64,000 nt of DNA from Verrucomicrobiota bacterium (GTDB lineage: Bacteria; Verrucomicrobiota; Verrucomicrobiia; JADLBR01): positions 1 through 64,000 of the forward strand of contig JAKQKQ010000155.1 in NCBI GenBank assembly GCA_029560585.1, in the 5' to 3' direction. Numbering within the stretch: the stretch's first letter is position 1; the number at the start of each line of letters is the position of its first letter. Made by a program: the position numbers and the translations under genes. Shown in pieces: positions 1 through 64,000 of this stretch. The notes beneath the pieces were generated by a model. It worked only from the letters and a program-made list of their open reading frames with translations. It searched no databases and was not told the DNA's origin.

Positions 1-124
1 TCTGATGATAGAGGGGACTTCCAATGGTGTGCGGCGCGCGACAATGCACGGCATCTCACAGAGATGCCCTACAAAATTTGTAGGCCGCCTGTGCCAGGCG
101 GCTCGGCTCAGAGGTTTTGAGACA
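1..124 (+). repeat. Three-stem MITE-like repeat, copy 1 (left end outside window)
   Basis: The core at 50-102 holds three consecutive inverted repeats: GGCATCTC/GAGATGCC (loop ACA), CCTACAAA/TTTGTAGG (one-base loop) and GCCGCCTG/CAGGCGGC (loop TGC). The right end is TTTTGAGACA at 115-124. The same sequence recurs at 36568-36741 and 60514-60687; comparison shows that the window starts inside this copy, so its left terminus is not seen. No open reading frame of its own. Confidence 0.85.
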
Positions 125-174
125 CGCTCGCCTCGCGGGCCAGGTTGGCCCAGATGTCGCGCGGCTGGTGAAGC

Positions 175-290
175 GCGGACGCCGGGGCCGGCGTCCCTCC
201 CGGCTGATGCCGTCGGCAATTGCTGTGCGGCGTCTCCGTGAGATGCCAGCGACAGGGTGATGGTCTGAAGTTTTGGGACGGACTCGCCTC
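175..290 (+). repeat. Extension of repeat copy 1 (fourth stem and degenerate end)
   Basis: Positions 175-208 are identical over 34 bp to 60740-60773. They contain the perfect stem GGACGCCGG/CCGGCGTCC. A further stem GGCGTCTC/GAGATGCC follows near 229-247, and 263-290 resembles the right terminus of the 174-bp element. The remaining stretch to 417 holds no gene that I can see; it is the upstream region of the phosphoesterase gene. Confidence 0.6.
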
Positions 291-417
291 GGCGTCCGGG
301 TGTGATGCGGCCCGCGAGGCCACGGGTCCTCCCGCCAAGTGTGTGGAAGCCTATCCGCCCAGTGGGCGCCACAAGACGCACTTCCGAGATCCCACCTGGG
401 TGCTAAGATCGCCGACG

Positions 418-1449
418 ATGAACACATACTCTGACCCACGCACCTCCCGCCGCGCGTTTCTTCAATCGACAGCCCTCGGGGTGGTCGCCGCACCCTTCTT
501 GGCGGGCTGCCATTCGAACGGGAGCCGGACGGCCAAGGCGATGACGCGCGGGTCTTTTTCCATCGATGGCAATCAGGCGCGTCTCTTCAGCCCGGCGGTG
601 ACGGCGCCCTTGAAGATCATGGTCGTCGGTGACACGCATCTCTTCTTGGACGACGTGCGCGGGGAGCCGTTTCAGGAATTCAGCGGGCGCATGTCCCGCG
701 CCTACAACCAGACCAAGCATTTTGAGACAAAGGCGGCCACCAATCCGCAGCAGAGTTTTGAGAGGACGCTGGCACTGGCCCAAAGAACGCAGGTCGATCT
801 GTTCGCGATGGTCGGGGATGTTTTCAGTTTTCCGTCGGAGGCGGCGATTGAGTGGGCCCTGGCCAAGCTGAAGGAGTCCGGCGTCCGCTTTTGCTACATC
901 GCGGGGAATCACGATTGGCATTACGAGGGGATGGATGGCCCCGAGGTGGCATTGCGAGCCGAGTGGACGGAGAAGCGCCTGCGGCCGCTCTATCAGGGCA
1001 ACCCCTCGCTGATGGCGGCCTACGATGTCCAAGGCGTGCGTTTCGTGGCGATCGACGATTCGACGTATGAGATTCTGCCGGAACAGCTGGCGTTCTTTCG
1101 GGAACAGGTCGCCTCGGGCCGACCGCTGGTGCTCCTGATGCACATCCCGCTGTACGCGCCGGGACGGCCCGTCGGCTTCGGCTGCGGTCATCCGGAGTGG
1201 GGCGCGAAGACGGATAAGAACTGGCTCGTGGAACGGCGCCCGAAATGGCCGGAGAGCGGCCATTCCGCGACGACGATAGCGTTCCGCGAAGAGGTGTTTC
1301 GCGCGCCCAATCTGCTGGGGGTATTCTCGGGTCACACGCACCGGATGTCGATCGATTGCGTGAACGGCATCCCCCAGATTGTCACCGAGGCCAACGCCAC
1401 GGGCGCGCATCTAAATGTCGAGGTCCTTCCCGCTGCTGCGAGTGCGTAG
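418..1449 (+). CDS. Tat-exported lipoprotein metallophosphoesterase
   Basis: A 343-residue calcineurin-like phosphoesterase. The dimetal motifs appear in order: GDTH (D72, H74), GDV (D134), GNHD (N164, H165, D166), a metal-ligand His in MHIP (H242) and GHTH (H306, H308). The start ATG at 418 gives a leader with SRRAFLQ (Arg11-Arg12), a hydrophobic stretch and a lipobox-like LAGC with Cys31, so the protein is probably exported folded by Tat and perhaps lipid-anchored. An upstream in-frame start at 220 would add 66 residues encoded by repeat DNA and is rejected. The substrate cannot be read from the sequence; phosphodiesters or phosphomonoesters outside the cytoplasm are likely. It is monocistronic by spacing. 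Confidence 0.88.
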   Translation: MNTYSDPRTSRRAFLQSTALGVVAAPFLAGCHSNGSRTAKAMTRGSFSIDGNQARLFSPAVTAPLKIMVVGDTHLFLDDVRGEPFQEFSGRMSRAYNQTKHFETKAATNPQQSFERTLALAQRTQVDLFAMVGDVFSFPSEAAIEWALAKLKESGVRFCYIAGNHDWHYEGMDGPEVALRAEWTEKRLRPLYQGNPSLMAAYDVQGVRFVAIDDSTYEILPEQLAFFREQVASGRPLVLLMHIPLYAPGRPVGFGCGHPEWGAKTDKNWLVERRPKWPESGHSATTIAFREEVFRAPNLLGVFSGHTHRMSIDCVNGIPQIVTEANATGAHLNVEVLPAAASA

Positions 1450-1648
1450 CCGACGGGTTGGCGCGCGGCGAAAATTCGTAGCGAAGCCGATTCCGGCTTC
1501 GGCGTTCGCTCCGCCACCGCCGAAGGGCGCAATGGACGCCATGAAGCGAATGCTCGCGATGCCGCTCGACCTGGTGGCGACACTGCCACAAAATGATGGC
1601 ATGGAGCGAGCGGATCGATGCCAACCGACGCGAATCCCCATCATATGG

Positions 1649-3286
1649 ATGTGCCAATCTCTCTTCGCGCTGATAATCGCGCTGTCCCGCTCGTTTCCGC
1701 TTTGCGGCGCTGAAACATCGGAGGCCCAGAGAACGCCGCCACCGGGCGTCGTCATTTTCGAGAGCGGTGATTACCAGAAGGACTACGTCGGCAGCCCATC
1801 GGTCGTCATATTGCCGAATGGGACTTATCTCGCCTCGCACGATATTTTCGGCGGCGGTCCGAACGCGAACAGGGTGCTCTATTACGAGTCGAAAGACAGA
1901 GGGGCAAGCTGGACAAGGATTTCGGAACTCCGGGGGTATCACTGGATGGGGATGTTCGTCCATCGGGATGTGCTTTATGCCATGGGCGTCCGGATTCTTC
2001 CCAAGAAGAAGATCTGGGTCATCCTGAAATCGACGGATAACGGCCACACGTGGACGGAGCCGGTGGATAGGAAACACGGCCTGCTCCTCGATGAATTCAG
2101 CTATCATACGGCGCCCTGCACCGTGACGATCCACGACGGCCGGATCTGGCGCGGCCTCGAAGGGCCCGGACTCTCCGCCCGCCTCAGCTCGGCCCCTGTC
2201 GACGCAGACCTTCTCGATGCGGCCTCCTGGAGTTACAGCGAACCGCTCGACTCCAATGTCCCTAGCCGGAAGTCCTATCTCTGGCGCGAGGGCAATCCGG
2301 TCGTCACGCCCGACGGAAAGATGGTCAACTTCATCCGGTACGATATTGAGAGCGGCGACAAGGCCGCGGTTCTCCCCCTGAGCGCGGACCGCAAGAAGCT
2401 CAGTTTCGATCCGGATAAGGACTTGATCGATTTCCCCGGCGGCGCCAGCAAGTTCACGATCCGTTTTGATGGAAAATCCGGAATGTACTGGACGATCACC
2501 TCTCCCCAGAAGAACCCGCCCGCGTATCGGAACGTACTCGTGCTCATGTCCTCCCACGATCTGAGGAAATGGACGATCCGCACGACCCTGCATCGGCACT
2601 ATGACCGCATCCAGCATGCCTGGCAGTACGTTGACTGGGTCTTTAATGGTGATGACATCATATACGTCAGCCGAACGGGCTGGGATGGCTCGCACAGTGG
2701 GCACGACGCGAACTTCCTGACGTTCCACCGAATCCGGGATTTCCGCAGCGCCTCTTCCGATCGGGACACGCCATGGCTCGGGGAGAAACCAAAGTACATT
2801 TCGCACGAATCAAAAAAATTCATTTTCTACGGAACGATGTACGAGGTGGCTCCCTTCCAGAATGGGGAGAAAGCGTTCAACAATCGCGGATACCGGCTGA
2901 AGAACATACCGGAGGAATTATTCAACGGCTGGACCTTTGCGCGGACGTATGGGATGGGCGACGCGGAACGTGACGTCCTGCGGCCGAACGATCTGGAGAT
3001 CCTGGCGAAAGACGAGACCACCGTGTACATCGCCGTGGGCGGGAACGGCCGATGGCTTCTGCGGTTCGGCTGGGACATCGTCGCCCCGGAGATTTACGGC
3101 ACGGACAGCGATCACGTGGCAAAGATGACCATCCTGCGCCGTACGTTAAAGCAAGGCGAACACATCTACATCCCGCGAAACAGCCACTTCAATGGCACGG
3201 CCGTGCTGTTCCCGCCAGATCGTGCGACGCCGGCTTCGGCCTGCTTTAAAAATGGGCCAACCGCTTCCTTCCACCGCTCGGGATAG
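1649..3286 (+). CDS. Sialidase-like exo-glycosidase family protein, secreted
   Basis: A 545-residue protein with an N-terminal hydrophobic leader (starts MCQSLFALIIALSR). Two Asp-box motifs (SxDxGxxW) are visible: SKDRGASW at about residue 81 and STDNGHTW at about residue 128. These mark the six-bladed beta-propeller of the sialidase/BNR-repeat superfamily. The ORF extends upstream to 1415, but ATG 1649 is chosen because it places the signal peptide at the N-terminus and avoids a hairpin-rich spacer. A catalytic Arg triad was not established, so the enzyme may act on another sugar or only bind glycans. The last roughly 20 residues look like read-through into the convergent hydrolase gene: the two 3' ends overlap by 121 bp. 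Confidence 0.75.
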   Translation: MCQSLFALIIALSRSFPLCGAETSEAQRTPPPGVVIFESGDYQKDYVGSPSVVILPNGTYLASHDIFGGGPNANRVLYYESKDRGASWTRISELRGYHWMGMFVHRDVLYAMGVRILPKKKIWVILKSTDNGHTWTEPVDRKHGLLLDEFSYHTAPCTVTIHDGRIWRGLEGPGLSARLSSAPVDADLLDAASWSYSEPLDSNVPSRKSYLWREGNPVVTPDGKMVNFIRYDIESGDKAAVLPLSADRKKLSFDPDKDLIDFPGGASKFTIRFDGKSGMYWTITSPQKNPPAYRNVLVLMSSHDLRKWTIRTTLHRHYDRIQHAWQYVDWVFNGDDIIYVSRTGWDGSHSGHDANFLTFHRIRDFRSASSDRDTPWLGEKPKYISHESKKFIFYGTMYEVAPFQNGEKAFNNRGYRLKNIPEELFNGWTFARTYGMGDAERDVLRPNDLEILAKDETTVYIAVGGNGRWLLRFGWDIVAPEIYGTDSDHVAKMTILRRTLKQGEHIYIPRNSHFNGTAVLFPPDRATPASACFKNGPTASFHRSG

Positions 3287-4209
3287 CGGGCAATGGATGG
3301 CTCGTGGCCGAGGGCCGGAAACACCTCAAATTGTTTCGAGCCGGGGACAGCGGCAAAGACGCGGCGCGCCTCCTCGACCCGCGCCCTGACATCATCGGCC
3401 CCATGAAGGAAGAGGATCGGGCAGGCGACCGAAGCGGCGTACTTCGCGGGGTTGTGCTCGAACCCATTGAACCCGGCCTGAAGCCCGCCCCAGAACACAA
3501 GCAATTCGGCCCCAGGAAACGACGGAAGGCCCAGCGCCTCGAAGCGGTGCCGCACGGTTTGCAGCATCCTGTCGAATATGGCTTCTACGATGATGGCGTC
3601 GGGCCGGGCACCGAACCAATCCACGGCCCGCAGGACGGCAGCCGCGCCCATCGACTGGCCGTAGAGAATCACCCTCGAATGTGGCAGGTGCTGCCGCGCG
3701 TGAGCGACGGCGGCGGCCACATCCTCTGCCTCTCGGTAACCGATCGTCGTATACGATTCCGAAGAGTCCCCCGACCCCCGAAAGTCCACCAGCAACACCG
3801 AAAAGCCAAGCTCAAGGAAGGCTTTCGCCTCGCGCAGGGTGCCGGTCTTCTCTCCCGCGTACCCGTGAAACAAGATCACCAGGGGGGCATCGGGGGAGCT
3901 GGGACAATACCACGCCCCCAGGGTAATCTGGCCGTTGCATGGAATGGTGAGGGCGCGGCACCGTGGGTCCAGCGCGGACGTCCCGAGGCCCGTCCGCGGC
4001 CTCGGCACGGTTACCCCGCAGATCAGAACCCGGATCCTCTCTGCCGGGTTTAGCCTCTCCGGCTTGTCGGTCCGCGCCGTCCCCCCGCCGAAATGCATCA
4101 TGGCATGCGCGTGCCGATAGGCCATCACGTTCATCGCGGCAATCCCGGCCACGATGAGCGCCGAGACGACCGTTGGCCACTTGCGGGCGATCTTGGTTAC
4201 CGTCCCCAT
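3166..4209 (-). CDS. Membrane-anchored alpha/beta hydrolase
   Basis: A 347-residue alpha/beta-hydrolase. A single N-terminal membrane segment (about residues 12-31) anchors the catalytic domain outside the cytoplasm. Seen motifs: oxyanion HGYAG at 115-119, nucleophile elbow GQSMG with Ser186, acid in HGADD (Asp272/273) and His302 in ALGHEPS. This is the architecture of the BAAT/YfhR-type serine hydrolases, so an esterase or peptidase role is likely; the substrate is unknown. The C-terminal 20 or so residues are antisense to the end of the sialidase-like gene and look like a non-native tail. Confidence 0.82.
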   Translation of the reverse strand: MGTVTKIARKWPTVVSALIVAGIAAMNVMAYRHAHAMMHFGGGTARTDKPERLNPAERIRVLICGVTVPRPRTGLGTSALDPRCRALTIPCNGQITLGAWYCPSSPDAPLVILFHGYAGEKTGTLREAKAFLELGFSVLLVDFRGSGDSSESYTTIGYREAEDVAAAVAHARQHLPHSRVILYGQSMGAAAVLRAVDWFGARPDAIIVEAIFDRMLQTVRHRFEALGLPSFPGAELLVFWGGLQAGFNGFEHNPAKYAASVACPILFLHGADDVRARVEEARRVFAAVPGSKQFEVFPALGHEPSIARYPERWKEAVGPFLKQAEAGVARSGGNSTAVPLKWLFRGM

Positions 4210-4553
4210 GCCAAGCCCGAATCGTATGGCCCCTCACTTGACCGTGTCCAACCTTCAAGCCGCGACAGGCTCGCGGAGGCGCCAACTCTTGAAACTTGAA
4301 AGTCGCCGTCTGAACGCATCGGGTTCTGCGGCGCGTTTCCGGTCCAATCGCGCCGACAGGTCGACCCGATTGACCGCAAGCTGATGGCGGCACGCGAAAT
4401 CCCGGGCTGCCTCTACCCCAGCCGTTTCCCGCCCAATTTCCCGCCATCGCCATGCTGATGGAGAATAGGAGGCACAGCGATTCTCAAGTTTCAAGAGTTG
4501 ACCCCACCCCCGGAACGAGCAGCAGGGCACCGATGAATCTCGTCATTTTGGCC
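4210..4553. other. Intergenic region with 17-bp inverted repeat
   Basis: No convincing gene. Arms CAACTCTTGAAACTTGA at 4283-4299 and its exact reverse complement at 4484-4500 bracket 184 bp. Such spacing and arm length fit a decayed small mobile element or a pair of opposed repeat units; I see no coding sequence between them. Confidence 0.6.
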
Positions 4554-5744
4554 TCAATGGGCGGCTCCGCGAAGTGGTGCCACCTTCAATATCAGCGTCG
4601 CCGGAATCACTTCGTGCGCCGGCAGTTCCTCCGGGGATAGATCGAAGGCGGGATTGCCTGTTTCCAACTCATATGCGGCAAAGTGGATGGAGTTCGCTGC
4701 GGTCTGATTCGTCGTGAACCGGTCTTCAGAGAAATCGGGGATCATCAGTCGGGCTTCGCCACTCTCGGGAACGACCGTCTGCAGCACCTTGAACTGGGTC
4801 ACGAAACCGTCCGCTATCCTAAAGAATCTGTGACCGGAATAGGCCATATAGTTGGCAACCAGTTTAAATCGGCGCCTGGGAACATCCCGCGGGAACTCGA
4901 CACGGCATTGGATCCGCCGAGCGGGCAGCTCGGAGAATGGGACCGCCACCTCGCGGGACTTCATGTCCTTGAGATCCAGCAACTCGAGGGTTGCGATCTG
5001 CTGTCCCGGGCAGTACGCGATGATCCGAACGGTCCCCGCCCGGCCAGCTCCGACGGACGGGTCGGTGCTATTCGGATAGAGTGGCAGCACATACGACGTC
5101 TGGCCATCGATGCCGCGGATGAAATCGCCACGGCCCCCGAACGGGCCCGTCAAGTGCGTCACCATCAAGAGACGGTCCGTGGCACAGTGCCGGGGCACGA
5201 TGATCCGCAACGCCTCGCTGGGATTCTCCCGGGCGGCACGCCCACCTTCTTGTGACGAGGGGGCCAGCGACGACGTCGGCGGCGAGGCCCCCAAAGAGGG
5301 AGGCAACCGGCTGGCTGGTCGACCAACTGACGGAGCACCTCGACTCTCGACCGCGCCCACGTCGATCTTTCCCTCCTCGGTCACTGTGATCAGGGCCTGC
5401 CTGTGGGTGCTGGAGGTAAAACCCATCTGGAGCTGAATATAGATCGTTCGCCCCCCAAGCCCAGGGTAGCCGCCCTCATAAGAGATCCGGATGCCGTTGG
5501 CCCGAAGTTCCGCAAGCCCGGCGAGCTTGTCCGGTGGGACGACGAAATCCTTGCCAAAGGCATTAACCCTCAAGGCAACGATCTCCCATTTTTCGTTTTG
5601 CGCCCCCGTGACGACGACCCTGCCAGATTCGCCGATCCCAAGGGATTCGAGACGGAAGCTCGAAAGGGGAAGAATGCCCTCTTGGGAGGCCCGGCCTCCG
5701 CCGGCAGCTATGAGCAGTAGTGCCATGAGGGCCTGTGTTCTCAT
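4554..5744 (-). CDS. Secreted protein of unknown function
   Basis: A 396-residue protein that I do not recognise. ATG 5744 gives a clean signal peptide (MRTQALMALLLIAAGGGRAS). The body is mixed beta-rich sequence with a low-complexity Pro/Ser/Gly linker at about residues 140-170 that separates two halves. There is no obvious catalytic motif, repeat or membrane segment. It lies downstream of, and on the same strand as, dnaN with a gap of about 110 bp, so co-transcription is possible but proves nothing about function. An upstream in-frame start at 5783 adds 13 residues before the signal peptide and is less likely. Confidence 0.65.
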   Translation of the reverse strand: MRTQALMALLLIAAGGGRASQEGILPLSSFRLESLGIGESGRVVVTGAQNEKWEIVALRVNAFGKDFVVPPDKLAGLAELRANGIRISYEGGYPGLGGRTIYIQLQMGFTSSTHRQALITVTEEGKIDVGAVESRGAPSVGRPASRLPPSLGASPPTSSLAPSSQEGGRAARENPSEALRIIVPRHCATDRLLMVTHLTGPFGGRGDFIRGIDGQTSYVLPLYPNSTDPSVGAGRAGTVRIIAYCPGQQIATLELLDLKDMKSREVAVPFSELPARRIQCRVEFPRDVPRRRFKLVANYMAYSGHRFFRIADGFVTQFKVLQTVVPESGEARLMIPDFSEDRFTTNQTAANSIHFAAYELETGNPAFDLSPEELPAHEVIPATLILKVAPLRGAAH

Positions 5745-5857
5745 GTGACAGGGTTCGCGGGCCGCCGCTCCGCCGGGATTCACCAGATCGACGCCGACAA
5801 GGCAGATGCCCTGCTTCTACCCGGACTGCCTCCAAAGCAGCACGCCCCACGCTCGGG

Positions 5858-6955
5858 CTACGCCATCCGCATGGGCATGATGACGTAGAGGAAGGAAGAG
5901 GAGCTGACGCGGATGACGCCGGGGCTGGTGTCGTCCACGAAGTCGAAGTGGACCTCGTCGTCGGCGAGATTGCGGAGCGGGTCCATGAGGTACTCGGGGT
6001 TGAACGCGGCGGCGAAGTCCTTGCCACGATATTTGACCGCGATGGATTCTCGGGCCTCGCCGACATCCGGGCTGTTGGCGCTGAGGGTGGCAGTATCCTT
6101 CGAGAACGCGAGCTTGACCGAACTGGATTTCTCGCTGGTGAGGAGGGCGACGCGGCGGATCGTGGTTAGGAACGTCTCGCGCTCCAGAGAGACACGCTCC
6201 TTCGTTTCCGCCGGAATGACCTGCCGGTAGTTCGGGTAGTTGCCCTCGGTGAGCTTGGACATGAGGCGGGCGCGGCCGAGGTCGAAGGAGCAGCGGCTGT
6301 CGGTCATGTTCAGCGTGGCCTCGCCCTCGTCCTTCAGGAGTCGCTGAAGCTCGTTGACGGCCTTCGTGGGGAGGATGATGTCGGCCTCTTGGCTGGGCGC
6401 CAGCTCGACCTCGGTGTCGGCCAGTGCGAGGCGACGCCCGTCCGTGGCGACCATGGTGAGTTTCCGCTCCTTGAAAGACATGAGGATGCCATTCAGAACG
6501 TAGCGCGTTTCATCATGCGAGATGGCATAGGAAGTCCTGCGCAGCATGTCCTTGAGCAATTGCTGTGGTAGCTTGAGAGTCCGCGCCTTCTCGAGCGGCG
6601 CCATCGGGGGAAACTCCTCCCGTGCGAGACCCAGGATCTTGAACAGCGCGTTGCCCGAGCGGAGCGTCGCGACATTTCGGGAATCGACCTCGATCGATGC
6701 GTCGGACGCCGGCAGCTCGCGACAGATGCTGAAGAACCTGCGCGCGGGAAGAGTCGTGGCACCGTGTTCCTCGACTTCCGCGTCAATGGAAGCGCTTATG
6801 CCGACATCGAGATCAGTGGTCGAAAGGACCAGGGCGCCTTGCCTGGCTTCGATAAGGACATTCTGCAGGATCGGCAGTGTCGTGCGGGTGGAGATGACGC
6901 TCTGGACCTGTTGGAGGCCATCGAGGATCGTTTCTTTCGTTATTGAGAATTTCAT
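5858..6955 (-). CDS. dnaN: DNA polymerase III beta subunit (sliding clamp)
   Basis: A 365-residue protein of standard clamp length. It forms the ring-shaped dimer that tethers the replicative polymerase to DNA. The N-terminus MKFSITKETILDGLQQVQSV, the central RYVLNGILM with ATDGRRLA, and the C-terminal YVIMPMRM tail are typical of all three clamp domains and of the hydrophobic pocket that binds client peptides. The ORF extends 107 codons upstream, but the ATG at 6955 matches the family start. dnaA is not adjacent inside this window; an 830-bp non-coding region and then mnmG follow upstream. Confidence 0.97.
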   Translation of the reverse strand: MKFSITKETILDGLQQVQSVISTRTTLPILQNVLIEARQGALVLSTTDLDVGISASIDAEVEEHGATTLPARRFFSICRELPASDASIEVDSRNVATLRSGNALFKILGLAREEFPPMAPLEKARTLKLPQQLLKDMLRRTSYAISHDETRYVLNGILMSFKERKLTMVATDGRRLALADTEVELAPSQEADIILPTKAVNELQRLLKDEGEATLNMTDSRCSFDLGRARLMSKLTEGNYPNYRQVIPAETKERVSLERETFLTTIRRVALLTSEKSSSVKLAFSKDTATLSANSPDVGEARESIAVKYRGKDFAAAFNPEYLMDPLRNLADDEVHFDFVDDTSPGVIRVSSSSFLYVIMPMRMA

Positions 6956-7787
6956 TTTGTCCCACCAAGCAAAGAGCCTTAACCGTAATGGGTGTGAATA
7001 TGGGGATGATCGTCGGTTGTCAAGCGGTAGCAGCATGTTAGGGGGCGGGAACGGAGGGGATCGATTGTGAACAGACTTGGAGGGCCGGGTGCAGGTGCGG
7101 GCCGAGAGAGGAAGCTGTAGGAAAGCGGGGTGGATCCGCAAAGTTATTCGGTCCTTGTTGCCGTTAGAAACGTAGCAGAAGGAGGGCATCAAAGAATAAG
7201 AGGAACTAATGGATGCAATCAGCGGGGTCAGGTGACCTTTCCGCCTTTGGGAGACAGATGGTGTCCGCGGGCACACGAGGAGTCACCCGAGGTCGGAAGA
7301 GGCGGCCATTCACAGAGGAGCAGTCCGAGATCCAGCGGGCGATGACGCGCTATGCTGCCAAAGGGCTGACAAGACGAGATTGCCGAATGTTCGTGTGTGA
7401 TAGTGAGAGACGGGTTGAGATCGCGTGGGTAGCGCGGGACGGGTCAGTTTGGCAGAAAAGCCCGCTGGACGCGAAAGCGTGGGACTCGCGGGACCGTCGT
7501 CGGTGTGAGGACGGTGATGGTGGATTTGTGGGTTGGGGTGATCGAAGCACATGGGGACTCGCGAGGGATTGTTCCACGTGGAACATGGCGCGGCGGGGAC
7601 GCACGGGGTGCCAGATGCGGTCGTTGTGTTGGCCCGACCCCGTGTTTGAGAATCCCCTCGTCGGAGGCGCTGTCGAACGGAGGCGAATGCCGTTCGCTGG
7701 CGTCCTGCGGCGTGCGATTGCCGGTGGGTGACGTCGTGCAGTATGGGCACCATGGGATCTGGGCTGCGGGCTGGCTTCGGCGTCTGT
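6956..7787. other. Candidate origin-proximal non-coding region (G-rich top strand)
   Basis: This 832-bp gap between dnaN and mnmG has no credible gene: ORFs in it have atypical composition. It contains a perfect parS site at 7570-7585. The + strand is strongly G-over-C biased; a hand count of 7021-7080 gives 26 G and 9 C. No clean DnaA box (TTATNCACA) was found on either strand; the nearest is CCATTCACA near 7308. The location between dnaN and mnmG is a common place for oriC, so it is the best candidate here, but it is unproven. Confidence 0.5.
7570..7585. other. parS: parS centromere site (ParB binding), intergenic
   Basis: TGTTCCACGTGGAACA is a perfect 16-bp palindrome that matches the bacterial parS consensus. 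ParB-CTP clamps load here to organise and segregate the origin region. parA and parB themselves are not in the window. Confidence 0.9.
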
Positions 7788-9653
7788 TCAACCTCGCCGT
7801 CTGTGTTCAAGGAAAACGGCCAGTGCGGCGGCGTCGGCTGGTGTCACTCCCGCGATCCGCATGGCTTGACCCAGAGTTGTCGGCCGCACCTTAGCCAACT
7901 TGATGCGCGCTTCGTGTTTGAGCGCGTGAAGCAGATCGAAGTCGATCGTCGGGTCTATGGGCGTCTGCTCAAGCTTGGCCAAGCGCCGAATTTCGGTCTC
8001 CTGCCTCACGATATATCCGGCATACTTTGCCTCGGTCTCAATGCGCTCGATCAGTGAGGGCGGAAACTCGGCGCGGATGGATGCTGGAAGATCTCGTCTT
8101 GCCGAGAAGTCGGAACGACGAAGAAGCTCGAAGAGGGATCGTCCAGCCTCCTTCTGCGACACTAGGATGGATCGTAGGAGGGTCAACTGATCCACCGATC
8201 TTTGAAATGCCGCCCAGCGGTCCGCGTCCACAAGACCGAGATTCCAGGCTTTCGACATCAGGCGATCAGCGGCGTTATCACAACGCAGCAGCAGCCGAAA
8301 TTCGGCGCGCGCGGTGAACATGCGATAGGGCTCGGTCATGGCCTGCGTAATCAGATCATCAACCATGACGCCGATATAGCCATCGCTGCGCGTGATCTCG
8401 AGGGATGACTTGCCGAGTACTGCTGCAGCCGCATTGGCTCCGGCGACGACCCCCTGCGCTGCCGCCTCTTCATAACCCGAGGTGCCGTTGATTTGACCTG
8501 CGAAATAGAGGCCTTGAATCCGTTTGCTCTCCAGGGTCGCCGAAAGCTGGGTGGCGGGACACATGTCGTATTCGACCGCATATCCTGGCCGGATGATCTC
8601 TGCATGCGCCAGCCCCGGAATGGTGCGGATCAGGTCGAGCTGAACATCAAACGGCAGACTGGTCGAGCATCCGTTGACGTAGTATTCCGTCGTGTGTCGG
8701 CCCTCGGGCTCCAAAAAGATTTGATGCCGCGGTTTGTCTGAGAAGCGGACCACCTTGTCCTCAATCGAGGGACAATAACGTGGCCCAGTGCCTTGGATGA
8801 CGCCTGCAAAGAGGGGCGACCGATGGAGGTTGGCGCGAATGACCGCATGGGTCGCCTCAGTCGTGTGGGTGATCCAACAGGGCAATTGTTCCACGTGGAA
8901 CACGTCACCCTCGCATCGATTGATTGTAAACATCTCGTGTTTAGATACTTGTGTAATAAATGGGGCGCTGCTGAGGCGCGGGGGAGGGTCGTCGCCATAC
9001 TGTGGCTCCAAGTTGCTGAAGTCGATGGATCGGCCGTTGAGTCTTGGGGGAGTTCCCGTCTTGAGGCGGCGCACCTCAAAACCGAGACGGCGGAGTTCTT
9101 CGGAGAACCCGCTGGCAGAATCGCCGAGCCGACCGCCGGGCTGGCGTGCATCGCCGACATGGAGCAGGCCACCGAGAAAGGTTCCCGTGGTCAAAATCAG
9201 TTTCTCGGATCGAAACCGGACGCCCAAGCTGGTTTCCAGGCCCGTGATCCGATCTCCTTCGACGCAGAGACGGCCGATGGTACCCTGTTGGATGTCGAGG
9301 CAGGGCTGTATTTCGCAGAGCCATTTTAGGCGGAATTGATAAGCTTTCTTATCACATTGCGCACGTGGTGAACGGACAGAGGGACCCTTGCTGGAATTGA
9401 GCATGCGGATCTGGATCGCCGTCGCGTCTGCATTGAGACCCATGGCACCCCCGAGGGCATCCACCTCGGCGACGAGCTGGCTTTTTCCAACCCCCCCAAT
9501 GGCGGGGTTACAGGACATCTGGCCGATGGTGTCGAGATTCATCGTGAGGAGCAGGGTGGGCACTCCCATCCGGGCGGACGCAAGGCTGGCCTCGATGCCG
9601 GCATGCCCGCCACCGACCACGATCACCCCGTAGGGTTGAGGGTACTCGAACAC
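7788..9653 (-). CDS. mnmG: tRNA uridine 5-carboxymethylaminomethyl modification enzyme MnmG (GidA)
   Basis: A 621-residue FAD protein that, with MnmE, installs the cmnm5 group on wobble U34 of tRNAs. Visible are the dinucleotide-binding motif GGGHAGIEA near residue 13, the conserved segment [16 protein letters not shown], the signature [13 protein letters not shown], the CWITHT and [12 protein letters not shown] motifs and the C-terminal helical MnmE-binding domain. Length is normal. Before CWITHT there are roughly 13 residues more than in the E. coli protein, and this insert contains FHVE, encoded by a perfect parS site. mnmG is a classic origin-proximal gene. Confidence 0.96.
8887..8902. 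other. parS: parS centromere site inside mnmG
   Basis: A second perfect TGTTCCACGTGGAACA, 1.3 kb from the first and within the mnmG reading frame, where it encodes FHVE. It is followed on the + strand by an AT-rich patch (about 8905-8960) that is unusual for this genome. Confidence 0.9.
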
Positions 9654-9742
9654 GTCCCACAGCTAGCAGCCCGTCAGATTTTGGGAAGTCCGCCACGCGG
9701 CCTCTGCTTGCCGGTGGACCGGTGGTGCTGATAGCATACGGC

Positions 9743-10480
9743 ATGGTCGAGATCGGCCGATTCAGGCATGGGCAGCGCGTCTTCTCGGGCACAATCGAGG
9801 GGGACCGTGTCACCCGGCGACCCCCGTCTGGCGAGCCTACGGGGGGTGGGACGACAGGCGAAGTCTGGGACTACGGCGATTTGGTTCTGCTCAGCCCCGT
9901 AGAGCCCGTCCAGATCATCGACGCAAGCGAAACACCCACGGGGTTCCGTTTCAGGCTCCGGCCCCCCTCATCGGTCGGGCCTCACCGCGCCATGGTTTCC
10001 GTGCCACGGGACCGGCGCCCCGTGATTGCGCTGCCGAGACTGGGGTGGGTGCTCGGGCGGGGTCTCTACCGGGCCGCGGTCGAGGAGGCGCGCGATGCGG
10101 TTCAAGGCTGCGTTACGGCCATCATATTTCAGGAAGATAGCCCTTTCCCCACCGACCCTTACTCGCTGGCGACGGTTTCCCACGAGGGATTTACGACGCT
10201 GGGTGCCGCCGTCGCCCAAGGCAGTCGGGCGCCAGATACGCCCCCCATCCTCTGGCACAATGGCCGGGGGGTGAGCCCCCATGGAACCCAGGGCCAGGTC
10301 TTCGATCCCGGCAGCCTGCTCGCGGACCTCTCCGGCTGGATCCGTCTAGGCGCCACCGACCTCATCCTGGTGGGTCCCGACCGGGGCGGGGTGAACGTGC
10401 GCCCTGGAGATCACCTCGAGTGCCGCTGCCCCCCCCTTCGGCCGACGTCGGTCAACATCGGCCTTCGGGGCTCAGCATGA
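9743..10480 (+). CDS. Fumarylacetoacetase-fold (FAH) family protein, metal site degenerate
   Basis: A 245-residue protein. The N-terminus (EIGRFRHGQRVFSGTIEGDRV, then LLSPVEPVQII) and the C-terminal pattern (DLSGWIRLGATDLILVGPD, VRPGDHLECR) follow the short FAH-family enzymes, which hydrolyse or isomerise acylpyruvates or decarboxylate oxaloacetate with Mg2+. However, the usual CVGxNY segment is replaced by IIDASET, and the metal-binding ExE before VLGR is absent (ALPRLGWVLGRG). The catalytic centre is therefore probably lost or altered. Start ATG 9743 aligns with family starts; 9722 is an alternative. It lies just upstream of the exopolysaccharide operon, with its own 125-bp spacer. Confidence 0.6.
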   Translation: MVEIGRFRHGQRVFSGTIEGDRVTRRPPSGEPTGGGTTGEVWDYGDLVLLSPVEPVQIIDASETPTGFRFRLRPPSSVGPHRAMVSVPRDRRPVIALPRLGWVLGRGLYRAAVEEARDAVQGCVTAIIFQEDSPFPTDPYSLATVSHEGFTTLGAAVAQGSRAPDTPPILWHNGRGVSPHGTQGQVFDPGSLLADLSGWIRLGATDLILVGPDRGGVNVRPGDHLECRCPPLRPTSVNIGLRGSA

Positions 10481-10550
10481 GGCCTGTTATCCCTCCCAAT
10501 AGCCTCTCCAACAGCGGAAGAGATTCTTTGTTCCGAAAAAGAAAAACCTG

Positions 10551-10578
10551 TTGACGGTGCCCCGCTCACGAGTAACAT
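10551..10578 (+). promoter_or_regulatory. Putative sigma70-type promoter of the exopolysaccharide operon
   Basis: TTGACG at 10551-10556 and TAACAT at 10573-10578 are separated by 16 bp. They lie about 30 bp before the ATG at 10606, which follows a strong purine-rich ribosome binding site (GAGAGGGGG). This is the only obvious promoter before a run of seven same-strand genes. Confidence 0.45.
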
Positions 10579-10605
10579 GAATTCACCCTTGAGAGGGGGT
10601 GAAGT

Positions 10606-11346
10606 ATGGTTGGAATGCGTCTGCCTCTGTCGCGACCTTGGCTCGTGCTCGGTGCACTGGGTGCCATGTCCTCTTGTCTGATGGCGGGCAAGGACAGTAT
10701 CAAGCCCGCCGAGTTCACGCCCGTCATCGATGCCAACGGCGTCACGGTCGGCTGGCTCGGCGAGCAAAACGCCGAGCAGATGGATATCAGCACGAAGGAG
10801 CGCGCCTATCGCCTCCCGCTGCCGGGTGGTGGATTCACCGTGTTCACCGTGCAGGCGATCCCCGGCGACGACACGAGTCTCACGCATCTGCAGCCAGTGA
10901 CGGACAAAGGGCCGGGCCGCCGCCATCCCGGGAAAGACGTCGACCTGCGCATCGAGGTCAAGAGCGGGGATCCGCTCAACATACTGCTGCCGGAGGGTGT
11001 CGAGGCATTCGTCCCGAAGGACACGGTCATCCTGGTCAAGTTCATGGTCGAGCGCCTCGGCAAGCGAGGCGGTGCACTGGCGTCCACGTCCAACCGCGAC
11101 CTGTTCACGCGGCGCGTCGTCACTGGCTTCGTGCGGATCGAGACCATCGTCGGCGGGCCGGTCACGAGCAACGACCCCGCCGAAAAACCCCGTCCCATCC
11201 CGATGGGCGAGGCCGCGGTGTGGGACATCCGAAATTTTTATCTCCCCACGCTGTTTTCCACGTACGAGCTTGATCTTGCGCGCATGACCGTCACCGCCGC
11301 CGAGCATAAAGATCATGATGATGATGACGAACCGGTGACACCGTGA
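10606..11346 (+). CDS. Exported protein of unknown function, first gene of exopolysaccharide operon
   Basis: A 246-residue protein with an N-terminal signal sequence (LVLGALGAMSSCLMAG; the SSC could be a weak lipobox with Cys at about residue 24). No known domain is recognised. The mature part is beta-rich with an acidic, His-containing tail (HKDHDDDDEPVTP) that could bind metal ions. It opens the operon, 31 bp before the outer-membrane barrel gene, so a role in polysaccharide export or assembly at the outer membrane is a reasonable guess only. The start is supported by a strong Shine-Dalgarno sequence. Confidence 0.6.
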   Translation: MVGMRLPLSRPWLVLGALGAMSSCLMAGKDSIKPAEFTPVIDANGVTVGWLGEQNAEQMDISTKERAYRLPLPGGGFTVFTVQAIPGDDTSLTHLQPVTDKGPGRRHPGKDVDLRIEVKSGDPLNILLPEGVEAFVPKDTVILVKFMVERLGKRGGALASTSNRDLFTRRVVTGFVRIETIVGGPVTSNDPAEKPRPIPMGEAAVWDIRNFYLPTLFSTYELDLARMTVTAAEHKDHDDDDEPVTP

Positions 11347-11377
11347 TGACCGCGAAGAGGCATTGGAGAACGCGTTT

Positions 11378-12694
11378 ATGAGTCTGACATCATCGCACGC
11401 TTGGGTCGGCGCAGTCATCGCGCTCACCCTCGTGCTGCCCAGCCTCGGCCGGGCCCAGTACACCGGCACGATCGGGGCCAGCAGCTGGGACACGACCCGG
11501 CCCGGTGGGCCCGGCTATCAACAGTCCGTCAGCACCTACGGTGGAGCGCCCGGCGTTCCGGCGGGCTACGACCTCAAAGTCGGCGATACCTACTTCCGGG
11601 CCGGCGCGGGGACAACCTTCTCCTTCAACGACAACATCTCCCTTCGCTCGGAAGACGAAGACTCGGACTTCATAATCTCCCCGAATGCCCGACTCGGCTA
11701 CTACATGCCCTTCACCAAGGAGAACGGGATGCAGCTCAGCCTGGACTTCGGCGCCCAGTTCTACCTGAACCATGACGAGTACAACAACTTCACCCTCTTC
11801 CCAAATGGCGATAACGCCTTTGAAATCTATGCCCAGGCCGACAACTGGACGTTCCGTCTGCGCGACATGTTCCACCTCTATACCAGCCCCCTCGTCAACT
11901 ACCGGTCCACCGGCAGCGACGATGTCCGGCAATTCACGAATATCACGACCCTGACCGCCGATGGCGACTACAACGAGGTGGTCACCGGCGCCAGCTACAA
12001 CCACCTCCTGTACAAATACTGGGGCAATGACTACGAGTACCTCGACCGGCAGAGCGATCTCTTCAACGCCTACGTCGGCGTACGCGTCAGCAGCCCCGTG
12101 ATCGTCGGCGTCAACGCCGGGGTCAACTACGACTACTACGACTCCGGCGAATTGAATGACGGCTTCGGTGTCAACGGCTCGGTCTACACGCAGTTTGTCC
12201 TGAGCAGGAACCTTTCGGGCGGTGCCTCGGTCGGCTGGGGATGGAACAAGTACGAGGGCGGCGGGCTCTACGATGACAACGATGATTTCAGCGGCCTGAT
12301 CTTCAGCTTTGTCCTCACCCACGAGGTCAACAAGTATTTCCGGCACAGCCTCAACGTCTTTAAGAATCTCCAGCCCGGCGTGACATCCAACTATCAGGAC
12401 ACCATCAGCGTCGTCTACAACATCGGCTGGGATTTGCTCCGTTTCTGGACCGTCGATCTCCTCTACTCTTACGTTTATTACGATTCCTCGAACAGCGAGG
12501 TCAGCGAGGAGGCCAGTTTTCATCGGCTCTCGCTCGGCCATAGCTGGCAGCTCACCAAGAGCGTCAACCTGACCGCGCAATACACCTTTCAGCTCAAGAA
12601 CTCCGACCTGACCGTCGACGATAAAGAGTGGGAAATCGGCGATCAGAATTTCACCCAGAACGTCTTTACGGTGGGCCTCCAATACGCCTTCTGA
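11378..12694 (+). CDS. Outer-membrane beta-barrel protein, exopolysaccharide-associated
   Basis: A 438-residue secreted protein: signal peptide ending near LPSLGRAQ, then many alternating, Tyr/Trp/Phe-rich strands (for example TFSFNDNISL, VGVNAGVNYDYYD, SVNLTAQYTFQL). It ends in aromatic Phe (GLQYAF), the BAM-recognised C-terminus of barrels. It resembles the outer-membrane proteins encoded beside Wza/Wzc genes in PEP-CTERM/EPS loci. It probably forms or supports the polysaccharide exit channel. ATG 11378 is preferred to TTG 11363, with GGAG upstream. Confidence 0.7.
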   Translation: MSLTSSHAWVGAVIALTLVLPSLGRAQYTGTIGASSWDTTRPGGPGYQQSVSTYGGAPGVPAGYDLKVGDTYFRAGAGTTFSFNDNISLRSEDEDSDFIISPNARLGYYMPFTKENGMQLSLDFGAQFYLNHDEYNNFTLFPNGDNAFEIYAQADNWTFRLRDMFHLYTSPLVNYRSTGSDDVRQFTNITTLTADGDYNEVVTGASYNHLLYKYWGNDYEYLDRQSDLFNAYVGVRVSSPVIVGVNAGVNYDYYDSGELNDGFGVNGSVYTQFVLSRNLSGGASVGWGWNKYEGGGLYDDNDDFSGLIFSFVLTHEVNKYFRHSLNVFKNLQPGVTSNYQDTISVVYNIGWDLLRFWTVDLLYSYVYYDSSNSEVSEEASFHRLSLGHSWQLTKSVNLTAQYTFQLKNSDLTVDDKEWEIGDQNFTQNVFTVGLQYAF

Positions 12695-12703
12695 TGCACG
12701 GTG

Positions 12704-13384
12704 ATGCCCCACCCCGTCGTTCTGATTGCCGCCATCGCACTGTTGGCCCAGACGGCAGCCCAGAACCCGGCTAGCCTCCCTTCGGTCGCCCCAACCCCAC
12801 TGCCAGCGCCCCGCCCGGCGGCGGCGCCCGCCGCTGCGGTTGCCCAGGCAGACGGCGTTTCCTCCCGGCGGGTGCTCGTGACCGGCGATTCCCTGACCTT
12901 CGAGATCCTTGAGGACAAGGAAATCGGACTGGCTGCCGAGCCCCAGCTCCTCAGGGTCCAACCTGACGGGAATGTCATTGTTCCCTATCTTGGGCCGGTT
13001 GCCGCGGCGGGCAAAACGCTCACGCAGCTGCAGACGGAGATACGTCGGCGGCTTGAAACCGATTTCTATCAGACGGCCACCGTCCGGATGTCACTGAATG
13101 TGCGGGCGGGAAGTCTTTATGTGCTTGGGGAGGTCGGATCGCCCGGTCGCCGCGAGATCCCCCCCGACGAGATCTTCACACTCACCAGGGCGATTGCAAG
13201 CGCCGGTGGGATCGGTAAGTTTGGCAATGAAAGAAAGGTCGAGCTGAGGCGGAAGAAGCCCGACGGCAGCGTCGAAGTCACCATCCACGATTACAAACGG
13301 ATACTCAAAGAGAGGCCTCAGGACGACGTCGAGCTGCGGCACGACGACGAGATCTTTGTGCCCTCCAAGCTGATCAGCTTCTGA
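12704..13384 (+). CDS. Polysaccharide export protein (Wza-type, Poly_export + SLBB)
   Basis: A 226-residue periplasmic protein. After a signal peptide and an Ala/Pro linker (residues 1-50), the Poly_export domain starts at VLVTGDSLTFEI and includes VQPDGNVIVPYLG, the family hallmark. An SLBB domain follows (LYVLGEVGSPGRREI, FTLTRAIASAGGIGKFGNERKVEL) and ends in DDEIFVPSKLISF. It is shorter than E. coli Wza (about 380 residues) and has no lipobox Cys, so it lacks the outer-membrane helix and must rely on a partner, plausibly the barrel protein encoded just upstream. Confidence 0.88.
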   Translation: MPHPVVLIAAIALLAQTAAQNPASLPSVAPTPLPAPRPAAAPAAAVAQADGVSSRRVLVTGDSLTFEILEDKEIGLAAEPQLLRVQPDGNVIVPYLGPVAAAGKTLTQLQTEIRRRLETDFYQTATVRMSLNVRAGSLYVLGEVGSPGRREIPPDEIFTLTRAIASAGGIGKFGNERKVELRRKKPDGSVEVTIHDYKRILKERPQDDVELRHDDEIFVPSKLISF

Positions 13385-13398
13385 CCGCCGAGCGCCCA

Positions 13399-15657
13399 AT
13401 GCATTCGATGGAACCGCATAACGGCAACCAACCCGCGGGAGCCCCCGGGGCCGAAGAGTTCGCCGCCGAGGACGTAGCCGGTAATCGTCCGCCCGGCGGC
13501 ACCCGGATCATGCAGGCCAACCTCTGGGACACCTTCCAGCGGTCGCTGTGGGCCCTCCGCCGCCGGGCGTGGGTCGTGGTCCTGATCTTCACGGTCAGCA
13601 TGGCCATCGCCGTGGTCTATCTCAACAACCAGCCCGACGTCTATCGGGCCATGGGCAAGTTGATCGTCGCCCCCAGGATCGCCAACATCGTCGCCGAGGC
13701 GTACTCCGACGCGGATCCGCGCTTTTACGCGACCCAGACCGAGATCCTAGAGGGCAGCATCCTGCGCAGCCGTGTCACCCGGCGCCTGACGCACTTTCAG
13801 GATCGTTACGGCCGGCTCCCGGACTTCACGCTGCGGGCCGAGCTGCCCCGCATCTCGTCCATCTTCCGCATCTGGGTCGATAGCCCCAACGGCGAATTCG
13901 CGCGCCAATTCGTGGACACGCTTTTTGACGAGTTCGTCAAATTCAAGCGCGAGCAGAAGCTCGGGCTGTCCGGCTCCGCGCTGGAGACCTTCGCGCGCGA
14001 GATCAGCGAAAAGGTCAAGGAACTCAAGATCGCGGAGGACGAGCTCTTCCAGTTTCAGAAGAAGAACCCCGAAATCTACGTCGAGGGGCAATCCACGGCC
14101 GTGCAGAAGCAGATGTCCGAACTGTCCGGGCAGGTCGTGAGGCTCCAGACGGATATCGATCTGCTCCGCAAGCTGAAGGAATATTTCTATCAGGCGCGGA
14201 CCGGCGGCACGGCGGGCCAGACGCTGCCGACCCTCGACCCCGAACAACAGAAGTACCTCCAGAACAGCTCGTGGCTGGACGCCAGAAAGGAGCTGGACAC
14301 CCTGCTCGCCCAGAAAGCCCAACTCTCCACGATGCTCAAGCCGGCACACCCGAAGCTGAAGAGCAACCTGCAGATGATCGAGATGTCCGAGAGGCGCCTG
14401 GTGCAAGAGACCGCGAAGGCCGAGACGCAGATGCAGCAGGACATCGAGGCCAAGGAGCTGCAGAAGGGCGTGTACGAGAAACAGATGTCCTCGCTGACCT
14501 CGCAGAACCTGACGTCCGTGGAGAAGATGACCGAGTACCAGAAGCTGCTCAATAACGTCGAGCGCACCAAGCGCCTCTACGACGAGATGGTCTCGAGACT
14601 CAGCCAGATCAATGTCAGCATCGACACCACCCAGGAGAACATCCAGATCCACGAGCCGGCAATCCTGTTCTCGACGCCGGTCAGCCCCAATCGGCGGCAG
14701 ACCCTGATCCTGGCCGCGGTGATCGGGATTGGGATCGGCTGCGGCCTCGTCATCGCCGTCGATCGCATCCTCCACAAGGTGGCCACACCGGAGCAGGTCG
14801 AGACGGAGCTGGGACTGGATCTCGTCGGCGTCATCCCGAGGATGCGCATTTCGTCGCGCAGGCCAAACGACCGGCTGTTTTCGGCCCACGACGAGCAGGC
14901 CGGCTTCGCCGAGTCCTTCAGGACCCTGCGGGCCGTGCTGGTCCAGCAGCGCAAGCAGCGCGTGCTCCAGGTATTGCAGATCACCAGCCCCCAGCCGTCG
15001 GAAGGCAAGACGTTCATTTCGGCAAATCTCTCTGCGACGCTCGCCCTCGGGGGCATCGGGTCGGTGCTGCTCGTCGGGGCCGACCTGCGGCGCGGCGACG
15101 TGCACCGGATCTTCGACATCAAATCGAAGAGCGGGCTCTCGGAGATTCTGCAGGGCCAGTGCGACTGGAAATCGCAGATCTTCTCCACGCAGTTCGAGAA
15201 CCTGCACGTCATCGCGTCGGGCAAGACGCCCCCCGACCCCGCCCGCGTGCTTCAGGCGCCCCTCATGGCGCAGCTCGTCGAGGATTGGCGCACCTACTAT
15301 GAGTGGATCATCTTGGACTGCCCGCCGCTGGTGGCGATCAGCGACTCGATCATCATGGCCCCCCTGGCCGACGCGACCCTGATGGTGCTCCGCTCAGACA
15401 GCACCCCGACGCGGGTGGCATTCACCGCGCTCGACATCCTGTCGCGACGGGCGAGACCCGCGCTGGGGGCCGTGCTCAACGCCCTCGATCTGCGCCGCGG
15501 CTACTATCCGTCATACGGCTACTATCGCTATCAGAGCGGGACGTACGCCTATGGGTATGGCACCTCGGCGCGCAAGAAAGAGAAGGACGGCGCAGACGCC
15601 CGCAAGGTCGCGCCGGAACCCAAGCCGGACGAGCCCGCCGGTGTCCCGCGGGGTTGA
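13399..15657 (+). CDS. Wzc-type polysaccharide co-polymerase with BY-kinase domain
   Basis: A 752-residue inner-membrane protein. The Wzz chain-length domain is bracketed by membrane segments at about residues 56-75 and 433-453, with long periplasmic coiled coils between (ELKIAEDELFQFQKK and similar). The cytoplasmic tyrosine kinase has Walker A SPQPSEGKT (Lys537), Walker A' LLVGADLRRG (Asp562) and Walker B IILDC (Asp640). The first Asp of the canonical DxD Walker A' is Gly560. The C-terminus carries a tyrosine cluster (about residues 702-722), the expected autophosphorylation tail. It controls polymer length and export with the Wza-type protein encoded upstream. Confidence 0.92.
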   Translation: MHSMEPHNGNQPAGAPGAEEFAAEDVAGNRPPGGTRIMQANLWDTFQRSLWALRRRAWVVVLIFTVSMAIAVVYLNNQPDVYRAMGKLIVAPRIANIVAEAYSDADPRFYATQTEILEGSILRSRVTRRLTHFQDRYGRLPDFTLRAELPRISSIFRIWVDSPNGEFARQFVDTLFDEFVKFKREQKLGLSGSALETFAREISEKVKELKIAEDELFQFQKKNPEIYVEGQSTAVQKQMSELSGQVVRLQTDIDLLRKLKEYFYQARTGGTAGQTLPTLDPEQQKYLQNSSWLDARKELDTLLAQKAQLSTMLKPAHPKLKSNLQMIEMSERRLVQETAKAETQMQQDIEAKELQKGVYEKQMSSLTSQNLTSVEKMTEYQKLLNNVERTKRLYDEMVSRLSQINVSIDTTQENIQIHEPAILFSTPVSPNRRQTLILAAVIGIGIGCGLVIAVDRILHKVATPEQVETELGLDLVGVIPRMRISSRRPNDRLFSAHDEQAGFAESFRTLRAVLVQQRKQRVLQVLQITSPQPSEGKTFISANLSATLALGGIGSVLLVGADLRRGDVHRIFDIKSKSGLSEILQGQCDWKSQIFSTQFENLHVIASGKTPPDPARVLQAPLMAQLVEDWRTYYEWIILDCPPLVAISDSIIMAPLADATLMVLRSDSTPTRVAFTALDILSRRARPALGAVLNALDLRRGYYPSYGYYRYQSGTYAYGYGTSARKKEKDGADARKVAPEPKPDEPAGVPRG

Positions 15658-15669
15658 TGACCATCGGCC

Positions 15670-18336
15670 GTGACCTCGACAGACAGCGAGGGTGAGCGGG
15701 AACGAGAGCGGCGTGCGCGCAGCGCGCGTGCCGCGCTGGAGCCCTTGTTGGCCGTGCCACTGGGCGCGCTTCCTTCGCTGGCCGCATTTTGCTCGGGCGG
15801 GCAGGAGTGGCCGGACCGACTGCCGATCTTCGTGGCGGTTGCGCTCATGGGATTGTTGGCGGTGGCCGTGTTCCCCGCGATGGCGTGGCACCTGCACAGG
15901 TCGGACAAGATACTTTTTTTCTCAGCGCTGTGCGTAATGACGTTCCTGCTTGCCGTGGACCTCAGCAGTCTTGTGATGGTGATCGGGGTGGGGGGCGAGG
16001 AGATCGTTTTCCGGCGAAACGGATGGGATGGAGTGGCATTGTTCCTGACTTTCCTGTGCTACGGGCTGAGCCTTTGGATCGCGCAGATACTGGTCCGGCG
16101 ACACGAGGCGGGCCGGGAGTGGATAGTCGTGTCGCTCCTGGTCTTTGGGGTGATCTACTGCGTCTCGAGGGTGATCGTCGTGGCGAGAGGGGGAGTGTTC
16201 CCCGGGCTGGATAACACGGGGTTCATCAATCGCAACGCGTTCGCTCACTTCGCGCTGCTGCACGCCAGCCTCGCGCTTGGGATCATCCTGTCGAGCCGCC
16301 GGGGGGGCCGTGGCCGATCGGCGGACCCGAGCATGGGGCGCGCGGGGCCCCGGTTGCTCCGGCGCTTGCCCCAGGCGACGGCTCTGATCGCGGCGGGAGT
16401 TCTGGGACTCGCCGCGGCATCGACAACCTCCCGTGGCGGGCTGTTGGCGTGGGCGACCGTGCTGGCTGGCTGGCTGGTGATATCGCGAAGAAGCCTCAGC
16501 GCGCGCAGTGGCCTCCTGAGCATTGTCGCATTCATGGTGCTGGTCACGGCCGCCGCGTGGTTCGGGCCCGAGGTCCTGTCGCGTTTCCAGACCGAACATA
16601 TGTCCTTCTCCACGCGCGTGGAGGTGTGGAAGCGGTGCATAGCGCTTTCGCTGGACAGCCCGTTTTACGGATTTGGGCCGGGCAATTTCACGGATCTCTT
16701 CAACAGCCGGTACCCGCTTGGCGGCGCCAAGGTATTCACCCACGCCGAGCAGAGCTATCTGACCTTTGCGATCGAGCTGGGATGGGTCTTGCTCGCCGCG
16801 CTGGTGGTGTGGTTGGTTTGGAATCTCGTGCAGGCCTGGACCGTCAGGCGGGACTCTTGGCGCACCTACTGTCTGGTCTCCATTCCCCTCGGAGTCTTCC
16901 TCGTGCACGGCATGGGGGAGAGCCTCTGGCGATTTCCCGCCATCCTCCTTCTGGTGTCGATCGTGCTCGCGTTCAACCGCGGCAGGTCATCCTTGCCCCA
17001 CAGGGGACTCAGGCGGCCCACCCCCGGACCGTGGAATCTTGCGGCCGCCGCGGCCAGCCTGGTGCTGCTGGCGGGCGCGGCCTACGGCTATTGGGCGCAG
17101 GGGCAGTTCCGCGCCGCGATGGTCGCCCTCGAGGCAGGGCAAGCGCAGCGCGCCAGGCAACCCACCGAAGCGTTGCTCAAGGGCACGCTGGACGAGAGGA
17201 CGCTGATGCTCCGCCTCGGCCGCCGCTGGGTTCGGTACTTGGAGCGCAGCGGGCTGATCGAACCTGAGCTGCAGCTCATCGCCAGAAAAATCGGCGACGA
17301 GTTGATCCGGCGCCAGCCATCGAACTGGGAGTCCTGGATGCTCTGGGTGTGGCCCCGGTTCGAAGACGAGGGGCAGGAGGCGGATGTCATCTTTGGCATC
17401 CGCAAGGCCCTGGTCTGTCGCTCGCACTGGGACTCGCTCTACGTTCGGATCGCGGACGAGCTCAGCCGCTATGCGCCATCGCTCTTGGGCAAGGTGTACG
17501 AGGCCCTGCCGACCGCCCAGCAGACGATGCTCTGGGAGAGCCTCTCCCGGCATCTTGGGGAAATGAACCGGCCCTTCTTGGCGTGGGCGTCGGGCCAGTC
17601 GATGCCACCCCAGATCCAGTCCCAGGTCCTGCGAGCCGATGCTCGATTCGACGTCTCGAAGGACACCCTCGAGCAGCTCACTGCGGCATGGCGAAACTCG
17701 AAGATACCCTGGACAGAGCGGCGCGCGGTCGGCGATCAGCTCTTGAAAAGCCTCGGCCCAGAAAAATGGTTTGATGAATTTCCCGCAGATCTGGAGACCA
17801 ATTTCGAGGCGCAGCTCTATCGGCTCAACCGGGGTCTCCAGTACCAGCTCCGCGATCAGGTCAAGAAACGGCTTCTCGCCATAGAGTTGCCGCAGGCCGC
17901 GGCCGATCCCCGTCTGCCGGTGCAGTTCGTGGAACTCTATATCTCGGCGGGTCTGGCCGAGGAGGCCAAGGCCCTATGCCGCCAAATGCTGGCGAATTCG
18001 CCCACCGTGCGGCGGGCGGAGGAGCGCAGCAAGACCGTGACACAACAATACGAACAATATGAGCCGCGCGCCGTCATCGACCTGCTCTGGAGCAAGGCGC
18101 GGGGCACCGGCTCGCAAGACGGCTGGCTGGACCTGATCAACTTCCTACTGATGCACGAAGAATACCCTCAGGCGGCCACCGCCGTCCGCTACTTCCCGGG
18201 GACACAGCAGCAGGTGAATGAGCGGAAGGAGATCACGCTGTACCGCGCGCGCGTCTGCGAGGCGACCGGCAAGACCCTCGAGGCCCTCGCGGCACTCGTC
18301 CAACTCCTCTATCTCGAGATCCCGGCCGGGAATTGA
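15670..18336 (+). CDS. O-antigen ligase/polymerase (Wzy_C) with C-terminal helical repeats
   Basis: An 888-residue protein starting at GTG 15670, 12 bp after the kinase gene. About eleven membrane segments fill residues 25-480. The Wzy_C signature STRVEVWKRCIAL with PFYGFGPGNF (about residues 315-345) marks the large loop used by O-antigen ligases and polymerases to transfer lipid-linked glycans. Residues 480-888 form a soluble, helical, TPR-like region that is much longer than in the usual 400-residue ligases. The context indicates polymerisation or attachment of the operon's polysaccharide. Confidence 0.82.
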   Translation: MTSTDSEGERERERRARSARAALEPLLAVPLGALPSLAAFCSGGQEWPDRLPIFVAVALMGLLAVAVFPAMAWHLHRSDKILFFSALCVMTFLLAVDLSSLVMVIGVGGEEIVFRRNGWDGVALFLTFLCYGLSLWIAQILVRRHEAGREWIVVSLLVFGVIYCVSRVIVVARGGVFPGLDNTGFINRNAFAHFALLHASLALGIILSSRRGGRGRSADPSMGRAGPRLLRRLPQATALIAAGVLGLAAASTTSRGGLLAWATVLAGWLVISRRSLSARSGLLSIVAFMVLVTAAAWFGPEVLSRFQTEHMSFSTRVEVWKRCIALSLDSPFYGFGPGNFTDLFNSRYPLGGAKVFTHAEQSYLTFAIELGWVLLAALVVWLVWNLVQAWTVRRDSWRTYCLVSIPLGVFLVHGMGESLWRFPAILLLVSIVLAFNRGRSSLPHRGLRRPTPGPWNLAAAAASLVLLAGAAYGYWAQGQFRAAMVALEAGQAQRARQPTEALLKGTLDERTLMLRLGRRWVRYLERSGLIEPELQLIARKIGDELIRRQPSNWESWMLWVWPRFEDEGQEADVIFGIRKALVCRSHWDSLYVRIADELSRYAPSLLGKVYEALPTAQQTMLWESLSRHLGEMNRPFLAWASGQSMPPQIQSQVLRADARFDVSKDTLEQLTAAWRNSKIPWTERRAVGDQLLKSLGPEKWFDEFPADLETNFEAQLYRLNRGLQYQLRDQVKKRLLAIELPQAAADPRLPVQFVELYISAGLAEEAKALCRQMLANSPTVRRAEERSKTVTQQYEQYEPRAVIDLLWSKARGTGSQDGWLDLINFLLMHEEYPQAATAVRYFPGTQQQVNERKEITLYRARVCEATGKTLEALAALVQLLYLEIPAGN

Positions 18337-18343
18337 CGTCGCC

Positions 18344-19108
18344 ATGCATGCCTCGGGATGGGATCGGGTCTCGGTCTGTGTTGTCACGCTCAACGAGGAG
18401 GAGAACCTCGCGCGCTGCCTGGGCAGTGTCGCGCCATGTGGCGAGATCGTGGTCGTGGACTCCGGCAGCACCGACGGCACGCGCGCCGTGGCGGAACGTT
18501 TCGGTGCCCGGTGGCTGAGCCGACCCTGGTCGGGTTTTGCCGCGCAGCGGACGCACGCGGCCGACGAGGCGAGCCTGCCATTCGTGCTTTTCTTAGACGC
18601 AGACGAATGGCTGGGTCCAGAGCTGCGACGGGAGGTCGGGCTCGCGCTTCAGGCCCCCGACGCGGCCACCAGCATCTGGATATTTCGCCGGCAGAGCGAG
18701 TTTCTCGGCAGGGTCATCCGACACGGAGACTGGTCGGGAGACTATGTCGCGCGTCTGGCACCACGCGGCCGCGCGGCCTGGCGAGGCGCCGAACCACACC
18801 CGCGCCTTGAGGCACTGGATCTCATGCCTCGCAAATTTCGTAACCCGTTGAACCACAGGCCATATCGAGATCTATCGATATTCAGCCGGAAGATCGAGAG
18901 CTATGCCCAGACCTGGGCGAACGAGGCCGCGCGCGCCGGTGCACGCGGCGGGCGGGTCGAGGGAATCCTCCGCGCCGGATGGCGTTTTTTCCGGGGCTTC
19001 TTGCTGCGAGGCGGGTTTCTGGATGGGCGGCCGGGACTGATCATCGCAAGGCAGAACGCCCGGATGGTGTATCTCAAGCACTTCTTCTTGTCCCGGGTCG
19101 GCAGGTGA
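18344..19108 (+). CDS. Family 2 glycosyltransferase, WaaE/KdtX-like
   Basis: A 254-residue GT-A enzyme. Seen: SVCVVTLNEEENLARCLGSV, nucleotide-binding VVVDSGSTDGT and the metal-binding DADEW, all typical of WaaE-type LPS-core glucosyltransferases, as are RPWSGFAAQR and the C-terminal membrane-associated helix segment. ATG 18344 follows the ligase gene by 7 bp; a longer frame from 18218 would overlap that gene and is rejected. It should add a sugar to the exported glycan or lipid carrier. Confidence 0.85.
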   Translation: MHASGWDRVSVCVVTLNEEENLARCLGSVAPCGEIVVVDSGSTDGTRAVAERFGARWLSRPWSGFAAQRTHAADEASLPFVLFLDADEWLGPELRREVGLALQAPDAATSIWIFRRQSEFLGRVIRHGDWSGDYVARLAPRGRAAWRGAEPHPRLEALDLMPRKFRNPLNHRPYRDLSIFSRKIESYAQTWANEAARAGARGGRVEGILRAGWRFFRGFLLRGGFLDGRPGLIIARQNARMVYLKHFFLSRVGR

Positions 19109-19845
19109 GGCAAAAACGCCCCGTGGCATTCAACAAGACTATCTCGGTGGCCGACCTCGATGAGCCGGCTGTGAAGCGGAGGGCCGGCGAGTTGCTTCGA
19201 TTCGGCCGGGGTCTGCTCCTGCGCGGGCAGCGATTTGCAGTGAACGGCGTTTCGAAGCCGCGCTGGCGGATCCGGTGGCACAAGATGTGGGAGTACGCGC
19301 GCGGGCTGACGCTGGTGCCGTGGCAGCCGGGCTGGAGAGTCATCGACTTCGGCGGCGGGGCGACGCTGCCGGTCTACTTCTTGGCCAGCCGGGGCCTGCA
19401 CGTCACCAGTTTCGATATCGACACCGCGCTCACCGGCGAGGCGCAGGCCATGGCGGCCAAACACCGCTGGTCGCTGGAGGCTTCGACGCGCGACCTGACG
19501 GTCGAGCCGCTCCGCGACGACGAGACCTTCGATTGGGCGATGTCCTTCTGCGTCCTGGAACACCTGCCACGAGCCCAGCAGCTTGATGTGGCCCGGCAGC
19601 TGGGCCGCTCGCTGAAGCCGGGCGGCTACCTGAGCATCACATTCGATTTTGGTGACGCGGCACCCGTCGGGGGCGCGCTGCGGGCGGAGGACGACGTCCG
19701 AGCGCTGGCGGAGGCGACTGGGCTCCAGCCTGTCGATGGGACGCTGTTCGTGGATACCGGTGAGCGATTCGCGTTGGACAAGAAGTATCCCGACGCCCAC
19801 TTCACGTTCGGATCGCTCTTCCTCCAGAAGCGAATTCTGGGTTGA
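19105..19845 (+). CDS. SAM-dependent class I methyltransferase
   Basis: A 246-residue protein starting at GTG 19105; the GTGA overlaps the glycosyltransferase stop by 4 nt, so translation is coupled. Motif I is VIDFGGGATLPVYFLA, acidic motif FDIDTA and motif II/III AMSFCVLEHLP. This is the Methyltransf_11-like fold. Within the operon it most likely methylates a sugar of the polysaccharide, but the substrate is not readable. Confidence 0.82.
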   Translation: MRQKRPVAFNKTISVADLDEPAVKRRAGELLRFGRGLLLRGQRFAVNGVSKPRWRIRWHKMWEYARGLTLVPWQPGWRVIDFGGGATLPVYFLASRGLHVTSFDIDTALTGEAQAMAAKHRWSLEASTRDLTVEPLRDDETFDWAMSFCVLEHLPRAQQLDVARQLGRSLKPGGYLSITFDFGDAAPVGGALRAEDDVRALAEATGLQPVDGTLFVDTGERFALDKKYPDAHFTFGSLFLQKRILG

Positions 19846-19914
19846 AAACGCGGGCGCCTGACCGCAGATTGAGCGCTTCCGGGGAGGGCGCGAGCCCTTG
19901 GTCTCGGATGGAGT

Positions 19915-19986
19915 GGCGGAGTAGCCAAGTGGTAAGGCAGGGCTCTGCAAAAGCCCCATTCGCCGGTTCGATTCCGGCCTCCGCCT
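19915..19986 (+). tRNA. trnC: tRNA-Cys (GCA)
   Basis: Full cloverleaf in 72 nt: acceptor GGCGGAG/CTCCGCC, anticodon stem GGGCT/AGCCC with loop CTGCAAA (anticodon GCA), T arm GCCGG-TTCGATT-CCGGC. The discriminator is U, the identity base for cysteine. CCA is not encoded (TCA follows). Confidence 0.97.
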
Positions 19987-20029
19987 CACTCTGTTTTCGG
20001 CCACCGTCGGAGAAATGGTTCAACTCGAT

Positions 20030-20626
20030 ATGAAACAGCGCACGACGACAGGCCTTGTGGCGCTGGGTGCCATGGCCCTCCTCGCGCCGGGCTGTGGACC
20101 GAAGAAGGCGCCCACGCCGCCCCATCCGCTCGATCAACTGTACGGTTTCCGCGATGCGCGTTTCGGGGTGGCGCCCAATCAGATCCCCGGCCTCAATGTG
20201 GCCAAACCCATCTTTAAGGCGGCGGGCATCGATTACGTCACTTACGACCGCTCGCAAGAGAACCTGCGGATCCGCGATGTCACTCTGGATGAGGTCCGAT
20301 ACTCGTTCTTCAAGAAACAACTTACGGAGGTCGACCTCCTGTGGGAACCGAGGACCCGCTCGGATCCCTCCGCCCCGCCTCCGCTCTTTAATGTTTTGAC
20401 CAATCAGTTTGGCCCGCCGAGTGTCCAGGACATCGACGTGCAGCGCCTCGAATTCCGCGCCACGTGGGAGACCGCCCGAGTGCGGCTCACCCTCCTTGAG
20501 GTGCGGCCCAAAGATGGGGCGATGAAGAAAGGGCGCGGATTGGCGACCATCGTGTCGAAGGGTCTGGCCGCCCAGCGGGACGCAACAACAGCGATTTCCG
20601 ACGGACGCCAGAAGCCCGGGTTCTGA
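20030..20626 (+). CDS. Putative lipoprotein of unknown function
   Basis: A 198-residue protein. ATG 20030 opens a signal sequence ending in ALLAPGCG; the Cys after APG could be lipid-modified (weak lipobox). The mature region has no motif that I recognise. The phrase DQLYGFRDARFGVAPNQIPGL suggests a small globular domain. The C-terminal 30 residues are basic. ATG 20015 is an alternative start. It lies downstream of tRNA-Cys and upstream of a repeat, with no operon partner. Confidence 0.6.
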   Translation: MKQRTTTGLVALGAMALLAPGCGPKKAPTPPHPLDQLYGFRDARFGVAPNQIPGLNVAKPIFKAAGIDYVTYDRSQENLRIRDVTLDEVRYSFFKKQLTEVDLLWEPRTRSDPSAPPPLFNVLTNQFGPPSVQDIDVQRLEFRATWETARVRLTLLEVRPKDGAMKKGRGLATIVSKGLAAQRDATTAISDGRQKPGF

Positions 20627-20651
20627 ACTGGCAGTGCCCAGATGCGGAACA

Positions 20652-20741
20652 CGCCGCATCATTCATGGGGAAACTCGACGCCCGTTGCCACCTGACACAG
20701 ACGGCCCACAAGACATGTGGGGCGTCGGACGTCTCTGCGCC
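20652..20741 (-). repeat. Three-stem repeat, subfamily B, copy 4 (inverted, decayed)
   Basis: Read on the minus strand it contains a damaged first stem, then CCCACA/TGTGGG and CCGTCTGTGTCAGGTGG, followed by the tail shared with 58212-58299 (cgtcgagttt and gaatgatgcggcg). The first stem has an insertion. Confidence 0.7.
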
Positions 20742-20757
20742 AAATGCGTGCGGAGTC

Positions 20758-21657
20758 TCAGGCTGCGGCCGCCACGGCGGCGGACATCGCCTTGAGGTGG
20801 GCAGGCGTGGTGCCGCAGCATCCGCCGATGACGCGCACACCTGCCTCCAGGAGGCGCGGCACCAGTGCGGCCATATCTCCGGGCGTGGCATCGTACACGG
20901 TCTGCTCGCCTTCGATCCGCGGTGAACCCGCGTTGGGCTGAAGGATCACCGGCACCTCCCCCGCCGCAGTCACAAGATCTCGCGCCAGCGCCAGATAATC
21001 CTCCAGCGTCATCGACGTGCCGCAGTTCGCCCCCACGACGTCCGCCCCGGCCGCGATCGCCCGACGGAGCGCGTCGGTGACGTCGTTGCCCATCATCGTG
21101 CGAAATGACTCGTCCGCCGATTTCTGGAACGCGTAGGTGGCGATCACCGCCGGGGCCCCCATCTCCCTGGCGGCGGACACCGCCACCTCGACTTCTGCCG
21201 GGTCGCTCATCGTCTCCACGAGGATGGCGGCGCTGCCGCCCAAGAGCAGGCCCTTGATCTGACGCCGGAAGATGTCCCGCGCCTGTTCGACGGACGTGTC
21301 GCCGATGGGCTCGAGAAAATCTCCGAAGGGTCCCACGTCGCCCAGGACAAAACCCCAGGTGCCCGCGGCCTCGGCGACCAGGCGGGCCGCCGCCATATTC
21401 AATTCCACGGCGCGCTCTTCCAGGCCATGGCGCGCCAGCGCCGATGGGGAGCCGCCGAACGTGTTGGTGGTGATGAGGTCGCAGCCCGCCGCGCGGTATG
21501 CCCGGTGGATGGCCAAGACATCCTCGCGGCGCTCGACGTTCCACAGTACGCCACATTCCCCGCTGGCCAGTCCGCGAGCGATGAGCTGCGTGCCCATCGC
21601 GCCGTCACACACCAAGGTCCGCCGGCGAAGCTCGTCGAGAAACCGAGAGGAGGCCAT
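20758..21657 (-). CDS. Homocysteine S-methyltransferase family protein
   Basis: A 299-residue (beta/alpha)8 protein of the PF02574 family, which transfers a methyl group to a thiol such as homocysteine. N-terminal LVCDGAMGTQLIARGL, TTNTFGGSPSAL, GANCGTSM and C-terminal GGCCGTTPAHL are all visible. The Cys of GANC and the pair Cys280-Cys281 are the zinc ligands. It matches the stand-alone or N-terminal-MetH type; there is no cobalamin domain. Start MASSRF at 21657 is chosen over an upstream frame at 21705 because it aligns with the family. It is divergent from dapF, with 91 bp between. Confidence 0.88.
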   Translation of the reverse strand: MASSRFLDELRRRTLVCDGAMGTQLIARGLASGECGVLWNVERREDVLAIHRAYRAAGCDLITTNTFGGSPSALARHGLEERAVELNMAAARLVAEAAGTWGFVLGDVGPFGDFLEPIGDTSVEQARDIFRRQIKGLLLGGSAAILVETMSDPAEVEVAVSAAREMGAPAVIATYAFQKSADESFRTMMGNDVTDALRRAIAAGADVVGANCGTSMTLEDYLALARDLVTAAGEVPVILQPNAGSPRIEGEQTVYDATPGDMAALVPRLLEAGVRVIGGCCGTTPAHLKAMSAAVAAAA

Positions 21658-21748
21658 GCTCGATACTAGGCAGATGGGTGGAGGCGCGGCAACCGCAATG
21701 CGCAAAGTTGCCCTCCGGCGAATTAGCCGCTAGGGTGATTTGATAAGC

Positions 21749-22564
21749 ATGAGGCTATCGTTCGCAAAGATGACTGGGGCGGGCAACGACTTCGTGATGC
21801 TCGACAACCGCGACGGCGTGCTGTCCATTGACCGGGACAGCATCGCCCGGCTCTGTGACCGACACTTTGGCATCGGCGCAGACGGGCTGATGCTTGTGGA
21901 AGCGGGCGGCGACGGCGGCGCCGAATTCGTGATGCGCTATTTCAACGCCGATGGCGGCGAGGCCGAGATGTGCGGCAATGGCGCCCGTTGCTTCGCGCGT
22001 TTCGCGCGCATGCTCGAGGGTGAGCCAGGTGCGCCCGTGGCCTTCCAGACCCGCGCGGGCCTGGTCCGGGCCGAGTTCGATGGCGAGCTCGTCACCGTCG
22101 ACCTGACCCCGCCCCAGGGTCTCAGGATCAAGGGCTGGATCCAGACGCGGCATGGCGGCAGCTTCGAGCTTCACGACTGCAACACCGGCGTTCCGCACGC
22201 GGTCGTTTTCGTGGAGGATGCCGACAAGGCCATGGTGTCAGAATTGGGCCGCGAGATCCGGTTCCACCCGAACTACCAGCCCGCCGGCACGAATGTCAAT
22301 TTTGTCCAGATCCTGGGGCCGGACGCGATCCGCGTCCGCACCTACGAGAGGGGCGTCGAAGACGAAACGCTGGCCTGTGGGACGGGAGTGGCCGCCAGCG
22401 CCATCGTCGCCCACCTCGCGCGGGGCGTTGCCCTGCCGGTCCGCGTCCGGGTGCAGGGTGGAGACGAGCTGCAGGTGAGTTTTCAGTCGGATGGCGAATC
22501 GGTGACGGGTGTCCGGCTCAAGGGCCCGGCCGCGCTCGTCTTCACCGGTGAAATCGAGGTGTGA
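21749..22564 (+). CDS. dapF: Diaminopimelate epimerase
   Basis: A 271-residue cofactor-independent epimerase that converts LL- to meso-diaminopimelate for lysine and peptidoglycan. The two catalytic cysteines are present in MCGNGARC (Cys75) and ACGTGVAAS (Cys210). N-terminal KMTGAGNDFVMLDN is diagnostic. ATG 21749 is preferred to TTG 21740. It leads the dapF-dapA-dapB group; the next gene begins 1 bp after its stop. Confidence 0.97.
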   Translation: MRLSFAKMTGAGNDFVMLDNRDGVLSIDRDSIARLCDRHFGIGADGLMLVEAGGDGGAEFVMRYFNADGGEAEMCGNGARCFARFARMLEGEPGAPVAFQTRAGLVRAEFDGELVTVDLTPPQGLRIKGWIQTRHGGSFELHDCNTGVPHAVVFVEDADKAMVSELGREIRFHPNYQPAGTNVNFVQILGPDAIRVRTYERGVEDETLACGTGVAASAIVAHLARGVALPVRVRVQGGDELQVSFQSDGESVTGVRLKGPAALVFTGEIEV

Positions 22565-22565
22565 T

Positions 22566-23444
22566 ATGAAATTCACGGGAACATACACCGCGCTGGTGAC
22601 CCCATTCCGCGGAGGGGTCGTCGACGCCGCCGCGATGGGCGAACTCATCGAGAAGCAGGTGGCCGCCGGCGTGGACGGCATTGTGCCCGTTGGCACGACC
22701 GGCGAATCACCGACGCTGTCCCACGAGGAGCACATCAAGGTCGTCGAGCTGGCCGTCCGGCGCGCCGACAAGCGATGCAAGGTCCTGGCGGGCACCGGCT
22801 CCAACTCGACCCGCGAGGCCATCTCGCTCACCCACGCCGCGGAGCGCTCGGGCGCCGACGGCGCCCTGCTGATCTGCCCGTACTACAACAAGCCTCCCCA
22901 GGAGGGATTGTATCGCCACTTTGCAGCCATCGCAGAGGCCACCGACCTGCCGCTGGTGCTCTACAGCATCCCGGGGCGCTGCGTCATCGAGATCGCGGTG
23001 GACACCGTGGCCCGGCTGGCCCGCGACTGCGCGAATATCGTCGGCATCAAGGAGGCGGGGGGCAAACCCGAGCGCGTGGTCCAGCTCAAGACCGCATGCC
23101 CCGAGGGCTTCGTGATCCTCTCCGGGGACGATGCGATGACGATCCCGTTCATGAGGGAGGGGGCCGTCGGGGTGATCAGCGTCGCTTCGAACCTCATCCC
23201 GGCCGAGGTCGCCCGGCTGGTGCGCCTTGAGCGCGACGGCCATCGCGCCGAGGCCGATGCGCTCAACGCCATGCTCGCGCCCCTGTTCCGGGACCTTTTC
23301 CTGGAGACGAATCCCATCCCGGTCAAGGCGGCGCTGGCGATGAAGGGATGGATGACGGAGGATTTGCGCCTGCCCCTGATCGCGATGTCGGCCGGGAACC
23401 GCGCAAAATTGGAGGCCACCCTCCGTGCGGGGGGCTGGCTGTGA
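22566..23444 (+). CDS. dapA: 4-hydroxy-tetrahydrodipicolinate synthase
   Basis: A 292-residue TIM barrel that condenses pyruvate with aspartate semialdehyde. Schiff-base Lys162 sits in IVGIKEAGG, catalytic Tyr133 and Arg138 in YSIPGR, and the substrate loop is VGTTGESPTL. Length is standard. It starts 1 bp after dapF and its stop overlaps dapB by 4 nt. Confidence 0.97.
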   Translation: MKFTGTYTALVTPFRGGVVDAAAMGELIEKQVAAGVDGIVPVGTTGESPTLSHEEHIKVVELAVRRADKRCKVLAGTGSNSTREAISLTHAAERSGADGALLICPYYNKPPQEGLYRHFAAIAEATDLPLVLYSIPGRCVIEIAVDTVARLARDCANIVGIKEAGGKPERVVQLKTACPEGFVILSGDDAMTIPFMREGAVGVISVASNLIPAEVARLVRLERDGHRAEADALNAMLAPLFRDLFLETNPIPVKAALAMKGWMTEDLRLPLIAMSAGNRAKLEATLRAGGWL

Positions 23445-24181
23445 GCGGGACACCGCTCGCCATCGTGGGCGCGCGCGGGCGGATGGGCCGCATCCTTTGC
23501 TCGCTGGCCGGGGAGATGGGTTTTGACGTCACGGCCGCGATCGACGAGGGCGACGACCTCGCGGGCGGCCTCGCCAATTGCGGGGCGGCCATCGATTTCA
23601 GCGCACGCGAGGTGTCGCCGCGGGTCGCCGCGCGCATGGCCGAACTGGGGCGGCCGCTCGTTATTGGCACCACCGGGCTCGATGATGCCGCACGAGCCGC
23701 CATTGGCGCCGCGTCAAAGCAGATCCCGGTGGTCTTCGCCCCGAATTTTTCGGTGGGCGTCAATACGATGTTCTGGCTCGTCCGCAGGGCCGCGGCCGCG
23801 CTCGGGGACGGCTTCGACATCGAGATTGTCGAGATGCACCACAACCAGAAGAAAGACGCGCCCAGCGGTACCGCCGCGCGGCTGGCGGAAATCCTCTGCG
23901 AGGCCCGGGGCCTCGATCCCGCCCGCGACGTGCGCCACGGCCGCGAGGGGCTCGTCGGCGCGCGCCAGAAGAACGAGATCGGGATGCATGCGGTTCGCGG
24001 CGGCGATGTCGTCGGTGACCACACCGTGCTTTTTGCGACCGGGGGCGAGCGGCTCGAGATCACCCACCGAGCATCCTCGCGCGAGACCTTCGCCCGCGGC
24101 GCGCTTCGCGCCGCCCGGTGGGCGCTCGGCAAGAAACCCGGGCTTTATTCGATGGAGGACGTGCTCGGCCTGCGGGGATGA
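23441..24181 (+). CDS. dapB: 4-hydroxy-tetrahydrodipicolinate reductase
   Basis: A 246-residue NAD(P)H reductase. The GTG start at 23441 overlaps the dapA stop (GTGA). Rossmann motif GARGRMGR at residues 10-17, catalytic EMHHNQKKDAPSGTA (His133, Lys137/138) and FAPNFSVGVN are all conserved. Together with dapA and dapF this gives the DAP route and implies meso-DAP peptidoglycan. Confidence 0.96.
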   Translation: MSGTPLAIVGARGRMGRILCSLAGEMGFDVTAAIDEGDDLAGGLANCGAAIDFSAREVSPRVAARMAELGRPLVIGTTGLDDAARAAIGAASKQIPVVFAPNFSVGVNTMFWLVRRAAAALGDGFDIEIVEMHHNQKKDAPSGTAARLAEILCEARGLDPARDVRHGREGLVGARQKNEIGMHAVRGGDVVGDHTVLFATGGERLEITHRASSRETFARGALRAARWALGKKPGLYSMEDVLGLRG

Positions 24182-24266
24182 GCCGGTGACGCCGAGCCAC
24201 CGAAGCGGGCGAGGGGATTCGTGTCCGTTCGCGCGTATTCGAGGCTGAACCGCGGGATCGGAATAC

Positions 24267-24752
24267 ATGGAAGCGGCCGTCGGACTCGGCTCCAATCAGG
24301 GCGACCGGTTTGCGCACCTGCGGGCCGGCATCGCGTTCCTCGAAACGCTCGCTTGCGATGGGCGGGTCGAGGTGTCGGCTTTCTATGAGACCGCGCCGGT
24401 TGGCTGTCCGCCCGGATCGGGGAAATTCGTGAATGCGGTCGCGATCTTCCAGACAGATCAGAGTCCCGAAGACCTGCTGGCCCGGATGGAGGCCTTCGAG
24501 CTGGCGCGGGGACGCCCAGCGCGCCGGACCCGGAACGCGCCCCGGCCGCTGGATCTGGACCTCCTCTATCTCGGTGATAACGTCCGGGATTCTGCGGATC
24601 TCACGCTGCCGCATCCGCGACTCGCATCGAGACGCTTCGTCCTCCAGCCCCTCTGTGACCTGCGCCCGGAACTTGTTCTGCCGGGGCAGGGGAGTAGCGT
24701 AAAGGAATTGCTGGCGGCGTTGCCGGAAGAAGGGATAGTTCGCTGTGCCTAA
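24267..24752 (+). CDS. folK: 2-amino-4-hydroxy-6-hydroxymethyldihydropteridine pyrophosphokinase
   Basis: A 161-residue HPPK of folate synthesis. N-terminal VGLGSNQGDR, YETAPVG, FVNAV, and the catalytic segment RNAPRPLDLDLLYLGD with LPHPRLASRRFVL are all diagnostic. The gene follows dapB by 85 bp and overlaps panB by 8 bp, so folate and pantothenate genes are coupled. Confidence 0.94.
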   Translation: MEAAVGLGSNQGDRFAHLRAGIAFLETLACDGRVEVSAFYETAPVGCPPGSGKFVNAVAIFQTDQSPEDLLARMEAFELARGRPARRTRNAPRPLDLDLLYLGDNVRDSADLTLPHPRLASRRFVLQPLCDLRPELVLPGQGSSVKELLAALPEEGIVRCA

Positions 24753-25503
24753 AGTCACCGTTGAAGAAGTGCGTCACGCCAAGGGGCGGCGGCCAAGGCT
24801 GCTCGCCCTGACGGCGTACGATTACCCCATCGCCCGTCTCCTGGATGAGGCCGGGGTCGATGTCCTCCACGTCGGCGATTCCCTGGGCATGCTCGTCCTC
24901 GGCCACGAGGATACCACGCGGGTCACGATGGACGACATGGAGCGTCACGTGCGCGCGGTCGCCCGCGGCCGACGGCGCGCGCTCATCACCGCCGATCTGC
25001 CCATCCACGCATACGACGACCCGGCCGCCGCCGTCGCGAACTCCCGCCGATTGATCGATGCCGGTGCGGACGCGGTGAAGCTCGAGGGCGGGCACGAGAT
25101 CGCCCCCCAGATCCGCGCCCTGATCGCCGCCGGCATCCCCGTCCAGGGCCATCTCGGCATGCTGCCCCAGCGCATCCGAGAGGAGGGTGGCTACAGGCGC
25201 AAGGGCAAGACCGATCTGGAGCGCGAGCACATGATCCAGGACGCACAGCTCCTCGCGGAAGTGGGATGCTTCTCCATCGTGCTGGAGTGTGTCGTGCACG
25301 ATGTCGCCACCGCGGTCACGGCCGCAACCCCCGTCCCCACCCTCGGCATCGCCAGCGGCGATGGCTGCGACGGCGAGATCCGCGTGGTCCACGACGTCAT
25401 CGGCCTGTTCCCCTGGTTCGTGCCCCCATTCGCCAAGCCGCTGGAACACGTCGCCGATCGCATCAGCGATGCCGTCATCGCCTTCCGAGAGTCGATCGGC
25501 TAG
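24745..25503 (+). CDS. panB: 3-methyl-2-oxobutanoate hydroxymethyltransferase
   Basis: A 252-residue TIM-barrel enzyme that makes ketopantoate from ketoisovalerate and methylene-THF for CoA. GTG 24745 start (GTG CCT AAA). Visible: TAYDYPIARLLDEAGVD, HVGDSLGMLVLGHEDT with metal-ligand Asp45, DAVKLEGG, VQGHLGMLPQ and LGIASGDGCDG. It depends on folate, which fits the overlap with folK. A stem-loop follows directly at 25503-25533. Confidence 0.96.
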   Translation: MPKVTVEEVRHAKGRRPRLLALTAYDYPIARLLDEAGVDVLHVGDSLGMLVLGHEDTTRVTMDDMERHVRAVARGRRRALITADLPIHAYDDPAAAVANSRRLIDAGADAVKLEGGHEIAPQIRALIAAGIPVQGHLGMLPQRIREEGGYRRKGKTDLEREHMIQDAQLLAEVGCFSIVLECVVHDVATAVTAATPVPTLGIASGDGCDGEIRVVHDVIGLFPWFVPPFAKPLEHVADRISDAVIAFRESIG

Positions 25504-25533
25504 GAATCTGTCGGCCTAAGTCCGACAGATTCC
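25503..25533 (+). terminator. Stem-loop at the end of panB
   Basis: A perfect 12-bp stem GGAATCTGTCGG/CCGACAGATTCC with a 7-nt loop begins on the last base of the panB stop codon. There is no U run after it, so it would be a Rho-independent-like or mRNA 3'-end protective hairpin, and is read on both strands between convergent genes. Confidence 0.6.
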
Positions 25534-25542
25534 GAGGGGCCA

Positions 25543-25830
25543 CTAATTCCGGCCCTTGCGACGCCACGCCACGATGGCGGTCAGGAAGCACGCGACCGCC
25601 GAGACAAACAGCGTGAGGCAACCGCCAAGCGCGATGATCACGAAACACACGAATCGCACCCATGTCCCATCTGATTTTGTCGGTGGAAATGCGCCGACCC
25701 CCGCCACGCCCACCAATATCAGGATCAGCGACACCAGCATCGTGATCCAGTAGCGACGCCCCGCGTTGCCCACGGCATAACGGTAGCGTGCCCCACCGCA
25801 AAATCGAGCGCGGGCGGTCTGGCTGACCAC
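25543..25830 (-). CDS. Small membrane protein of unknown function
   Basis: Up to 95 residues with two strong membrane segments (about residues 29-47 and 58-89) and a basic tail (RRKGRN). I do not recognise the family. The start is uncertain: GTG 25830, a GTG at about residue 20 or the ATG at residue 31 are possible. It converges on panB with the stem-loop between. Coding status rests on the two hydrophobic helices only. Confidence 0.45.
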   Translation of the reverse strand: MVSQTARARFCGGARYRYAVGNAGRRYWITMLVSLILILVGVAGVGAFPPTKSDGTWVRFVCFVIIALGGCLTLFVSAVACFLTAIVAWRRKGRN

Positions 25831-25968
25831 CGCATTTGCTTTCAGGGGTCAGGGTTGACACCGCCCCCGCGATCCATATCGTCGCTTCGGGATCAAGACA
25901 GGGTTTTGGGACAAGGTTGCGGCCGATGCACGGTCGTCTGCCTTTTTCCCGTTCGACGGTTTGCGTTT

Positions 25969-26403
25969 ATGGGAATGCAGGCGATGGCGGTTTCGCCACG
26001 GGATGGGCGACGGGGCTACTCGCTGGCCGAGGTGGTGATTGCGCTCGGCGTCGCGGCCACAGGTCTCGCGGGCGGCCTCTCGGCCGTGTCGGTGGCGATG
26101 AGCGCATCGCGCGATGCCGCGGCGATCACCGGGGCCATGACCCTCGCGCGGACGGCCCTGGCGTCCCCTGACGAAATGGCCGTTGGCAAAAAGCGCGTTC
26201 TCTTCGCCGATGCCTGTGCCGGGGAGATTCGGGGCGCGCCATTCGGGGGAGCCTTTTTCAGGATGGAGATCGTGCCGTGTGATCCGCAGCTGGCCGGGCG
26301 CCCGATCCCGGTATGCCTGACCATTTCTTGGCCCCCGCACGATTGGAACCGGGTCCGGCTGATGACGGCACTCGCCGCGGTGCGCCGGGAGGGCCCACGA
26401 TGA
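25969..26403 (+). CDS. Minor pseudopilin, GspI-like
   Basis: A 144-residue protein with a type IV prepilin leader: basic GRRG cut site then YSLAEVVIALGVAATGLAGG (mature N-terminus Tyr, Glu+5). The prepilin peptidase would cut after Gly and methylate the new N-terminus. The short C-terminal domain fits the GspI/PilV size class. The ATG at 25969 is one of three close starts. The stop overlaps the next gene (ATGA), so translation is coupled. Confidence 0.75.
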   Translation: MGMQAMAVSPRDGRRGYSLAEVVIALGVAATGLAGGLSAVSVAMSASRDAAAITGAMTLARTALASPDEMAVGKKRVLFADACAGEIRGAPFGGAFFRMEIVPCDPQLAGRPIPVCLTISWPPHDWNRVRLMTALAAVRREGPR

Positions 26404-27029
26404 GGCTCGCGCGCGGGGGCACGCCCGGCACGTCGCTTGTCGAGGTCATGACCGCGCTGGCGGTGGTCGTTCTCCTGCTGACCCTCCTGCTGGAATTCGC
26501 AGGCGCGGTGACCCGCGCGTGGGATCGCGAGCGATCGCGTGGCGAGAGACTGCGGCTGGGCCGCAATGCCGTGTCGCTGATGGCGACGGACCTTGCGTCG
26601 ATATGTCGGTCGCCCCACGCGACTAACCTCGTGATCGGAAACGGGGGAGGCGATGGCCCTTGGCTCGTGGCCCTCGTGACGAGGCCAGGGGACGGCTGCG
26701 ATGTCTGCGTGGTCGGGTATCGCGCCCGAACCGATGCAGGGCCAGGACCGGCACGCCTCGTTCGATCTTTTCTGCCCGCGGTGGCGACGCTCGAGATGCT
26801 CCGTTCCGGCGAGGATCCCCTCAGGCCGGGGCCGCCGGCCATCGATGAACCGCTGGCGCCGCGCGTGAGCGACGTGCGCTTCGAGGCGATCCCGGGCCTC
26901 TCCGGTCCTGCGTCGGGTTCCACGGCGTTCACCACCAACTTGCCTGCCGCGATCGAAGTCTCATTTACCATGGAGGGTGCGGAGGGGGGCGACGCCATTC
27001 CCTTCCGGTGCCGGTTGCCGCTGCGATGA
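26400..27029 (+). CDS. Minor pseudopilin, GspJ/PilW-like
   Basis: A 209-residue pseudopilin. The leader is short, with TPG then TSLVEVMTALAVVVLLLTLL (Glu+5). It starts at ATG 26400 inside the previous stop (ATGA) and its own stop overlaps the next start the same way. Length matches GspJ. Together with its neighbours it should form the tip complex of a type II secretion-like pseudopilus. Confidence 0.75.
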   Translation: MRLARGGTPGTSLVEVMTALAVVVLLLTLLLEFAGAVTRAWDRERSRGERLRLGRNAVSLMATDLASICRSPHATNLVIGNGGGDGPWLVALVTRPGDGCDVCVVGYRARTDAGPGPARLVRSFLPAVATLEMLRSGEDPLRPGPPAIDEPLAPRVSDVRFEAIPGLSGPASGSTAFTTNLPAAIEVSFTMEGAEGGDAIPFRCRLPLR

Positions 27030-29479
27030 GCTGCCGGGGTTCAGGAAGCCGACATCGCGACGGCCTCGCATTGCCCATCGTGGTGCTATTGCTCGCGTTG
27101 GTGGCGGCGACGGGCACCGCGTTTCTTGCATCCGCGCTGCACGCCTCGCGCTCGGCGATGGCGGCGGCGAACTTGTTGCGCGCTGAATCTGCGGCGGTGG
27201 TCGCATTAGAGGATGCCGGCGCGGTCCTGTCATCGGCCATCCGGCATGACGGATTTCTGGTGTTGCGCACCGGAGATGGCGGGCCCCCTTACTATTTTAT
27301 TGGCGATGCGGATCCCGCCGTGGCCGGTGACGCCGGCGTGCTGTGCACCCCGATGTTCTCCGGGGGCGTCACCACCATCGTCCGGGCCGGGACATCCCCC
27401 GCCGCCCAATGGGATGGCGTTGCGCCGGGCGCGCTGATCCGGCCGTTTGCGCGGGAGGATACCATCCGGGTGGACTGGATCCCGCTGGTCGAGCCCGATA
27501 CCGGTCGCACCAATGCCCGGTATGCATTCTGGATCGAAGATCTCGCCGCTTATCTGGATGCCGATTCGGTTGCGAATACGACGGGCCCCGGCGACACCCA
27601 CCTGCGGGGCGACGGCTCGGATCTTTCCGAGGTTGCCGCGTTCACCGTTTTCGAACCCGCGGCCCCGGTCGATTCCACCCGTGAGGATGACTTGATCGCC
27701 AAGTATCACGGTCGCCTGCCGACCGCGGATTCGCTCCGCGGGCTCTTCGAGAAACCCGCCCTCGCCACGAACTTCGTTGTCAACCTCGGCGACGATGACG
27801 AACCGCGCATCATACCTTTTGGGTCCGGTTACGCCCATGCGGGTGCCCCAATGGCCGATCTCAACGCCCTCATTCGCGCGCGGGATGTTCCGGCCATCGC
27901 GGGCCACATCCGAAAACACCTGCCCCTTTTCGAATCACGGCGCGGCGGCATGGCACCTCCCGATGACTACCTCGGCATCATCGGCGCCTGCATCGTCGAT
28001 TATGCCGACGCCGATGGCGACCCCACCGTCGGCGACGGGTTCCGGGGGCTGGACAACTTCCCCTTGGTCAACGAGATGTTCGATCGTTATGCCTGGGTCG
28101 CGGGGGCCGGGCCCGACGTCGACATCGAGGTCACCACGTATATCGAACTCTGGAATCCCACCAACAAGCGCGCCGTCGGCAGCGCGGCCTTCCGCAATCG
28201 GAATCGCCACGCGATCGCGATCAACGGAGTCCGGGTTTTCTCCGATGCCGGCCCGTGGCATGCGCCCGTGGATCTCCCGCCGAATGGGTTCGCGGTCCTG
28301 GCGTTTCCCACGGCGCGATACCGATTTGACGCCGGGAGGCCGGTCGCCTCGCCACTCTGGTTCCGCGAGACGACCGCGTCCAGTTACGAGCTGTCGTGGA
28401 ACGGGATCCCGGCGGACAGCGCGCGCGGGGGACTTCAGCGAACGGCCGGCACGCTGCGCCCCGGCCAGGCCAATAGAAAGTGGAAGGGCCACTCCGCCCC
28501 GGCCCTCGACTATCGCGCGGGACAGGTCGGGGATCCCCGCGCCTCGTCATTCATTAAGGCGTGGGTCTTCGCGAACGACTACGATCAGAATTCCAGTTGG
28601 GGTGGGCGAAACGTTCGCCGCGGCATCGCCAACCCGGACTACGCCGCCGTTGATATCGGACGATGGCCGGATGGGGGCCACAACTCTCAGCCGGGAACCC
28701 TGCCGGGCGACGACTCCAGAGCACCCGATACCTTGCCCCTGCCGCCCGGCGAGCCAGCGCTTGCGCCAACCCACATCAGCAACGCCGGTCGGTTCGCACA
28801 GGCATCTGAACTGGGCCACATCTTCGACCCCGCGCAATGGTCCAATCTCGATGGCCAGGGGATGCCGTCTCCGGACTCGGGCGGTGGCTTCACGCTCCGC
28901 ATAGGAAGGCCCGAGTTTCCCGCGTTCGATCGCCAGGGCATGCGCGCGCGCCAGTTGCTGGACATCTTCAGCGTGGCGCCATCTCGTCCGACCCGCGGCC
29001 TCATCAATATCAACACCGCAACGCGCGAGAGCCTCCGGGCCCTCGCGGCGGGCATTGTGCTGCGCCGCGATCCCGCCCTTGTTGACGCGCCCGCCTTGCC
29101 CAACCGCGGGACCGCTGAGCAGGGGGGTGCTTTCGCGGATGCGGTGATTGCCTGCAGGCCCTTCCTGTCCACCGTTGATCTCGCCGCTATCACAAATCAG
29201 TGGGGCCCGTTCTTTGGAAACACGAAGCAGTGGGAGACGGCGGCCCCCGCCACATGGAGCGACGCCGCCGCTGAGGAATGCTTCGCGCGCATCCACGATC
29301 TGACCGCTGTCCGCGGCCGCAACTTCAGGGTCTCGGTGCTCGCCGAGGCGCTTGGCCCGGACGGCTCCCGGTGCGCCCTGGCCCGAAAGGTGTTCCAGCT
29401 ATTCATCCGCCCGGAGCGCGATGGCTCGGCCCGCCTCCTGCGCAACACCATGGAGATCCGCTATGCCGCCCGCTATTGA
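27026..29479 (+). CDS. Large GspK-like minor pseudopilin
   Basis: An 817-residue protein, more than twice the length of E. coli-type GspK (about 330). The hydrophobic N-terminus (GLALPIVVLLLALVAATGTA) starts directly after a basic run (SRHRDG) and has no Glu+5, as is usual in GspK. Towards the C-terminus, INTATRESLRALAAGIVLRR matches the helix-hairpin-helix-like segment of the family (N-x-N-x-A pattern). The middle is large, beta-rich and unlike known GspK domains. It starts at 27026 with an ATGA overlap. Confidence 0.68.
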   Translation: MSCRGSGSRHRDGLALPIVVLLLALVAATGTAFLASALHASRSAMAAANLLRAESAAVVALEDAGAVLSSAIRHDGFLVLRTGDGGPPYYFIGDADPAVAGDAGVLCTPMFSGGVTTIVRAGTSPAAQWDGVAPGALIRPFAREDTIRVDWIPLVEPDTGRTNARYAFWIEDLAAYLDADSVANTTGPGDTHLRGDGSDLSEVAAFTVFEPAAPVDSTREDDLIAKYHGRLPTADSLRGLFEKPALATNFVVNLGDDDEPRIIPFGSGYAHAGAPMADLNALIRARDVPAIAGHIRKHLPLFESRRGGMAPPDDYLGIIGACIVDYADADGDPTVGDGFRGLDNFPLVNEMFDRYAWVAGAGPDVDIEVTTYIELWNPTNKRAVGSAAFRNRNRHAIAINGVRVFSDAGPWHAPVDLPPNGFAVLAFPTARYRFDAGRPVASPLWFRETTASSYELSWNGIPADSARGGLQRTAGTLRPGQANRKWKGHSAPALDYRAGQVGDPRASSFIKAWVFANDYDQNSSWGGRNVRRGIANPDYAAVDIGRWPDGGHNSQPGTLPGDDSRAPDTLPLPPGEPALAPTHISNAGRFAQASELGHIFDPAQWSNLDGQGMPSPDSGGGFTLRIGRPEFPAFDRQGMRARQLLDIFSVAPSRPTRGLININTATRESLRALAAGIVLRRDPALVDAPALPNRGTAEQGGAFADAVIACRPFLSTVDLAAITNQWGPFFGNTKQWETAAPATWSDAAAEECFARIHDLTAVRGRNFRVSVLAEALGPDGSRCALARKVFQLFIRPERDGSARLLRNTMEIRYAARY

Positions 29480-30134
29480 TGCCCTCCGCGCCCTGCTTGC
29501 CGCACTCGCCATCGCGGTGCCGGCCCCCGGCAGCACGGGCGCCCTCAGTTTTGTCAACGCGACGGGCCTGCCGGAGAAGATCGATATCCGAGTCGATGGA
29601 GAGCCGCTTTCCCGGGACGGCTATCCCCATGGTGAATTCAGCGGCGGCCTGCTCTTTCCGGCCGGTCGGGCCATCCGGATCGAGGCATCCGCGCCGTGCG
29701 CCGAACCCGCGCCGGCATTTCGTGTGGTGCCAGGTGAAGGCACCACCCAGGTCATCGTCATTTATGCCATGGCCCAGGAGAGACCGACGGTGCCCACCCT
29801 TGCCCTGAGGGCGCGGGTCCTCCCGCACAAGGAATCCTCCGCGCGCCACTCCATCACCGGAGTCTATTTGGGCGCTCAACCCTTCGTCGTCATCCGGTCC
29901 AATGGCCGAGATGTCAAGTTGCCCCCGGACGTTCCCGCTGAGATCTGGAAGGGCGACGGTGCGGCGTTCACCGTCGCCATGCCCCATGGGGCCGTTCAAG
30001 TCCGACTCGATGAGCCGGGCCATTATTGGCTGATTCTCCACGATCGGGGCGGCGGGCCCACGGGCCACCTGCTGATTCCCGATCCGGCATACTCCGCCCC
30101 CATATTTGATGCCCCCGCATCAACGGGGCGGTAG
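29463..30134 (+). CDS. Secreted protein of unknown function, pseudopilin operon
   Basis: A 223-residue protein whose start overlaps the GspK-like gene by 17 nt. It has a signal peptide (ALRALLAALAIAVPAPGSTGA) and a mature part with the pattern of two immunoglobulin-like beta domains: first IDIRVDGEPLSRDGYPHGEF, then a second after about residue 120. No family is recognised. The operon position suggests a periplasmic accessory or a substrate of the pseudopilus. Confidence 0.6.
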   Translation: MPPAIDALRALLAALAIAVPAPGSTGALSFVNATGLPEKIDIRVDGEPLSRDGYPHGEFSGGLLFPAGRAIRIEASAPCAEPAPAFRVVPGEGTTQVIVIYAMAQERPTVPTLALRARVLPHKESSARHSITGVYLGAQPFVVIRSNGRDVKLPPDVPAEIWKGDGAAFTVAMPHGAVQVRLDEPGHYWLILHDRGGGPTGHLLIPDPAYSAPIFDAPASTGR

Positions 30135-30156
30135 CCGTTTCGAGCATAGGGACACT

Positions 30157-30186
30157 TGACCCTGTTCGGTGGACGGCGAACATTAT
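30157..30186 (+). promoter_or_regulatory. Putative promoter of the alpha-2-macroglobulin gene
   Basis: TTGACC at 30157-30162 and CATTAT at 30181-30186 with an 18-bp spacer, 37 bp before the start codon. A GGAGG at 30202-30206 and an AAAGGGG at 30212-30218 lie between. It would separate this gene from the pseudopilin operon. Confidence 0.4.
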
Positions 30187-30223
30187 CGTATGTTCACTTG
30201 GGGAGGATCAGAAAGGGGTGTCT

Positions 30224-33200
30224 ATGCACTTTCGTCAGAGCCTGATGGCGCTTTCCATTATTTCAATCAATATTGTATTTGCTGATGAGACCTCGATGAC
30301 GCGACCCGAACTCTGGCGCCAGGTCACCGAGGCCGAAAAGAAGGGTCTTCCGCAGACGGCCATCAAGTGCATCGAACCCATCATCCAGGGGGCGCTGAAG
30401 GACAAGGCCTACGGTGAGGCCGCGCACGCCATCGCGCGGAGGATTGTCCTCGAGGGCACCATCCAGGGCAATAAGCCGGAGGAGAAGATCCGGCTGATCG
30501 CCGCCGAGGTCGCGAAGGCCCCGGCCGAGATCAGGCCGCTGCTGCAGACGATCGAGGCCCTGTGGTACTGGCATTACTTCCAAGAAAACCGATGGAGATT
30601 CATGGAGCGAACGCGAACCGGCGAGGCGCCGGGAGCCGATTTCACGACTTGGGATCTGCCGCGCATCTTCAAGGAAATCGACCGGCACTTCGCCGCCGCG
30701 CTGGCCGACGTGAAGACGCTTCGCCGAACGCCGATCACGGATTTCGGTGACTTCCTGGTTGTGGGCACGGTGCCAGACGCTTATCGGCCGACGCTCTACG
30801 ACTTCATCGCCCAAGAGGCTCTCGCCTTCTACACCGCCGGCGAGCAGGCGGCGGCAAAACCGGAGGACGCCTTCGAGATTCCCGCGGAGAGCCCCATCCT
30901 CACCCCGCCGGAAACATTCTTGGCATGGCAGCCACAGACCGCCGACGTGGCCTCGCCCGCCTTAAAAGCCATCCGCCTGTACCAGGAACTGCTCCGTTTC
31001 CATTCGGGCGATGGCGACCGGAGCGCCTTCCTCGACGCCGATCTCGCGCGCCTGACGTGGGGCCACAACGTCGCCGTCGGCGAGGGGAAGGCCGCGCGAT
31101 ATCAGGTCGCCCTCTCGGCGTTTGCGGAGCGCAATGCGGCCCACGAGTTGTCCGCGATGGCCCTGCACCGCTGGGCCGTTGCGCTCCAGTCGGAGGGCAA
31201 CCTTGCCGAGGCGCATCGGATCGCGGCGCGCGGCCGCGCGGCGTTCCCCGACAGCGCCGGCGGCAAGCGGTGCCAGAACCTCATCGCCGATATCGAGGCC
31301 AAGTCCGCTCAGATCACCACGGAGCGGGTGTGGGCTTGTCCCGATACGAAGATCGCCATCGCTTACAGGAATGTGACGAAAGTCTGGTTCCGGGCGGTGG
31401 AGCAGGAGTGGGTTCCGGCCGAAGCCGACCGGAATCGCCTTGATGATGCGGCGCGCGCGCGCCTGATGGGGGCCAAACCCGCGTTGGAGTGGTCGGCCGA
31501 TCTTCCGCCGACGCCCGATTTCAAGGAACGGGTCGAGGAATCGCCGGTGCCCCATGGGCTTGAGCCGGGCTATTACGTTATCATCGCCAGCCATAATCCG
31601 CGATTCGGCGAGCAGGACAATCAGCTATCGGTGGCCACTATCTGGGTGAGCGATATCGCGCTGGTCACGCGTGAGCGCGGTGGGCGCCGAGAGGCGTTTG
31701 TCCTTGATGCGGTATCCGGCGAACCTGTCGCGGGAGCGAATGTCCGCGTCTGGCGGCTCGAGAGGGGAACCCGATTTGTCGAGGAGCCAACGCTCTCGAC
31801 GGACGAGAATGGCCTCTGCGGCTTCGCTTACCGGGAGGGGCAGGTCTACAGCATGCTGGCCTCCCGTGGGCAGCAGAGGGTGAGTTCGGGCAGCCAGCAT
31901 CTGTGGCGGGCAGGGGAATCGAGCCCGGTTCCGACATTTCGGACGACCCTCTTTACCGACCGCGCACTGTACCGCCCCGGCCAGACCATTCACTACAAGG
32001 GCATCGTGCTGTTGATCGATCAGACCAATAACAGGTACGAGACCGTCGCCGGGCGTGCCCTGACGGTCGTATTCAGCGACCCGAACGGCAAAGAGATCGC
32101 GCGGGCCAGGGCCAAGACGAATGACTACGGATCCTTCAGCGGCAATTTCACCGCACCAAGGGACCGGCTCGCGGGACGAATGACGATCGCGGTGACCGAT
32201 GGCGCCAAGGGCGCGACCTCATTAAACGTCGAGGAATACAAGCGCCCGAGATTCGAGGTCACGCTCGATGCGCCGAAGGTACCCGCGAAGCTCGGGGAGA
32301 AGGCGGTGGTGGCGGGAAAGGCAATGAACTACACGGGTGCCCCGGTGGACGGCGCGACGCTGAAATGGCGCGTGGTGCGCGAGGTGATCTGGCCGCCATG
32401 GTGGGGCTGGTTCCGGATCATCTGGCCGCCGGGCCGGGGCGAACAGCAGGAGATCGCGCACGGCGAGGCGAAAACCGGCGCGGATGGTGCGTTTGCCATC
32501 GAATTCATCGCAAGACCAGACCCGAAGGTTTCTGAAAAGGATCAGGCACACTTCCGGTTTCACGTGTTCGCCGACGTGACCGACCCCGCGGGCGAGACGC
32601 GGTCCGCCGATCGCGCGATCCACGTGGGTTTCGCGGCGATGAAAGCCGCCCTCGGGGCCGATCCATGGGAGATCGACGACAAGGCAGTCGAATTACGGGT
32701 GACGACGACCTCGCTGGATGACGAGCCGATGGCGGCCAAGGGTATGGTCCGAATCCATCGGCTGAAGGAGCCCGAACGGGTGCCGCGGGCCGCACTCGAC
32801 CGCCCGCACCGCCCTTGGGGGCAGACCCAGAAGCCCGATCCCTCCGACCCGAATACATGGGCGCTGGACGACGTCGCGATAGAAAGGCCCTTCGCGACGG
32901 ATGCGAAGGGCAAGGCCGCGCTTTCATTCGAACTCAAGGTGGGGCTCTATCGCGCCGTCCTCGAGGGCGAAGATGCCTTCGGCAAGAAGGTCACCGCCCA
33001 GCTTCCGCTGCACGTCCTGCGGCCCAGCGCCGAAAAATTGTTGGCCAAGGTCCCGCAGTTGCTCGAGGCGCCGAAGTGGACCGTCGAGCCAGGGGGGGAG
33101 TTCGTCGCACTGTGGGGCACGGGTTACGACACGGGTCGCGCATTCGTCGAGATCGAGCATCGCGGCAAAGTGGTTGAACGATATTGGACAGGACTCGGGC

Positions 33201-36200
33201 GCACGCAGCAGCAGATCCGACATGCCGTCACCGAGGCGATGCGCGGGGGTTTCCAACTGCACGTCACGCAGGTCCGCGAGAATCGCGCCTACCTCGCATC
33301 GAAGAAGATCAATGTCCCTTGGTCCAACAAAGTGCTCGGGGTTCGATGGGACCATTTCACCTCCAAGCTCCAGCCGGGCCAGAAGGAGACGTGGACCCTC
33401 GTGGTGAGCGGACCCGGCAAGGGCGGCGGTGCGGACGGACCGTCGGAGGGCGAGCGAGCCGTCGCCGAGATCGTCGCGGGGCTGTACGATGAATCGCTGG
33501 ACCAGTTTCTTCCGCACGACTGGCCGGGGCGCTTTGACGAGTTCTATTCGGATCAATCGCTCTTATCCTCTGCGTTCGCGAATACCCTCCAGGCCTTGTG
33601 GCATGTGGCCGGGAACTGGGAACGGGCCCAGGTCGCGGTGGACTGGCGCTACCGGGGCTTTCCGCCGGCGGTAGCGCAACATCTCTGGGGATTTCGGTTC
33701 CCACGGCGCGCGATGATGCACGCCGCGCGCGGGGGCGGCGGGGCGCCCATGATGGAGGAGGTCGCCGCCCCGGTTCCCGCGCCACCCGCGGTCGGCGCCG
33801 TCGCCATGAAAATGGAGGCGGAGGCGGCGCCCGCACAGGCACCCGCGCAGGGCGCCCCGCGCCCCGCGCCGAAGCTGGATGAGGTCACGGCACGAAAGAA
33901 TCTCGACGAGACCGCGTTCTTCTTCCCGCACCTGATGTCTGGGCAAAACGGGGAGGTGCGGATCACATTCACGATGCCGGAGGCGCTGACCCGCTGGCGG
34001 TTCATGGCCTTCGCGCACGACCGCGCGTGCCGGTCGGGATATCTCGAGGACCACGCGGTCACCGCCAAGGATCTGATGGTGCAGCCGAACCCGCCGCGAT
34101 TCATGCGCGAGGGTGACGAGCTGGAATTCACGGTCAAGGTGACCAACCGCATCGCCGAACCGCAGCGCGGCAAGGTGCGGCTGTCGTTCCGCGATGCGAG
34201 GACCGAGGAGTCCGCCGATGCGGCCCTGGGCAATGCGGCTCCCGAGATCGCGTTCGACATCCCGGCGAACGAGTCCCGCAGCTATGGGTGGCGCATCCGG
34301 GTGCCCGATGGCTGCGGTTTCCTCGCGTACAAGGCCGTTGGCGCGACGGACAAGGTCAGCGATGGCGAGGAGGGCTTCCTGCCGGTGTTGCCGCGGCGCA
34401 TTCTCGTCACGGAATCCCTCCCCCTGCCCATACGCGGGCCCGCCACCAAGCAGTTTCATTTCGAAAAACTCCTGGCCTCGGGCAAGTCGGACACCCTGCG
34501 GCATGAGAATCTCACGCTGCAGATGGTCTCAAATCCTTCGTGGTACGCCGTCATGGCGCTGCCCTACCTGATGGAGTTTCCGCACGAGTGCAGCGAACAG
34601 GTTTTCAATCGCCTCTATGCCAATGCCCTCGCGCGCCACATCGCCAATTCCGACCCGAGAATCCGCCGCATCTTTGACCAGTGGAAAGGGACGGCGGCGC
34701 TGGATAGCCCCTTGGAGAAGAACCAGGATCTCAAGGCCGTGATGCTGGAGGAAACACCATGGCTCCGTCAGGCAAAGAGGGAGGGCGAGGCCCGGAAAAA
34801 CGTGGGGGTGCTCTTCGACGCCAATCACCTCGACGCGGAATTGGGGCGCGCGACGCAAAAGCTCGCCGAGGCGCAATTGGGCGACGGATCATGGCCGTGG
34901 TTCCCCGGCGGCCGCGGCAACGACTACATCACGCTCTACATCACGACCGGCTTCGGGCGACTGCGGCACCTGGGCGCCGAGGTGGACGTCGGGCCCGCGC
35001 TGCGCTCACTGGAGCGGCTGGATCGCTGGATGGCGGAACGGCACCGGGAGATCCTCAAGGGGAAGGAAGCGGAGAAGTATGTCTTGTCCTCGATCGACGC
35101 GCTGTATCTCTATGGGCGCAGCTTCTTCTTGAAAGAGAGGCCCATCAATGACGCGTGTCGGCCGGCGGCCGACTTCTACCTCGGGCAGGGGCGGAAGCTC
35201 TGGCTGGATTTGGCCTGCCGCCAGAGCCAGGGCCACCTCGCCCTGGCGCTGGATCGCTTCGGCGGTGACGCCAACCGTGAGGCCGCGCGCGCAATCATGG
35301 CCTCGCTCAAAGAGCGCTCGGTCAACAGTGAGGAGATGGGCATGTTCTGGAGAGAGACCGAGTTGAGCTGGTGGTGGTATCGCGCGCCCATCGAAACACA
35401 GGCGCTCATGATCGAGGCATTCGACGAGGTCGCGGGGGATGCCACGGCGGTCGAGGACTGCCGCGTCTGGCTGTTGAAACAGAAGCAGACGCAGGACTGG
35501 AAGACCACGAAGGCCACAGCCGATGCGGTCTACGCCCTGCTCCTCCGGGGCAAAGACATCCTCGCCTCGAGCAAATTGGTGGAGGTCTCGATAGGCGACA
35601 CAACCGTCACGCCGGGCACACCGGCCGAGGGCGCCCCCGCCATCGAGCCCGGCACGGGGTTCTATGAGCGACGATTCGGCCCCGGCGAGATCCGGCCGGG
35701 GATGGGCGAGGTCACCGTCAAGAAGGTGGATGAAGGCGTCGCCTGGGGCAGCCTCCACTGGCAATACTTGGAGGACATGTCCAAGGTCACCCCTCACGAG
35801 GGCACGCCGCTGAAATTGAAGAAGGCGCTCTTCACGAAACGGTACACCCCGCAGGGCCCTGCCCTGGAGCCCGTCCGCGGACCGGTGCTCGTCGGCGATG
35901 AACTGGTGGTGCGCATCGAGCTGCGCGTCGATCGCGACATGGAGTACGTCCACCTCAAGGACCATCGCGGGAGCGGGACCGAACCCGTCAACGTCCTCTC
36001 CGGCTACCGGTATCAGGACGGTCTCGCCTATTACGAGTCCACCCGCGACACCGCCAGCCACTTCTTCATCGATTATCTGCCCAAGGGCACCTACGTCTTT
36101 GAGTACTCCACCCGCATCCAACTCCGCGGGCGCTACCCCACCGGCGTCGCCTCCATCCAGTGCATGTACGCGCCGGAGTTCAACAGCCACTCGGAGAGCA

Positions 36201-36220
36201 TCCCCATCGAGGTGAAATGA
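30224..36220 (+). CDS. Alpha-2-macroglobulin family protein with CxEQ thioester motif
   Basis: A 1998-residue exported protein (GTG 30218 is an alternative start). Signal peptide residues 1-20, cleaved near VFADE; no lipobox. After a helical N-terminal domain come macroglobulin domains: MG1 near RVWACPDTKIAIAYRNV, MG2 with FTDRALYRPGQTIHYKG. An Ala/Pro/Met-rich linker at about residues 1163-1225 sits just before the A2M core (NLDETAFFFPHLMSG) and may serve as protease bait. The thioester motif CSEQ is at about residue 1456, in PHECSEQVFNRL, followed by an alpha/alpha-toroid domain. The family traps proteases that cleave the bait. No adjacent pbpC, unlike E. coli. Confidence 0.9.
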   Translation: MHFRQSLMALSIISINIVFADETSMTRPELWRQVTEAEKKGLPQTAIKCIEPIIQGALKDKAYGEAAHAIARRIVLEGTIQGNKPEEKIRLIAAEVAKAPAEIRPLLQTIEALWYWHYFQENRWRFMERTRTGEAPGADFTTWDLPRIFKEIDRHFAAALADVKTLRRTPITDFGDFLVVGTVPDAYRPTLYDFIAQEALAFYTAGEQAAAKPEDAFEIPAESPILTPPETFLAWQPQTADVASPALKAIRLYQELLRFHSGDGDRSAFLDADLARLTWGHNVAVGEGKAARYQVALSAFAERNAAHELSAMALHRWAVALQSEGNLAEAHRIAARGRAAFPDSAGGKRCQNLIADIEAKSAQITTERVWACPDTKIAIAYRNVTKVWFRAVEQEWVPAEADRNRLDDAARARLMGAKPALEWSADLPPTPDFKERVEESPVPHGLEPGYYVIIASHNPRFGEQDNQLSVATIWVSDIALVTRERGGRREAFVLDAVSGEPVAGANVRVWRLERGTRFVEEPTLSTDENGLCGFAYREGQVYSMLASRGQQRVSSGSQHLWRAGESSPVPTFRTTLFTDRALYRPGQTIHYKGIVLLIDQTNNRYETVAGRALTVVFSDPNGKEIARARAKTNDYGSFSGNFTAPRDRLAGRMTIAVTDGAKGATSLNVEEYKRPRFEVTLDAPKVPAKLGEKAVVAGKAMNYTGAPVDGATLKWRVVREVIWPPWWGWFRIIWPPGRGEQQEIAHGEAKTGADGAFAIEFIARPDPKVSEKDQAHFRFHVFADVTDPAGETRSADRAIHVGFAAMKAALGADPWEIDDKAVELRVTTTSLDDEPMAAKGMVRIHRLKEPERVPRAALDRPHRPWGQTQKPDPSDPNTWALDDVAIERPFATDAKGKAALSFELKVGLYRAVLEGEDAFGKKVTAQLPLHVLRPSAEKLLAKVPQLLEAPKWTVEPGGEFVALWGTGYDTGRAFVEIEHRGKVVERYWTGLGRTQQQIRHAVTEAMRGGFQLHVTQVRENRAYLASKKINVPWSNKVLGVRWDHFTSKLQPGQKETWTLVVSGPGKGGGADGPSEGERAVAEIVAGLYDESLDQFLPHDWPGRFDEFYSDQSLLSSAFANTLQALWHVAGNWERAQVAVDWRYRGFPPAVAQHLWGFRFPRRAMMHAARGGGGAPMMEEVAAPVPAPPAVGAVAMKMEAEAAPAQAPAQGAPRPAPKLDEVTARKNLDETAFFFPHLMSGQNGEVRITFTMPEALTRWRFMAFAHDRACRSGYLEDHAVTAKDLMVQPNPPRFMREGDELEFTVKVTNRIAEPQRGKVRLSFRDARTEESADAALGNAAPEIAFDIPANESRSYGWRIRVPDGCGFLAYKAVGATDKVSDGEEGFLPVLPRRILVTESLPLPIRGPATKQFHFEKLLASGKSDTLRHENLTLQMVSNPSWYAVMALPYLMEFPHECSEQVFNRLYANALARHIANSDPRIRRIFDQWKGTAALDSPLEKNQDLKAVMLEETPWLRQAKREGEARKNVGVLFDANHLDAELGRATQKLAEAQLGDGSWPWFPGGRGNDYITLYITTGFGRLRHLGAEVDVGPALRSLERLDRWMAERHREILKGKEAEKYVLSSIDALYLYGRSFFLKERPINDACRPAADFYLGQGRKLWLDLACRQSQGHLALALDRFGGDANREAARAIMASLKERSVNSEEMGMFWRETELSWWWYRAPIETQALMIEAFDEVAGDATAVEDCRVWLLKQKQTQDWKTTKATADAVYALLLRGKDILASSKLVEVSIGDTTVTPGTPAEGAPAIEPGTGFYERRFGPGEIRPGMGEVTVKKVDEGVAWGSLHWQYLEDMSKVTPHEGTPLKLKKALFTKRYTPQGPALEPVRGPVLVGDELVVRIELRVDRDMEYVHLKDHRGSGTEPVNVLSGYRYQDGLAYYESTRDTASHFFIDYLPKGTYVFEYSTRIQLRGRYPTGVASIQCMYAPEFNSHSESIPIEVK

Positions 36221-36223
36221 CGC

Positions 36224-36451
36224 TCAGATCGTGTAGTCCTCTCGGGGCTTAGCCCTGCCGAAAGAGATGCGGTTCCAGATGCGCTCGTGGGCATAGTAGA
36301 GGAACATCTTCGTGAAAAGCTCGACGACACCGATGCTGAGCGCCCATTTCAGCTTGCCGGTGATGAGGAACGAAATGATCATGGTGTCAACCGTGCCGGT
36401 CAGGCGCCACGAGATGGATTTGGCCAGGCTGCGAAAATGGTTGTCCGTCAT
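36224..36451 (-). CDS. DUF2061 small membrane protein
   Basis: A 75-residue protein with the DUF2061 signature RSLAKSISWRLTGTVDTMII and two membrane segments, then a basic/polar C-terminus with RIWNRISFGR. Family members in other bacteria are often beside sulfate-activation or transport genes; nothing of that kind is here. It ends 3 bp from the macroglobulin stop on the opposite strand. Confidence 0.85.
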   Translation of the reverse strand: MTDNHFRSLAKSISWRLTGTVDTMIISFLITGKLKWALSIGVVELFTKMFLYYAHERIWNRISFGRAKPREDYTI

Positions 36452-36567
36452 AAGGTCGGGCCCAGTTAAGCGAAAACTTCCTCCGCGTTAATCCCAATCT
36501 GAGCTGCCGTCAGAATCCCCCCCGCCATACCATCGCGATGGGCGTGGAAGGAACGCCGACCCGAGGC

Positions 36568-36741
36568 TGTCTAAAAACTCAAACGCCCAACACGGAACAT
36601 CCAACAATCAATGCCCATCTGATGACAGAGGGGACGTCCGATGGTGTGCGGCGCGCGACAATGCACGGCATCTCACAGAGATGCCCTACAAAATTTGTAG
36701 GCCGCCTGTGCCAGGCGGCTCGGCTCAGAGGTCTTGAGACA
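36568..36741 (+). repeat. Three-stem MITE-like repeat, copy 2
   Basis: A 174-bp element with inverted ends: TGTCTAAAAACTC on the left, and the right end read inward is TGTCTCAAGACCTC. The three-stem core is at 36667-36719 and is identical to copy 1. The gap from 36452 to 36912 holds nothing else recognisable. Confidence 0.88.
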
Positions 36742-36912
36742 CGCTCGCCTCGGCGTCCCCGATCCAGCCGCCTGCGTTGACCTCGGCCCCGTGCCCTCCC
36801 GGTGGGGACGGGCGGCGCGGACGCATCGCACGGGTCGCCCGCCCTCCGCCGCCACGGTGCAGGGGCCGCATCGTTTGATTCGCGATGCGAGAGAACATAG
36901 ATTTACTTGGGC

Positions 36913-38034
36913 GTGAGCGTATTATCTGCAGAGCGATTCGTTTCCGACCTCCTTTCGCAAGCCGACGTGCGGATCAACGGCGACCGGCAGGGGGATATCG
37001 CGGTCCGCGACGGGCGGCTCTATGACCGGATAATCCGCGATGGTTCCCTGGGGCTGGGGGAGAGCTATATGGACGGGTGGTGGGATGCTGAGCCGCTGGA
37101 CGCGTTCTTCACCAAGGTCCTGGGGGCCAACCTGGACAGGAAACTGAAACTCACTCTGCGCGTCATATTTCGACATGCGGCACACGCATGCCTGAACTTT
37201 CAGAGCAGGGCCAGGGCGTTTCAGATTGGTGCCCACCACTATGACATGGGGAATGACCTGTACCGGGCGATGCTCGACAGGCGACTGACCTACAGTTGCG
37301 GATACTGGAAGGGCGCCCGCGATCTCGACGAAGCCCAGGAGGCGAAGCTTGACATGACGTGCCGGAAAATCGGGCTCTCGCGGGGGCAGACGATCCTGGA
37401 CATCGGGTGCGGCTGGGGGAGTTTTGCGAAGTTCGCGGCGGAGCGTTTCGGGGCCCGTGTCGTCGGGATCACCGTCTCCAGAAAGCAGGTCGCACTCGGC
37501 ACCGAATCATGCGAGGGCCTGCCGGTGGAGATACGTCTTCAGGACTACAGGGATGTCACCGGGCAATTCGACCACGTTGTCTCGATCGGGATGTTCGAGC
37601 ACGTCGGCCACAAGAACTACCGGACGTTCATGGATGTTGTTCACCGGTGCCTGAAACGCGACGGCCTGTTTCTCCTGCACACGATCGGCGGGAATGAATC
37701 GGTGAAGGCGACAGATCCGTGGATCACAAAATACATCTTCCCGAACTCCATGCTCCCTTCGGCCAATCAGGTCGCGGCGGCGTACGAGGGACTATTCGTC
37801 ATGGAGGACTGGCATAACTTCGCTGCGGATTATGACAGGACGCTGATGGCCTGGTCCGACAATTTTGACGCGCGCTGGGGCGCACTCAGGGACGGGTATG
37901 GGGATCGGTTCTATCGGATGTGGAAGTATTACCTGCTCTCATGCGCCGGCGCATTTCGCGCCCGAAAGAACCAGCTCTGGCAGCTTGTTCTCTCGAAGGA
38001 TGGCATCAGGGGAGGTTACGTTTCAACGAGGTAG
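36913..38034 (+). CDS. cfa: Cyclopropane-fatty-acyl-phospholipid synthase
   Basis: A 373-residue enzyme that methylenates unsaturated membrane lipids with SAM. N-terminal lipid-binding domain with LGLGESYMDGWWD. The SAM site is ILDIGCGWGSFAKFAAERFG, then GMFEHVGHKNY supplies the carbonate-site Glu/His. The active-site cluster YYLLSCAGAFRARKNQLWQLV is at the C-terminus. GTG 36913 is chosen; TTG 36907 is possible. It is 56 bp upstream of a Mut7-C gene and may be co-transcribed. Confidence 0.93.
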   Translation: MSVLSAERFVSDLLSQADVRINGDRQGDIAVRDGRLYDRIIRDGSLGLGESYMDGWWDAEPLDAFFTKVLGANLDRKLKLTLRVIFRHAAHACLNFQSRARAFQIGAHHYDMGNDLYRAMLDRRLTYSCGYWKGARDLDEAQEAKLDMTCRKIGLSRGQTILDIGCGWGSFAKFAAERFGARVVGITVSRKQVALGTESCEGLPVEIRLQDYRDVTGQFDHVVSIGMFEHVGHKNYRTFMDVVHRCLKRDGLFLLHTIGGNESVKATDPWITKYIFPNSMLPSANQVAAAYEGLFVMEDWHNFAADYDRTLMAWSDNFDARWGALRDGYGDRFYRMWKYYLLSCAGAFRARKNQLWQLVLSKDGIRGGYVSTR

Positions 38035-38090
38035 CATGGATGCCCGCGCGGCGGAACTGGCGGGCCGCGAGGGAGGAGGACCATCGGCGG

Positions 38091-38843
38091 ATGAAAATGG
38101 CCGTTCTCAGGATCTACGCAGAGCTGAACGATTTCCTCCCCGCGGAAAGACGCCAGGCGCCATTTTCACGGGCGTTTGGACCGGGCACCAGCGTCAAAGA
38201 TCTGATCGAGGGCGCGGGGGTCCCGCACACGGAAGTGGACCTGATCCTCGCGAACGGAGTACCGGTCGATTTCTCGTACTTGGTGCGAGACGGCGACCGG
38301 ATCAGCGCATATCCCGTCTTCGAATCCTTGGACATTGGCCCGATCGCGCGACTGAGGCCACGACCGCTGCGGGAGCCGCGCTTCATCCTCGACACGCACC
38401 TCGGGCGGCTCGCGCGATACCTTCGGATGCTGGGCTTTGACGCTCTTTACCGGAACGATTACCGCGATGACGAGCTGGCGCGTGTCTCTGCCGTCGGGCA
38501 AAGGATCCTGCTCACGCGCGACGCCGGGCTCCTGAAACGCGCCGTCGTCACGCGCGGCTATTGGGTCCGGGAGACCGATGTCCGCCGGCAGCTGGCGGAG
38601 GTCGTAGTGCGTTTCGATCTGGCCGCGTCGGTGGCGCCTTTCCAACGTTGCCTGCGCTGTAATGGGCGCCTTGAGCCCGTGGAGAAGGAGGTGGTCGCGG
38701 GGCGATTGCCCCCGATGGTCAGGCTTCAGCACCGGGAATTTCAAAGGTGCCCGGATTGTGATCGGATCTATTGGAAGGGATCGCACTACCGGCGGATGCG
38801 GCAATGGGTCGATCTGATGCTAGCCCGGAATCTCACAGCCTGA
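38091..38843 (+). CDS. Ubiquitin-like plus Mut7-C PIN-type RNase protein
   Basis: A 250-residue two-domain protein. Residues 1-80 form a MoaD/ThiS-like beta-grasp (Ub-Mut7-C). From about 97 comes the Mut7-C domain: FILDTHLGRLARYLRMLGFD, NDYRDDEL, ILLTRDAGLL (PIN-like acidic residues) and a zinc ribbon CLRCNGRL/CPDCDRIYWKG. The family is thought to be an RNase. GGAGG upstream supports ATG 38091; start 38040 would add 17 residues. It follows cfa by 56 bp. Confidence 0.88.
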   Translation: MKMAVLRIYAELNDFLPAERRQAPFSRAFGPGTSVKDLIEGAGVPHTEVDLILANGVPVDFSYLVRDGDRISAYPVFESLDIGPIARLRPRPLREPRFILDTHLGRLARYLRMLGFDALYRNDYRDDELARVSAVGQRILLTRDAGLLKRAVVTRGYWVRETDVRRQLAEVVVRFDLAASVAPFQRCLRCNGRLEPVEKEVVAGRLPPMVRLQHREFQRCPDCDRIYWKGSHYRRMRQWVDLMLARNLTA

Positions 38844-38960
38844 CGGCAGTGAAATACCGGGTTAGCGATTCGCGTTCGAGATCGCCTGCAAGCGGGCTCC
38901 TGCAAAAGCGGCCACCAGACCCTTCACGCTTTCGATCGGGAAAAGGCTCGTGCCTCGCGG

Positions 38961-40643
38961 CTATTCTGTTTGCGCACCCGGGTTGGTTCCGAGACTGACC
39001 TTGGCGTCGCCTTCGACGAGCACCGTCCCGGTCGCGCCGCGCAGAATATTCCCATCCATGACGATATCGCGACCGCCGGCCTCGAAGCGCGCGGCGGCCC
39101 TGGCCTCGGGACCGGTGGTGATGATGTTGTCCCGCAGGATGACGGGGCCGTATGTGGCACCGGGCTCGTAGGTCGTGAAATAGATCTCGGGCCAGCTCTC
39201 CCAATCGCCGGTGACGAAGCTCCTGCGTCCGCGCCGCGGGTCGTGCTCGCCCTTGGTGGTGTTGTTGATGAAGACGTTGCCCTGCATGACGAGGTTGCGG
39301 GGCTGGTTGATCCAGGACCCGCGACCTCCGTTGCGAAATGTGTTTCCGATGATGGTCACGTCCTCGCATGACTTCTCCACGCTCATGACGCGCGATCCGT
39401 TCGAGCCATCCACCGTGTTGCCGGTGATGGTCGCATTCTTGCAAAACTCGGCGAGGAAGAACGCGCCCATCCGGGATCCGGTGATGTGGTTGGCAGAGAA
39501 GATGACGCCGTCGCTCTTCTGGATGTGCATCGTGTCGCCCAGCGCGCTCAAGCGGCATCCCCTCACGATGACAGCCCGACATCCGACGAGATCGATGGCG
39601 CCCTTGCCGGGGCCGGCCCCCGTCGGCGCAAAGAGCCCTAAGAAGGCATGCGAGAGACTGGAAAAAAGCTTGGCCCCGGGGCCCGCGTCACCGTTGAACC
39701 GGATTGGCCTTCCACCTGGCATCTCGGCGACCCGGATGAATTCTGGCGCGCTCTCGACGACGAAGTATTGCTTCCCGCGCACGATGTTGGACGGCAGCGC
39801 ATCGCCGAAAAAACACAGGGCATCGCGGCCGCGGGCCATATCCTTCTCGTCCCTTGGCTGAGAGATGGGCAGGGGCTTTGGGTTATCAAAGCACACCCGG
39901 TCGTCGCCATCGGCCATGCGGATCGGCCCCCGGATCAAGTCGTTCCTCCCGTACTTCGCGGCGAGGGCGCGCTCGTGGTCCGAGTGTTCCTCGGGCCAGA
40001 CGGCGATCTGCCACAGCAGCCCGTAGTCCCACATGAATTTTCCGCTGCGCTCCAGCGCGCAGTCCTCGACCGTTACGTTGCGCGCGTACGTCTCCACTTC
40101 GCGCTCGCTGCCCTTCTTCTCCGCGCCGAGCACGGTGATCACCGCGCCCGCCACGCCATCCGAGGTGATGTCGCGGAACGTGAGGTTCCCACTGCGTCCG
40201 CCGGGGGTTGTCGTGATCAGGATGCCCCGGGTGTTGGCGTTTGGCTCCCATGGGTTGTCGGCCTTCGCGGGATCGAACACATGACCGATGAAGTGTCCGC
40301 CGAACCAGCGGAGGTCGGCCACGTTCTCGCCGGCGAAAAGCACGACGCGCGCCCTATCGCCGAGCCGTTCTGGCATATGGAATCGCGCCCCGTAGGCCGA
40401 CACCGTCAGCCGAGAGCATAGCGACACCGGGATCTCGCCCTTCAGGGAATAGTCGCCCTCCGGGATTTTGACGGTCCCGCCGCCAGCCTTTGCCGCCGCC
40501 TCAAAACAGCGCGTGAGGGCGGGCGTGTCATCGGAGACGCCATCGGCCCTCGCGCCAAACTCTCGGGCGTCGAACTCCGCGCCATGTGCGGTCGCGAGCA
40601 CCATGGAGACGACGGATACGCACTGCGTTTTCATACGGTTCAT
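38961..40643 (-). CDS. Secreted right-handed beta-helix protein (pectate-lyase-3-like)
   Basis: A 560-residue secreted protein. A signal peptide ends near VLATAHGAEF, then DAREFGARADGVSDDTPALT, the classic start of the pectate-lyase-3/GH28-like helix. The remainder is a ladder of short strands with Asn/Val ladders (NITGN, VTIIGNTFRN, VILRDNIITTG). A polysaccharide lyase or glycosidase role is likely, but catalytic residues could not be assigned. The ATG at 40643 overlaps the stop of the upstream giant gene (ATGA). Confidence 0.78.
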   Translation of the reverse strand: MNRMKTQCVSVVSMVLATAHGAEFDAREFGARADGVSDDTPALTRCFEAAAKAGGGTVKIPEGDYSLKGEIPVSLCSRLTVSAYGARFHMPERLGDRARVVLFAGENVADLRWFGGHFIGHVFDPAKADNPWEPNANTRGILITTTPGGRSGNLTFRDITSDGVAGAVITVLGAEKKGSEREVETYARNVTVEDCALERSGKFMWDYGLLWQIAVWPEEHSDHERALAAKYGRNDLIRGPIRMADGDDRVCFDNPKPLPISQPRDEKDMARGRDALCFFGDALPSNIVRGKQYFVVESAPEFIRVAEMPGGRPIRFNGDAGPGAKLFSSLSHAFLGLFAPTGAGPGKGAIDLVGCRAVIVRGCRLSALGDTMHIQKSDGVIFSANHITGSRMGAFFLAEFCKNATITGNTVDGSNGSRVMSVEKSCEDVTIIGNTFRNGGRGSWINQPRNLVMQGNVFINNTTKGEHDPRRGRRSFVTGDWESWPEIYFTTYEPGATYGPVILRDNIITTGPEARAAARFEAGGRDIVMDGNILRGATGTVLVEGDAKVSLGTNPGAQTE

Positions 40644-43600
40644 AATTCCCATTTGCCTGTGAGGTATGCCGTCACATTGGCCCGCTCGTCAGGCGCGAGG
40701 GATCGTCCGAAAACCAGGATTTCCGCGATGTGGCCGCGGAAGAACGTCTGGTAGTTCGGTGAGAAACAGCCGATCCGGACACTCTTGGCCCAACGATCCT
40801 TGGCCTCGAACACGATCTGTCGCGGCCCGCCGGTCTGCGTCCCCGCGATCGAGCAGCAGAGGCCGCAGAGATAGTCGTATTCTTTGCCATTGCTGGCGGT
40901 GAAGATGCGCTGGTTGTGGTTGTTGGGCAGTCCGGGTTCCGGATTGCTGATCACGGCGAAGATCGTGGCCGTGATCGGTCGCTCCGATAGGTCGGGGAGT
41001 TCCATGCGGGTTTTCCGCCCGTCGTCGAATCGCAGGGCCGCCTTGCCGTTCAATCCCCGGGGGTCGTACATTGGACAGAGATCGGACGCGCCCTGCGTGG
41101 CGTGTCTTCCTTTCCCGCTCTTGTCTCTCCATTCGCGGACCCTGCCCTCCGCGTCCTTTGCGACCGTGGCGGCGTCCGACGCATCGAGCCACACCTCGAG
41201 GCCTTCTCTCAGCCCGCTGGACAGCAGTGTCTCGCAGGCGCCGAGGATCAAGGTGCCGCCGTTGTGTAAATCGTACGTGGATCCGCCAGAGGCGCTCCAT
41301 GTGCGCCACGCGTCCTGCGCCGTGCTCCGAACGGTCAAGTTACAGGGCAAGGTCGTCGCCGTCCCAGATGCGAGTCCACATGAGTCGAACGGGATGCGCC
41401 ACTCGCACGTCCAGGCATCCGCGCCGATGGATGCCCGATAGGTGACCGCCTTTTCCAATCGGGTCCGTGCCGAGTCGGGGACGCCGGCCACATCCGGGGC
41501 GCAAAAATGTCCGTCAGGCCAGCCGCGCAGGGTCAGGATCGGCCCGCGCGGATTCGCGTCCGTATTCTGAAGTGCGATCTCGGCCGCGTCGGTTGCGCCC
41601 CATCGGTGACCCGCCACGACCAGGGCCTTCGCATCCTGGACCGGGCTTCTCATCGCGACGTATAGGGCGCCATCGTCAACGTCGACCCATGCCCGCGCCG
41701 GACTGTCCTCGACGGTGGCGCCCTCCAGCGTCTGCTTCAGTTCCAGCGCGCGCCCCTTCCACTCGGTCAATGCGCCATCGACGGCAGGGGGGGCGGCCAC
41801 GCGCGTGACCCGATAAAATGGGCGAGCGGCGGATTGCCTGTATAGGTCGGCGGGAGATGAGCGGGGGCGGTTTGTCGGCTCGGGAAAAACAGGGTCGCCC
41901 CAACCCCACCACGCGCGGCGCGGCGGCACCCCGATGCCCGACCAATCGATGGGATCCGCACCCTTTTCAAGGCGAATCCCACTGACGGTGCCGATCGGTT
42001 GGGGGAGCGCCGAGCGCACAACGAGAAACAGCGGCGCCGTCCCTTGCGCGGGTTCCAGATGGGCGACGAATTCGCGGACGCTGTCCGCGCCCCCCGTGAA
42101 ACGCGGATAGAACTCGCCGAGCCTGGGGCCGCCCTGGCTCCCGGAACGCAATTCGATCTTCACCTCGTTCTTTTGCAGCGGCAATTCACCGCGATACTGC
42201 TCGAACCGGAAATACTCAAAATCCACGACGGGCTTTTCGCTGTCGGAACGGAAGACGAGGAAGACATCGCGCGCCCCTTTGGCCTCTGGGGAGAGTTCGG
42301 CCACGGCCTCACTGTAGATTTGGACATGGCTGCCGCGAACCCGGTCGGATTGCGCCAGCGCGACCTGGCCGACCAGCGGACCGTCCACGCGGTCGAGGTG
42401 CACCTCCAGCCGCCACGGGGCAGTGCCGTCGTTGCCGTAGACGGCGCGGATGCGCCGATAGCCATCGCCCAAACGAACCTTGTCAAACCTCACCCAGGCA
42501 CCGTTCTCGATGTTGTAGAGAAAGGTCCACTGCCTGCGCATCTTCTCTTGCGCGCCATCGCTGTATTTCGCCTCGAGCACCAGGGGGTCGGTGGCGTTGC
42601 GGTGCCGTGGCGTGGCACGGGCCGACCGATCGGTGTTCATTTCTTTCGCCGCGCTGGCGAACCGCAGGACGGCTGACCGCCAGCCACCGCCGAAGTCCAC
42701 CGGATCGAACGCAAACCAGTCGCCATTCTTCAGCCCCGTCAGGCCCGCGGGCGCCCTCGTGATGTCGCCGGATTGTGAGGAGCACTGCGACGCCTCGAAT
42801 GGTCGGGTGACAAGCTGAGGCCACTTGGGCAGGGCGGGGGGTTCCGCGAAGTCATGCCCGAACCGAAAGGGTTGGCCGGCCGGAAAATCCTCGGGCCGCA
42901 GCTCGGCGCAAGTGCGCGTGAAGAGCCCGTGAAACACGTTATCGTGTTCGCGGATATCCACGCAGCAGGTGTTGAACCACATGTCGCGCTGGTGGGACCC
43001 GGGCGCCGCCCAGAGGAGATTGTGATGCAGGTCCACGTTGCAGGTCCCCTCGTCCAGATAGACGATGCCGAGCTTGTTCCACCGCATCGCCGAGATGTCG
43101 TAGTATTCGTGCATCACGTTGCAGGCCACCTGCGAGGGCTGGCCGTTGAGCGTCCCGCCGCTGCAGAAGTAGCCCGATAGGAACCCCGCGTCGCGCGTCA
43201 GCAGCATGCCGTTGTAGAGATGGTTGTGGGCGAAGAGCGTGGCCGCGTAGTCCATCGGACCGCGATTTCGCGAAGCGATGCTGGTGCCGTTGCCATAGAA
43301 GTTGAAGAAGTGCCGGCCCGCGTTGCGCATCGTGTTGAAGGTGATGACGTGGCCGCCGACGAGGAAGTTCTCGTAGTCGCTGAAGTCGCTGACCGCATCG
43401 GTGATGGCGTTGAGGTAATGGCCGACGTAGCTGACCTCGTCGATGAGGCAGTTGTGAATCGTGTGGTGATATCCCCGGATGTGGAACCCGGTGCCCGCGC
43501 TGAATCGCACGCTGCAGTTCAGGAACGCGTTGTCGTGGCCACCGACGAAGATGCCCGTCTCGCCCGATCGGATGGTATCGCGCCCCTTTTCGATCTGGCC

Positions 43601-44614
43601 GATGCCGTAGTGGCGCGTGTAGTGCGCGATGTAGGCGAGATCGCACCGATCCACCACGCAGTGCGCCGAGTTCTCCAGCCGCATCGATGCGGCGCGGACC
43701 GTCAGCCCCCCGATGCGGATGTGCTCGCGCCCGCTCAGGTCGAACGCGAGCTGGCGGCGCTTCACCTCGACGGAGCGCGGCCCTGCGCCGTCGGGGGTCA
43801 TCAGGTAAAGCGTGTTGGCTTGCCAGTGCCATTCACCGGGGGCGTCCAGCGCGTGCATGTGTCCCACGATCATGCCCCGGCCCGCCTCGTGCTCCTGCGG
43901 GAACTTGCCATCATAGGCCGATCCGAACCACCAGCCCTGCGTGCGGTCGCCCACCTCGATCTCGCCCGATTTGGATCCCTCGATGACGCCGGTCTGCGCG
44001 CACCAGCCCTCGAAATGGACACCGCAGTACATGGCGCCCTTCCAGTAGTCATCGGGCTGCCCCTCCAGCAGTTTGCTCACGATCCGGCCCGGGCGGCTGA
44101 CGCGCGTCTCCCTGGGAATCGAAAACTCGCCAAAGGTCGGCCACAGCGGCGACAGGTCGGCCACGTACATCTCCAGGCCTGGCGCGGGCGCGTTGGGATG
44201 GCGCGCCTCGACCATCAATTGCCCGTCGCAGAAGACCTGGTTGCGCCCCGGGCCCAACGTCCATGGCATCGCGGCCTTCCAGATGTTGCCCTCGTGCCGC
44301 GTCCAACCCGTCACCGGCTCACAGCCGCTGACGATGACCTTCTCGCCGCGGTACGGCTTGAGCGTGATGGGTTGCTCCGCCGTGCCGCTCCGCGGGAAGA
44401 CCACCGTCTCTCGATAGGTGCCGCCGCGGATCAGCAGCGCGTCGCCCGGCCGCAGCGTATTCACCGCCGCCTGAAGCGTCGCGAACGGCTTGGTCCTCGT
44501 GCCGGGGTTGGCATCATTCCCATCGGGCGCCACGTAGAACTCGGCGGCGCGCGTCGCGGCGAGGGATGCCAGCAGGAGGATGACTATCGTGGGCGTCGGT
44601 GTCCTTCGATTCAT
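40640..44614 (-). CDS. Giant secreted beta-helix protein with carbohydrate-binding modules
   Basis: A 1324-residue exported protein. Signal peptide residues 1-23. Residues 24 to about 620 form a DUF1565/parallel beta-helix (EFYVAPDGNDANPGT, DALLIRGGTYRETVVF). About 640-820 looks like a CBM6/35-type module, about 950-1110 a CBM9-like module (PPAVDGALTEWKGRAL), and about 1120-1324 a LamG/concanavalin-like fold (LEVWLDASDAATV). Likely a surface or secreted polysaccharide-degrading enzyme. Module borders are approximate. Confidence 0.75.
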   Translation of the reverse strand: MNRRTPTPTIVILLLASLAATRAAEFYVAPDGNDANPGTRTKPFATLQAAVNTLRPGDALLIRGGTYRETVVFPRSGTAEQPITLKPYRGEKVIVSGCEPVTGWTRHEGNIWKAAMPWTLGPGRNQVFCDGQLMVEARHPNAPAPGLEMYVADLSPLWPTFGEFSIPRETRVSRPGRIVSKLLEGQPDDYWKGAMYCGVHFEGWCAQTGVIEGSKSGEIEVGDRTQGWWFGSAYDGKFPQEHEAGRGMIVGHMHALDAPGEWHWQANTLYLMTPDGAGPRSVEVKRRQLAFDLSGREHIRIGGLTVRAASMRLENSAHCVVDRCDLAYIAHYTRHYGIGQIEKGRDTIRSGETGIFVGGHDNAFLNCSVRFSAGTGFHIRGYHHTIHNCLIDEVSYVGHYLNAITDAVSDFSDYENFLVGGHVITFNTMRNAGRHFFNFYGNGTSIASRNRGPMDYAATLFAHNHLYNGMLLTRDAGFLSGYFCSGGTLNGQPSQVACNVMHEYYDISAMRWNKLGIVYLDEGTCNVDLHHNLLWAAPGSHQRDMWFNTCCVDIREHDNVFHGLFTRTCAELRPEDFPAGQPFRFGHDFAEPPALPKWPQLVTRPFEASQCSSQSGDITRAPAGLTGLKNGDWFAFDPVDFGGGWRSAVLRFASAAKEMNTDRSARATPRHRNATDPLVLEAKYSDGAQEKMRRQWTFLYNIENGAWVRFDKVRLGDGYRRIRAVYGNDGTAPWRLEVHLDRVDGPLVGQVALAQSDRVRGSHVQIYSEAVAELSPEAKGARDVFLVFRSDSEKPVVDFEYFRFEQYRGELPLQKNEVKIELRSGSQGGPRLGEFYPRFTGGADSVREFVAHLEPAQGTAPLFLVVRSALPQPIGTVSGIRLEKGADPIDWSGIGVPPRRAWWGWGDPVFPEPTNRPRSSPADLYRQSAARPFYRVTRVAAPPAVDGALTEWKGRALELKQTLEGATVEDSPARAWVDVDDGALYVAMRSPVQDAKALVVAGHRWGATDAAEIALQNTDANPRGPILTLRGWPDGHFCAPDVAGVPDSARTRLEKAVTYRASIGADAWTCEWRIPFDSCGLASGTATTLPCNLTVRSTAQDAWRTWSASGGSTYDLHNGGTLILGACETLLSSGLREGLEVWLDASDAATVAKDAEGRVREWRDKSGKGRHATQGASDLCPMYDPRGLNGKAALRFDDGRKTRMELPDLSERPITATIFAVISNPEPGLPNNHNQRIFTASNGKEYDYLCGLCCSIAGTQTGGPRQIVFEAKDRWAKSVRIGCFSPNYQTFFRGHIAEILVFGRSLAPDERANVTAYLTGKWEL

Positions 44615-44653
44615 GGGATCTTCGATTTCGAAGTGGTGCGCATGGGCCAAGCC

Positions 44654-45574
44654 CTAGTGACAAGAGCGACGATCGGCGGCTTCATTCGCGTGGGTCGTCC
44701 AGCGCTCGAGCGCCTCTGCGAATAGGGGGGCCCGTCTCGTGGCACCGCGCATTCCCCCCTCGGTGGAGACGGAGGGGGTCGGGTTTACGTCCAAGACGAT
44801 CGGCCTGCCGCCCCGCACCAAAAAGTCGATCTTCCCGAAATCCATGCCGAGCTGGCGCCGGAACTCGCGGAGTTCTTCCGGGACCGGAACCGCCTCCCCG
44901 CGGCCGGGGATGCGGTTCGAGGCTTTCACGATCGGTTCGGGCGATAGCGAGCGCGAGCACGTTTCGGCATTGCCGAGGAACGTCCACTTGCGCAGGGCGT
45001 ACAGCCCCTCCTGTTCTTCGGGCTCGAAGGGCTGAACCACGAGATTGGGATTGTGGAAGGCCTGTGGGGGAACCTCGCGCACGGACGCGTAGATCCGATA
45101 GTCGCGCGACGAGAGGCATGGTGTCCATCGCCAGAACATGGCCTCGGTCCATCGTCGGGCGAAGGGCAGCCCGCGAAGTCGCAGCATCAACTCCGAGCGC
45201 AGCCTGCGCCCCGGGATGATCTGCAGCTCGGGCCTGCCGCCGAAATTGAGGTCGGCCTTGAGGATCACCGGACCATTGAAATCTTCGCCGGCGCTCAGCA
45301 CGCGTCCCCCGAGGGCGCGCTTCGAGATGTCGCGCACGCCCCGGTTCAGAACGCGATCATAGCGGACCAAGAAACGGTGGTACTCAGGGGGTCGCACGGT
45401 CAGGTCAACGTGCGGGATGAGGACATCCAGCGGAGGATGCGATCCCAGGCCTTGGAGGATCTCCACCGAATGCCCGCGTTCGCGCGCGGCCGCCAAGATG
45501 AAGTGCAACAGCCAGCGTTCCCTGCGCGAGAAACGAATGTCCCTGGCATGAATCAGGACGCCGATGCGCATCAC
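44654..45574 (-). CDS. ATP-grasp domain protein (A)
   Basis: A 306-residue ATP-grasp enzyme. Seen: N-terminal RIGVLIHARDI, ATP-binding Lys in PVILKADLNFGG, and the metal/ATP ligand region IDFLVRGGRPIVLDVNPTPS (DxNP). These enzymes form amide, thioester or ester bonds by acyl phosphates; they commonly act in peptide or modified-glycan synthesis. It lies 39 bp upstream of the beta-helix gene on the same strand. Divergent from ATP-grasp B. Confidence 0.75.
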   Translation of the reverse strand: MMRIGVLIHARDIRFSRRERWLLHFILAAARERGHSVEILQGLGSHPPLDVLIPHVDLTVRPPEYHRFLVRYDRVLNRGVRDISKRALGGRVLSAGEDFNGPVILKADLNFGGRPELQIIPGRRLRSELMLRLRGLPFARRWTEAMFWRWTPCLSSRDYRIYASVREVPPQAFHNPNLVVQPFEPEEQEGLYALRKWTFLGNAETCSRSLSPEPIVKASNRIPGRGEAVPVPEELREFRRQLGMDFGKIDFLVRGGRPIVLDVNPTPSVSTEGGMRGATRRAPLFAEALERWTTHANEAADRRSCH

Positions 45575-45666
45575 GTATCACCCTGATCTGGCCACTCCGC
45601 TGGTCCTGCCAGATACGCTTGTGGGCTTGATAAATAGGTGAGGCTAGCGCAATTCACAAGGGCCGA

Positions 45667-46872
45667 ATGGATAATGAAGTCCCGATTTTAGGCCGAGTGC
45701 CTCCATTCGAGGAGATTTATGGGGAAGGGGTATACGTGTCCCCCAGGATTTCCTTCGTGTCGCGCGGATGGGCCCGGGGTGATCGGTCGTACGCCGACAT
45801 GTTGTCGGGGCGATTCGCCACCGCGCCCGGTGACGCACCGCGGCTGGTGGCGGCGGCCGCCGTGACCCCGGCCGTGGCGAGATGGTTCCGGCTCGCCGGG
45901 CTGCCCCTGCGCGAGGACTGCGACCAGTTCGCCGACGAGGCGCAGCACGAAATGCACTTGCGCTCCGCCATCGGGAGGGGATGGCGCATCGCCAGCCAGT
46001 TTCCGATCTACGAAGACCACTGGGCGGCCCCCCATGCGCTGAATCCGGCGGATCTCCACTGCCGCCTGGGCGACAAGCGCTCGATCTCGGAACTTGTCCC
46101 CGAAGCATTTCGGCCGCACCGGAGCGTCGTCGAGGGGCCTGATTTCGTGGCGGGAAAAGTGCAACCGCCCATCCCCTGCGCGCTGAAGGTGTCGAGCCGG
46201 TTCTCCGCCACGGGGGGCCACGGGGTTTGCATCTGCCTGACGCCAGACGAAGTGGATGCCGCCCGGCTGGAATTCAAGACGGCCGAGCGAGTCGTGATCG
46301 AAGAGCACCTGCCCTTCGTCAGGACCTTTTGCTTTCATGGCGCGATGATGGGGGGCGGACGGGCCGCGCTGCTCGGGGTGACCGAACAGATCATAGTTAA
46401 CCGGTCCCGCTATAGCGGCGGGTGGCACGGCCCCGGCGTGGATCCATCCGCCGAGGCCTGGCGGGCCGCACGCGAGGTGATGCGACGGGTCGCGGCCACC
46501 GGCTTCCGGGGCATTATCGGGCTCGATCTCGGCGTCCTGCCAGACGGGTCGGTCCGGGCTTTCGATGTCAATCCCCGCGTCAATGCGTCAACCTCGGGCC
46601 TCTGGCTGCAGAGTTTTCGGCCGGACCTCAATACCCGCCACGGGCGCATACAGGCTTGGCGCAGCAGCCTGTCGTGGGAGGCGGTCGGGGCCATTATCGA
46701 GCCGGAGATCAAGGCCGGCCGATGGATGCCGCTCTCGGTCCGCGATCCGGCCCTGAACATCGGTCAGGGCCCGGGGCCGATGATGGCGGGCGTGGCGTTG
46801 GGCGCAACGCGCGAGGAGGCACTCGCCGTGGGCGCGGAGCTGCGGGAACGGCTGAGCGCCGACATTCCGTGA
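45667..46872 (+). CDS. ATP-grasp domain protein (B)
   Basis: A 401-residue protein with an N-terminal pre-ATP-grasp domain (about residues 1-170). ATP-binding Lys and glycine loop are in ALKVSSRFSATGGHGV, then VVIEEHLP and GIIGLDLGVLPDGSVRAFDV with VNPRVN ligands. It resembles PylC/carbamoyl-phosphate-synthase-like ligases. The gene converges with the AsnB-type gene at 6 bp distance and is divergent from ATP-grasp A. Substrate unknown. Confidence 0.75.
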   Translation: MDNEVPILGRVPPFEEIYGEGVYVSPRISFVSRGWARGDRSYADMLSGRFATAPGDAPRLVAAAAVTPAVARWFRLAGLPLREDCDQFADEAQHEMHLRSAIGRGWRIASQFPIYEDHWAAPHALNPADLHCRLGDKRSISELVPEAFRPHRSVVEGPDFVAGKVQPPIPCALKVSSRFSATGGHGVCICLTPDEVDAARLEFKTAERVVIEEHLPFVRTFCFHGAMMGGGRAALLGVTEQIIVNRSRYSGGWHGPGVDPSAEAWRAAREVMRRVAATGFRGIIGLDLGVLPDGSVRAFDVNPRVNASTSGLWLQSFRPDLNTRHGRIQAWRSSLSWEAVGAIIEPEIKAGRWMPLSVRDPALNIGQGPGPMMAGVALGATREEALAVGAELRERLSADIP

Positions 46873-46878
46873 TCGAGT

Positions 46879-48780
46879 TCAAAGCCGGCAGCGCGAAATG
46901 CGCAGCCACGTCTGAAGCGCCAGGGCTGTCATCAAGAGATTGGCCGGCACGAGGGCGGTCGAACGGGCCGTGAGGCGCAATCGTTTGATCGCCGCAGGAT
47001 CGAACAGGCCGGCGGCACGCAAGGCCCCATCGGAGAGTGCGTCCTCGGCCCAGTCGGACAACCGGGGACGGGCCAACCACTCGCGGAACGGGACGCGCAA
47101 CCGAGTTTTGCGCGCGGTGCGAATGATCTCGGGCAGCAGCCCACGGCCCGTTTCCCGCAGCAAGAACTTCTCGGATTGGTTGGGGTGATAGCCGCGCACT
47201 TTGAGTCGGCGCGGAAGGCCGGCGCAATACTCCCAGAGTTCGTGGTCGAGGAATGGGGGCCGGACCTCAACGGAATGGGCCATGCCCATCTTGTCGAGGA
47301 TCGTGTTGGTTGAATCAGGCAGTCGCGTGCGAGACTGGAGCCAGAGGATTTGCTGAAATGGATCGCGATGCCCGGCCTCGGCGACCCACTGGAACCAGGG
47401 GGCCAGGAGTTCGCGCATGGGACGACGCTCGATGGCCGCCCGGAGATCCGGCGCGAGGAGGCTCAAGGTCGGGGCCTTGGGGCCCGCCGCACTTCGGTCG
47501 AGATACCAGTAGGCGACGGCCTTGGGATCGGTGCGGCCTCCTTCCTCGAACTGTCGGGCGACCTCGACGAATCGCTCGACCCATGGGTGTCGCCCGGACG
47601 AGGCCAGCTGGAGCAGGAAGGGCCATCGGTTCCAGAGGCCGCTCCGGATCGACCTGTTCCAGTGCCATGCATAGCCGCCGAGCAGTTCGTCGGCACCCTC
47701 TCCGGTGAGGACCACCTTCAGGCCGAGTTCCTTGCAGGCGCGGAATATATGGAAACCCGCCATGAACGTGGGCCGCGTGAGGGGCTCCTCGAGCGAATCG
47801 AGCACGGCCGGATACCCGTCCATCAAATCTTGGCGAAAATGAACCAGGTGCGTTTCAAGGCCAAGCGCCGCGGCGCAGGCCGACGCGCGCTGCGTCTCGT
47901 CGTAGGCCTCGACATCAAAGCCGAGGGTGACCAGTGGAAATCGTTGTGGCAGGAGTCGGCGCATCAGTGCCGCGATCGTGGCGGAATCGATGCCGCCGGA
48001 GAGCAGGGAGCCCACCGGGACATCCGCCATCAGGTGGCTTGAGACCGCCCGCTCGAGCCGCTGCCGGAACTCCTCGTGGGCGCCGCGGTGCCGGGCGGGT
48101 GCGTACGAAAGTCGCCAATAGGGGCGGATCTCGATGCGCCCCTCGCGAATGACGAGGTATTGTGCGGCGGGCAGTTTGCGAATTCCGGCGTATAGGGTGC
48201 GCGGCGCGGGCGTGTAGCCCAGCCGCAGAAAGAGGGCCAGGGCGTCGATATCGATGCGGCGATCTGGATTTGCCATCAGGAGGAGGGGCCGGATCTCAGA
48301 GGCGAAGTGAAGCCGCCCGTCGTGCTCCAGATAGTAAAGGGGCTTGATACCCATGCGGTCCCTCGCGAGGCAGAGGGATTTCCGGCGCCCATCCCAGATC
48401 GCGAAGGCGAACATGCCGCGCAATCGCTCAAGCAGCCCGTCCAACCCCCAGGCCTCATAACCATGTGGCAGGATCTCCGCATCCGAGTGGCTGTGGAACC
48501 GATGCCCGTCCGCTTCCAGCTCACGGCGCAATTCGGCATGGTTGTATATTTCGCCATTGTGGATGGCCCGGATCGTGCCGTCCTCGCTCGCGGCAGGCTG
48601 GTGGCCCCCCGCCAAATCCACGATGCTCAGGCGCCGGACGCCAAGGGCGATGGTGCCTTCGAAGTGAGTGCCGTCCTCGTCGGGGCCCCGGTGTGTCAGT
48701 GTCGCCAACGCGGCACGGAATTTATCCCGCACAACGGGCGCATCGTTGGTCAGACCCAGGGCCCCGATGATCCCGCACAT
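46879..48780 (-). CDS. asnB: Asparagine synthase (glutamine-hydrolysing) type amidotransferase
   Basis: A 633-residue two-domain amidotransferase. Cys2 is the glutaminase nucleophile (MCGIIGALG), with the usual RLSIVDLAGGHQP and NGEIYNHAELR. The PP-loop ATP site is SGGIDSATIAAL and the C-terminal domain includes GEGADELLGGY. The length and this pattern fit both true AsnB and the amidotransferases of polysaccharide loci, so another acceptor than aspartate is possible. It is surrounded by ATP-grasp and Mur-ligase-type genes. Confidence 0.9.
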   Translation of the reverse strand: MCGIIGALGLTNDAPVVRDKFRAALATLTHRGPDEDGTHFEGTIALGVRRLSIVDLAGGHQPAASEDGTIRAIHNGEIYNHAELRRELEADGHRFHSHSDAEILPHGYEAWGLDGLLERLRGMFAFAIWDGRRKSLCLARDRMGIKPLYYLEHDGRLHFASEIRPLLLMANPDRRIDIDALALFLRLGYTPAPRTLYAGIRKLPAAQYLVIREGRIEIRPYWRLSYAPARHRGAHEEFRQRLERAVSSHLMADVPVGSLLSGGIDSATIAALMRRLLPQRFPLVTLGFDVEAYDETQRASACAAALGLETHLVHFRQDLMDGYPAVLDSLEEPLTRPTFMAGFHIFRACKELGLKVVLTGEGADELLGGYAWHWNRSIRSGLWNRWPFLLQLASSGRHPWVERFVEVARQFEEGGRTDPKAVAYWYLDRSAAGPKAPTLSLLAPDLRAAIERRPMRELLAPWFQWVAEAGHRDPFQQILWLQSRTRLPDSTNTILDKMGMAHSVEVRPPFLDHELWEYCAGLPRRLKVRGYHPNQSEKFLLRETGRGLLPEIIRTARKTRLRVPFREWLARPRLSDWAEDALSDGALRAAGLFDPAAIKRLRLTARSTALVPANLLMTALALQTWLRISRCRL

Positions 48781-48960
48781 GCGCTCTTGCCCTCAGGTCG
48801 GGGCGACCGGCCGCACGATACGGACCCCTTCGGTACCGTCTGGTAAAACCATCTCCCCAGTGTATTAAACGTGAGATTCGGGAGCAAGGTCGCCCGCCAT
48901 TATCAGGTCAATGCGCAACCACATCTATAAGAAAGACAGGAGACGCGCGGGGGAGGGCCG

Positions 48961-50430
48961 ATGAGCGAAGGGCCGCGGGGCACCGCGTTTCTCTCGGAAG
49001 CATGGGCCGCGATCCAGGGGGGCGACGTGCCGCGTGCACTGCGCCACATCGCTGAGGCCTACGGGCACATAGGGCGCTGGAGCGATGGCGGGCAACGGCT
49101 CCCCATCGGATGGCCGGAGGCCGACCGCGTGATTGCCGCCGCGGCCGACATCGTGCGCGCCGCGGCCGGGCCCCCTGCGCCGATCGCCGGGGAGGAGCGC
49201 AACGACGCGATATTGTTTTCGCGCTGGACCAATTACGGTGGTCATCGCTTCGCGGCGACCGACATCCTGCGTGCGTCGCCCGCGCGCAACAAATATGCAT
49301 TTGTCATCCATCCGGGCAAAACCGAGTCATCCAGAGAAAAGATGGCCTTGCGGCTCGACATTCCGGCGGATTGCTTGGAGGTGGTTCCGGCCGAGGTGCG
49401 GGACAAGCCCTGGGAATGGTTGCCGGCGAGACTCGCGGCCCGCGGCTGTTCCCGGCTTTTCATCGTGCATGAGACCTACAGGCCGGGCGTCCTCGTGGCC
49501 GCCCTTGTCTCGTCATGCGCCGGCATTTACATCTTGCATCACATTGATGCCAAGCCATGCAGCGGCCTGTATCTGCCCCGTGCCAAAGTCGTCGATCTGA
49601 CCCCTTTCTGTTATCATTACTCTCGGCGCAATCTGGCCATCAGTCCCATCTATTTGCCGCTGGTGTCGGAGGCTCCCACCGGAGAGAGGCCCGCATTCTG
49701 GGCGAGTGGCGCGTTGTGCACCGCCACGTGCGGGCGCGAGGAGAAATTCGAGTCTGGCAGAGGTTTCCCCTACGCCGCGGTGGTTGCGGAGAGATTGCGG
49801 CGATTTGGCGGCCGGCACGTGCACATGGGCCATCTCTCCGAGGGGGCGCTTGAGATGATCCGCGTGGCGCTGCGGCGGGCCGGCGTCGAACCGGGCCTAT
49901 TCGAGTACTTATCGCGCGTGCCGAATCTACCCGCCGCCCTCTGGGCCAACCGGGTGGATCTCTTTATCGCATCTTTCCCGTTGGGCGGCGCCCGGACGAC
50001 CATCGACGTGATGGCTTCGGGCACCCCGGCCGTCGTCAACGTCCGAAGCCCCCAGGAGCGCCCTTACGGACTGGGCCTCCGCCCGCCGGGCACCGCAGAA
50101 TGGTCGACGCCCGAGGACCTCTGGGCAATCCTGGGCTCGGCGGACCCGGGCTCGCTTGCCGAGCGATCGCGGCTTGCCCGCGCGTATTTCGAGCAACACC
50201 ACAGCTTCAGCGTGTTGGCTGAGGCGCTCGCGAGGCCGGAGATCGTTGGCGTGGAGCCGCCACCGCTTCCCGATGACTCGCCATTCCCGTCCCCTCAGAA
50301 CGCTCTTTGCCAGGTGTTATCGGATGTGGCGTGGTTCCGGCGGAGCGAAAGAGAACTGCGCGCAAAGGTCGGTGCGCTCGAGGAGGCGATCGCCCGGAGC
50401 ATCAAATGGCCGAGGTGGTTGAAGCGCTGA
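48961..50430 (+). CDS. Putative glycosyltransferase (GT-B fold)
   Basis: A 489-residue cytoplasmic protein without signal peptide. The C-terminal half has a GT-B donor-site pattern (LFIASFPLGGARTTIDVMASGTPAVVN), similar to the acidic-loop region of GT4/GT41 enzymes, where the sugar nucleotide binds. The N-terminal 80 residues are helical. It follows divergently from AsnB with a 180-bp spacer. Family-level assignment only; no donor is implied. Confidence 0.6.
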   Translation: MSEGPRGTAFLSEAWAAIQGGDVPRALRHIAEAYGHIGRWSDGGQRLPIGWPEADRVIAAAADIVRAAAGPPAPIAGEERNDAILFSRWTNYGGHRFAATDILRASPARNKYAFVIHPGKTESSREKMALRLDIPADCLEVVPAEVRDKPWEWLPARLAARGCSRLFIVHETYRPGVLVAALVSSCAGIYILHHIDAKPCSGLYLPRAKVVDLTPFCYHYSRRNLAISPIYLPLVSEAPTGERPAFWASGALCTATCGREEKFESGRGFPYAAVVAERLRRFGGRHVHMGHLSEGALEMIRVALRRAGVEPGLFEYLSRVPNLPAALWANRVDLFIASFPLGGARTTIDVMASGTPAVVNVRSPQERPYGLGLRPPGTAEWSTPEDLWAILGSADPGSLAERSRLARAYFEQHHSFSVLAEALARPEIVGVEPPPLPDDSPFPSPQNALCQVLSDVAWFRRSERELRAKVGALEEAIARSIKWPRWLKR

Positions 50431-50763
50431 AGATTCCCGCAGCCGTGAGGCAGGCAATCCTATCCGCCGGCGCACGATGGCGCCCAGGGCTCTTGGTTCG
50501 CTCGACCGAAGCCGTTGGAGTCCAGGCTTTAGCCTGTTGGGTGCCCGATTCAGCCTAAAGGCTGAACTGCAACAGGTTGCTGTCGAATAACCAAAAGCCC
50601 TGCGATGGTGCCGTAGTCCCACACCGGCGGACTTTGCAAACTCCGCGCGGCTGCTAGCGTACCCCTTGGTCGGAGACGCACGGCGCCATGTTCTGGCCTC
50701 CGAGAGACCCGCGGGGAGGCTGTCGGCGGTCATGGCTGTCAGGAGCAGACCGCTGGCCGACTG
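50431..50763. other. Intergenic region with stem repeats
   Basis: Two neighbouring stems: CAGGCT-TT-AGCCTG at 50523-50536 and TTCAGCCT-AA-AGGCTGAA at 50549-50566, which look like a REP-type pair. A partial copy of the second repeat family is at 50446-50490. I see no gene. Confidence 0.6.
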
Positions 50764-52044
50764 GTGCCTGCATCGTGGCGCGGATGGCAGCAAGTGAAGA
50801 AGTGGACTTCTCGTATCTGGTTCCGGATGACGTCATGGCGTTTTCGCCGGAAGGTGCTGGGCCTGAAGGCGCTCTTGTGGCGGCGGATGCTCTTCAGGAC
50901 CACGTTCATTGCCATCACCGGCAGCGTGGGCAAGACGACGGCCAAGGAATGCCTTGGGGGAATCCTGTCAAAACGATATCGGGCGGTGAAGACGCGCTAC
51001 AACCGGAATGGGGCCCGCGGGGTGCCACGGACCCTTCTCACGGTCAAACGGCGACATCGCTATGCGGTCATCGAAATAGGCACGGAAAGGCCCGGCCAGA
51101 TCGAGATGTCGGCCAAGTTTGTGCGTCCGCGGATCGCCATCATCCTGACGGTTGCCAGGACACACACCAACAACTTCAAGACCCTTGAGGACACCGCGGC
51201 CGAAAAGGCGCGACTTCTGGATTTTCTGCCGCCGCGGGGCATCGCGATACTGAACGCCGAGGATCCTCGGGTGCTCGCCATGGCGTCGAAATGCCGATGC
51301 ACGGTGAAGACATTTGGACGGTCGCCGGGAGCCGACATCTGGGCCGAGGAGATATCTTCGAAATGGCCCTCCCGGCTGATTTTCCGGGCGCACACGGCGT
51401 CGGAAACCGCATGGGTCAGGACAAGCCTGGTGGGGGAGCAATGGGTGAACTCCGTCCTGGCTGCCCTGCTGGCGGCGCAGTGCTGTGGGGTTTCGCTGGG
51501 CGACGCGGCCGCGCTTGTGGCAGATGTTCAGCCTTTTCTGGCAAGGATGCAACCGGTGTCCCTGCCGTGCGGGGCGACTCTTTTGCGCGACGAGGCGACA
51601 GCCTCGATCGACACCGTGGACCCTGCCCTGAATGTGCTGAGGGATGCGAAGGCGGAGCGGCGGGTGCTGGTCATCAGCGACACTTCCGATTCTGGCGAAA
51701 GGACTCGATTTAGACAGAAGGAGCTGGGGCGGGTGGCCGCTGAGATATCGGAATTCGCCGTATTTCTCGGGGACTCCAGACACCACGCCATGAAGGCGGC
51801 CCTGGCGGGGGGCATGAGCGCGGACTGCGTCCGGGGCTTCGACTCGATCAAGGAGGCAGTCGAGTTCCTCAAGTCAGAACTGCGCAGCGGGGATCTGGTG
51901 CTGTTGAAGGGGCGCAGCTGCGATCATCTGGAGAGGATCTATCTCGCGCAACTGGGGCCGATCGGGTGCTGGAAGGTGAAATGCCGCGAAAGGACGCTGT
52001 GCGACATGTGCCAGCATCTGCGGCCGGAGGAGAAGACGCTTTGA
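50764..52044 (+). CDS. Mur-ligase-like ATP-dependent amide ligase (MurF-like)
   Basis: A 426-residue protein. The P-loop is AITGSVGKTTAKE, followed by NRNGARGVPRTLL and EIGTERPGQIEMSAKFVRPR, then ILTVARTHTNNF and ILNAEDPR, all in the order of the central Mur-ligase domain; the C-terminal domain is short. It lacks the N-terminal UDP-binding domain of real MurF. Such truncated Mur ligases join amino acids to non-UDP acceptors in other systems. Start uncertain: GTG 50764, GTG 50794 or ATG 50827. Confidence 0.75.
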   Translation: MPASWRGWQQVKKWTSRIWFRMTSWRFRRKVLGLKALLWRRMLFRTTFIAITGSVGKTTAKECLGGILSKRYRAVKTRYNRNGARGVPRTLLTVKRRHRYAVIEIGTERPGQIEMSAKFVRPRIAIILTVARTHTNNFKTLEDTAAEKARLLDFLPPRGIAILNAEDPRVLAMASKCRCTVKTFGRSPGADIWAEEISSKWPSRLIFRAHTASETAWVRTSLVGEQWVNSVLAALLAAQCCGVSLGDAAALVADVQPFLARMQPVSLPCGATLLRDEATASIDTVDPALNVLRDAKAERRVLVISDTSDSGERTRFRQKELGRVAAEISEFAVFLGDSRHHAMKAALAGGMSADCVRGFDSIKEAVEFLKSELRSGDLVLLKGRSCDHLERIYLAQLGPIGCWKVKCRERTLCDMCQHLRPEEKTL

Positions 52045-52375
52045 GGAGAGGGGAAGGCCGCGTTGCGCCCTCGGCTCCAGATCTCGCGCGGGTCTAGAGT
52101 TTTGCCGCGAGTGCCTGGAACTCGCCGATTGTTCCACCGAGGACGAGATTCTGGTGTGCGGCGGGGTGATGCGACCGGGCGCGCGAATGGTGTCGGGCGC
52201 CCGGCCCGCGCGTCTCGCGTCCCTGCGAGGGGCCGTGGATCTCGCGACGCTCCGGCCGCATCCGTGGCTCCACCGGGCGGTGGCGGCGCCCTACGAAGCA
52301 TTCGGTGTAACGCCACCGAACACGGGAGCCGAAGAACGGGAACCGGCGCAAGGATAACGGCTGGGAACGCATCAT
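52045..52375. other. Intergenic region without clear gene
   Basis: No convincing gene. On the minus strand, 52094-52375 is an open frame that ends NLVLGGTIGEFQALAAKL, which has a protein-like look, but the upstream part is low-complexity Arg/His; this might be the relic C-terminus of a lost gene. Confidence 0.5.
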
Positions 52376-54109
52376 TCACAATCCTTCGGGCCTCATTGGC
52401 TGGCATTCGTAGAGGACGACGCCGCCGCGCCTGAGGATCTCGCGCTGGACATCGGGCACGTTCACGGCGCGGACTTTGACGCCGGCATTCTGCGCGATCT
52501 TTGCCGCGATGCCGGCCGCCTCGCCGAGCGCCATGAAGACCGGCTCCATGCGGATGGGCTGGTAGCCGACGTGGCTCGCGCTGCACGCGACGGGGACGAG
52601 CAGTCCCTCCACGCACTTGGGCACGAGGATGCGATACGGCAACTGGGTTGGCTGGAAATCGATATAGAAGTAACCCTCCCGCACACCGGGATGCGCCGGA
52701 TCGTATTTGGTGACGCCATGGCAATCGATCGCGTACTCGGCGACCGCGATGCCATCGGGTTTGCGGCGGGGAAGCCCTGTCGCGTGCTCGGGGTCGGTGT
52801 CGCGCTCGGTGAAGGTGTACTCGCCCCAGATGCGGCGTCCCTGGCGGACGTAGATGTGGTGGGGGCGGTGGCGATTGTCGGCGAACTCGTTCTTCGGGAA
52901 GCCCCAGAGCAGCGCCTCTTCGCGGAGGCCGGCCGGCACCGCCTCATCATGCTGAAGGAACCAGATGAGTCCCTCGTTGTGATTCCAGTAGCGCTCGAAG
53001 ATGCTCGCGCGTTCCTCAGGGCCAGCCTCGGGCCAGCCCCAGTTTTCCTCGGCGAGGTCCAGCGACTCGCTGGGAACGCCGGTGTCCGGATGCGGGTGAT
53101 CGCTGTTCGCCTCGAAGTTGCCATTGGGCATCGGGTAGAGCTGGATCGCGTGGCGCAGTTGCGTGACTTTGCCCGCGGTGATGTCGGCGAGCAGGTGCCG
53201 GTAGTCGTCGCGATTGTAGCCCGGCGGCTTCTCCACCGGCACGGAGTTCGCCTGGTCCTTCGTCATGTGGAACCGGAAGCAGAATGCTTGGATGCCGTCG
53301 TCCGCCTCGCCGGTGGAACCGGGCAACGGGTGCCGGTCGCCGAAACGCACGTAGATCTTGCCCGCGTGCGGTTCGCCAAACGTGGCCCGGCTCTCGCGCC
53401 CCACGCGATAGGGCACACCGGCGAGCGCGGCGAGATCGCCCTCGTACGTGGCGTCGATGAAGGCCTTCGCGCGAAACTCGACCCTCGAGCCCGGTCTGGT
53501 GAGATCCTCGGTCACAATGCCCACGAGCCGAGTCGTGGGTCCGAAGTCCTTGGGGGGGGCACCATCGATGCGTTTGCCGCTTGTGGCATCGCGCTCGATC
53601 CCATCGGTCCCGGCGACCCGCGCGGCGACCACGCGATGCCTCTCGATGAGGCGGATGCCCTTTTCGCCCGAGAGCATCTCGCGGTAGATCCGTTCGGCGA
53701 TCTTGGGCTCGACCATGTGCCCGCCCTGGCAGACCTTCACCTGCGCGGAATCTGCCCCGTAGGTTTTCGCGTAGTGGTCTCGCACGCGGCGCGCGAACTC
53801 CGCGAACAATCCGCCCACCGCCGCCTTCTTGCGGATGTCGGCATTCGTCAGTCCCCCGGAGACGATTCCCCCCACGTGGCCCAGTTCCTCCAAGAGGATT
53901 ACGCTCGCCCCTCCCCGGGCGGCGGCCACGGCGGCCGCGACGCCACCCGGAGTCGCACCCACCACGACCACGTCGGAATGGCGTTCCGGAGGTGGCGCAT
54001 CCGTCGCGGGGGACTTGCCGGGGACGATGCCCAATGCCGCAACGGCGAGCGAGAGCCTGAGCAGGTTGCCGCATCCCGGTTGGGGCGCATGAGTTTGGAT
54101 GGTTTTCAT
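52376..54109 (-). CDS. Secreted FAD-dependent oxidoreductase (FAD_oxidored family)
   Basis: A 577-residue protein of the PF12831 type. N-terminal signal-like segment (LSLAVAALGIVPG), then the FAD Rossmann motif VVVVGATPGGVAAAVAAARGG and LEELGHVGGIVSGG. The second half has YFYIDFQPTQLPYRILVPKC and ACSASHVGYQPIRMEP, typical of the family, and ends in an FAD-binding C-terminal helix (ALGEAAGIAAKIAQNAG). It probably oxidises a sugar or sugar alcohol outside the cytoplasm. Divergent from the PAS-AraC gene, which is the probable regulator. Confidence 0.85.
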   Translation of the reverse strand: MKTIQTHAPQPGCGNLLRLSLAVAALGIVPGKSPATDAPPPERHSDVVVVGATPGGVAAAVAAARGGASVILLEELGHVGGIVSGGLTNADIRKKAAVGGLFAEFARRVRDHYAKTYGADSAQVKVCQGGHMVEPKIAERIYREMLSGEKGIRLIERHRVVAARVAGTDGIERDATSGKRIDGAPPKDFGPTTRLVGIVTEDLTRPGSRVEFRAKAFIDATYEGDLAALAGVPYRVGRESRATFGEPHAGKIYVRFGDRHPLPGSTGEADDGIQAFCFRFHMTKDQANSVPVEKPPGYNRDDYRHLLADITAGKVTQLRHAIQLYPMPNGNFEANSDHPHPDTGVPSESLDLAEENWGWPEAGPEERASIFERYWNHNEGLIWFLQHDEAVPAGLREEALLWGFPKNEFADNRHRPHHIYVRQGRRIWGEYTFTERDTDPEHATGLPRRKPDGIAVAEYAIDCHGVTKYDPAHPGVREGYFYIDFQPTQLPYRILVPKCVEGLLVPVACSASHVGYQPIRMEPVFMALGEAAGIAAKIAQNAGVKVRAVNVPDVQREILRRGGVVLYECQPMRPEGL

Positions 54110-54180
54110 ACCGCGCGAGAGTATATGTGTAGGCTACGCCACAGCCCCCGCAGGTGTCTGTGGCGGAAGCGTCGCAGTAT

Positions 54181-54942
54181 ATGCCGAAAGCGCCGCCTGA
54201 GGCCAGTCGTTGGGCGCGGACGCGGGCCGAGTTCCTGCGCCGGATCGCCATCGACAGTCATTTCCACAGGGTTTTCGATGGGCTGCCCGACATCCATTTT
54301 TTTGTCAAGGACCGCGCCGGGCGCACCCTGTTCTTCAGCCGGGGGCTGCCCGCGCACCACGGGCTACGGGACGAGGCGGAGATGCTCGGCAAGACCGACC
54401 ACGACCTGACGCCCGGGCCGCTGGCGCGGAAGTACCTCGCCGATGATCGCCGAATCCACCGCACGGGCGAACCGATCTTGCATCAGGTGGAAGTCTGGAT
54501 GGACCACGTGGGGCTTCCCGATTGGTTCATAATCAGCAAGTTTCCCATCTTCGACCGGCGTCGGCGCGTCATCGGCGTCATGGGCACACTGCGCGCGTGC
54601 GGTGGCATCGCCCCTCCCGAACTTGGCCCGTCACGGATCACGCCCTCGGTCAAGCGCCTGCGCGAGGACCTGTCGGCGTTTCCAACGATCGCGGAGCTGG
54701 GGCGGATCTGTCGCCTCTCCCCGCGGCAACTCCAGCGCACCTTCCACGAGGCGTTCGGCATGAGCCCGCGCACCTATTGGATGAAATGCCGTATCCGCGC
54801 CGCCTGCGAGGCGCTGGCGCGGGGCGAGGAGAGCATCGCCGATATCGCCGCCCGGCTCGGTTTCTGCGACCAGAGCAACTTCACCGCGCACTTTCACAAG
54901 CACACCGGGAAGACGCCGCGCGCCTTTCAACGGGGCGCCTGA
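54181..54942 (+). CDS. AraC-family transcriptional regulator with PAS domain
   Basis: A 253-residue regulator. Residues about 30-140 form a PAS sensor (PDIHFFVKDRAGRTLFFS, LGKTDHDLTPG). The C-terminal two-HTH AraC DNA-binding domain starts near IAELGRICRLSPRQLQRTF and includes SIADIAARLGFCDQSNFTAHF and HTGKTPRAF. It is divergent from the FAD oxidoreductase and convergent with the DUF1080 gene, which overlaps its 3' end by 16 bp. It may sense a small ligand for the surrounding oxidation genes. GTG 54154 is an alternative start. Confidence 0.88.
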   Translation: MPKAPPEASRWARTRAEFLRRIAIDSHFHRVFDGLPDIHFFVKDRAGRTLFFSRGLPAHHGLRDEAEMLGKTDHDLTPGPLARKYLADDRRIHRTGEPILHQVEVWMDHVGLPDWFIISKFPIFDRRRRVIGVMGTLRACGGIAPPELGPSRITPSVKRLREDLSAFPTIAELGRICRLSPRQLQRTFHEAFGMSPRTYWMKCRIRAACEALARGEESIADIAARLGFCDQSNFTAHFHKHTGKTPRAFQRGA

Positions 54943-55616
54943 GGCCGGATGCGGATATTGCGGAATTCTATCGGCGCCCCGGCGTGTTTTCCCTGAAGGC
55001 CGATGTGCCCTCGCGTCGGCAATTCGGCCAAAGGTTTGCTAAGCCATGGGGGGATGGCGGTGCCATCGGGATTGTTCTTTGCCGATGTCCACTGGCGCAG
55101 ATCGATCTCGTTGATCACCTCGCCGTTGAGCATCACCCGGATCATTGGCCCGCGGCAGGTTATCGTCATGCGGTTCCACTCGCCGGCCTTCCGGACGTTG
55201 CTTCTGATCGCCGGTTTGTGGCCAAAGATGGCGCCGCACTGCCAGCTTTTCGGGCTGTTGGCCCTCTTCGGGAAATAGTCGTCTGCGATCTGGATCTCAA
55301 TGGAGTTCGGGATCCAGTTCTTGGGGTCGCTGCCGTACACGAACACCCCGCTGTTGGTCCCCTCGGCATTGCGGAATTCCAGATCGAGGGTGAAATCAGA
55401 GTACCTGTCGCGGGTCCAGATGCACTGGTCCTCGGTGGCACCGAGGATCCCATTGCTCCAAGACCATACGCCCGCGGGGGCGATGGCATCGGAGAGATCC
55501 GGCGCAAACAGTTGGCGCCAGTCGGTGGCATCGGGATGCACGGCTGGCGGCCCCCCGGATGCCGCGGGGGCTCCGGCCGTCACCATCAGGCAGAGGGTGA
55601 ATGCCCGGAGTTTCAT
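54927..55616 (-). CDS. DUF1080 family protein, secreted (3-keto-glycoside hydrolase-like)
   Basis: A 229-residue secreted protein with a signal peptide (FTLCLMVTAGAPAASG). The domain follows the DUF1080 pattern: WRQLFAPDL, FTLDLEFRNAEGTNSGVFV, NSIEIQIADDY, WNRMTITCRGPMIRVMLNGE and GHIGLQGKHAGAPIEFRNI. The family is now linked to breakdown of 3-keto sugars. It is 46 bp downstream of, and on the same strand as, the Gfo/Idh/MocA gene, the usual oxidase/hydrolase pair. Start MKLR at 55616 gives a normal signal peptide. Confidence 0.88.
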   Translation of the reverse strand: MKLRAFTLCLMVTAGAPAASGGPPAVHPDATDWRQLFAPDLSDAIAPAGVWSWSNGILGATEDQCIWTRDRYSDFTLDLEFRNAEGTNSGVFVYGSDPKNWIPNSIEIQIADDYFPKRANSPKSWQCGAIFGHKPAIRSNVRKAGEWNRMTITCRGPMIRVMLNGEVINEIDLRQWTSAKNNPDGTAIPPWLSKPLAELPTRGHIGLQGKHAGAPIEFRNIRIRPQAPR

Positions 55617-55662
55617 CGCGCCTCGCTCGAAGACGTGGCGGGGTTCGTTTGGATCGCGCTCC

Positions 55663-57057
55663 CTAGAGCGTCCAACCCTCGCGATACTTGGCTCGGACAA
55701 AGGCATTGGCCTCGGCATCATTGGTGACCTCCATTTTCTCCCCATCCCACATCAGGTCCCTTCCGGGAAAGCGGACGGCCAAGTTGCCCATCAGCACCAT
55801 TTCGGATAGGGGCCCAGAGTAATCGAAGTTCGAAGAGGAGAGTTTTCCATCTTTGCAGGATCGGATCCAGTCCTGCTCGTGTCCGTCGATCCCGTGCGGG
55901 ATGCGCGGCACGGTCGGCTCGGGTGGCCGAAAGTCCTTCATGCGCGCCTCGGGGATAAGCCTCGGGTTCTTGCCATAGCAGCCGCCCATGAGCTTGCCCT
56001 TGTCGCCGATGAAGAGAACGCCGCCGTCGGAGTCGCCCATCTGGCGACCGGGCTCGAGTTCATCCGGCCTGCGCGGCATCATGCCACCGTCCCACCACGT
56101 GAGGCGCACGGGCGGCAGTCCCTCGCGCTCGGGGAATCGATAGCGCACGATCGTGGACCGCGGGAACATCTCGTTTTTGGGTTCGGTCTTTTTCCAGAAT
56201 TCTTCCCAGTAGGTGGAAATGCAGCCTTCCACCCTCTCGGGGTACTTGAGTTTAAGCGCGAGGAACGGCACGTCCAGGATGTGGCAGCCGAGGTCGCCCA
56301 GCGAGCCGGTGCCAAAATCCCACCACGCCCGCCACTTGTTCGGGTGATAGGTGGGGTGATAGGGGCGCATTGGGGCCGGTCCGATCCACATGTCCCAGTC
56401 GAGCGATTCGGGCACGGCCGGCGTCTCCGTGGGCCTGCCGACCTCGATGCCCTGCGGCCACACCGGCCGATTGGTCCACGCGTGCACCTCGCGGACTTGG
56501 CCGATCACCCCCGAATCGATCCACTCCTTGACCATGCGTATGCCGTCGCCAGAGCGACCCTGGTTCCCCATCTGGCTCATCACCTTGTGCTCCCTAGCGG
56601 CCTCGGTCAGGCGGCGCGCCTCCCAGACGGAATGGGCCAGCGGCTTCTGCACGTACACGTTGAGGCCCCGGCGCATCGCCGCCATCGCGATCACCGCATG
56701 CGAATGGTCGGGCGTGGCGATGATGACCGCATCGATATCCTTTTCTTTGTCGAGCATCTCGCGAAAATCCCGGTGGCGTCTCGCCTGCGGGTATTTCTTG
56801 AACGTCTTGGCCGCGTAGTCCGAGTCGATGTCGCAGAGGGCGACGATGTTCTCGGTTTCAGAATTTCGCAGGTTCTTGGCCCCTATCCCGCCGACGCCGA
56901 TCGCGGCGAGATTCAGCCGCTCGTTGGGCGATGGGCGGCGGCGCCCATCGGCGAGCGTCCGGCCGCGCAGGATCGCGAATGCGGCTGCGGCGCTGGTGGC
57001 CCTGAGGAAATCGCGGCGGGGGATGGGGGATGACGGCAGGGATTCAGCCTTATCCAT
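55663..57057 (-). CDS. Tat-exported Gfo/Idh/MocA family oxidoreductase
   Basis: A 464-residue exported NAD(P)-dependent oxidoreductase. Tat leader PRRDFLRATSAAAAFAI, then Rossmann motif AAIGVGGIGAKNL and the sugar-site motif YVQKPLAHSVWEARRL, and the C-terminal alpha/beta domain. Such Tat-exported members oxidise sugars, often at C3, with tightly bound cofactor. Its pairing with DUF1080 (46 bp apart) fits a 3-keto-glycoside pathway. MDKAES at 57057 is chosen over 57255 because it leads straight to the Tat motif. Confidence 0.92.
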   Translation of the reverse strand: MDKAESLPSSPIPRRDFLRATSAAAAFAILRGRTLADGRRRPSPNERLNLAAIGVGGIGAKNLRNSETENIVALCDIDSDYAAKTFKKYPQARRHRDFREMLDKEKDIDAVIIATPDHSHAVIAMAAMRRGLNVYVQKPLAHSVWEARRLTEAAREHKVMSQMGNQGRSGDGIRMVKEWIDSGVIGQVREVHAWTNRPVWPQGIEVGRPTETPAVPESLDWDMWIGPAPMRPYHPTYHPNKWRAWWDFGTGSLGDLGCHILDVPFLALKLKYPERVEGCISTYWEEFWKKTEPKNEMFPRSTIVRYRFPEREGLPPVRLTWWDGGMMPRRPDELEPGRQMGDSDGGVLFIGDKGKLMGGCYGKNPRLIPEARMKDFRPPEPTVPRIPHGIDGHEQDWIRSCKDGKLSSSNFDYSGPLSEMVLMGNLAVRFPGRDLMWDGEKMEVTNDAEANAFVRAKYREGWTL

Positions 57058-57187
57058 GTTGCCATGTTGCCCTGGCGGCCAGTCCCTGTCTGTAGGGCAA
57101 GCGCCAGAGCTTATGCCGAAAACGACATCGGGATCGGGCTTTCCCAACGGGGCGACCGGGCGCAGATTATTCGCACAGGAGGCAACG

Positions 57188-58126
57188 ATGACCAACGAAG
57201 AACAGAGGGCCATGCTGTCGATCGCCATGCTGGCGGCATTCGCCGATGGGGCCAAGGATGATAAAGAGCGGGCAGAAATCCGGCGCGTCGCGGAATCGTT
57301 GTCTGGCGAGTCCGACTTAAACGTCGCGGCGGTCTATCAGGATGTGTTGCTGAAGAAGGCGACGGCCGAGGGAGCCGCGGCGGCGCTCCCGTCTCCAGAA
57401 TTGCGGCAGTTGGCCTACGAGCTTGCGGTGGGTGTGTGCGATGCCGACGGTCGGCGCAACGACGCCGAGTGCCAATTTCTCAGCGGCTTGGCCAACACAC
57501 TGGGCGTCGCCGCGGGCGAGGCGAGTCGGAGCGCGGAGGTCGCCGATGCGATCGCGGACGCGCCGCTGGCGAATGTGCCGCCCGTCCTGGCCGGTGCCGT
57601 TGGGACTGCCGATGCCGCCGGGATGGAGAAACTGATACTGAACTGCGCGGTCCTGAATGGCGCGCTCGAGTTGCTCCCGCAATCGCTCGCCACGATGGCC
57701 ATCATCCCGCTGCAGATGAGAATGGTGTACCAGATCGGCAAGGCCCATGGCCATCAGCTGGATCAGGGGCATATCAAGGAATTCCTCGCCGCGCTGGGCG
57801 TCGGCCTCACTTCACAGTACGTCGAGCAGGTCGGCCGCAAGCTCGTGGGCGGGATCTTTCGCGCGGTTGCGGGCAAGCTCGTCGGGCGTCTCGGGAGCGC
57901 CGCGACCGGAGCCGCATTCTCGTTCGCCACGACCTACGCGCTCGGCCAAGTCGCGCGCCGCTACTATGCCGCGGGACGAAACATGGACATGGCGCTGCTC
58001 AAACAGACATTCGCCAACATGCTCGGGGAGGGAAAACAGCTCCAGGCCCAATACGCCTCCCAGATCGCGGACAAGGCCCGCACCCTCGACGTCGGGCAGG
58101 TCTTGCGGATGGTCAGGGGCGGTTGA
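57188..58126 (+). CDS. TerB-like plus DUF697 fusion protein
   Basis: A 312-residue protein. The N-terminal half (about 1-150) has two acidic helical TerB-like modules (FADGAKDDKERAEIRR and VCDADGRRNDAECQFL), which bind metal ions in the tellurite-resistance family. The C-terminal half contains the DUF697 pattern (MAIIPLQMRMVYQIGKAHGH, then AALGVG and RKLVGGI) and two membrane-like stretches. GGAGG precedes ATG 57188. Divergent from the Gfo/Idh gene. It may be an inner-membrane stress or vesicle-associated protein; function unproven. Confidence 0.75.
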   Translation: MTNEEQRAMLSIAMLAAFADGAKDDKERAEIRRVAESLSGESDLNVAAVYQDVLLKKATAEGAAAALPSPELRQLAYELAVGVCDADGRRNDAECQFLSGLANTLGVAAGEASRSAEVADAIADAPLANVPPVLAGAVGTADAAGMEKLILNCAVLNGALELLPQSLATMAIIPLQMRMVYQIGKAHGHQLDQGHIKEFLAALGVGLTSQYVEQVGRKLVGGIFRAVAGKLVGRLGSAATGAAFSFATTYALGQVARRYYAAGRNMDMALLKQTFANMLGEGKQLQAQYASQIADKARTLDVGQVLRMVRGG

Positions 58127-58211
58127 ACGGGGGCGGGCTCAGCCGTGAATGCGCCACGAGCCTGCCATCTTTCGGTCTGTCCCCCCTCGCGCCGCCGCCG
58201 GCGCCCAGAGG

Positions 58212-58299
58212 CGCCGCATCATTCATGTGGAAACTCGACACCCACTGCCGCCTGACACAGGCGGCCCACAAGATTTGTGGGGCGTCTCTGCGAGACGCC
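58212..58299 (-). repeat. Three-stem repeat, subfamily B, copy 5
   Basis: Read on the minus strand: GGCGTCTC/GAGACGCC, CCCACAA/TTGTGGG and GCCGCCTG/CAGGCGGC, then a tail shared with copy 4. Relative to copies 1-3, stem 2 has changed at the same pair on both arms, so pairing is kept. Confidence 0.8.
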
Positions 58300-58320
58300 A
58301 AACGCTGGCGAAGGTTCAGG

Positions 58321-60294
58321 TCAAAGATCGTCGGGCCGCATCCAGCCGATCTGCCATGGGCCGATGGTGGGGAGCGTCACGAGGGCGTCGCGCTCCTCCC
58401 GGCGAATCGGCAGCGTCACCGGTTTTTCGTTGGGCAGGATCCAGGACAGTGTCGTTAGCGTCTCTCTGCACCCGCGGAGGCGGAGCGTCACCGGTTTCTG
58501 CGTGCCGATCGACGCGTTGAGCACCGTGACGCTGCGCAGGCAACCATCTTTCGTGACGCGCGGAACCAGCATCATCTGGGCCATTGTTTCGATCACCACT
58601 GGGAGGTGCCCCCGCGCCACCCAATCCGCGGCGCGCAAGAGCTGATTTCGCTGTGCGGCGCTGACCGAGGTGCTGTAACTCACGAGGGCAACACGGCCGC
58701 CCCCTGGTGTCGTGAAACCGCGCACATCCGCCATCGCGGTGGGCAACTCGGTCGCTTTGAAACCGGCGTTCATGCCGCGTTCCCCGAGCCTGCCCCAGGC
58801 GGCATCGTCGACCAACACGCCGCCCGAAAACACATTCTTGGCATCCTCATCCGTCATGCCATCGATCGCTTCGGCATCGAGCATGAAGGCGGCTGGCCAG
58901 GCCCCGTCCGGACACAGCGGCAGCCCCAGCACGGCGAGTTCGTTCGCCGCCTGTCCCGTCTTGGCCGTCATCCAAGACCGAGCGTCCTCGCGCGCGCCCA
59001 AAGGTCGTTTCGCGTGTTGCCTGCTCATGAAGGGTTGAACGCCGCCCGGTTGAGATCCGGCATTGAAGTGGACGTACGTCTCATAAAAAGGTCGCCAGCC
59101 CGCAAGTTCTTCCAAGAACGTCGACGCGTACCATTCCATCGGTTCGACCGCGGAACAGAGTATGGCATACGAGAGGCTGTCCGCGCCCATGGACAAGTAG
59201 AGCATGGACTCGACGGCCAAACCGTGCGCCGACTTACCCGTCGCCCAGTGTTTGTATCCTTCGACCTCTGGGGCGATGCACTGCACCGATTGCGGGAGCC
59301 GTCGGATTTGCCGCGCGATGCCGAACGCTTTTTCGATCATTCCGCGCGGCGCGTGATCGTTGTAGAATCCGCTCCCCGGCCGCGAGCCTGCGGTCCATCC
59401 TGTCTCTTCCTCGAATGCCCGGAAGATCGGTCTCCAGTCGTAGCCGTTCAAGAGGTCGCCATGCCCGTTGTAATGCTGCAGGCCCATTCGCGTATCGGGT
59501 GATACGGCGTGAACGCCCTGTGCGGCCGCCCGCGCCACGCCCGCGAGGCTGTCCTGCCCGAACGCGATCCACCTGTCGCGCAGCGCCGCCGCACCATCGC
59601 CGCGAGCCATCGCCGCGACGAGGGTCTCTCGCGTCCACGCCCCCTTCGTCTCTCGGTTGAATAGGCCGATGCACGTTTCGCAGAAACAGCCATCCCGAGC
59701 GGGGCTGTGCCGCGCGATGCGCAGATCGTCGTCCAGCCAAACCATGCCGGGTCTGAAAGCGGCATAGAGGGTTGCCGTTTCCCTGATATGCGCCAGGAAC
59801 GCCTGTTGGCGGGGGCAGCTGCACTGTTTGGTCTTCACGCCACCGGAATCGACGAGGGTTCCCCACGTCAGGAGGGGGGCGTCGGCCGAAAAGCCGTCGG
59901 CATGGCCGATCGTTGAACCGATCTGCACGCTCGGGATAACGCCGATCTTCCGCATTTCCTCTGCCGCCTCGGACATCAGCCTGGCCGATTCCCGATGTTT
60001 CTCGATGGGTGTGGCGCCCGGCTCGGTGCAGAACCACACCTCATCACAGGCATTCCGGTACCGCGAAAAAGCCGCGAGGCTTTCTTTCAGGAGTTGTTTG
60101 TCCGCATGATGGTGGGGCCACAGCCGGATGATCATCCTGAAAGGGTCTTCGACCGTTCGCGGAACACCGGGCGCCGGGGCACGCCCAGTCTCCTGCGGAT
60201 TCACGGGCCGCGCCTCGTCCGCCCCCATCGCAACCGTCGCGGCCAGCAGCGCGGCGGCGATCTGATATCGAGGGCCCCTTTGATGCGCTTTCAA
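58321..60294 (-). CDS. Putative secreted glycoside hydrolase (TIM-barrel, GH42-like)
   Basis: A 657-residue exported protein. Signal peptide (YQIAAALLAATVAMGADE). The barrel region includes FRPGMVWLDDDLRI, with a likely catalytic acid, and the Cys cluster DGCFCETCIGLFN typical of a group of uncharacterised glycosidase-like proteins, and later GADSLSYAILCSAVEP. The C-terminal part (about 470-657) is a beta-rich domain with a trimerisation-like shape. Function is inferred from fold-like motifs. It is the last gene of the carbohydrate block. Confidence 0.55.
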   Translation of the reverse strand: MKAHQRGPRYQIAAALLAATVAMGADEARPVNPQETGRAPAPGVPRTVEDPFRMIIRLWPHHHADKQLLKESLAAFSRYRNACDEVWFCTEPGATPIEKHRESARLMSEAAEEMRKIGVIPSVQIGSTIGHADGFSADAPLLTWGTLVDSGGVKTKQCSCPRQQAFLAHIRETATLYAAFRPGMVWLDDDLRIARHSPARDGCFCETCIGLFNRETKGAWTRETLVAAMARGDGAAALRDRWIAFGQDSLAGVARAAAQGVHAVSPDTRMGLQHYNGHGDLLNGYDWRPIFRAFEEETGWTAGSRPGSGFYNDHAPRGMIEKAFGIARQIRRLPQSVQCIAPEVEGYKHWATGKSAHGLAVESMLYLSMGADSLSYAILCSAVEPMEWYASTFLEELAGWRPFYETYVHFNAGSQPGGVQPFMSRQHAKRPLGAREDARSWMTAKTGQAANELAVLGLPLCPDGAWPAAFMLDAEAIDGMTDEDAKNVFSGGVLVDDAAWGRLGERGMNAGFKATELPTAMADVRGFTTPGGGRVALVSYSTSVSAAQRNQLLRAADWVARGHLPVVIETMAQMMLVPRVTKDGCLRSVTVLNASIGTQKPVTLRLRGCRETLTTLSWILPNEKPVTLPIRREERDALVTLPTIGPWQIGWMRPDDL

Positions 60295-60513
60295 TCGTGG
60301 AAACTCTCCCTCGCCAACCTACAGGAACGTGAGCTTGAACCCATGCCTTTTTCCACCGATCAGCGCCGAACCACCGGAAGGGTTCTCGGAGTGACACATG
60401 GGCGTGCAGCTGTCACGAGGCAGCGCCCTCCGCGGCCGGTGTCTCACAGAGACGCCATCTACGATCTTAGACACGCCATGCGAGCATCCTGGGGAGGGCC
60501 CGCGGCCTGAGGT
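60295..60513. other. Intergenic spacer with decayed stem
   Basis: No gene. A stem GGTGTCTC/GAGACGCC near 60440-60458 resembles the first stem of the three-stem repeat. The remainder is unremarkable. Confidence 0.55.
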
Positions 60514-60687
60514 TGTCTCAAAACTCAAACGCCAAACACGGAACACCCAACAATCAATGCCCATCTGTTGATAGAGGGGACTTCCAATGGCGTGCGGCGC
60601 CCGACAATGCACGGCATCTCACAGAGATGCCCTACAAAATTTGTAGGCCGCCTGTGTCAGGCGGCGCTGTTCAGAGATTTTGAGACA
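60514..60687 (+). repeat. Three-stem MITE-like repeat, copy 3
   Basis: A 174-bp element with inverted ends TGTCTCAAAACTC (left) and TGTCTCAAAATCTC (right, read inward). The core is at 60613-60665. The right flank, 60740-60773, is identical to 175-208 next to copy 1. Confidence 0.9.
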
Positions 60688-60842
60688 CTTTCGCCTCGCG
60701 GGCCGCGATGGCCGTGGTTCGCGGGCGTGCTGGTGGATGGCGGACGCCGGGGCCGGCGTCCCTCCCGGCTGATACGGCGGCCCAATGCCGTACCGCGTCT
60801 CCGTGAGTCGCCGACGTCGAGGCAATGGCCTGGAATCTGGTC

Positions 60843-61025
60843 ATGAACCGGCGGGAGTTCCTGAAGACGGGTTCGTGGGCGGGTCTGCTGGCAACCGCGA
60901 TGCCAGCCGCCCCGCTGTCCGCCGCGAGCGCGGAACTCGCGGCCGCTCCGGTCCCGCAAGCAATGTCTGGAGGCTCGGGCCCCGCGCGCTGCGCATCCTC
61001 CGGCGCGTGGCGTAACTTGATTTGA
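60843..61025 (+). pseudogene. Orphan Tat leader (gene remnant)
   Basis: A 60-residue open frame beginning MNRREFLKTGSWAGLLATAM, a textbook twin-arginine signal. After about 40 residues the frame turns into low-complexity Ala/Ser/Gly sequence and stops. Nothing downstream continues it before 61189. It looks like the 5' relic of an exported enzyme gene whose body was lost. The rest of 60688-61188 has repeat pieces only. Confidence 0.65.
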
Positions 61026-61052
61026 AGCCTCGCACTGCGATCAGGCCCGTGG

Positions 61053-61116
61053 GGCGGACAATCCTGTCCGCCAGCATCCGCCCAAGGTCGACGGCGCAGG
61101 CATGATTGCCTGCGCC
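61053..61116 (+). repeat. Two-stem repeat family, copy 1
   Basis: Stem 1 GGCGGACA-ATCC-TGTCCGCC at 61053-61072 and stem 2 GGCGCAGGCA/TGCCTGCGCC at 61093-61116. The same order and spacing recurs at 63112-63172, and part of it at 50446-50490. Confidence 0.75.
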
Positions 61117-61188
61117 ACGACTCAGTTCGGTTCGCCTGAGAGCAGGCTCCTGCCGTGCTTCATCCGAATCCTCGGGAGGCGAGCACGC

Positions 61189-62199
61189 TCACGCCGCCAA
61201 GATGAAATCTTTGCCCATGGCTCGTCCCCCCGCCTCCAGCCGGGCCCGGATCAGATCGCGCGCCCCACGGGAGGCCACGAACACGACGACGAATGCATCG
61301 CGCGGGATTTCGTCGGGGTGCACGACGGGGCGGCCGACGGCGCGTCGGCCGATCAGGCGTGGGGCGATATCGACGTGGCTCACGATCTGTATCCCATGAG
61401 GCAGGAGCATCTCGGCGCGGCGACGCGCGAGGCGCCCGGCACCCCATGTCATGATCTCGGGGTGGCGCGGGTTATGCTTTGCCAGCCAACGGGCGAGGTA
61501 CTCGGCCTTCAGACGAAAGAATGCCTCCTTGGAATATCGCGCATCGGTGCGCGACAGGCGCGCGGGCGGGTCGTTCCACACGAGCAATTCCTCCGGCAAC
61601 TTGGCCATCTTGACGCCGGCCCCGAGCCATCGCAGCCAGAGTTCATAATCTTCTGGGAAGGGTCCCTCCCGATAGCCGCCGTGGCGCGCGGGCAGTTCGC
61701 GTCGAAACATGACGCTCGGGTGCGCGAAGGGCGACTCGATGAATCGGTGCAGGGAGATCTCCTCTGGCTTCAGCAGCCCGTTGATCCAGTCCACGTGCAG
61801 CGCGTAGCCGCGGCTCGCGACGGCGTCCCCGCCGAAGGCGACGCGGCATCCGACGAGACCCGCGTCGGCGCAAGCATCGAGATGGGCCTTCTGGCGGGCC
61901 AGTCGCTCCGGATGCGAAATGTCATCGGCATCCATCCGCGCGATGTGGGGTGCGGTCGCTGCCGCGATGCCTTGATTCAGGGCGGCGACGATTCCGCAAC
62001 CGCTCGCGCGAATCGGGATCACGCGAGGATCGTCGCTCGCGGCGCGGCGGGCGATGTCCGGCGTCGCATCGGTCGAACCATCATCGATGACCAGGATCTC
62101 TATTTCGCGCAACGTCTGGCCCCGCAGGCTATCCAGTGCCGCGGGCAGCGTTGCCGCCGCATCGCGCGCGGGCAGGATGACGGAGACAGCGGGGGTCAT
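61189..62199 (-). CDS. Family 2 glycosyltransferase
   Basis: A 336-residue GT-A enzyme: VSVILPARDAAATLPAALDS, VIDDGSTDAT and the metal motif MDADDISHPERL, then FPEDYELWLRW, which is typical of chondroitin or O-antigen type transferases. The C-terminal 110 residues contain a second, Rossmann-like unit (TWGAGRLARRRAEML and VVVFVASRGARDLIRARL), often found after GT2 domains. Start MTPAVSV at 62199 is preferred over 62232. It lies between repeats and the dipeptidase gene. Confidence 0.88.
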   Translation of the reverse strand: MTPAVSVILPARDAAATLPAALDSLRGQTLREIEILVIDDGSTDATPDIARRAASDDPRVIPIRASGCGIVAALNQGIAAATAPHIARMDADDISHPERLARQKAHLDACADAGLVGCRVAFGGDAVASRGYALHVDWINGLLKPEEISLHRFIESPFAHPSVMFRRELPARHGGYREGPFPEDYELWLRWLGAGVKMAKLPEELLVWNDPPARLSRTDARYSKEAFFRLKAEYLARWLAKHNPRHPEIMTWGAGRLARRRAEMLLPHGIQIVSHVDIAPRLIGRRAVGRPVVHPDEIPRDAFVVVFVASRGARDLIRARLEAGGRAMGKDFILAA

Positions 62200-62301
62200 T
62201 GGGAAAACGGCCCGCTCACGGTCGGCCGCCACGGCTCGCGTGTCCCTCCTCAGACGTATCCATTTGTGTGAGTCCGTGCTTTCCGATGAAGCTGTTCTCG
62301 C

Positions 62302-63102
62302 TTAGGGCACGGCATCGAGGGGCACGTCGAGGACGTCGAAGCGCTGCCAGTCGCGGTAGCCATAGTGCCACCACTCGCGGAGCAGGGGGTAGAAGCCGTT
62401 CGCGACCATGGTTTCCTTGAGGATGCGGCGGTTCTCGATGCGCTGCGGATCCAGCTGCGTGTAGGCGTGGGCGGCGCGCGGCGAGAACTCGTCGAAATCG
62501 GTGGGCATCGGAAGCGGCTTTCCGGTCTTCAGATCGAAGAGGGTGAGGTCGACGGCGGTTCCGCGGTTGTGTTGTGAGCCAATCGAGGGCGGTGAGATGT
62601 AGAGGGCCCCTGCCTTCTTTGATCGCCACATCTCGACCGTGACCGAATACGGCCGATACGCATCGAAGATCCTGAGGCCGATGCCGCGCGCGGCGAGGGC
62701 TGCCTGGACTTTCAGGAGGCGTTCGGCGACGGGGCGACGGAGCAGCGCGCGCGGGGTGTCATACAGGGGGCGGCCCATGAAGTTGTTTCGCGTGGCATAG
62801 CGGAGATCGAGCTGGATGCCGGGGATGAACTTGGCCAGATCGACCAGCTCCAGATCCGGGTTGGCGCCGACCTGTTTTCGGTAGGCGTCGAGCTTGACCA
62901 CCCTTAGGGGCGGCGCCTTGGGGGCCGGGGCCGTGGTCGTGGTTTTGCGCGGCGCCGCCGCGGTGGCGCACAGTGGGATAAGGGCAAGGCACAAGCCGAG
63001 CAGGGCGCGTATGGGTCGGTCCAGCTCGAGAATTCGTTCGCCCGAGAAGCGGCTCCGCGCGGGCCCAGCGGGCAACTGGGGATCGGCACCGGGGACCGGC
63101 AC
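62302..63102 (-). CDS. D-alanyl-D-alanine dipeptidase (VanX/DdpX family)
   Basis: A roughly 266-residue exported zinc peptidase that cuts D-Ala-D-Ala for cell-wall recycling. The zinc site is SQHNRGTAVDLTL (His and Asp) with His in REWWHYGY, and Glu in the same block; RIFDAYRPYSVTVEMW is also diagnostic. A signal-like stretch (ALLGLCLALIPLCATAAAP) is followed by Thr/Pro linker. The start is uncertain: the ORF extends to 63282, but the DNA there is a two-stem repeat, so GTG 63102 or TTG 63075 is more plausible. Resistance role not implied. Confidence 0.85.
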   Translation of the reverse strand: MPVPGADPQLPAGPARSRFSGERILELDRPIRALLGLCLALIPLCATAAAPRKTTTTAPAPKAPPLRVVKLDAYRKQVGANPDLELVDLAKFIPGIQLDLRYATRNNFMGRPLYDTPRALLRRPVAERLLKVQAALAARGIGLRIFDAYRPYSVTVEMWRSKKAGALYISPPSIGSQHNRGTAVDLTLFDLKTGKPLPMPTDFDEFSPRAAHAYTQLDPQRIENRRILKETMVANGFYPLLREWWHYGYRDWQRFDVLDVPLDAVP

Positions 63103-63111
63103 GCACCGTGA

Positions 63112-63172
63112 GGCGAACAATCCTGTCTGCCGGTGCCCGCCCAAGCCATCGCCGCGGGCAGGGTTGCCCGCG
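63112..63172 (+). repeat. Two-stem repeat family, copy 2
   Basis: Stem 1 is decayed (GGCGAACA/TGTCTGCC), stem 2 is perfect: CGCGGGCA/TGCCCGCG at 63153-63172. It lies where the dipeptidase ORF would otherwise extend. Confidence 0.7.
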
Positions 63173-63278
63173 TCACGCCTGCCCGGCCGCAGGGGCAAGG
63201 GCATCGCTCCGAAGGTCTTCCTCTGCCGCAGAGATGCGGTGGCACAGCCGTCACGGTCGCGTCGGGCACGATCTGACG

Positions 63279-64000
63279 TCACGGGCCGCGACCCTCGAGT
63301 TTCTTCAGTTCGCCGTCGAGGCGCTGGATGGCGTCATCCAGGGAGCGCATCTTCGCATCCATATCATCGGCGTTGCCTTCGGACGGCAGGCCGAACAGCG
63401 GCATCTCTTGCTGAGAGTAACCCTGGGGCGGCGCAAATGTCTCCGGGGGCACGGAGTTCGTGTTAAAGGCAATGAGCGTGGTGCGCTGGAGTTCTTTCCC
63501 TGACGGGTCGAAGGTGATGGAGCGAACGGGAATATTGGCGAGAGTCGGATCGCCCGAAAACCATTTCTTCCACGTCTGGGCGAAGCCCATGCCCAGCTTG
63601 TCGAGCGATTGCCCTCGGGTGCCGGCTGCGAGCGCGATCGGCGGTGCCTTTGGGCTGATCCAGAGTTCCTCTTTGGCGCCATCGGCCTCCTTGATGACGA
63701 CTTTCTCGCAGTCGAAATCGCCGACGGTCTGTTTTTCACCCGTGCGGGTGATCTTTGGAGAGCCGCCGGCCGGAGCCGGGGCCAATTCGGCAAGCCCGCC
63801 CAGGACATCGTCCTGCTGGAAGTTGGCGAACGTCCGCGTGCCATGAAACAGCATCAGCACCCGTTTCTCGGCCGGGAGCACGATGGTGGAGCCCTGGGCG
63901 GCATCGAATCGGAGCCGATCCCCCGCGATCGACATGCGGGTCTGGTGTTTTTCTCCGCCGGCCTCTATTGCAAAGTCTAGCGTGAGGTCCGCGAGGGCCG
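63279..64000 (-). CDS. DUF4412-like secreted protein, 5' end outside window
   Basis: The frame is open to the right edge (it starts upstream of 64000), so this is the C-terminal 240 residues of a larger protein. It reads ADLTLDFAIEAGGEKHQTRM then MSIAGDRLRFDAAQGS, the pattern of the DUF4412 family of exported proteins with a lipid-carrier-like fold. ATG 63935 is internal, not the true start. A C-terminal helix (DDAIQRLDGELKKLEGRG) could be coiled coil. Function unknown. Confidence 0.65.
   Translation of the reverse strand, partial: ALADLTLDFAIEAGGEKHQTRMSIAGDRLRFDAAQGSTIVLPAEKRVLMLFHGTRTFANFQQDDVLGGLAELAPAPAGGSPKITRTGEKQTVGDFDCEKVVIKEADGAKEELWISPKAPPIALAAGTRGQSLDKLGMGFAQTWKKWFSGDPTLANIPVRSITFDPSGKELQRTTLIAFNTNSVPPETFAPPQGYSQQEMPLFGLPSEGNADDMDAKMRSLDDAIQRLDGELKKLEGRGP

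Follow-up and report, generated by a model that had tools for sequence, protein, structure and literature searches.

Gene content of the locus

The window analyzed here is a stretch of 64,000 nt from a Verrucomicrobiota bacterium (GTDB lineage JADLBR01; contig JAKQKQ010000155.1). An earlier note on this DNA had described two ATP-grasp proteins, an AsnB-type amidotransferase, a GT-B glycosyltransferase, and a Mur ligase-like protein within 7.4 kb. Open reading frames were found for all five genes, which are labeled A to E (Table 1). The family calls proved right, with Pfam and NCBIfam supporting those for B, C, and E, and AlphaFold modeling combined with Foldseek searches supporting those for A and D.

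Table 1. Positions and assignments of genes A to E in the window
Feature	Position (nt)	Strand	Length	Assignment
Gene A	44654-45574	-	306 aa	Predicted ATP-grasp ligase; no Pfam or NCBIfam model for its family
A/B intergenic region	45575-45666		92 bp	Spacer between divergent genes
Gene B	45667-46872	+	401 aa	Predicted LdmS-like (L-aspartate--L-methionine ligase-like) ATP-grasp ligase
Gene C	46879-48780	-	633 aa	Glutamine-dependent AsnB-type amidotransferase, exopolysaccharide/XrtA type
Gene D	48961-50430	+	489 aa	Predicted GT-B protein, GT41/OGT-like
Gene E	50764-52044	+	426 aa	MurF-derived ligase without the UDP-binding N-terminal domain, with a C-terminal Cys4 motif

The strands alternate along the locus (-, +, -, +, + from A to E), and therefore the five genes are not one operon or transcript. 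A scan of the region for promoters and terminators gave matches at chance level only. The GC content was even throughout the region and thus gave no indication of recently acquired foreign DNA or of a chimeric join. The five genes are flanked by genes for a polysaccharide lyase-like protein, an FAD oxidoreductase, and others, among which Pfam and NCBIfam searches revealed no recognizable biosynthetic cluster.

Two predicted ATP-grasp ligases, A and B

Gene A matched no Pfam or NCBIfam model. Among 34 members of its family, no Pfam family was found except for two single matches at chance level. A PDB sequence search using the A profile returned nothing meaningful, and the fold search alone was informative. 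The AlphaFold model of A (pLDDT 92.9) gave 194 PDB matches at E <= 0.001 in Foldseek, led by Ddl, RimK, DcsG, and LysX/ArgX (E about 1e-8 to 1e-7) and including AMdnB and MdnC. These matches put A securely within the ATP-grasp fold. The catalytic ATP/Mg residues K85, K106, E186, D250, D262, and N264 (two Lys, Glu, Asp, and Asp-x-Asn) were invariant in 34/34 members. Using the A profile, we detected 58 loci in Verrucomicrobiota, Planctomycetota, Proteobacteria, Acidobacteria, Chloroflexi, and Bacteroidota; a plasmid search gave no match to A. In Flavobacteriales, an A homolog is located amid genes for a 2OG-Fe dioxygenase, an HMGL-like protein, a 2-hydroxyacid dehydrogenase, and PP-loop-like proteins, surroundings that resemble those of small-molecule biosynthesis genes.

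Gene B showed a weak match to ATP-grasp_3 in Pfam. The LdmS model (NCBIfam NF047900) was matched by 13 of 13 members of the B family and aligned with nearly the whole length of B (residues 15-360), but B scored only 134 bits, far short of the cut-off of 475. The nearest solved structure was PDB 7r8p (E 1.8e-19). Residues K137, K174, E212, D287, D300, N302, and R304 were invariant in the B family, all aligned members of which retain the catalytic residues of ATP-grasp enzymes. Judged by these matches, B is a putative, distantly LdmS-like ATP-grasp ligase. Its distribution is sparse: among 113 relatives, B was found in the congener, with one weak match besides, and 384 other genomes from the class of Pseudorhodobacter (G356) yielded no B at E <= 1e-20. 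The plasmid search for B gave five distant matches, none of which was shown with A. Plasmids of Staphylococcus and Gemmobacter encode B-like proteins for which no A is annotated. The LdmS-like gene examined on one Staphylococcus gallinarum plasmid has no A gene with it, unlike the B genes of the A-B pairs described below.

Genes C, D, and E

In gene C, Pfam detected the domains Asn_synthase and GATase. C scored 417.8 bits against the AsnB family model TIGR01536, above the cut-off of 267.1. It also aligned end to end with the XrtA/PEP-CTERM exopolysaccharide amidotransferase model TIGR03108 (model positions 1-625 of 628), but its score of 413 bits was far under the cut-off of 817. AsnB homologs at E <= 1e-60 were present in 48 of the 113 relatives.

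No Pfam or NCBIfam family was found for gene D. Its AlphaFold model is of moderate confidence (pLDDT 79), and the Foldseek matches, all of them GT-B proteins, were O-GlcNAc transferases, SPINDLY, HMW1C-type, GT4-like enzymes, and PimB'. D is accordingly modeled as a GT-B fold, with GT41/O-GlcNAc transferases and their relatives as its nearest matches. The best matches, to GT41/O-GlcNAc transferase and HMW1C-type proteins, share only about 9-16% identity with D. D is a second copy: another copy, 61% identical, is located on contig C256 of the same genome. That copy has its own cluster with genes for a DegT aminotransferase and a GNAT protein, which is common to C256 and to contig C481 of the congener.

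Gene E had been described as a Mur-like protein without the UDP-binding domain, and this was borne out: Pfam matched only Mur_ligase_M and Mur_ligase_C, and the N-terminal domain is absent. About 51 residues precede the P-loop in E, compared with 116-132 in the measurable MurF sequences. Like MurF and free-standing Mur-type ligases such as the ligase part of cyanophycin synthetase, E retains the P-loop and the middle and C-terminal Mur domains, and H134, E147, and K148 of E are conserved with MurF. Its score against the MurF model TIGR01143, however, was 220.8 bits, below the cut-off of 288.6, and the acceptor motif of MurF, YNANP, is replaced in E. The C-terminal tail of E carries a Cys4 motif (C402, C407, C413, and C416). 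Together with homologs from three genomes (the congener, G016, and G091), E forms a clade apart from the housekeeping MurF proteins (100/98 support); in all four proteins the Cys4 motif is invariant and the MurF N-terminal domain is absent. Further E homologs, scoring well above MurF, were found in G770, G854, and G849.

Conservation of A and B as a two-gene unit

B adjoins A in 12 of the 58 A-family loci, which were found using A alone; at the remaining 46 loci, A has no adjoining B. A search with B only in 13 of these genomes retrieved 11 B genes, all with A alongside. One of these B genes, in G364, had not been reached through an A-B locus, and A is located directly upstream there too. In total, A and B are adjacent in 14 genomes, two of which belong to the genus of the window. 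In the 12 genomes outside the genus (Alpha-, Beta-, and Gammaproteobacteria, Geobacteraceae, and Acidobacteria), both genes are on one strand, with A immediately before B. The gaps from A to B were -10 to +37 bp in 11 measured pairs, with several 4-bp overlaps, and the 12th pair (L105) is alike. In the genus, A and B are divergent, separated by the spacer listed in Table 1 and, in the congener, by 108 bp as measured from the ends of the aligned coding regions. The divergent arrangement was seen in this genus alone.

Two comparisons addressed the relationship between the partners. The distance matrices of A and B were correlated with r = 0.95 across 13 pairs, a value that partly reflects shared phylogeny and that none of 5000 permutations reached. 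On the A tree, the B-paired A genes clustered, with 3 changes compared with 6.7 after shuffling (2 of 500 shuffles were as low), a result inflated by the near-identical pairs L099/L103, L101/L125, and L105/L107.

The genes around the A-B pairs differ from genome to genome and include those for RNase HII, an ATP synthase-type ATPase, RmuC, phasin, and GARS. Such variety suggests that the two genes are a self-contained unit passing between genomes. Identity between B of the window and B of the pairs outside the genus is only 22-28%, and therefore the product may differ between lineages. Since 46 of the 58 A loci lack B and the plasmid-borne B-like proteins have no annotated A, each enzyme can work without its partner. 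The A-B pair is a conserved two-gene unit found across phyla. No published account of it was found in the open literature, as far as our incomplete coverage extends.

The five-gene set is not conserved

The earlier note had likened the five genes to a pathway, with recurrence of all five families together in unrelated genomes as the expected support and scattering in relatives as the refuting outcome. The genus contains one congener among the genomes searched, Verrucomicrobiia bacterium isolate SJ186 (G001). DNA comparison showed that the counterparts of window positions 38.9-58.9 kb are spread over its contigs C33, C12, C481, C548, C193, and C265, and thus over at least six contigs. A and B, located on C12, are the only neighbors among the five that are still together, and their divergent order is kept. 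There is no C ortholog in this genome, where the closest C homolog is 37% identical. The counterparts of D and E each stand apart. Scattering was thus what we found, and the five-gene set did not survive it.

The expected recurrence did not hold up either. None of the 58 A-family loci has homologs of C, D, or E nearby, and the full five-gene set was found in no relative. We therefore rejected a conserved five-gene system, on the grounds of the scattering in the congener and the absence of C, D, and E near other A loci. What stood of the proposed pathway is the two-gene ligase unit conserved across phyla; any link of C, D, and E to it is hypothetical. C is outside the conserved A-B unit, and among the five genes, adjacency beyond chance was demonstrated for A and B alone.

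The neighbors of E were considered separately. The E gene of G016 and an AsnB gene overlap, and a GNAT gene precedes the latter, all on a single strand. In G770, a gene for a TupA-like ATP-grasp protein is followed by the E homolog and then by a GNAT gene. No AsnB, TupA-like, or GNAT neighbor was found beside the E homologs of the congener, G091, G854, and G849. A conserved C-E pair was rejected: the AsnB protein of G016 is not specifically related to C, and four other E-clade loci lack AsnB. These arrangements give a weak hint that E works with other amide-forming enzymes in a combinatorial assembly.

Interpretation of the locus

We consider it probable, at roughly two chances in three, that the stretch is not one pathway and that its conserved A-B cassette, located beside three genes, C, D, and E, that are not linked to the pair elsewhere, makes a small peptide or amide.

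An alternative is that A to E jointly make an amidated or peptide-bearing glycan or a glycosylated small molecule, in a pathway assembled only in this lineage. Five compatible activities inside 7.4 kb are consistent with this idea. So are the juxtapositions of the E-type ligase with AsnB in G016 and with a TupA-like ATP-grasp protein and GNAT in G770. In Geobacteraceae, moreover, a TupA-like ATP-grasp gene adjoins A-B. TupA-like proteins belong to systems for teichuronopeptide synthesis and capsule amidation, and a TupA-like domain amidates glucuronic acid of the Campylobacter capsule (PMC11800379). A and B, however, both lack a match to PF14305, and there is no TupA-like gene among the five. 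The congener is without the set and lacks C entirely, and the strands alternate in the window. Other A-B pairs have no C, D, or E homologs nearby, and E occurs without any of the other four in the congener, G091, G854, and G849. The AsnB protein of G016 ranks only about 21st among the matches to C. We consider a joint pathway of this kind improbable, and the amidated glycan proposed in the earlier note has no direct support.

The pair could also mature a genetically encoded, graspetide-like peptide, with a small precursor gene that was missed. Microviridin loci typically have paired ATP-grasp ligases, the fold of A matches AMdnB and MdnC, and some graspetide-type loci have no recognizable precursor nearby (PMC8939145). 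In a comparison of 13 A-B loci, however, no small open reading frame outside the A and B coding regions was common to distant loci, although a precursor confined to one lineage would be missed in this way; wherever distant loci matched each other, the match was inside the coding regions of A or B. Neither a transporter nor a double-glycine peptidase was seen among the sampled neighbors, and B is LdmS-like and thus related to a free amino acid ligase. With no precursor found, the graspetide reading was rejected, and we regard it as slightly less likely still than the joint pathway. Equally unlikely is a modification by A and B of a protein or macromolecule end, in which amino acids would be attached to a protein or carrier in the manner of RimK or LysX. 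The model of A does have RimK and LysX/ArgX among its top fold matches, but no LysW-type carrier or ribosomal gene recurs beside the A-B pairs, and a dipeptide ligase model is matched by nearly the whole length of B.

Under the preferred reading, a conserved A-B cassette, A and B would act successively on one product. One ligase would convert a carboxylate to an acyl phosphate and join it to an amino group. The resulting dipeptide-like intermediate would receive a third unit from the other ligase, so that a small peptide or amide would be made from ordinary cell metabolites. There is a described parallel in phosphonoalamide biosynthesis, in which one of the ATP-grasp ligases PnaC and PnaB forms dipeptides that the other extends by a third unit (PMC11867202). 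By its description, that system, too, has two different ATP-grasp ligases per locus and uses no ribosomal template. It differs in its phosphonate genes, none of which was present beside the A-B pairs scanned. By this analogy, A and B are ATP-grasp ligases that probably act one after the other, as PnaC and PnaB do, to make a small peptide-like amide; for the A-B pair, sequence cannot distinguish a peptide ligase from another ATP-grasp reaction. C, D, and E could use or decorate related molecules through glutamine-dependent amidation, glycosyl transfer, and MurF-type amide ligation on a substrate not carried on UDP-MurNAc, respectively.

Significance

The eye-catching five-gene neighborhood should not be read as a single pathway. 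More speculatively, A-B may be a peptide-ligase cassette not described before, rare yet widespread, whose products are a new class of small peptide or amide metabolites, with E as the possible founder of a Cys4-tailed, UDP-independent family of Mur ligases that combines with AsnB, TupA-like proteins, and A-B in lineage-specific pathways. We put this forward tentatively, as a possibility with the odds against it. The appeal of A-B lies in its two genes, with no precursor and no large cluster. An ATP-grasp family that Pfam and NCBIfam do not model and a putative LdmS-like ligase, joined in a unit of just two genes that occurs in several groups of bacteria, would be a small and directly testable source of a metabolite.

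Cys4 tail of the Mur-type ligases and a dispersed repeat

The MurF-derived ligase E, which lacks the UDP-binding N-domain, and its clade members carry a C-terminal C-x4-C-x5/6-C-x2-C motif. It was aligned across the genes of the window, L054, L055 and L046. This Cys4 tail is likely to bind zinc.

In the congeneric genome (Verrucomicrobiia bacterium isolate SJ186), some dozen separate contigs match a short, GC-rich stretch of the window at 86-91%; this stretch is a dispersed repeat. The 28 kb surrounding it gave no Rfam match.

Features and their coordinates
Feature	Coordinates
E-clade ligases with Cys4 tail	window 50764-52044; L054 8820-10121; L055 9115-10473; L046 12004-13275; L198 9355-10671
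Dispersed repeat	window 58186-58235
A, B and TupA-like genes	L071 489-3607
Distant B homolog and neighbours	L204 4746-8210
Five-paralog A array	L122 7348-11714; same contig, L201 15045-19411
A homolog and PP-loop-like genes	L120 2417-10400; L117 8546-15009; L121 1508-3708
A without B, and neighbour gene	L072 358-2094; L073 9119-10852; L082 9002-10789; L074 4416-6141; L085 9046-10780; L088 9128-10843
Same, further loci	L100 9057-10822; L126 6522-8424

Neighbourhoods of the ATP-grasp ligases A and B

In Geobacteraceae, three ATP-grasp genes (A, B and TupA-like) lie in a row on one strand. On a Gemmobacter plasmid, a distant B homolog has a GNAT (Acetyltransf_6) gene as well as exopolysaccharide genes for neighbours; no adjacent A is annotated. 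Five A paralogs form a tandem array about 4.4 kb from the A-B pair in a Pseudomonadota MAG, and four lie close together at L075.

PP-loop-like proteins of an unnamed family flank the A homolog in Flavobacteriales/Bacteroidia. Two of these three neighbourhoods (L120 and L117) also contain HMGL-like and 2OG-Fe dioxygenase genes, with an additional 2-hydroxyacid dehydrogenase gene at L120, and resemble a small-molecule gene cluster.

A-family genes standing without B are often adjoined by a SAM methyltransferase-like gene. These neighbours form one cluster, present at nine loci, most of which are from Mesorhizobium. Two loci have a second protein cluster, with no Pfam match. A and the SAM methyltransferase-like gene perhaps represent a second two-gene arrangement.
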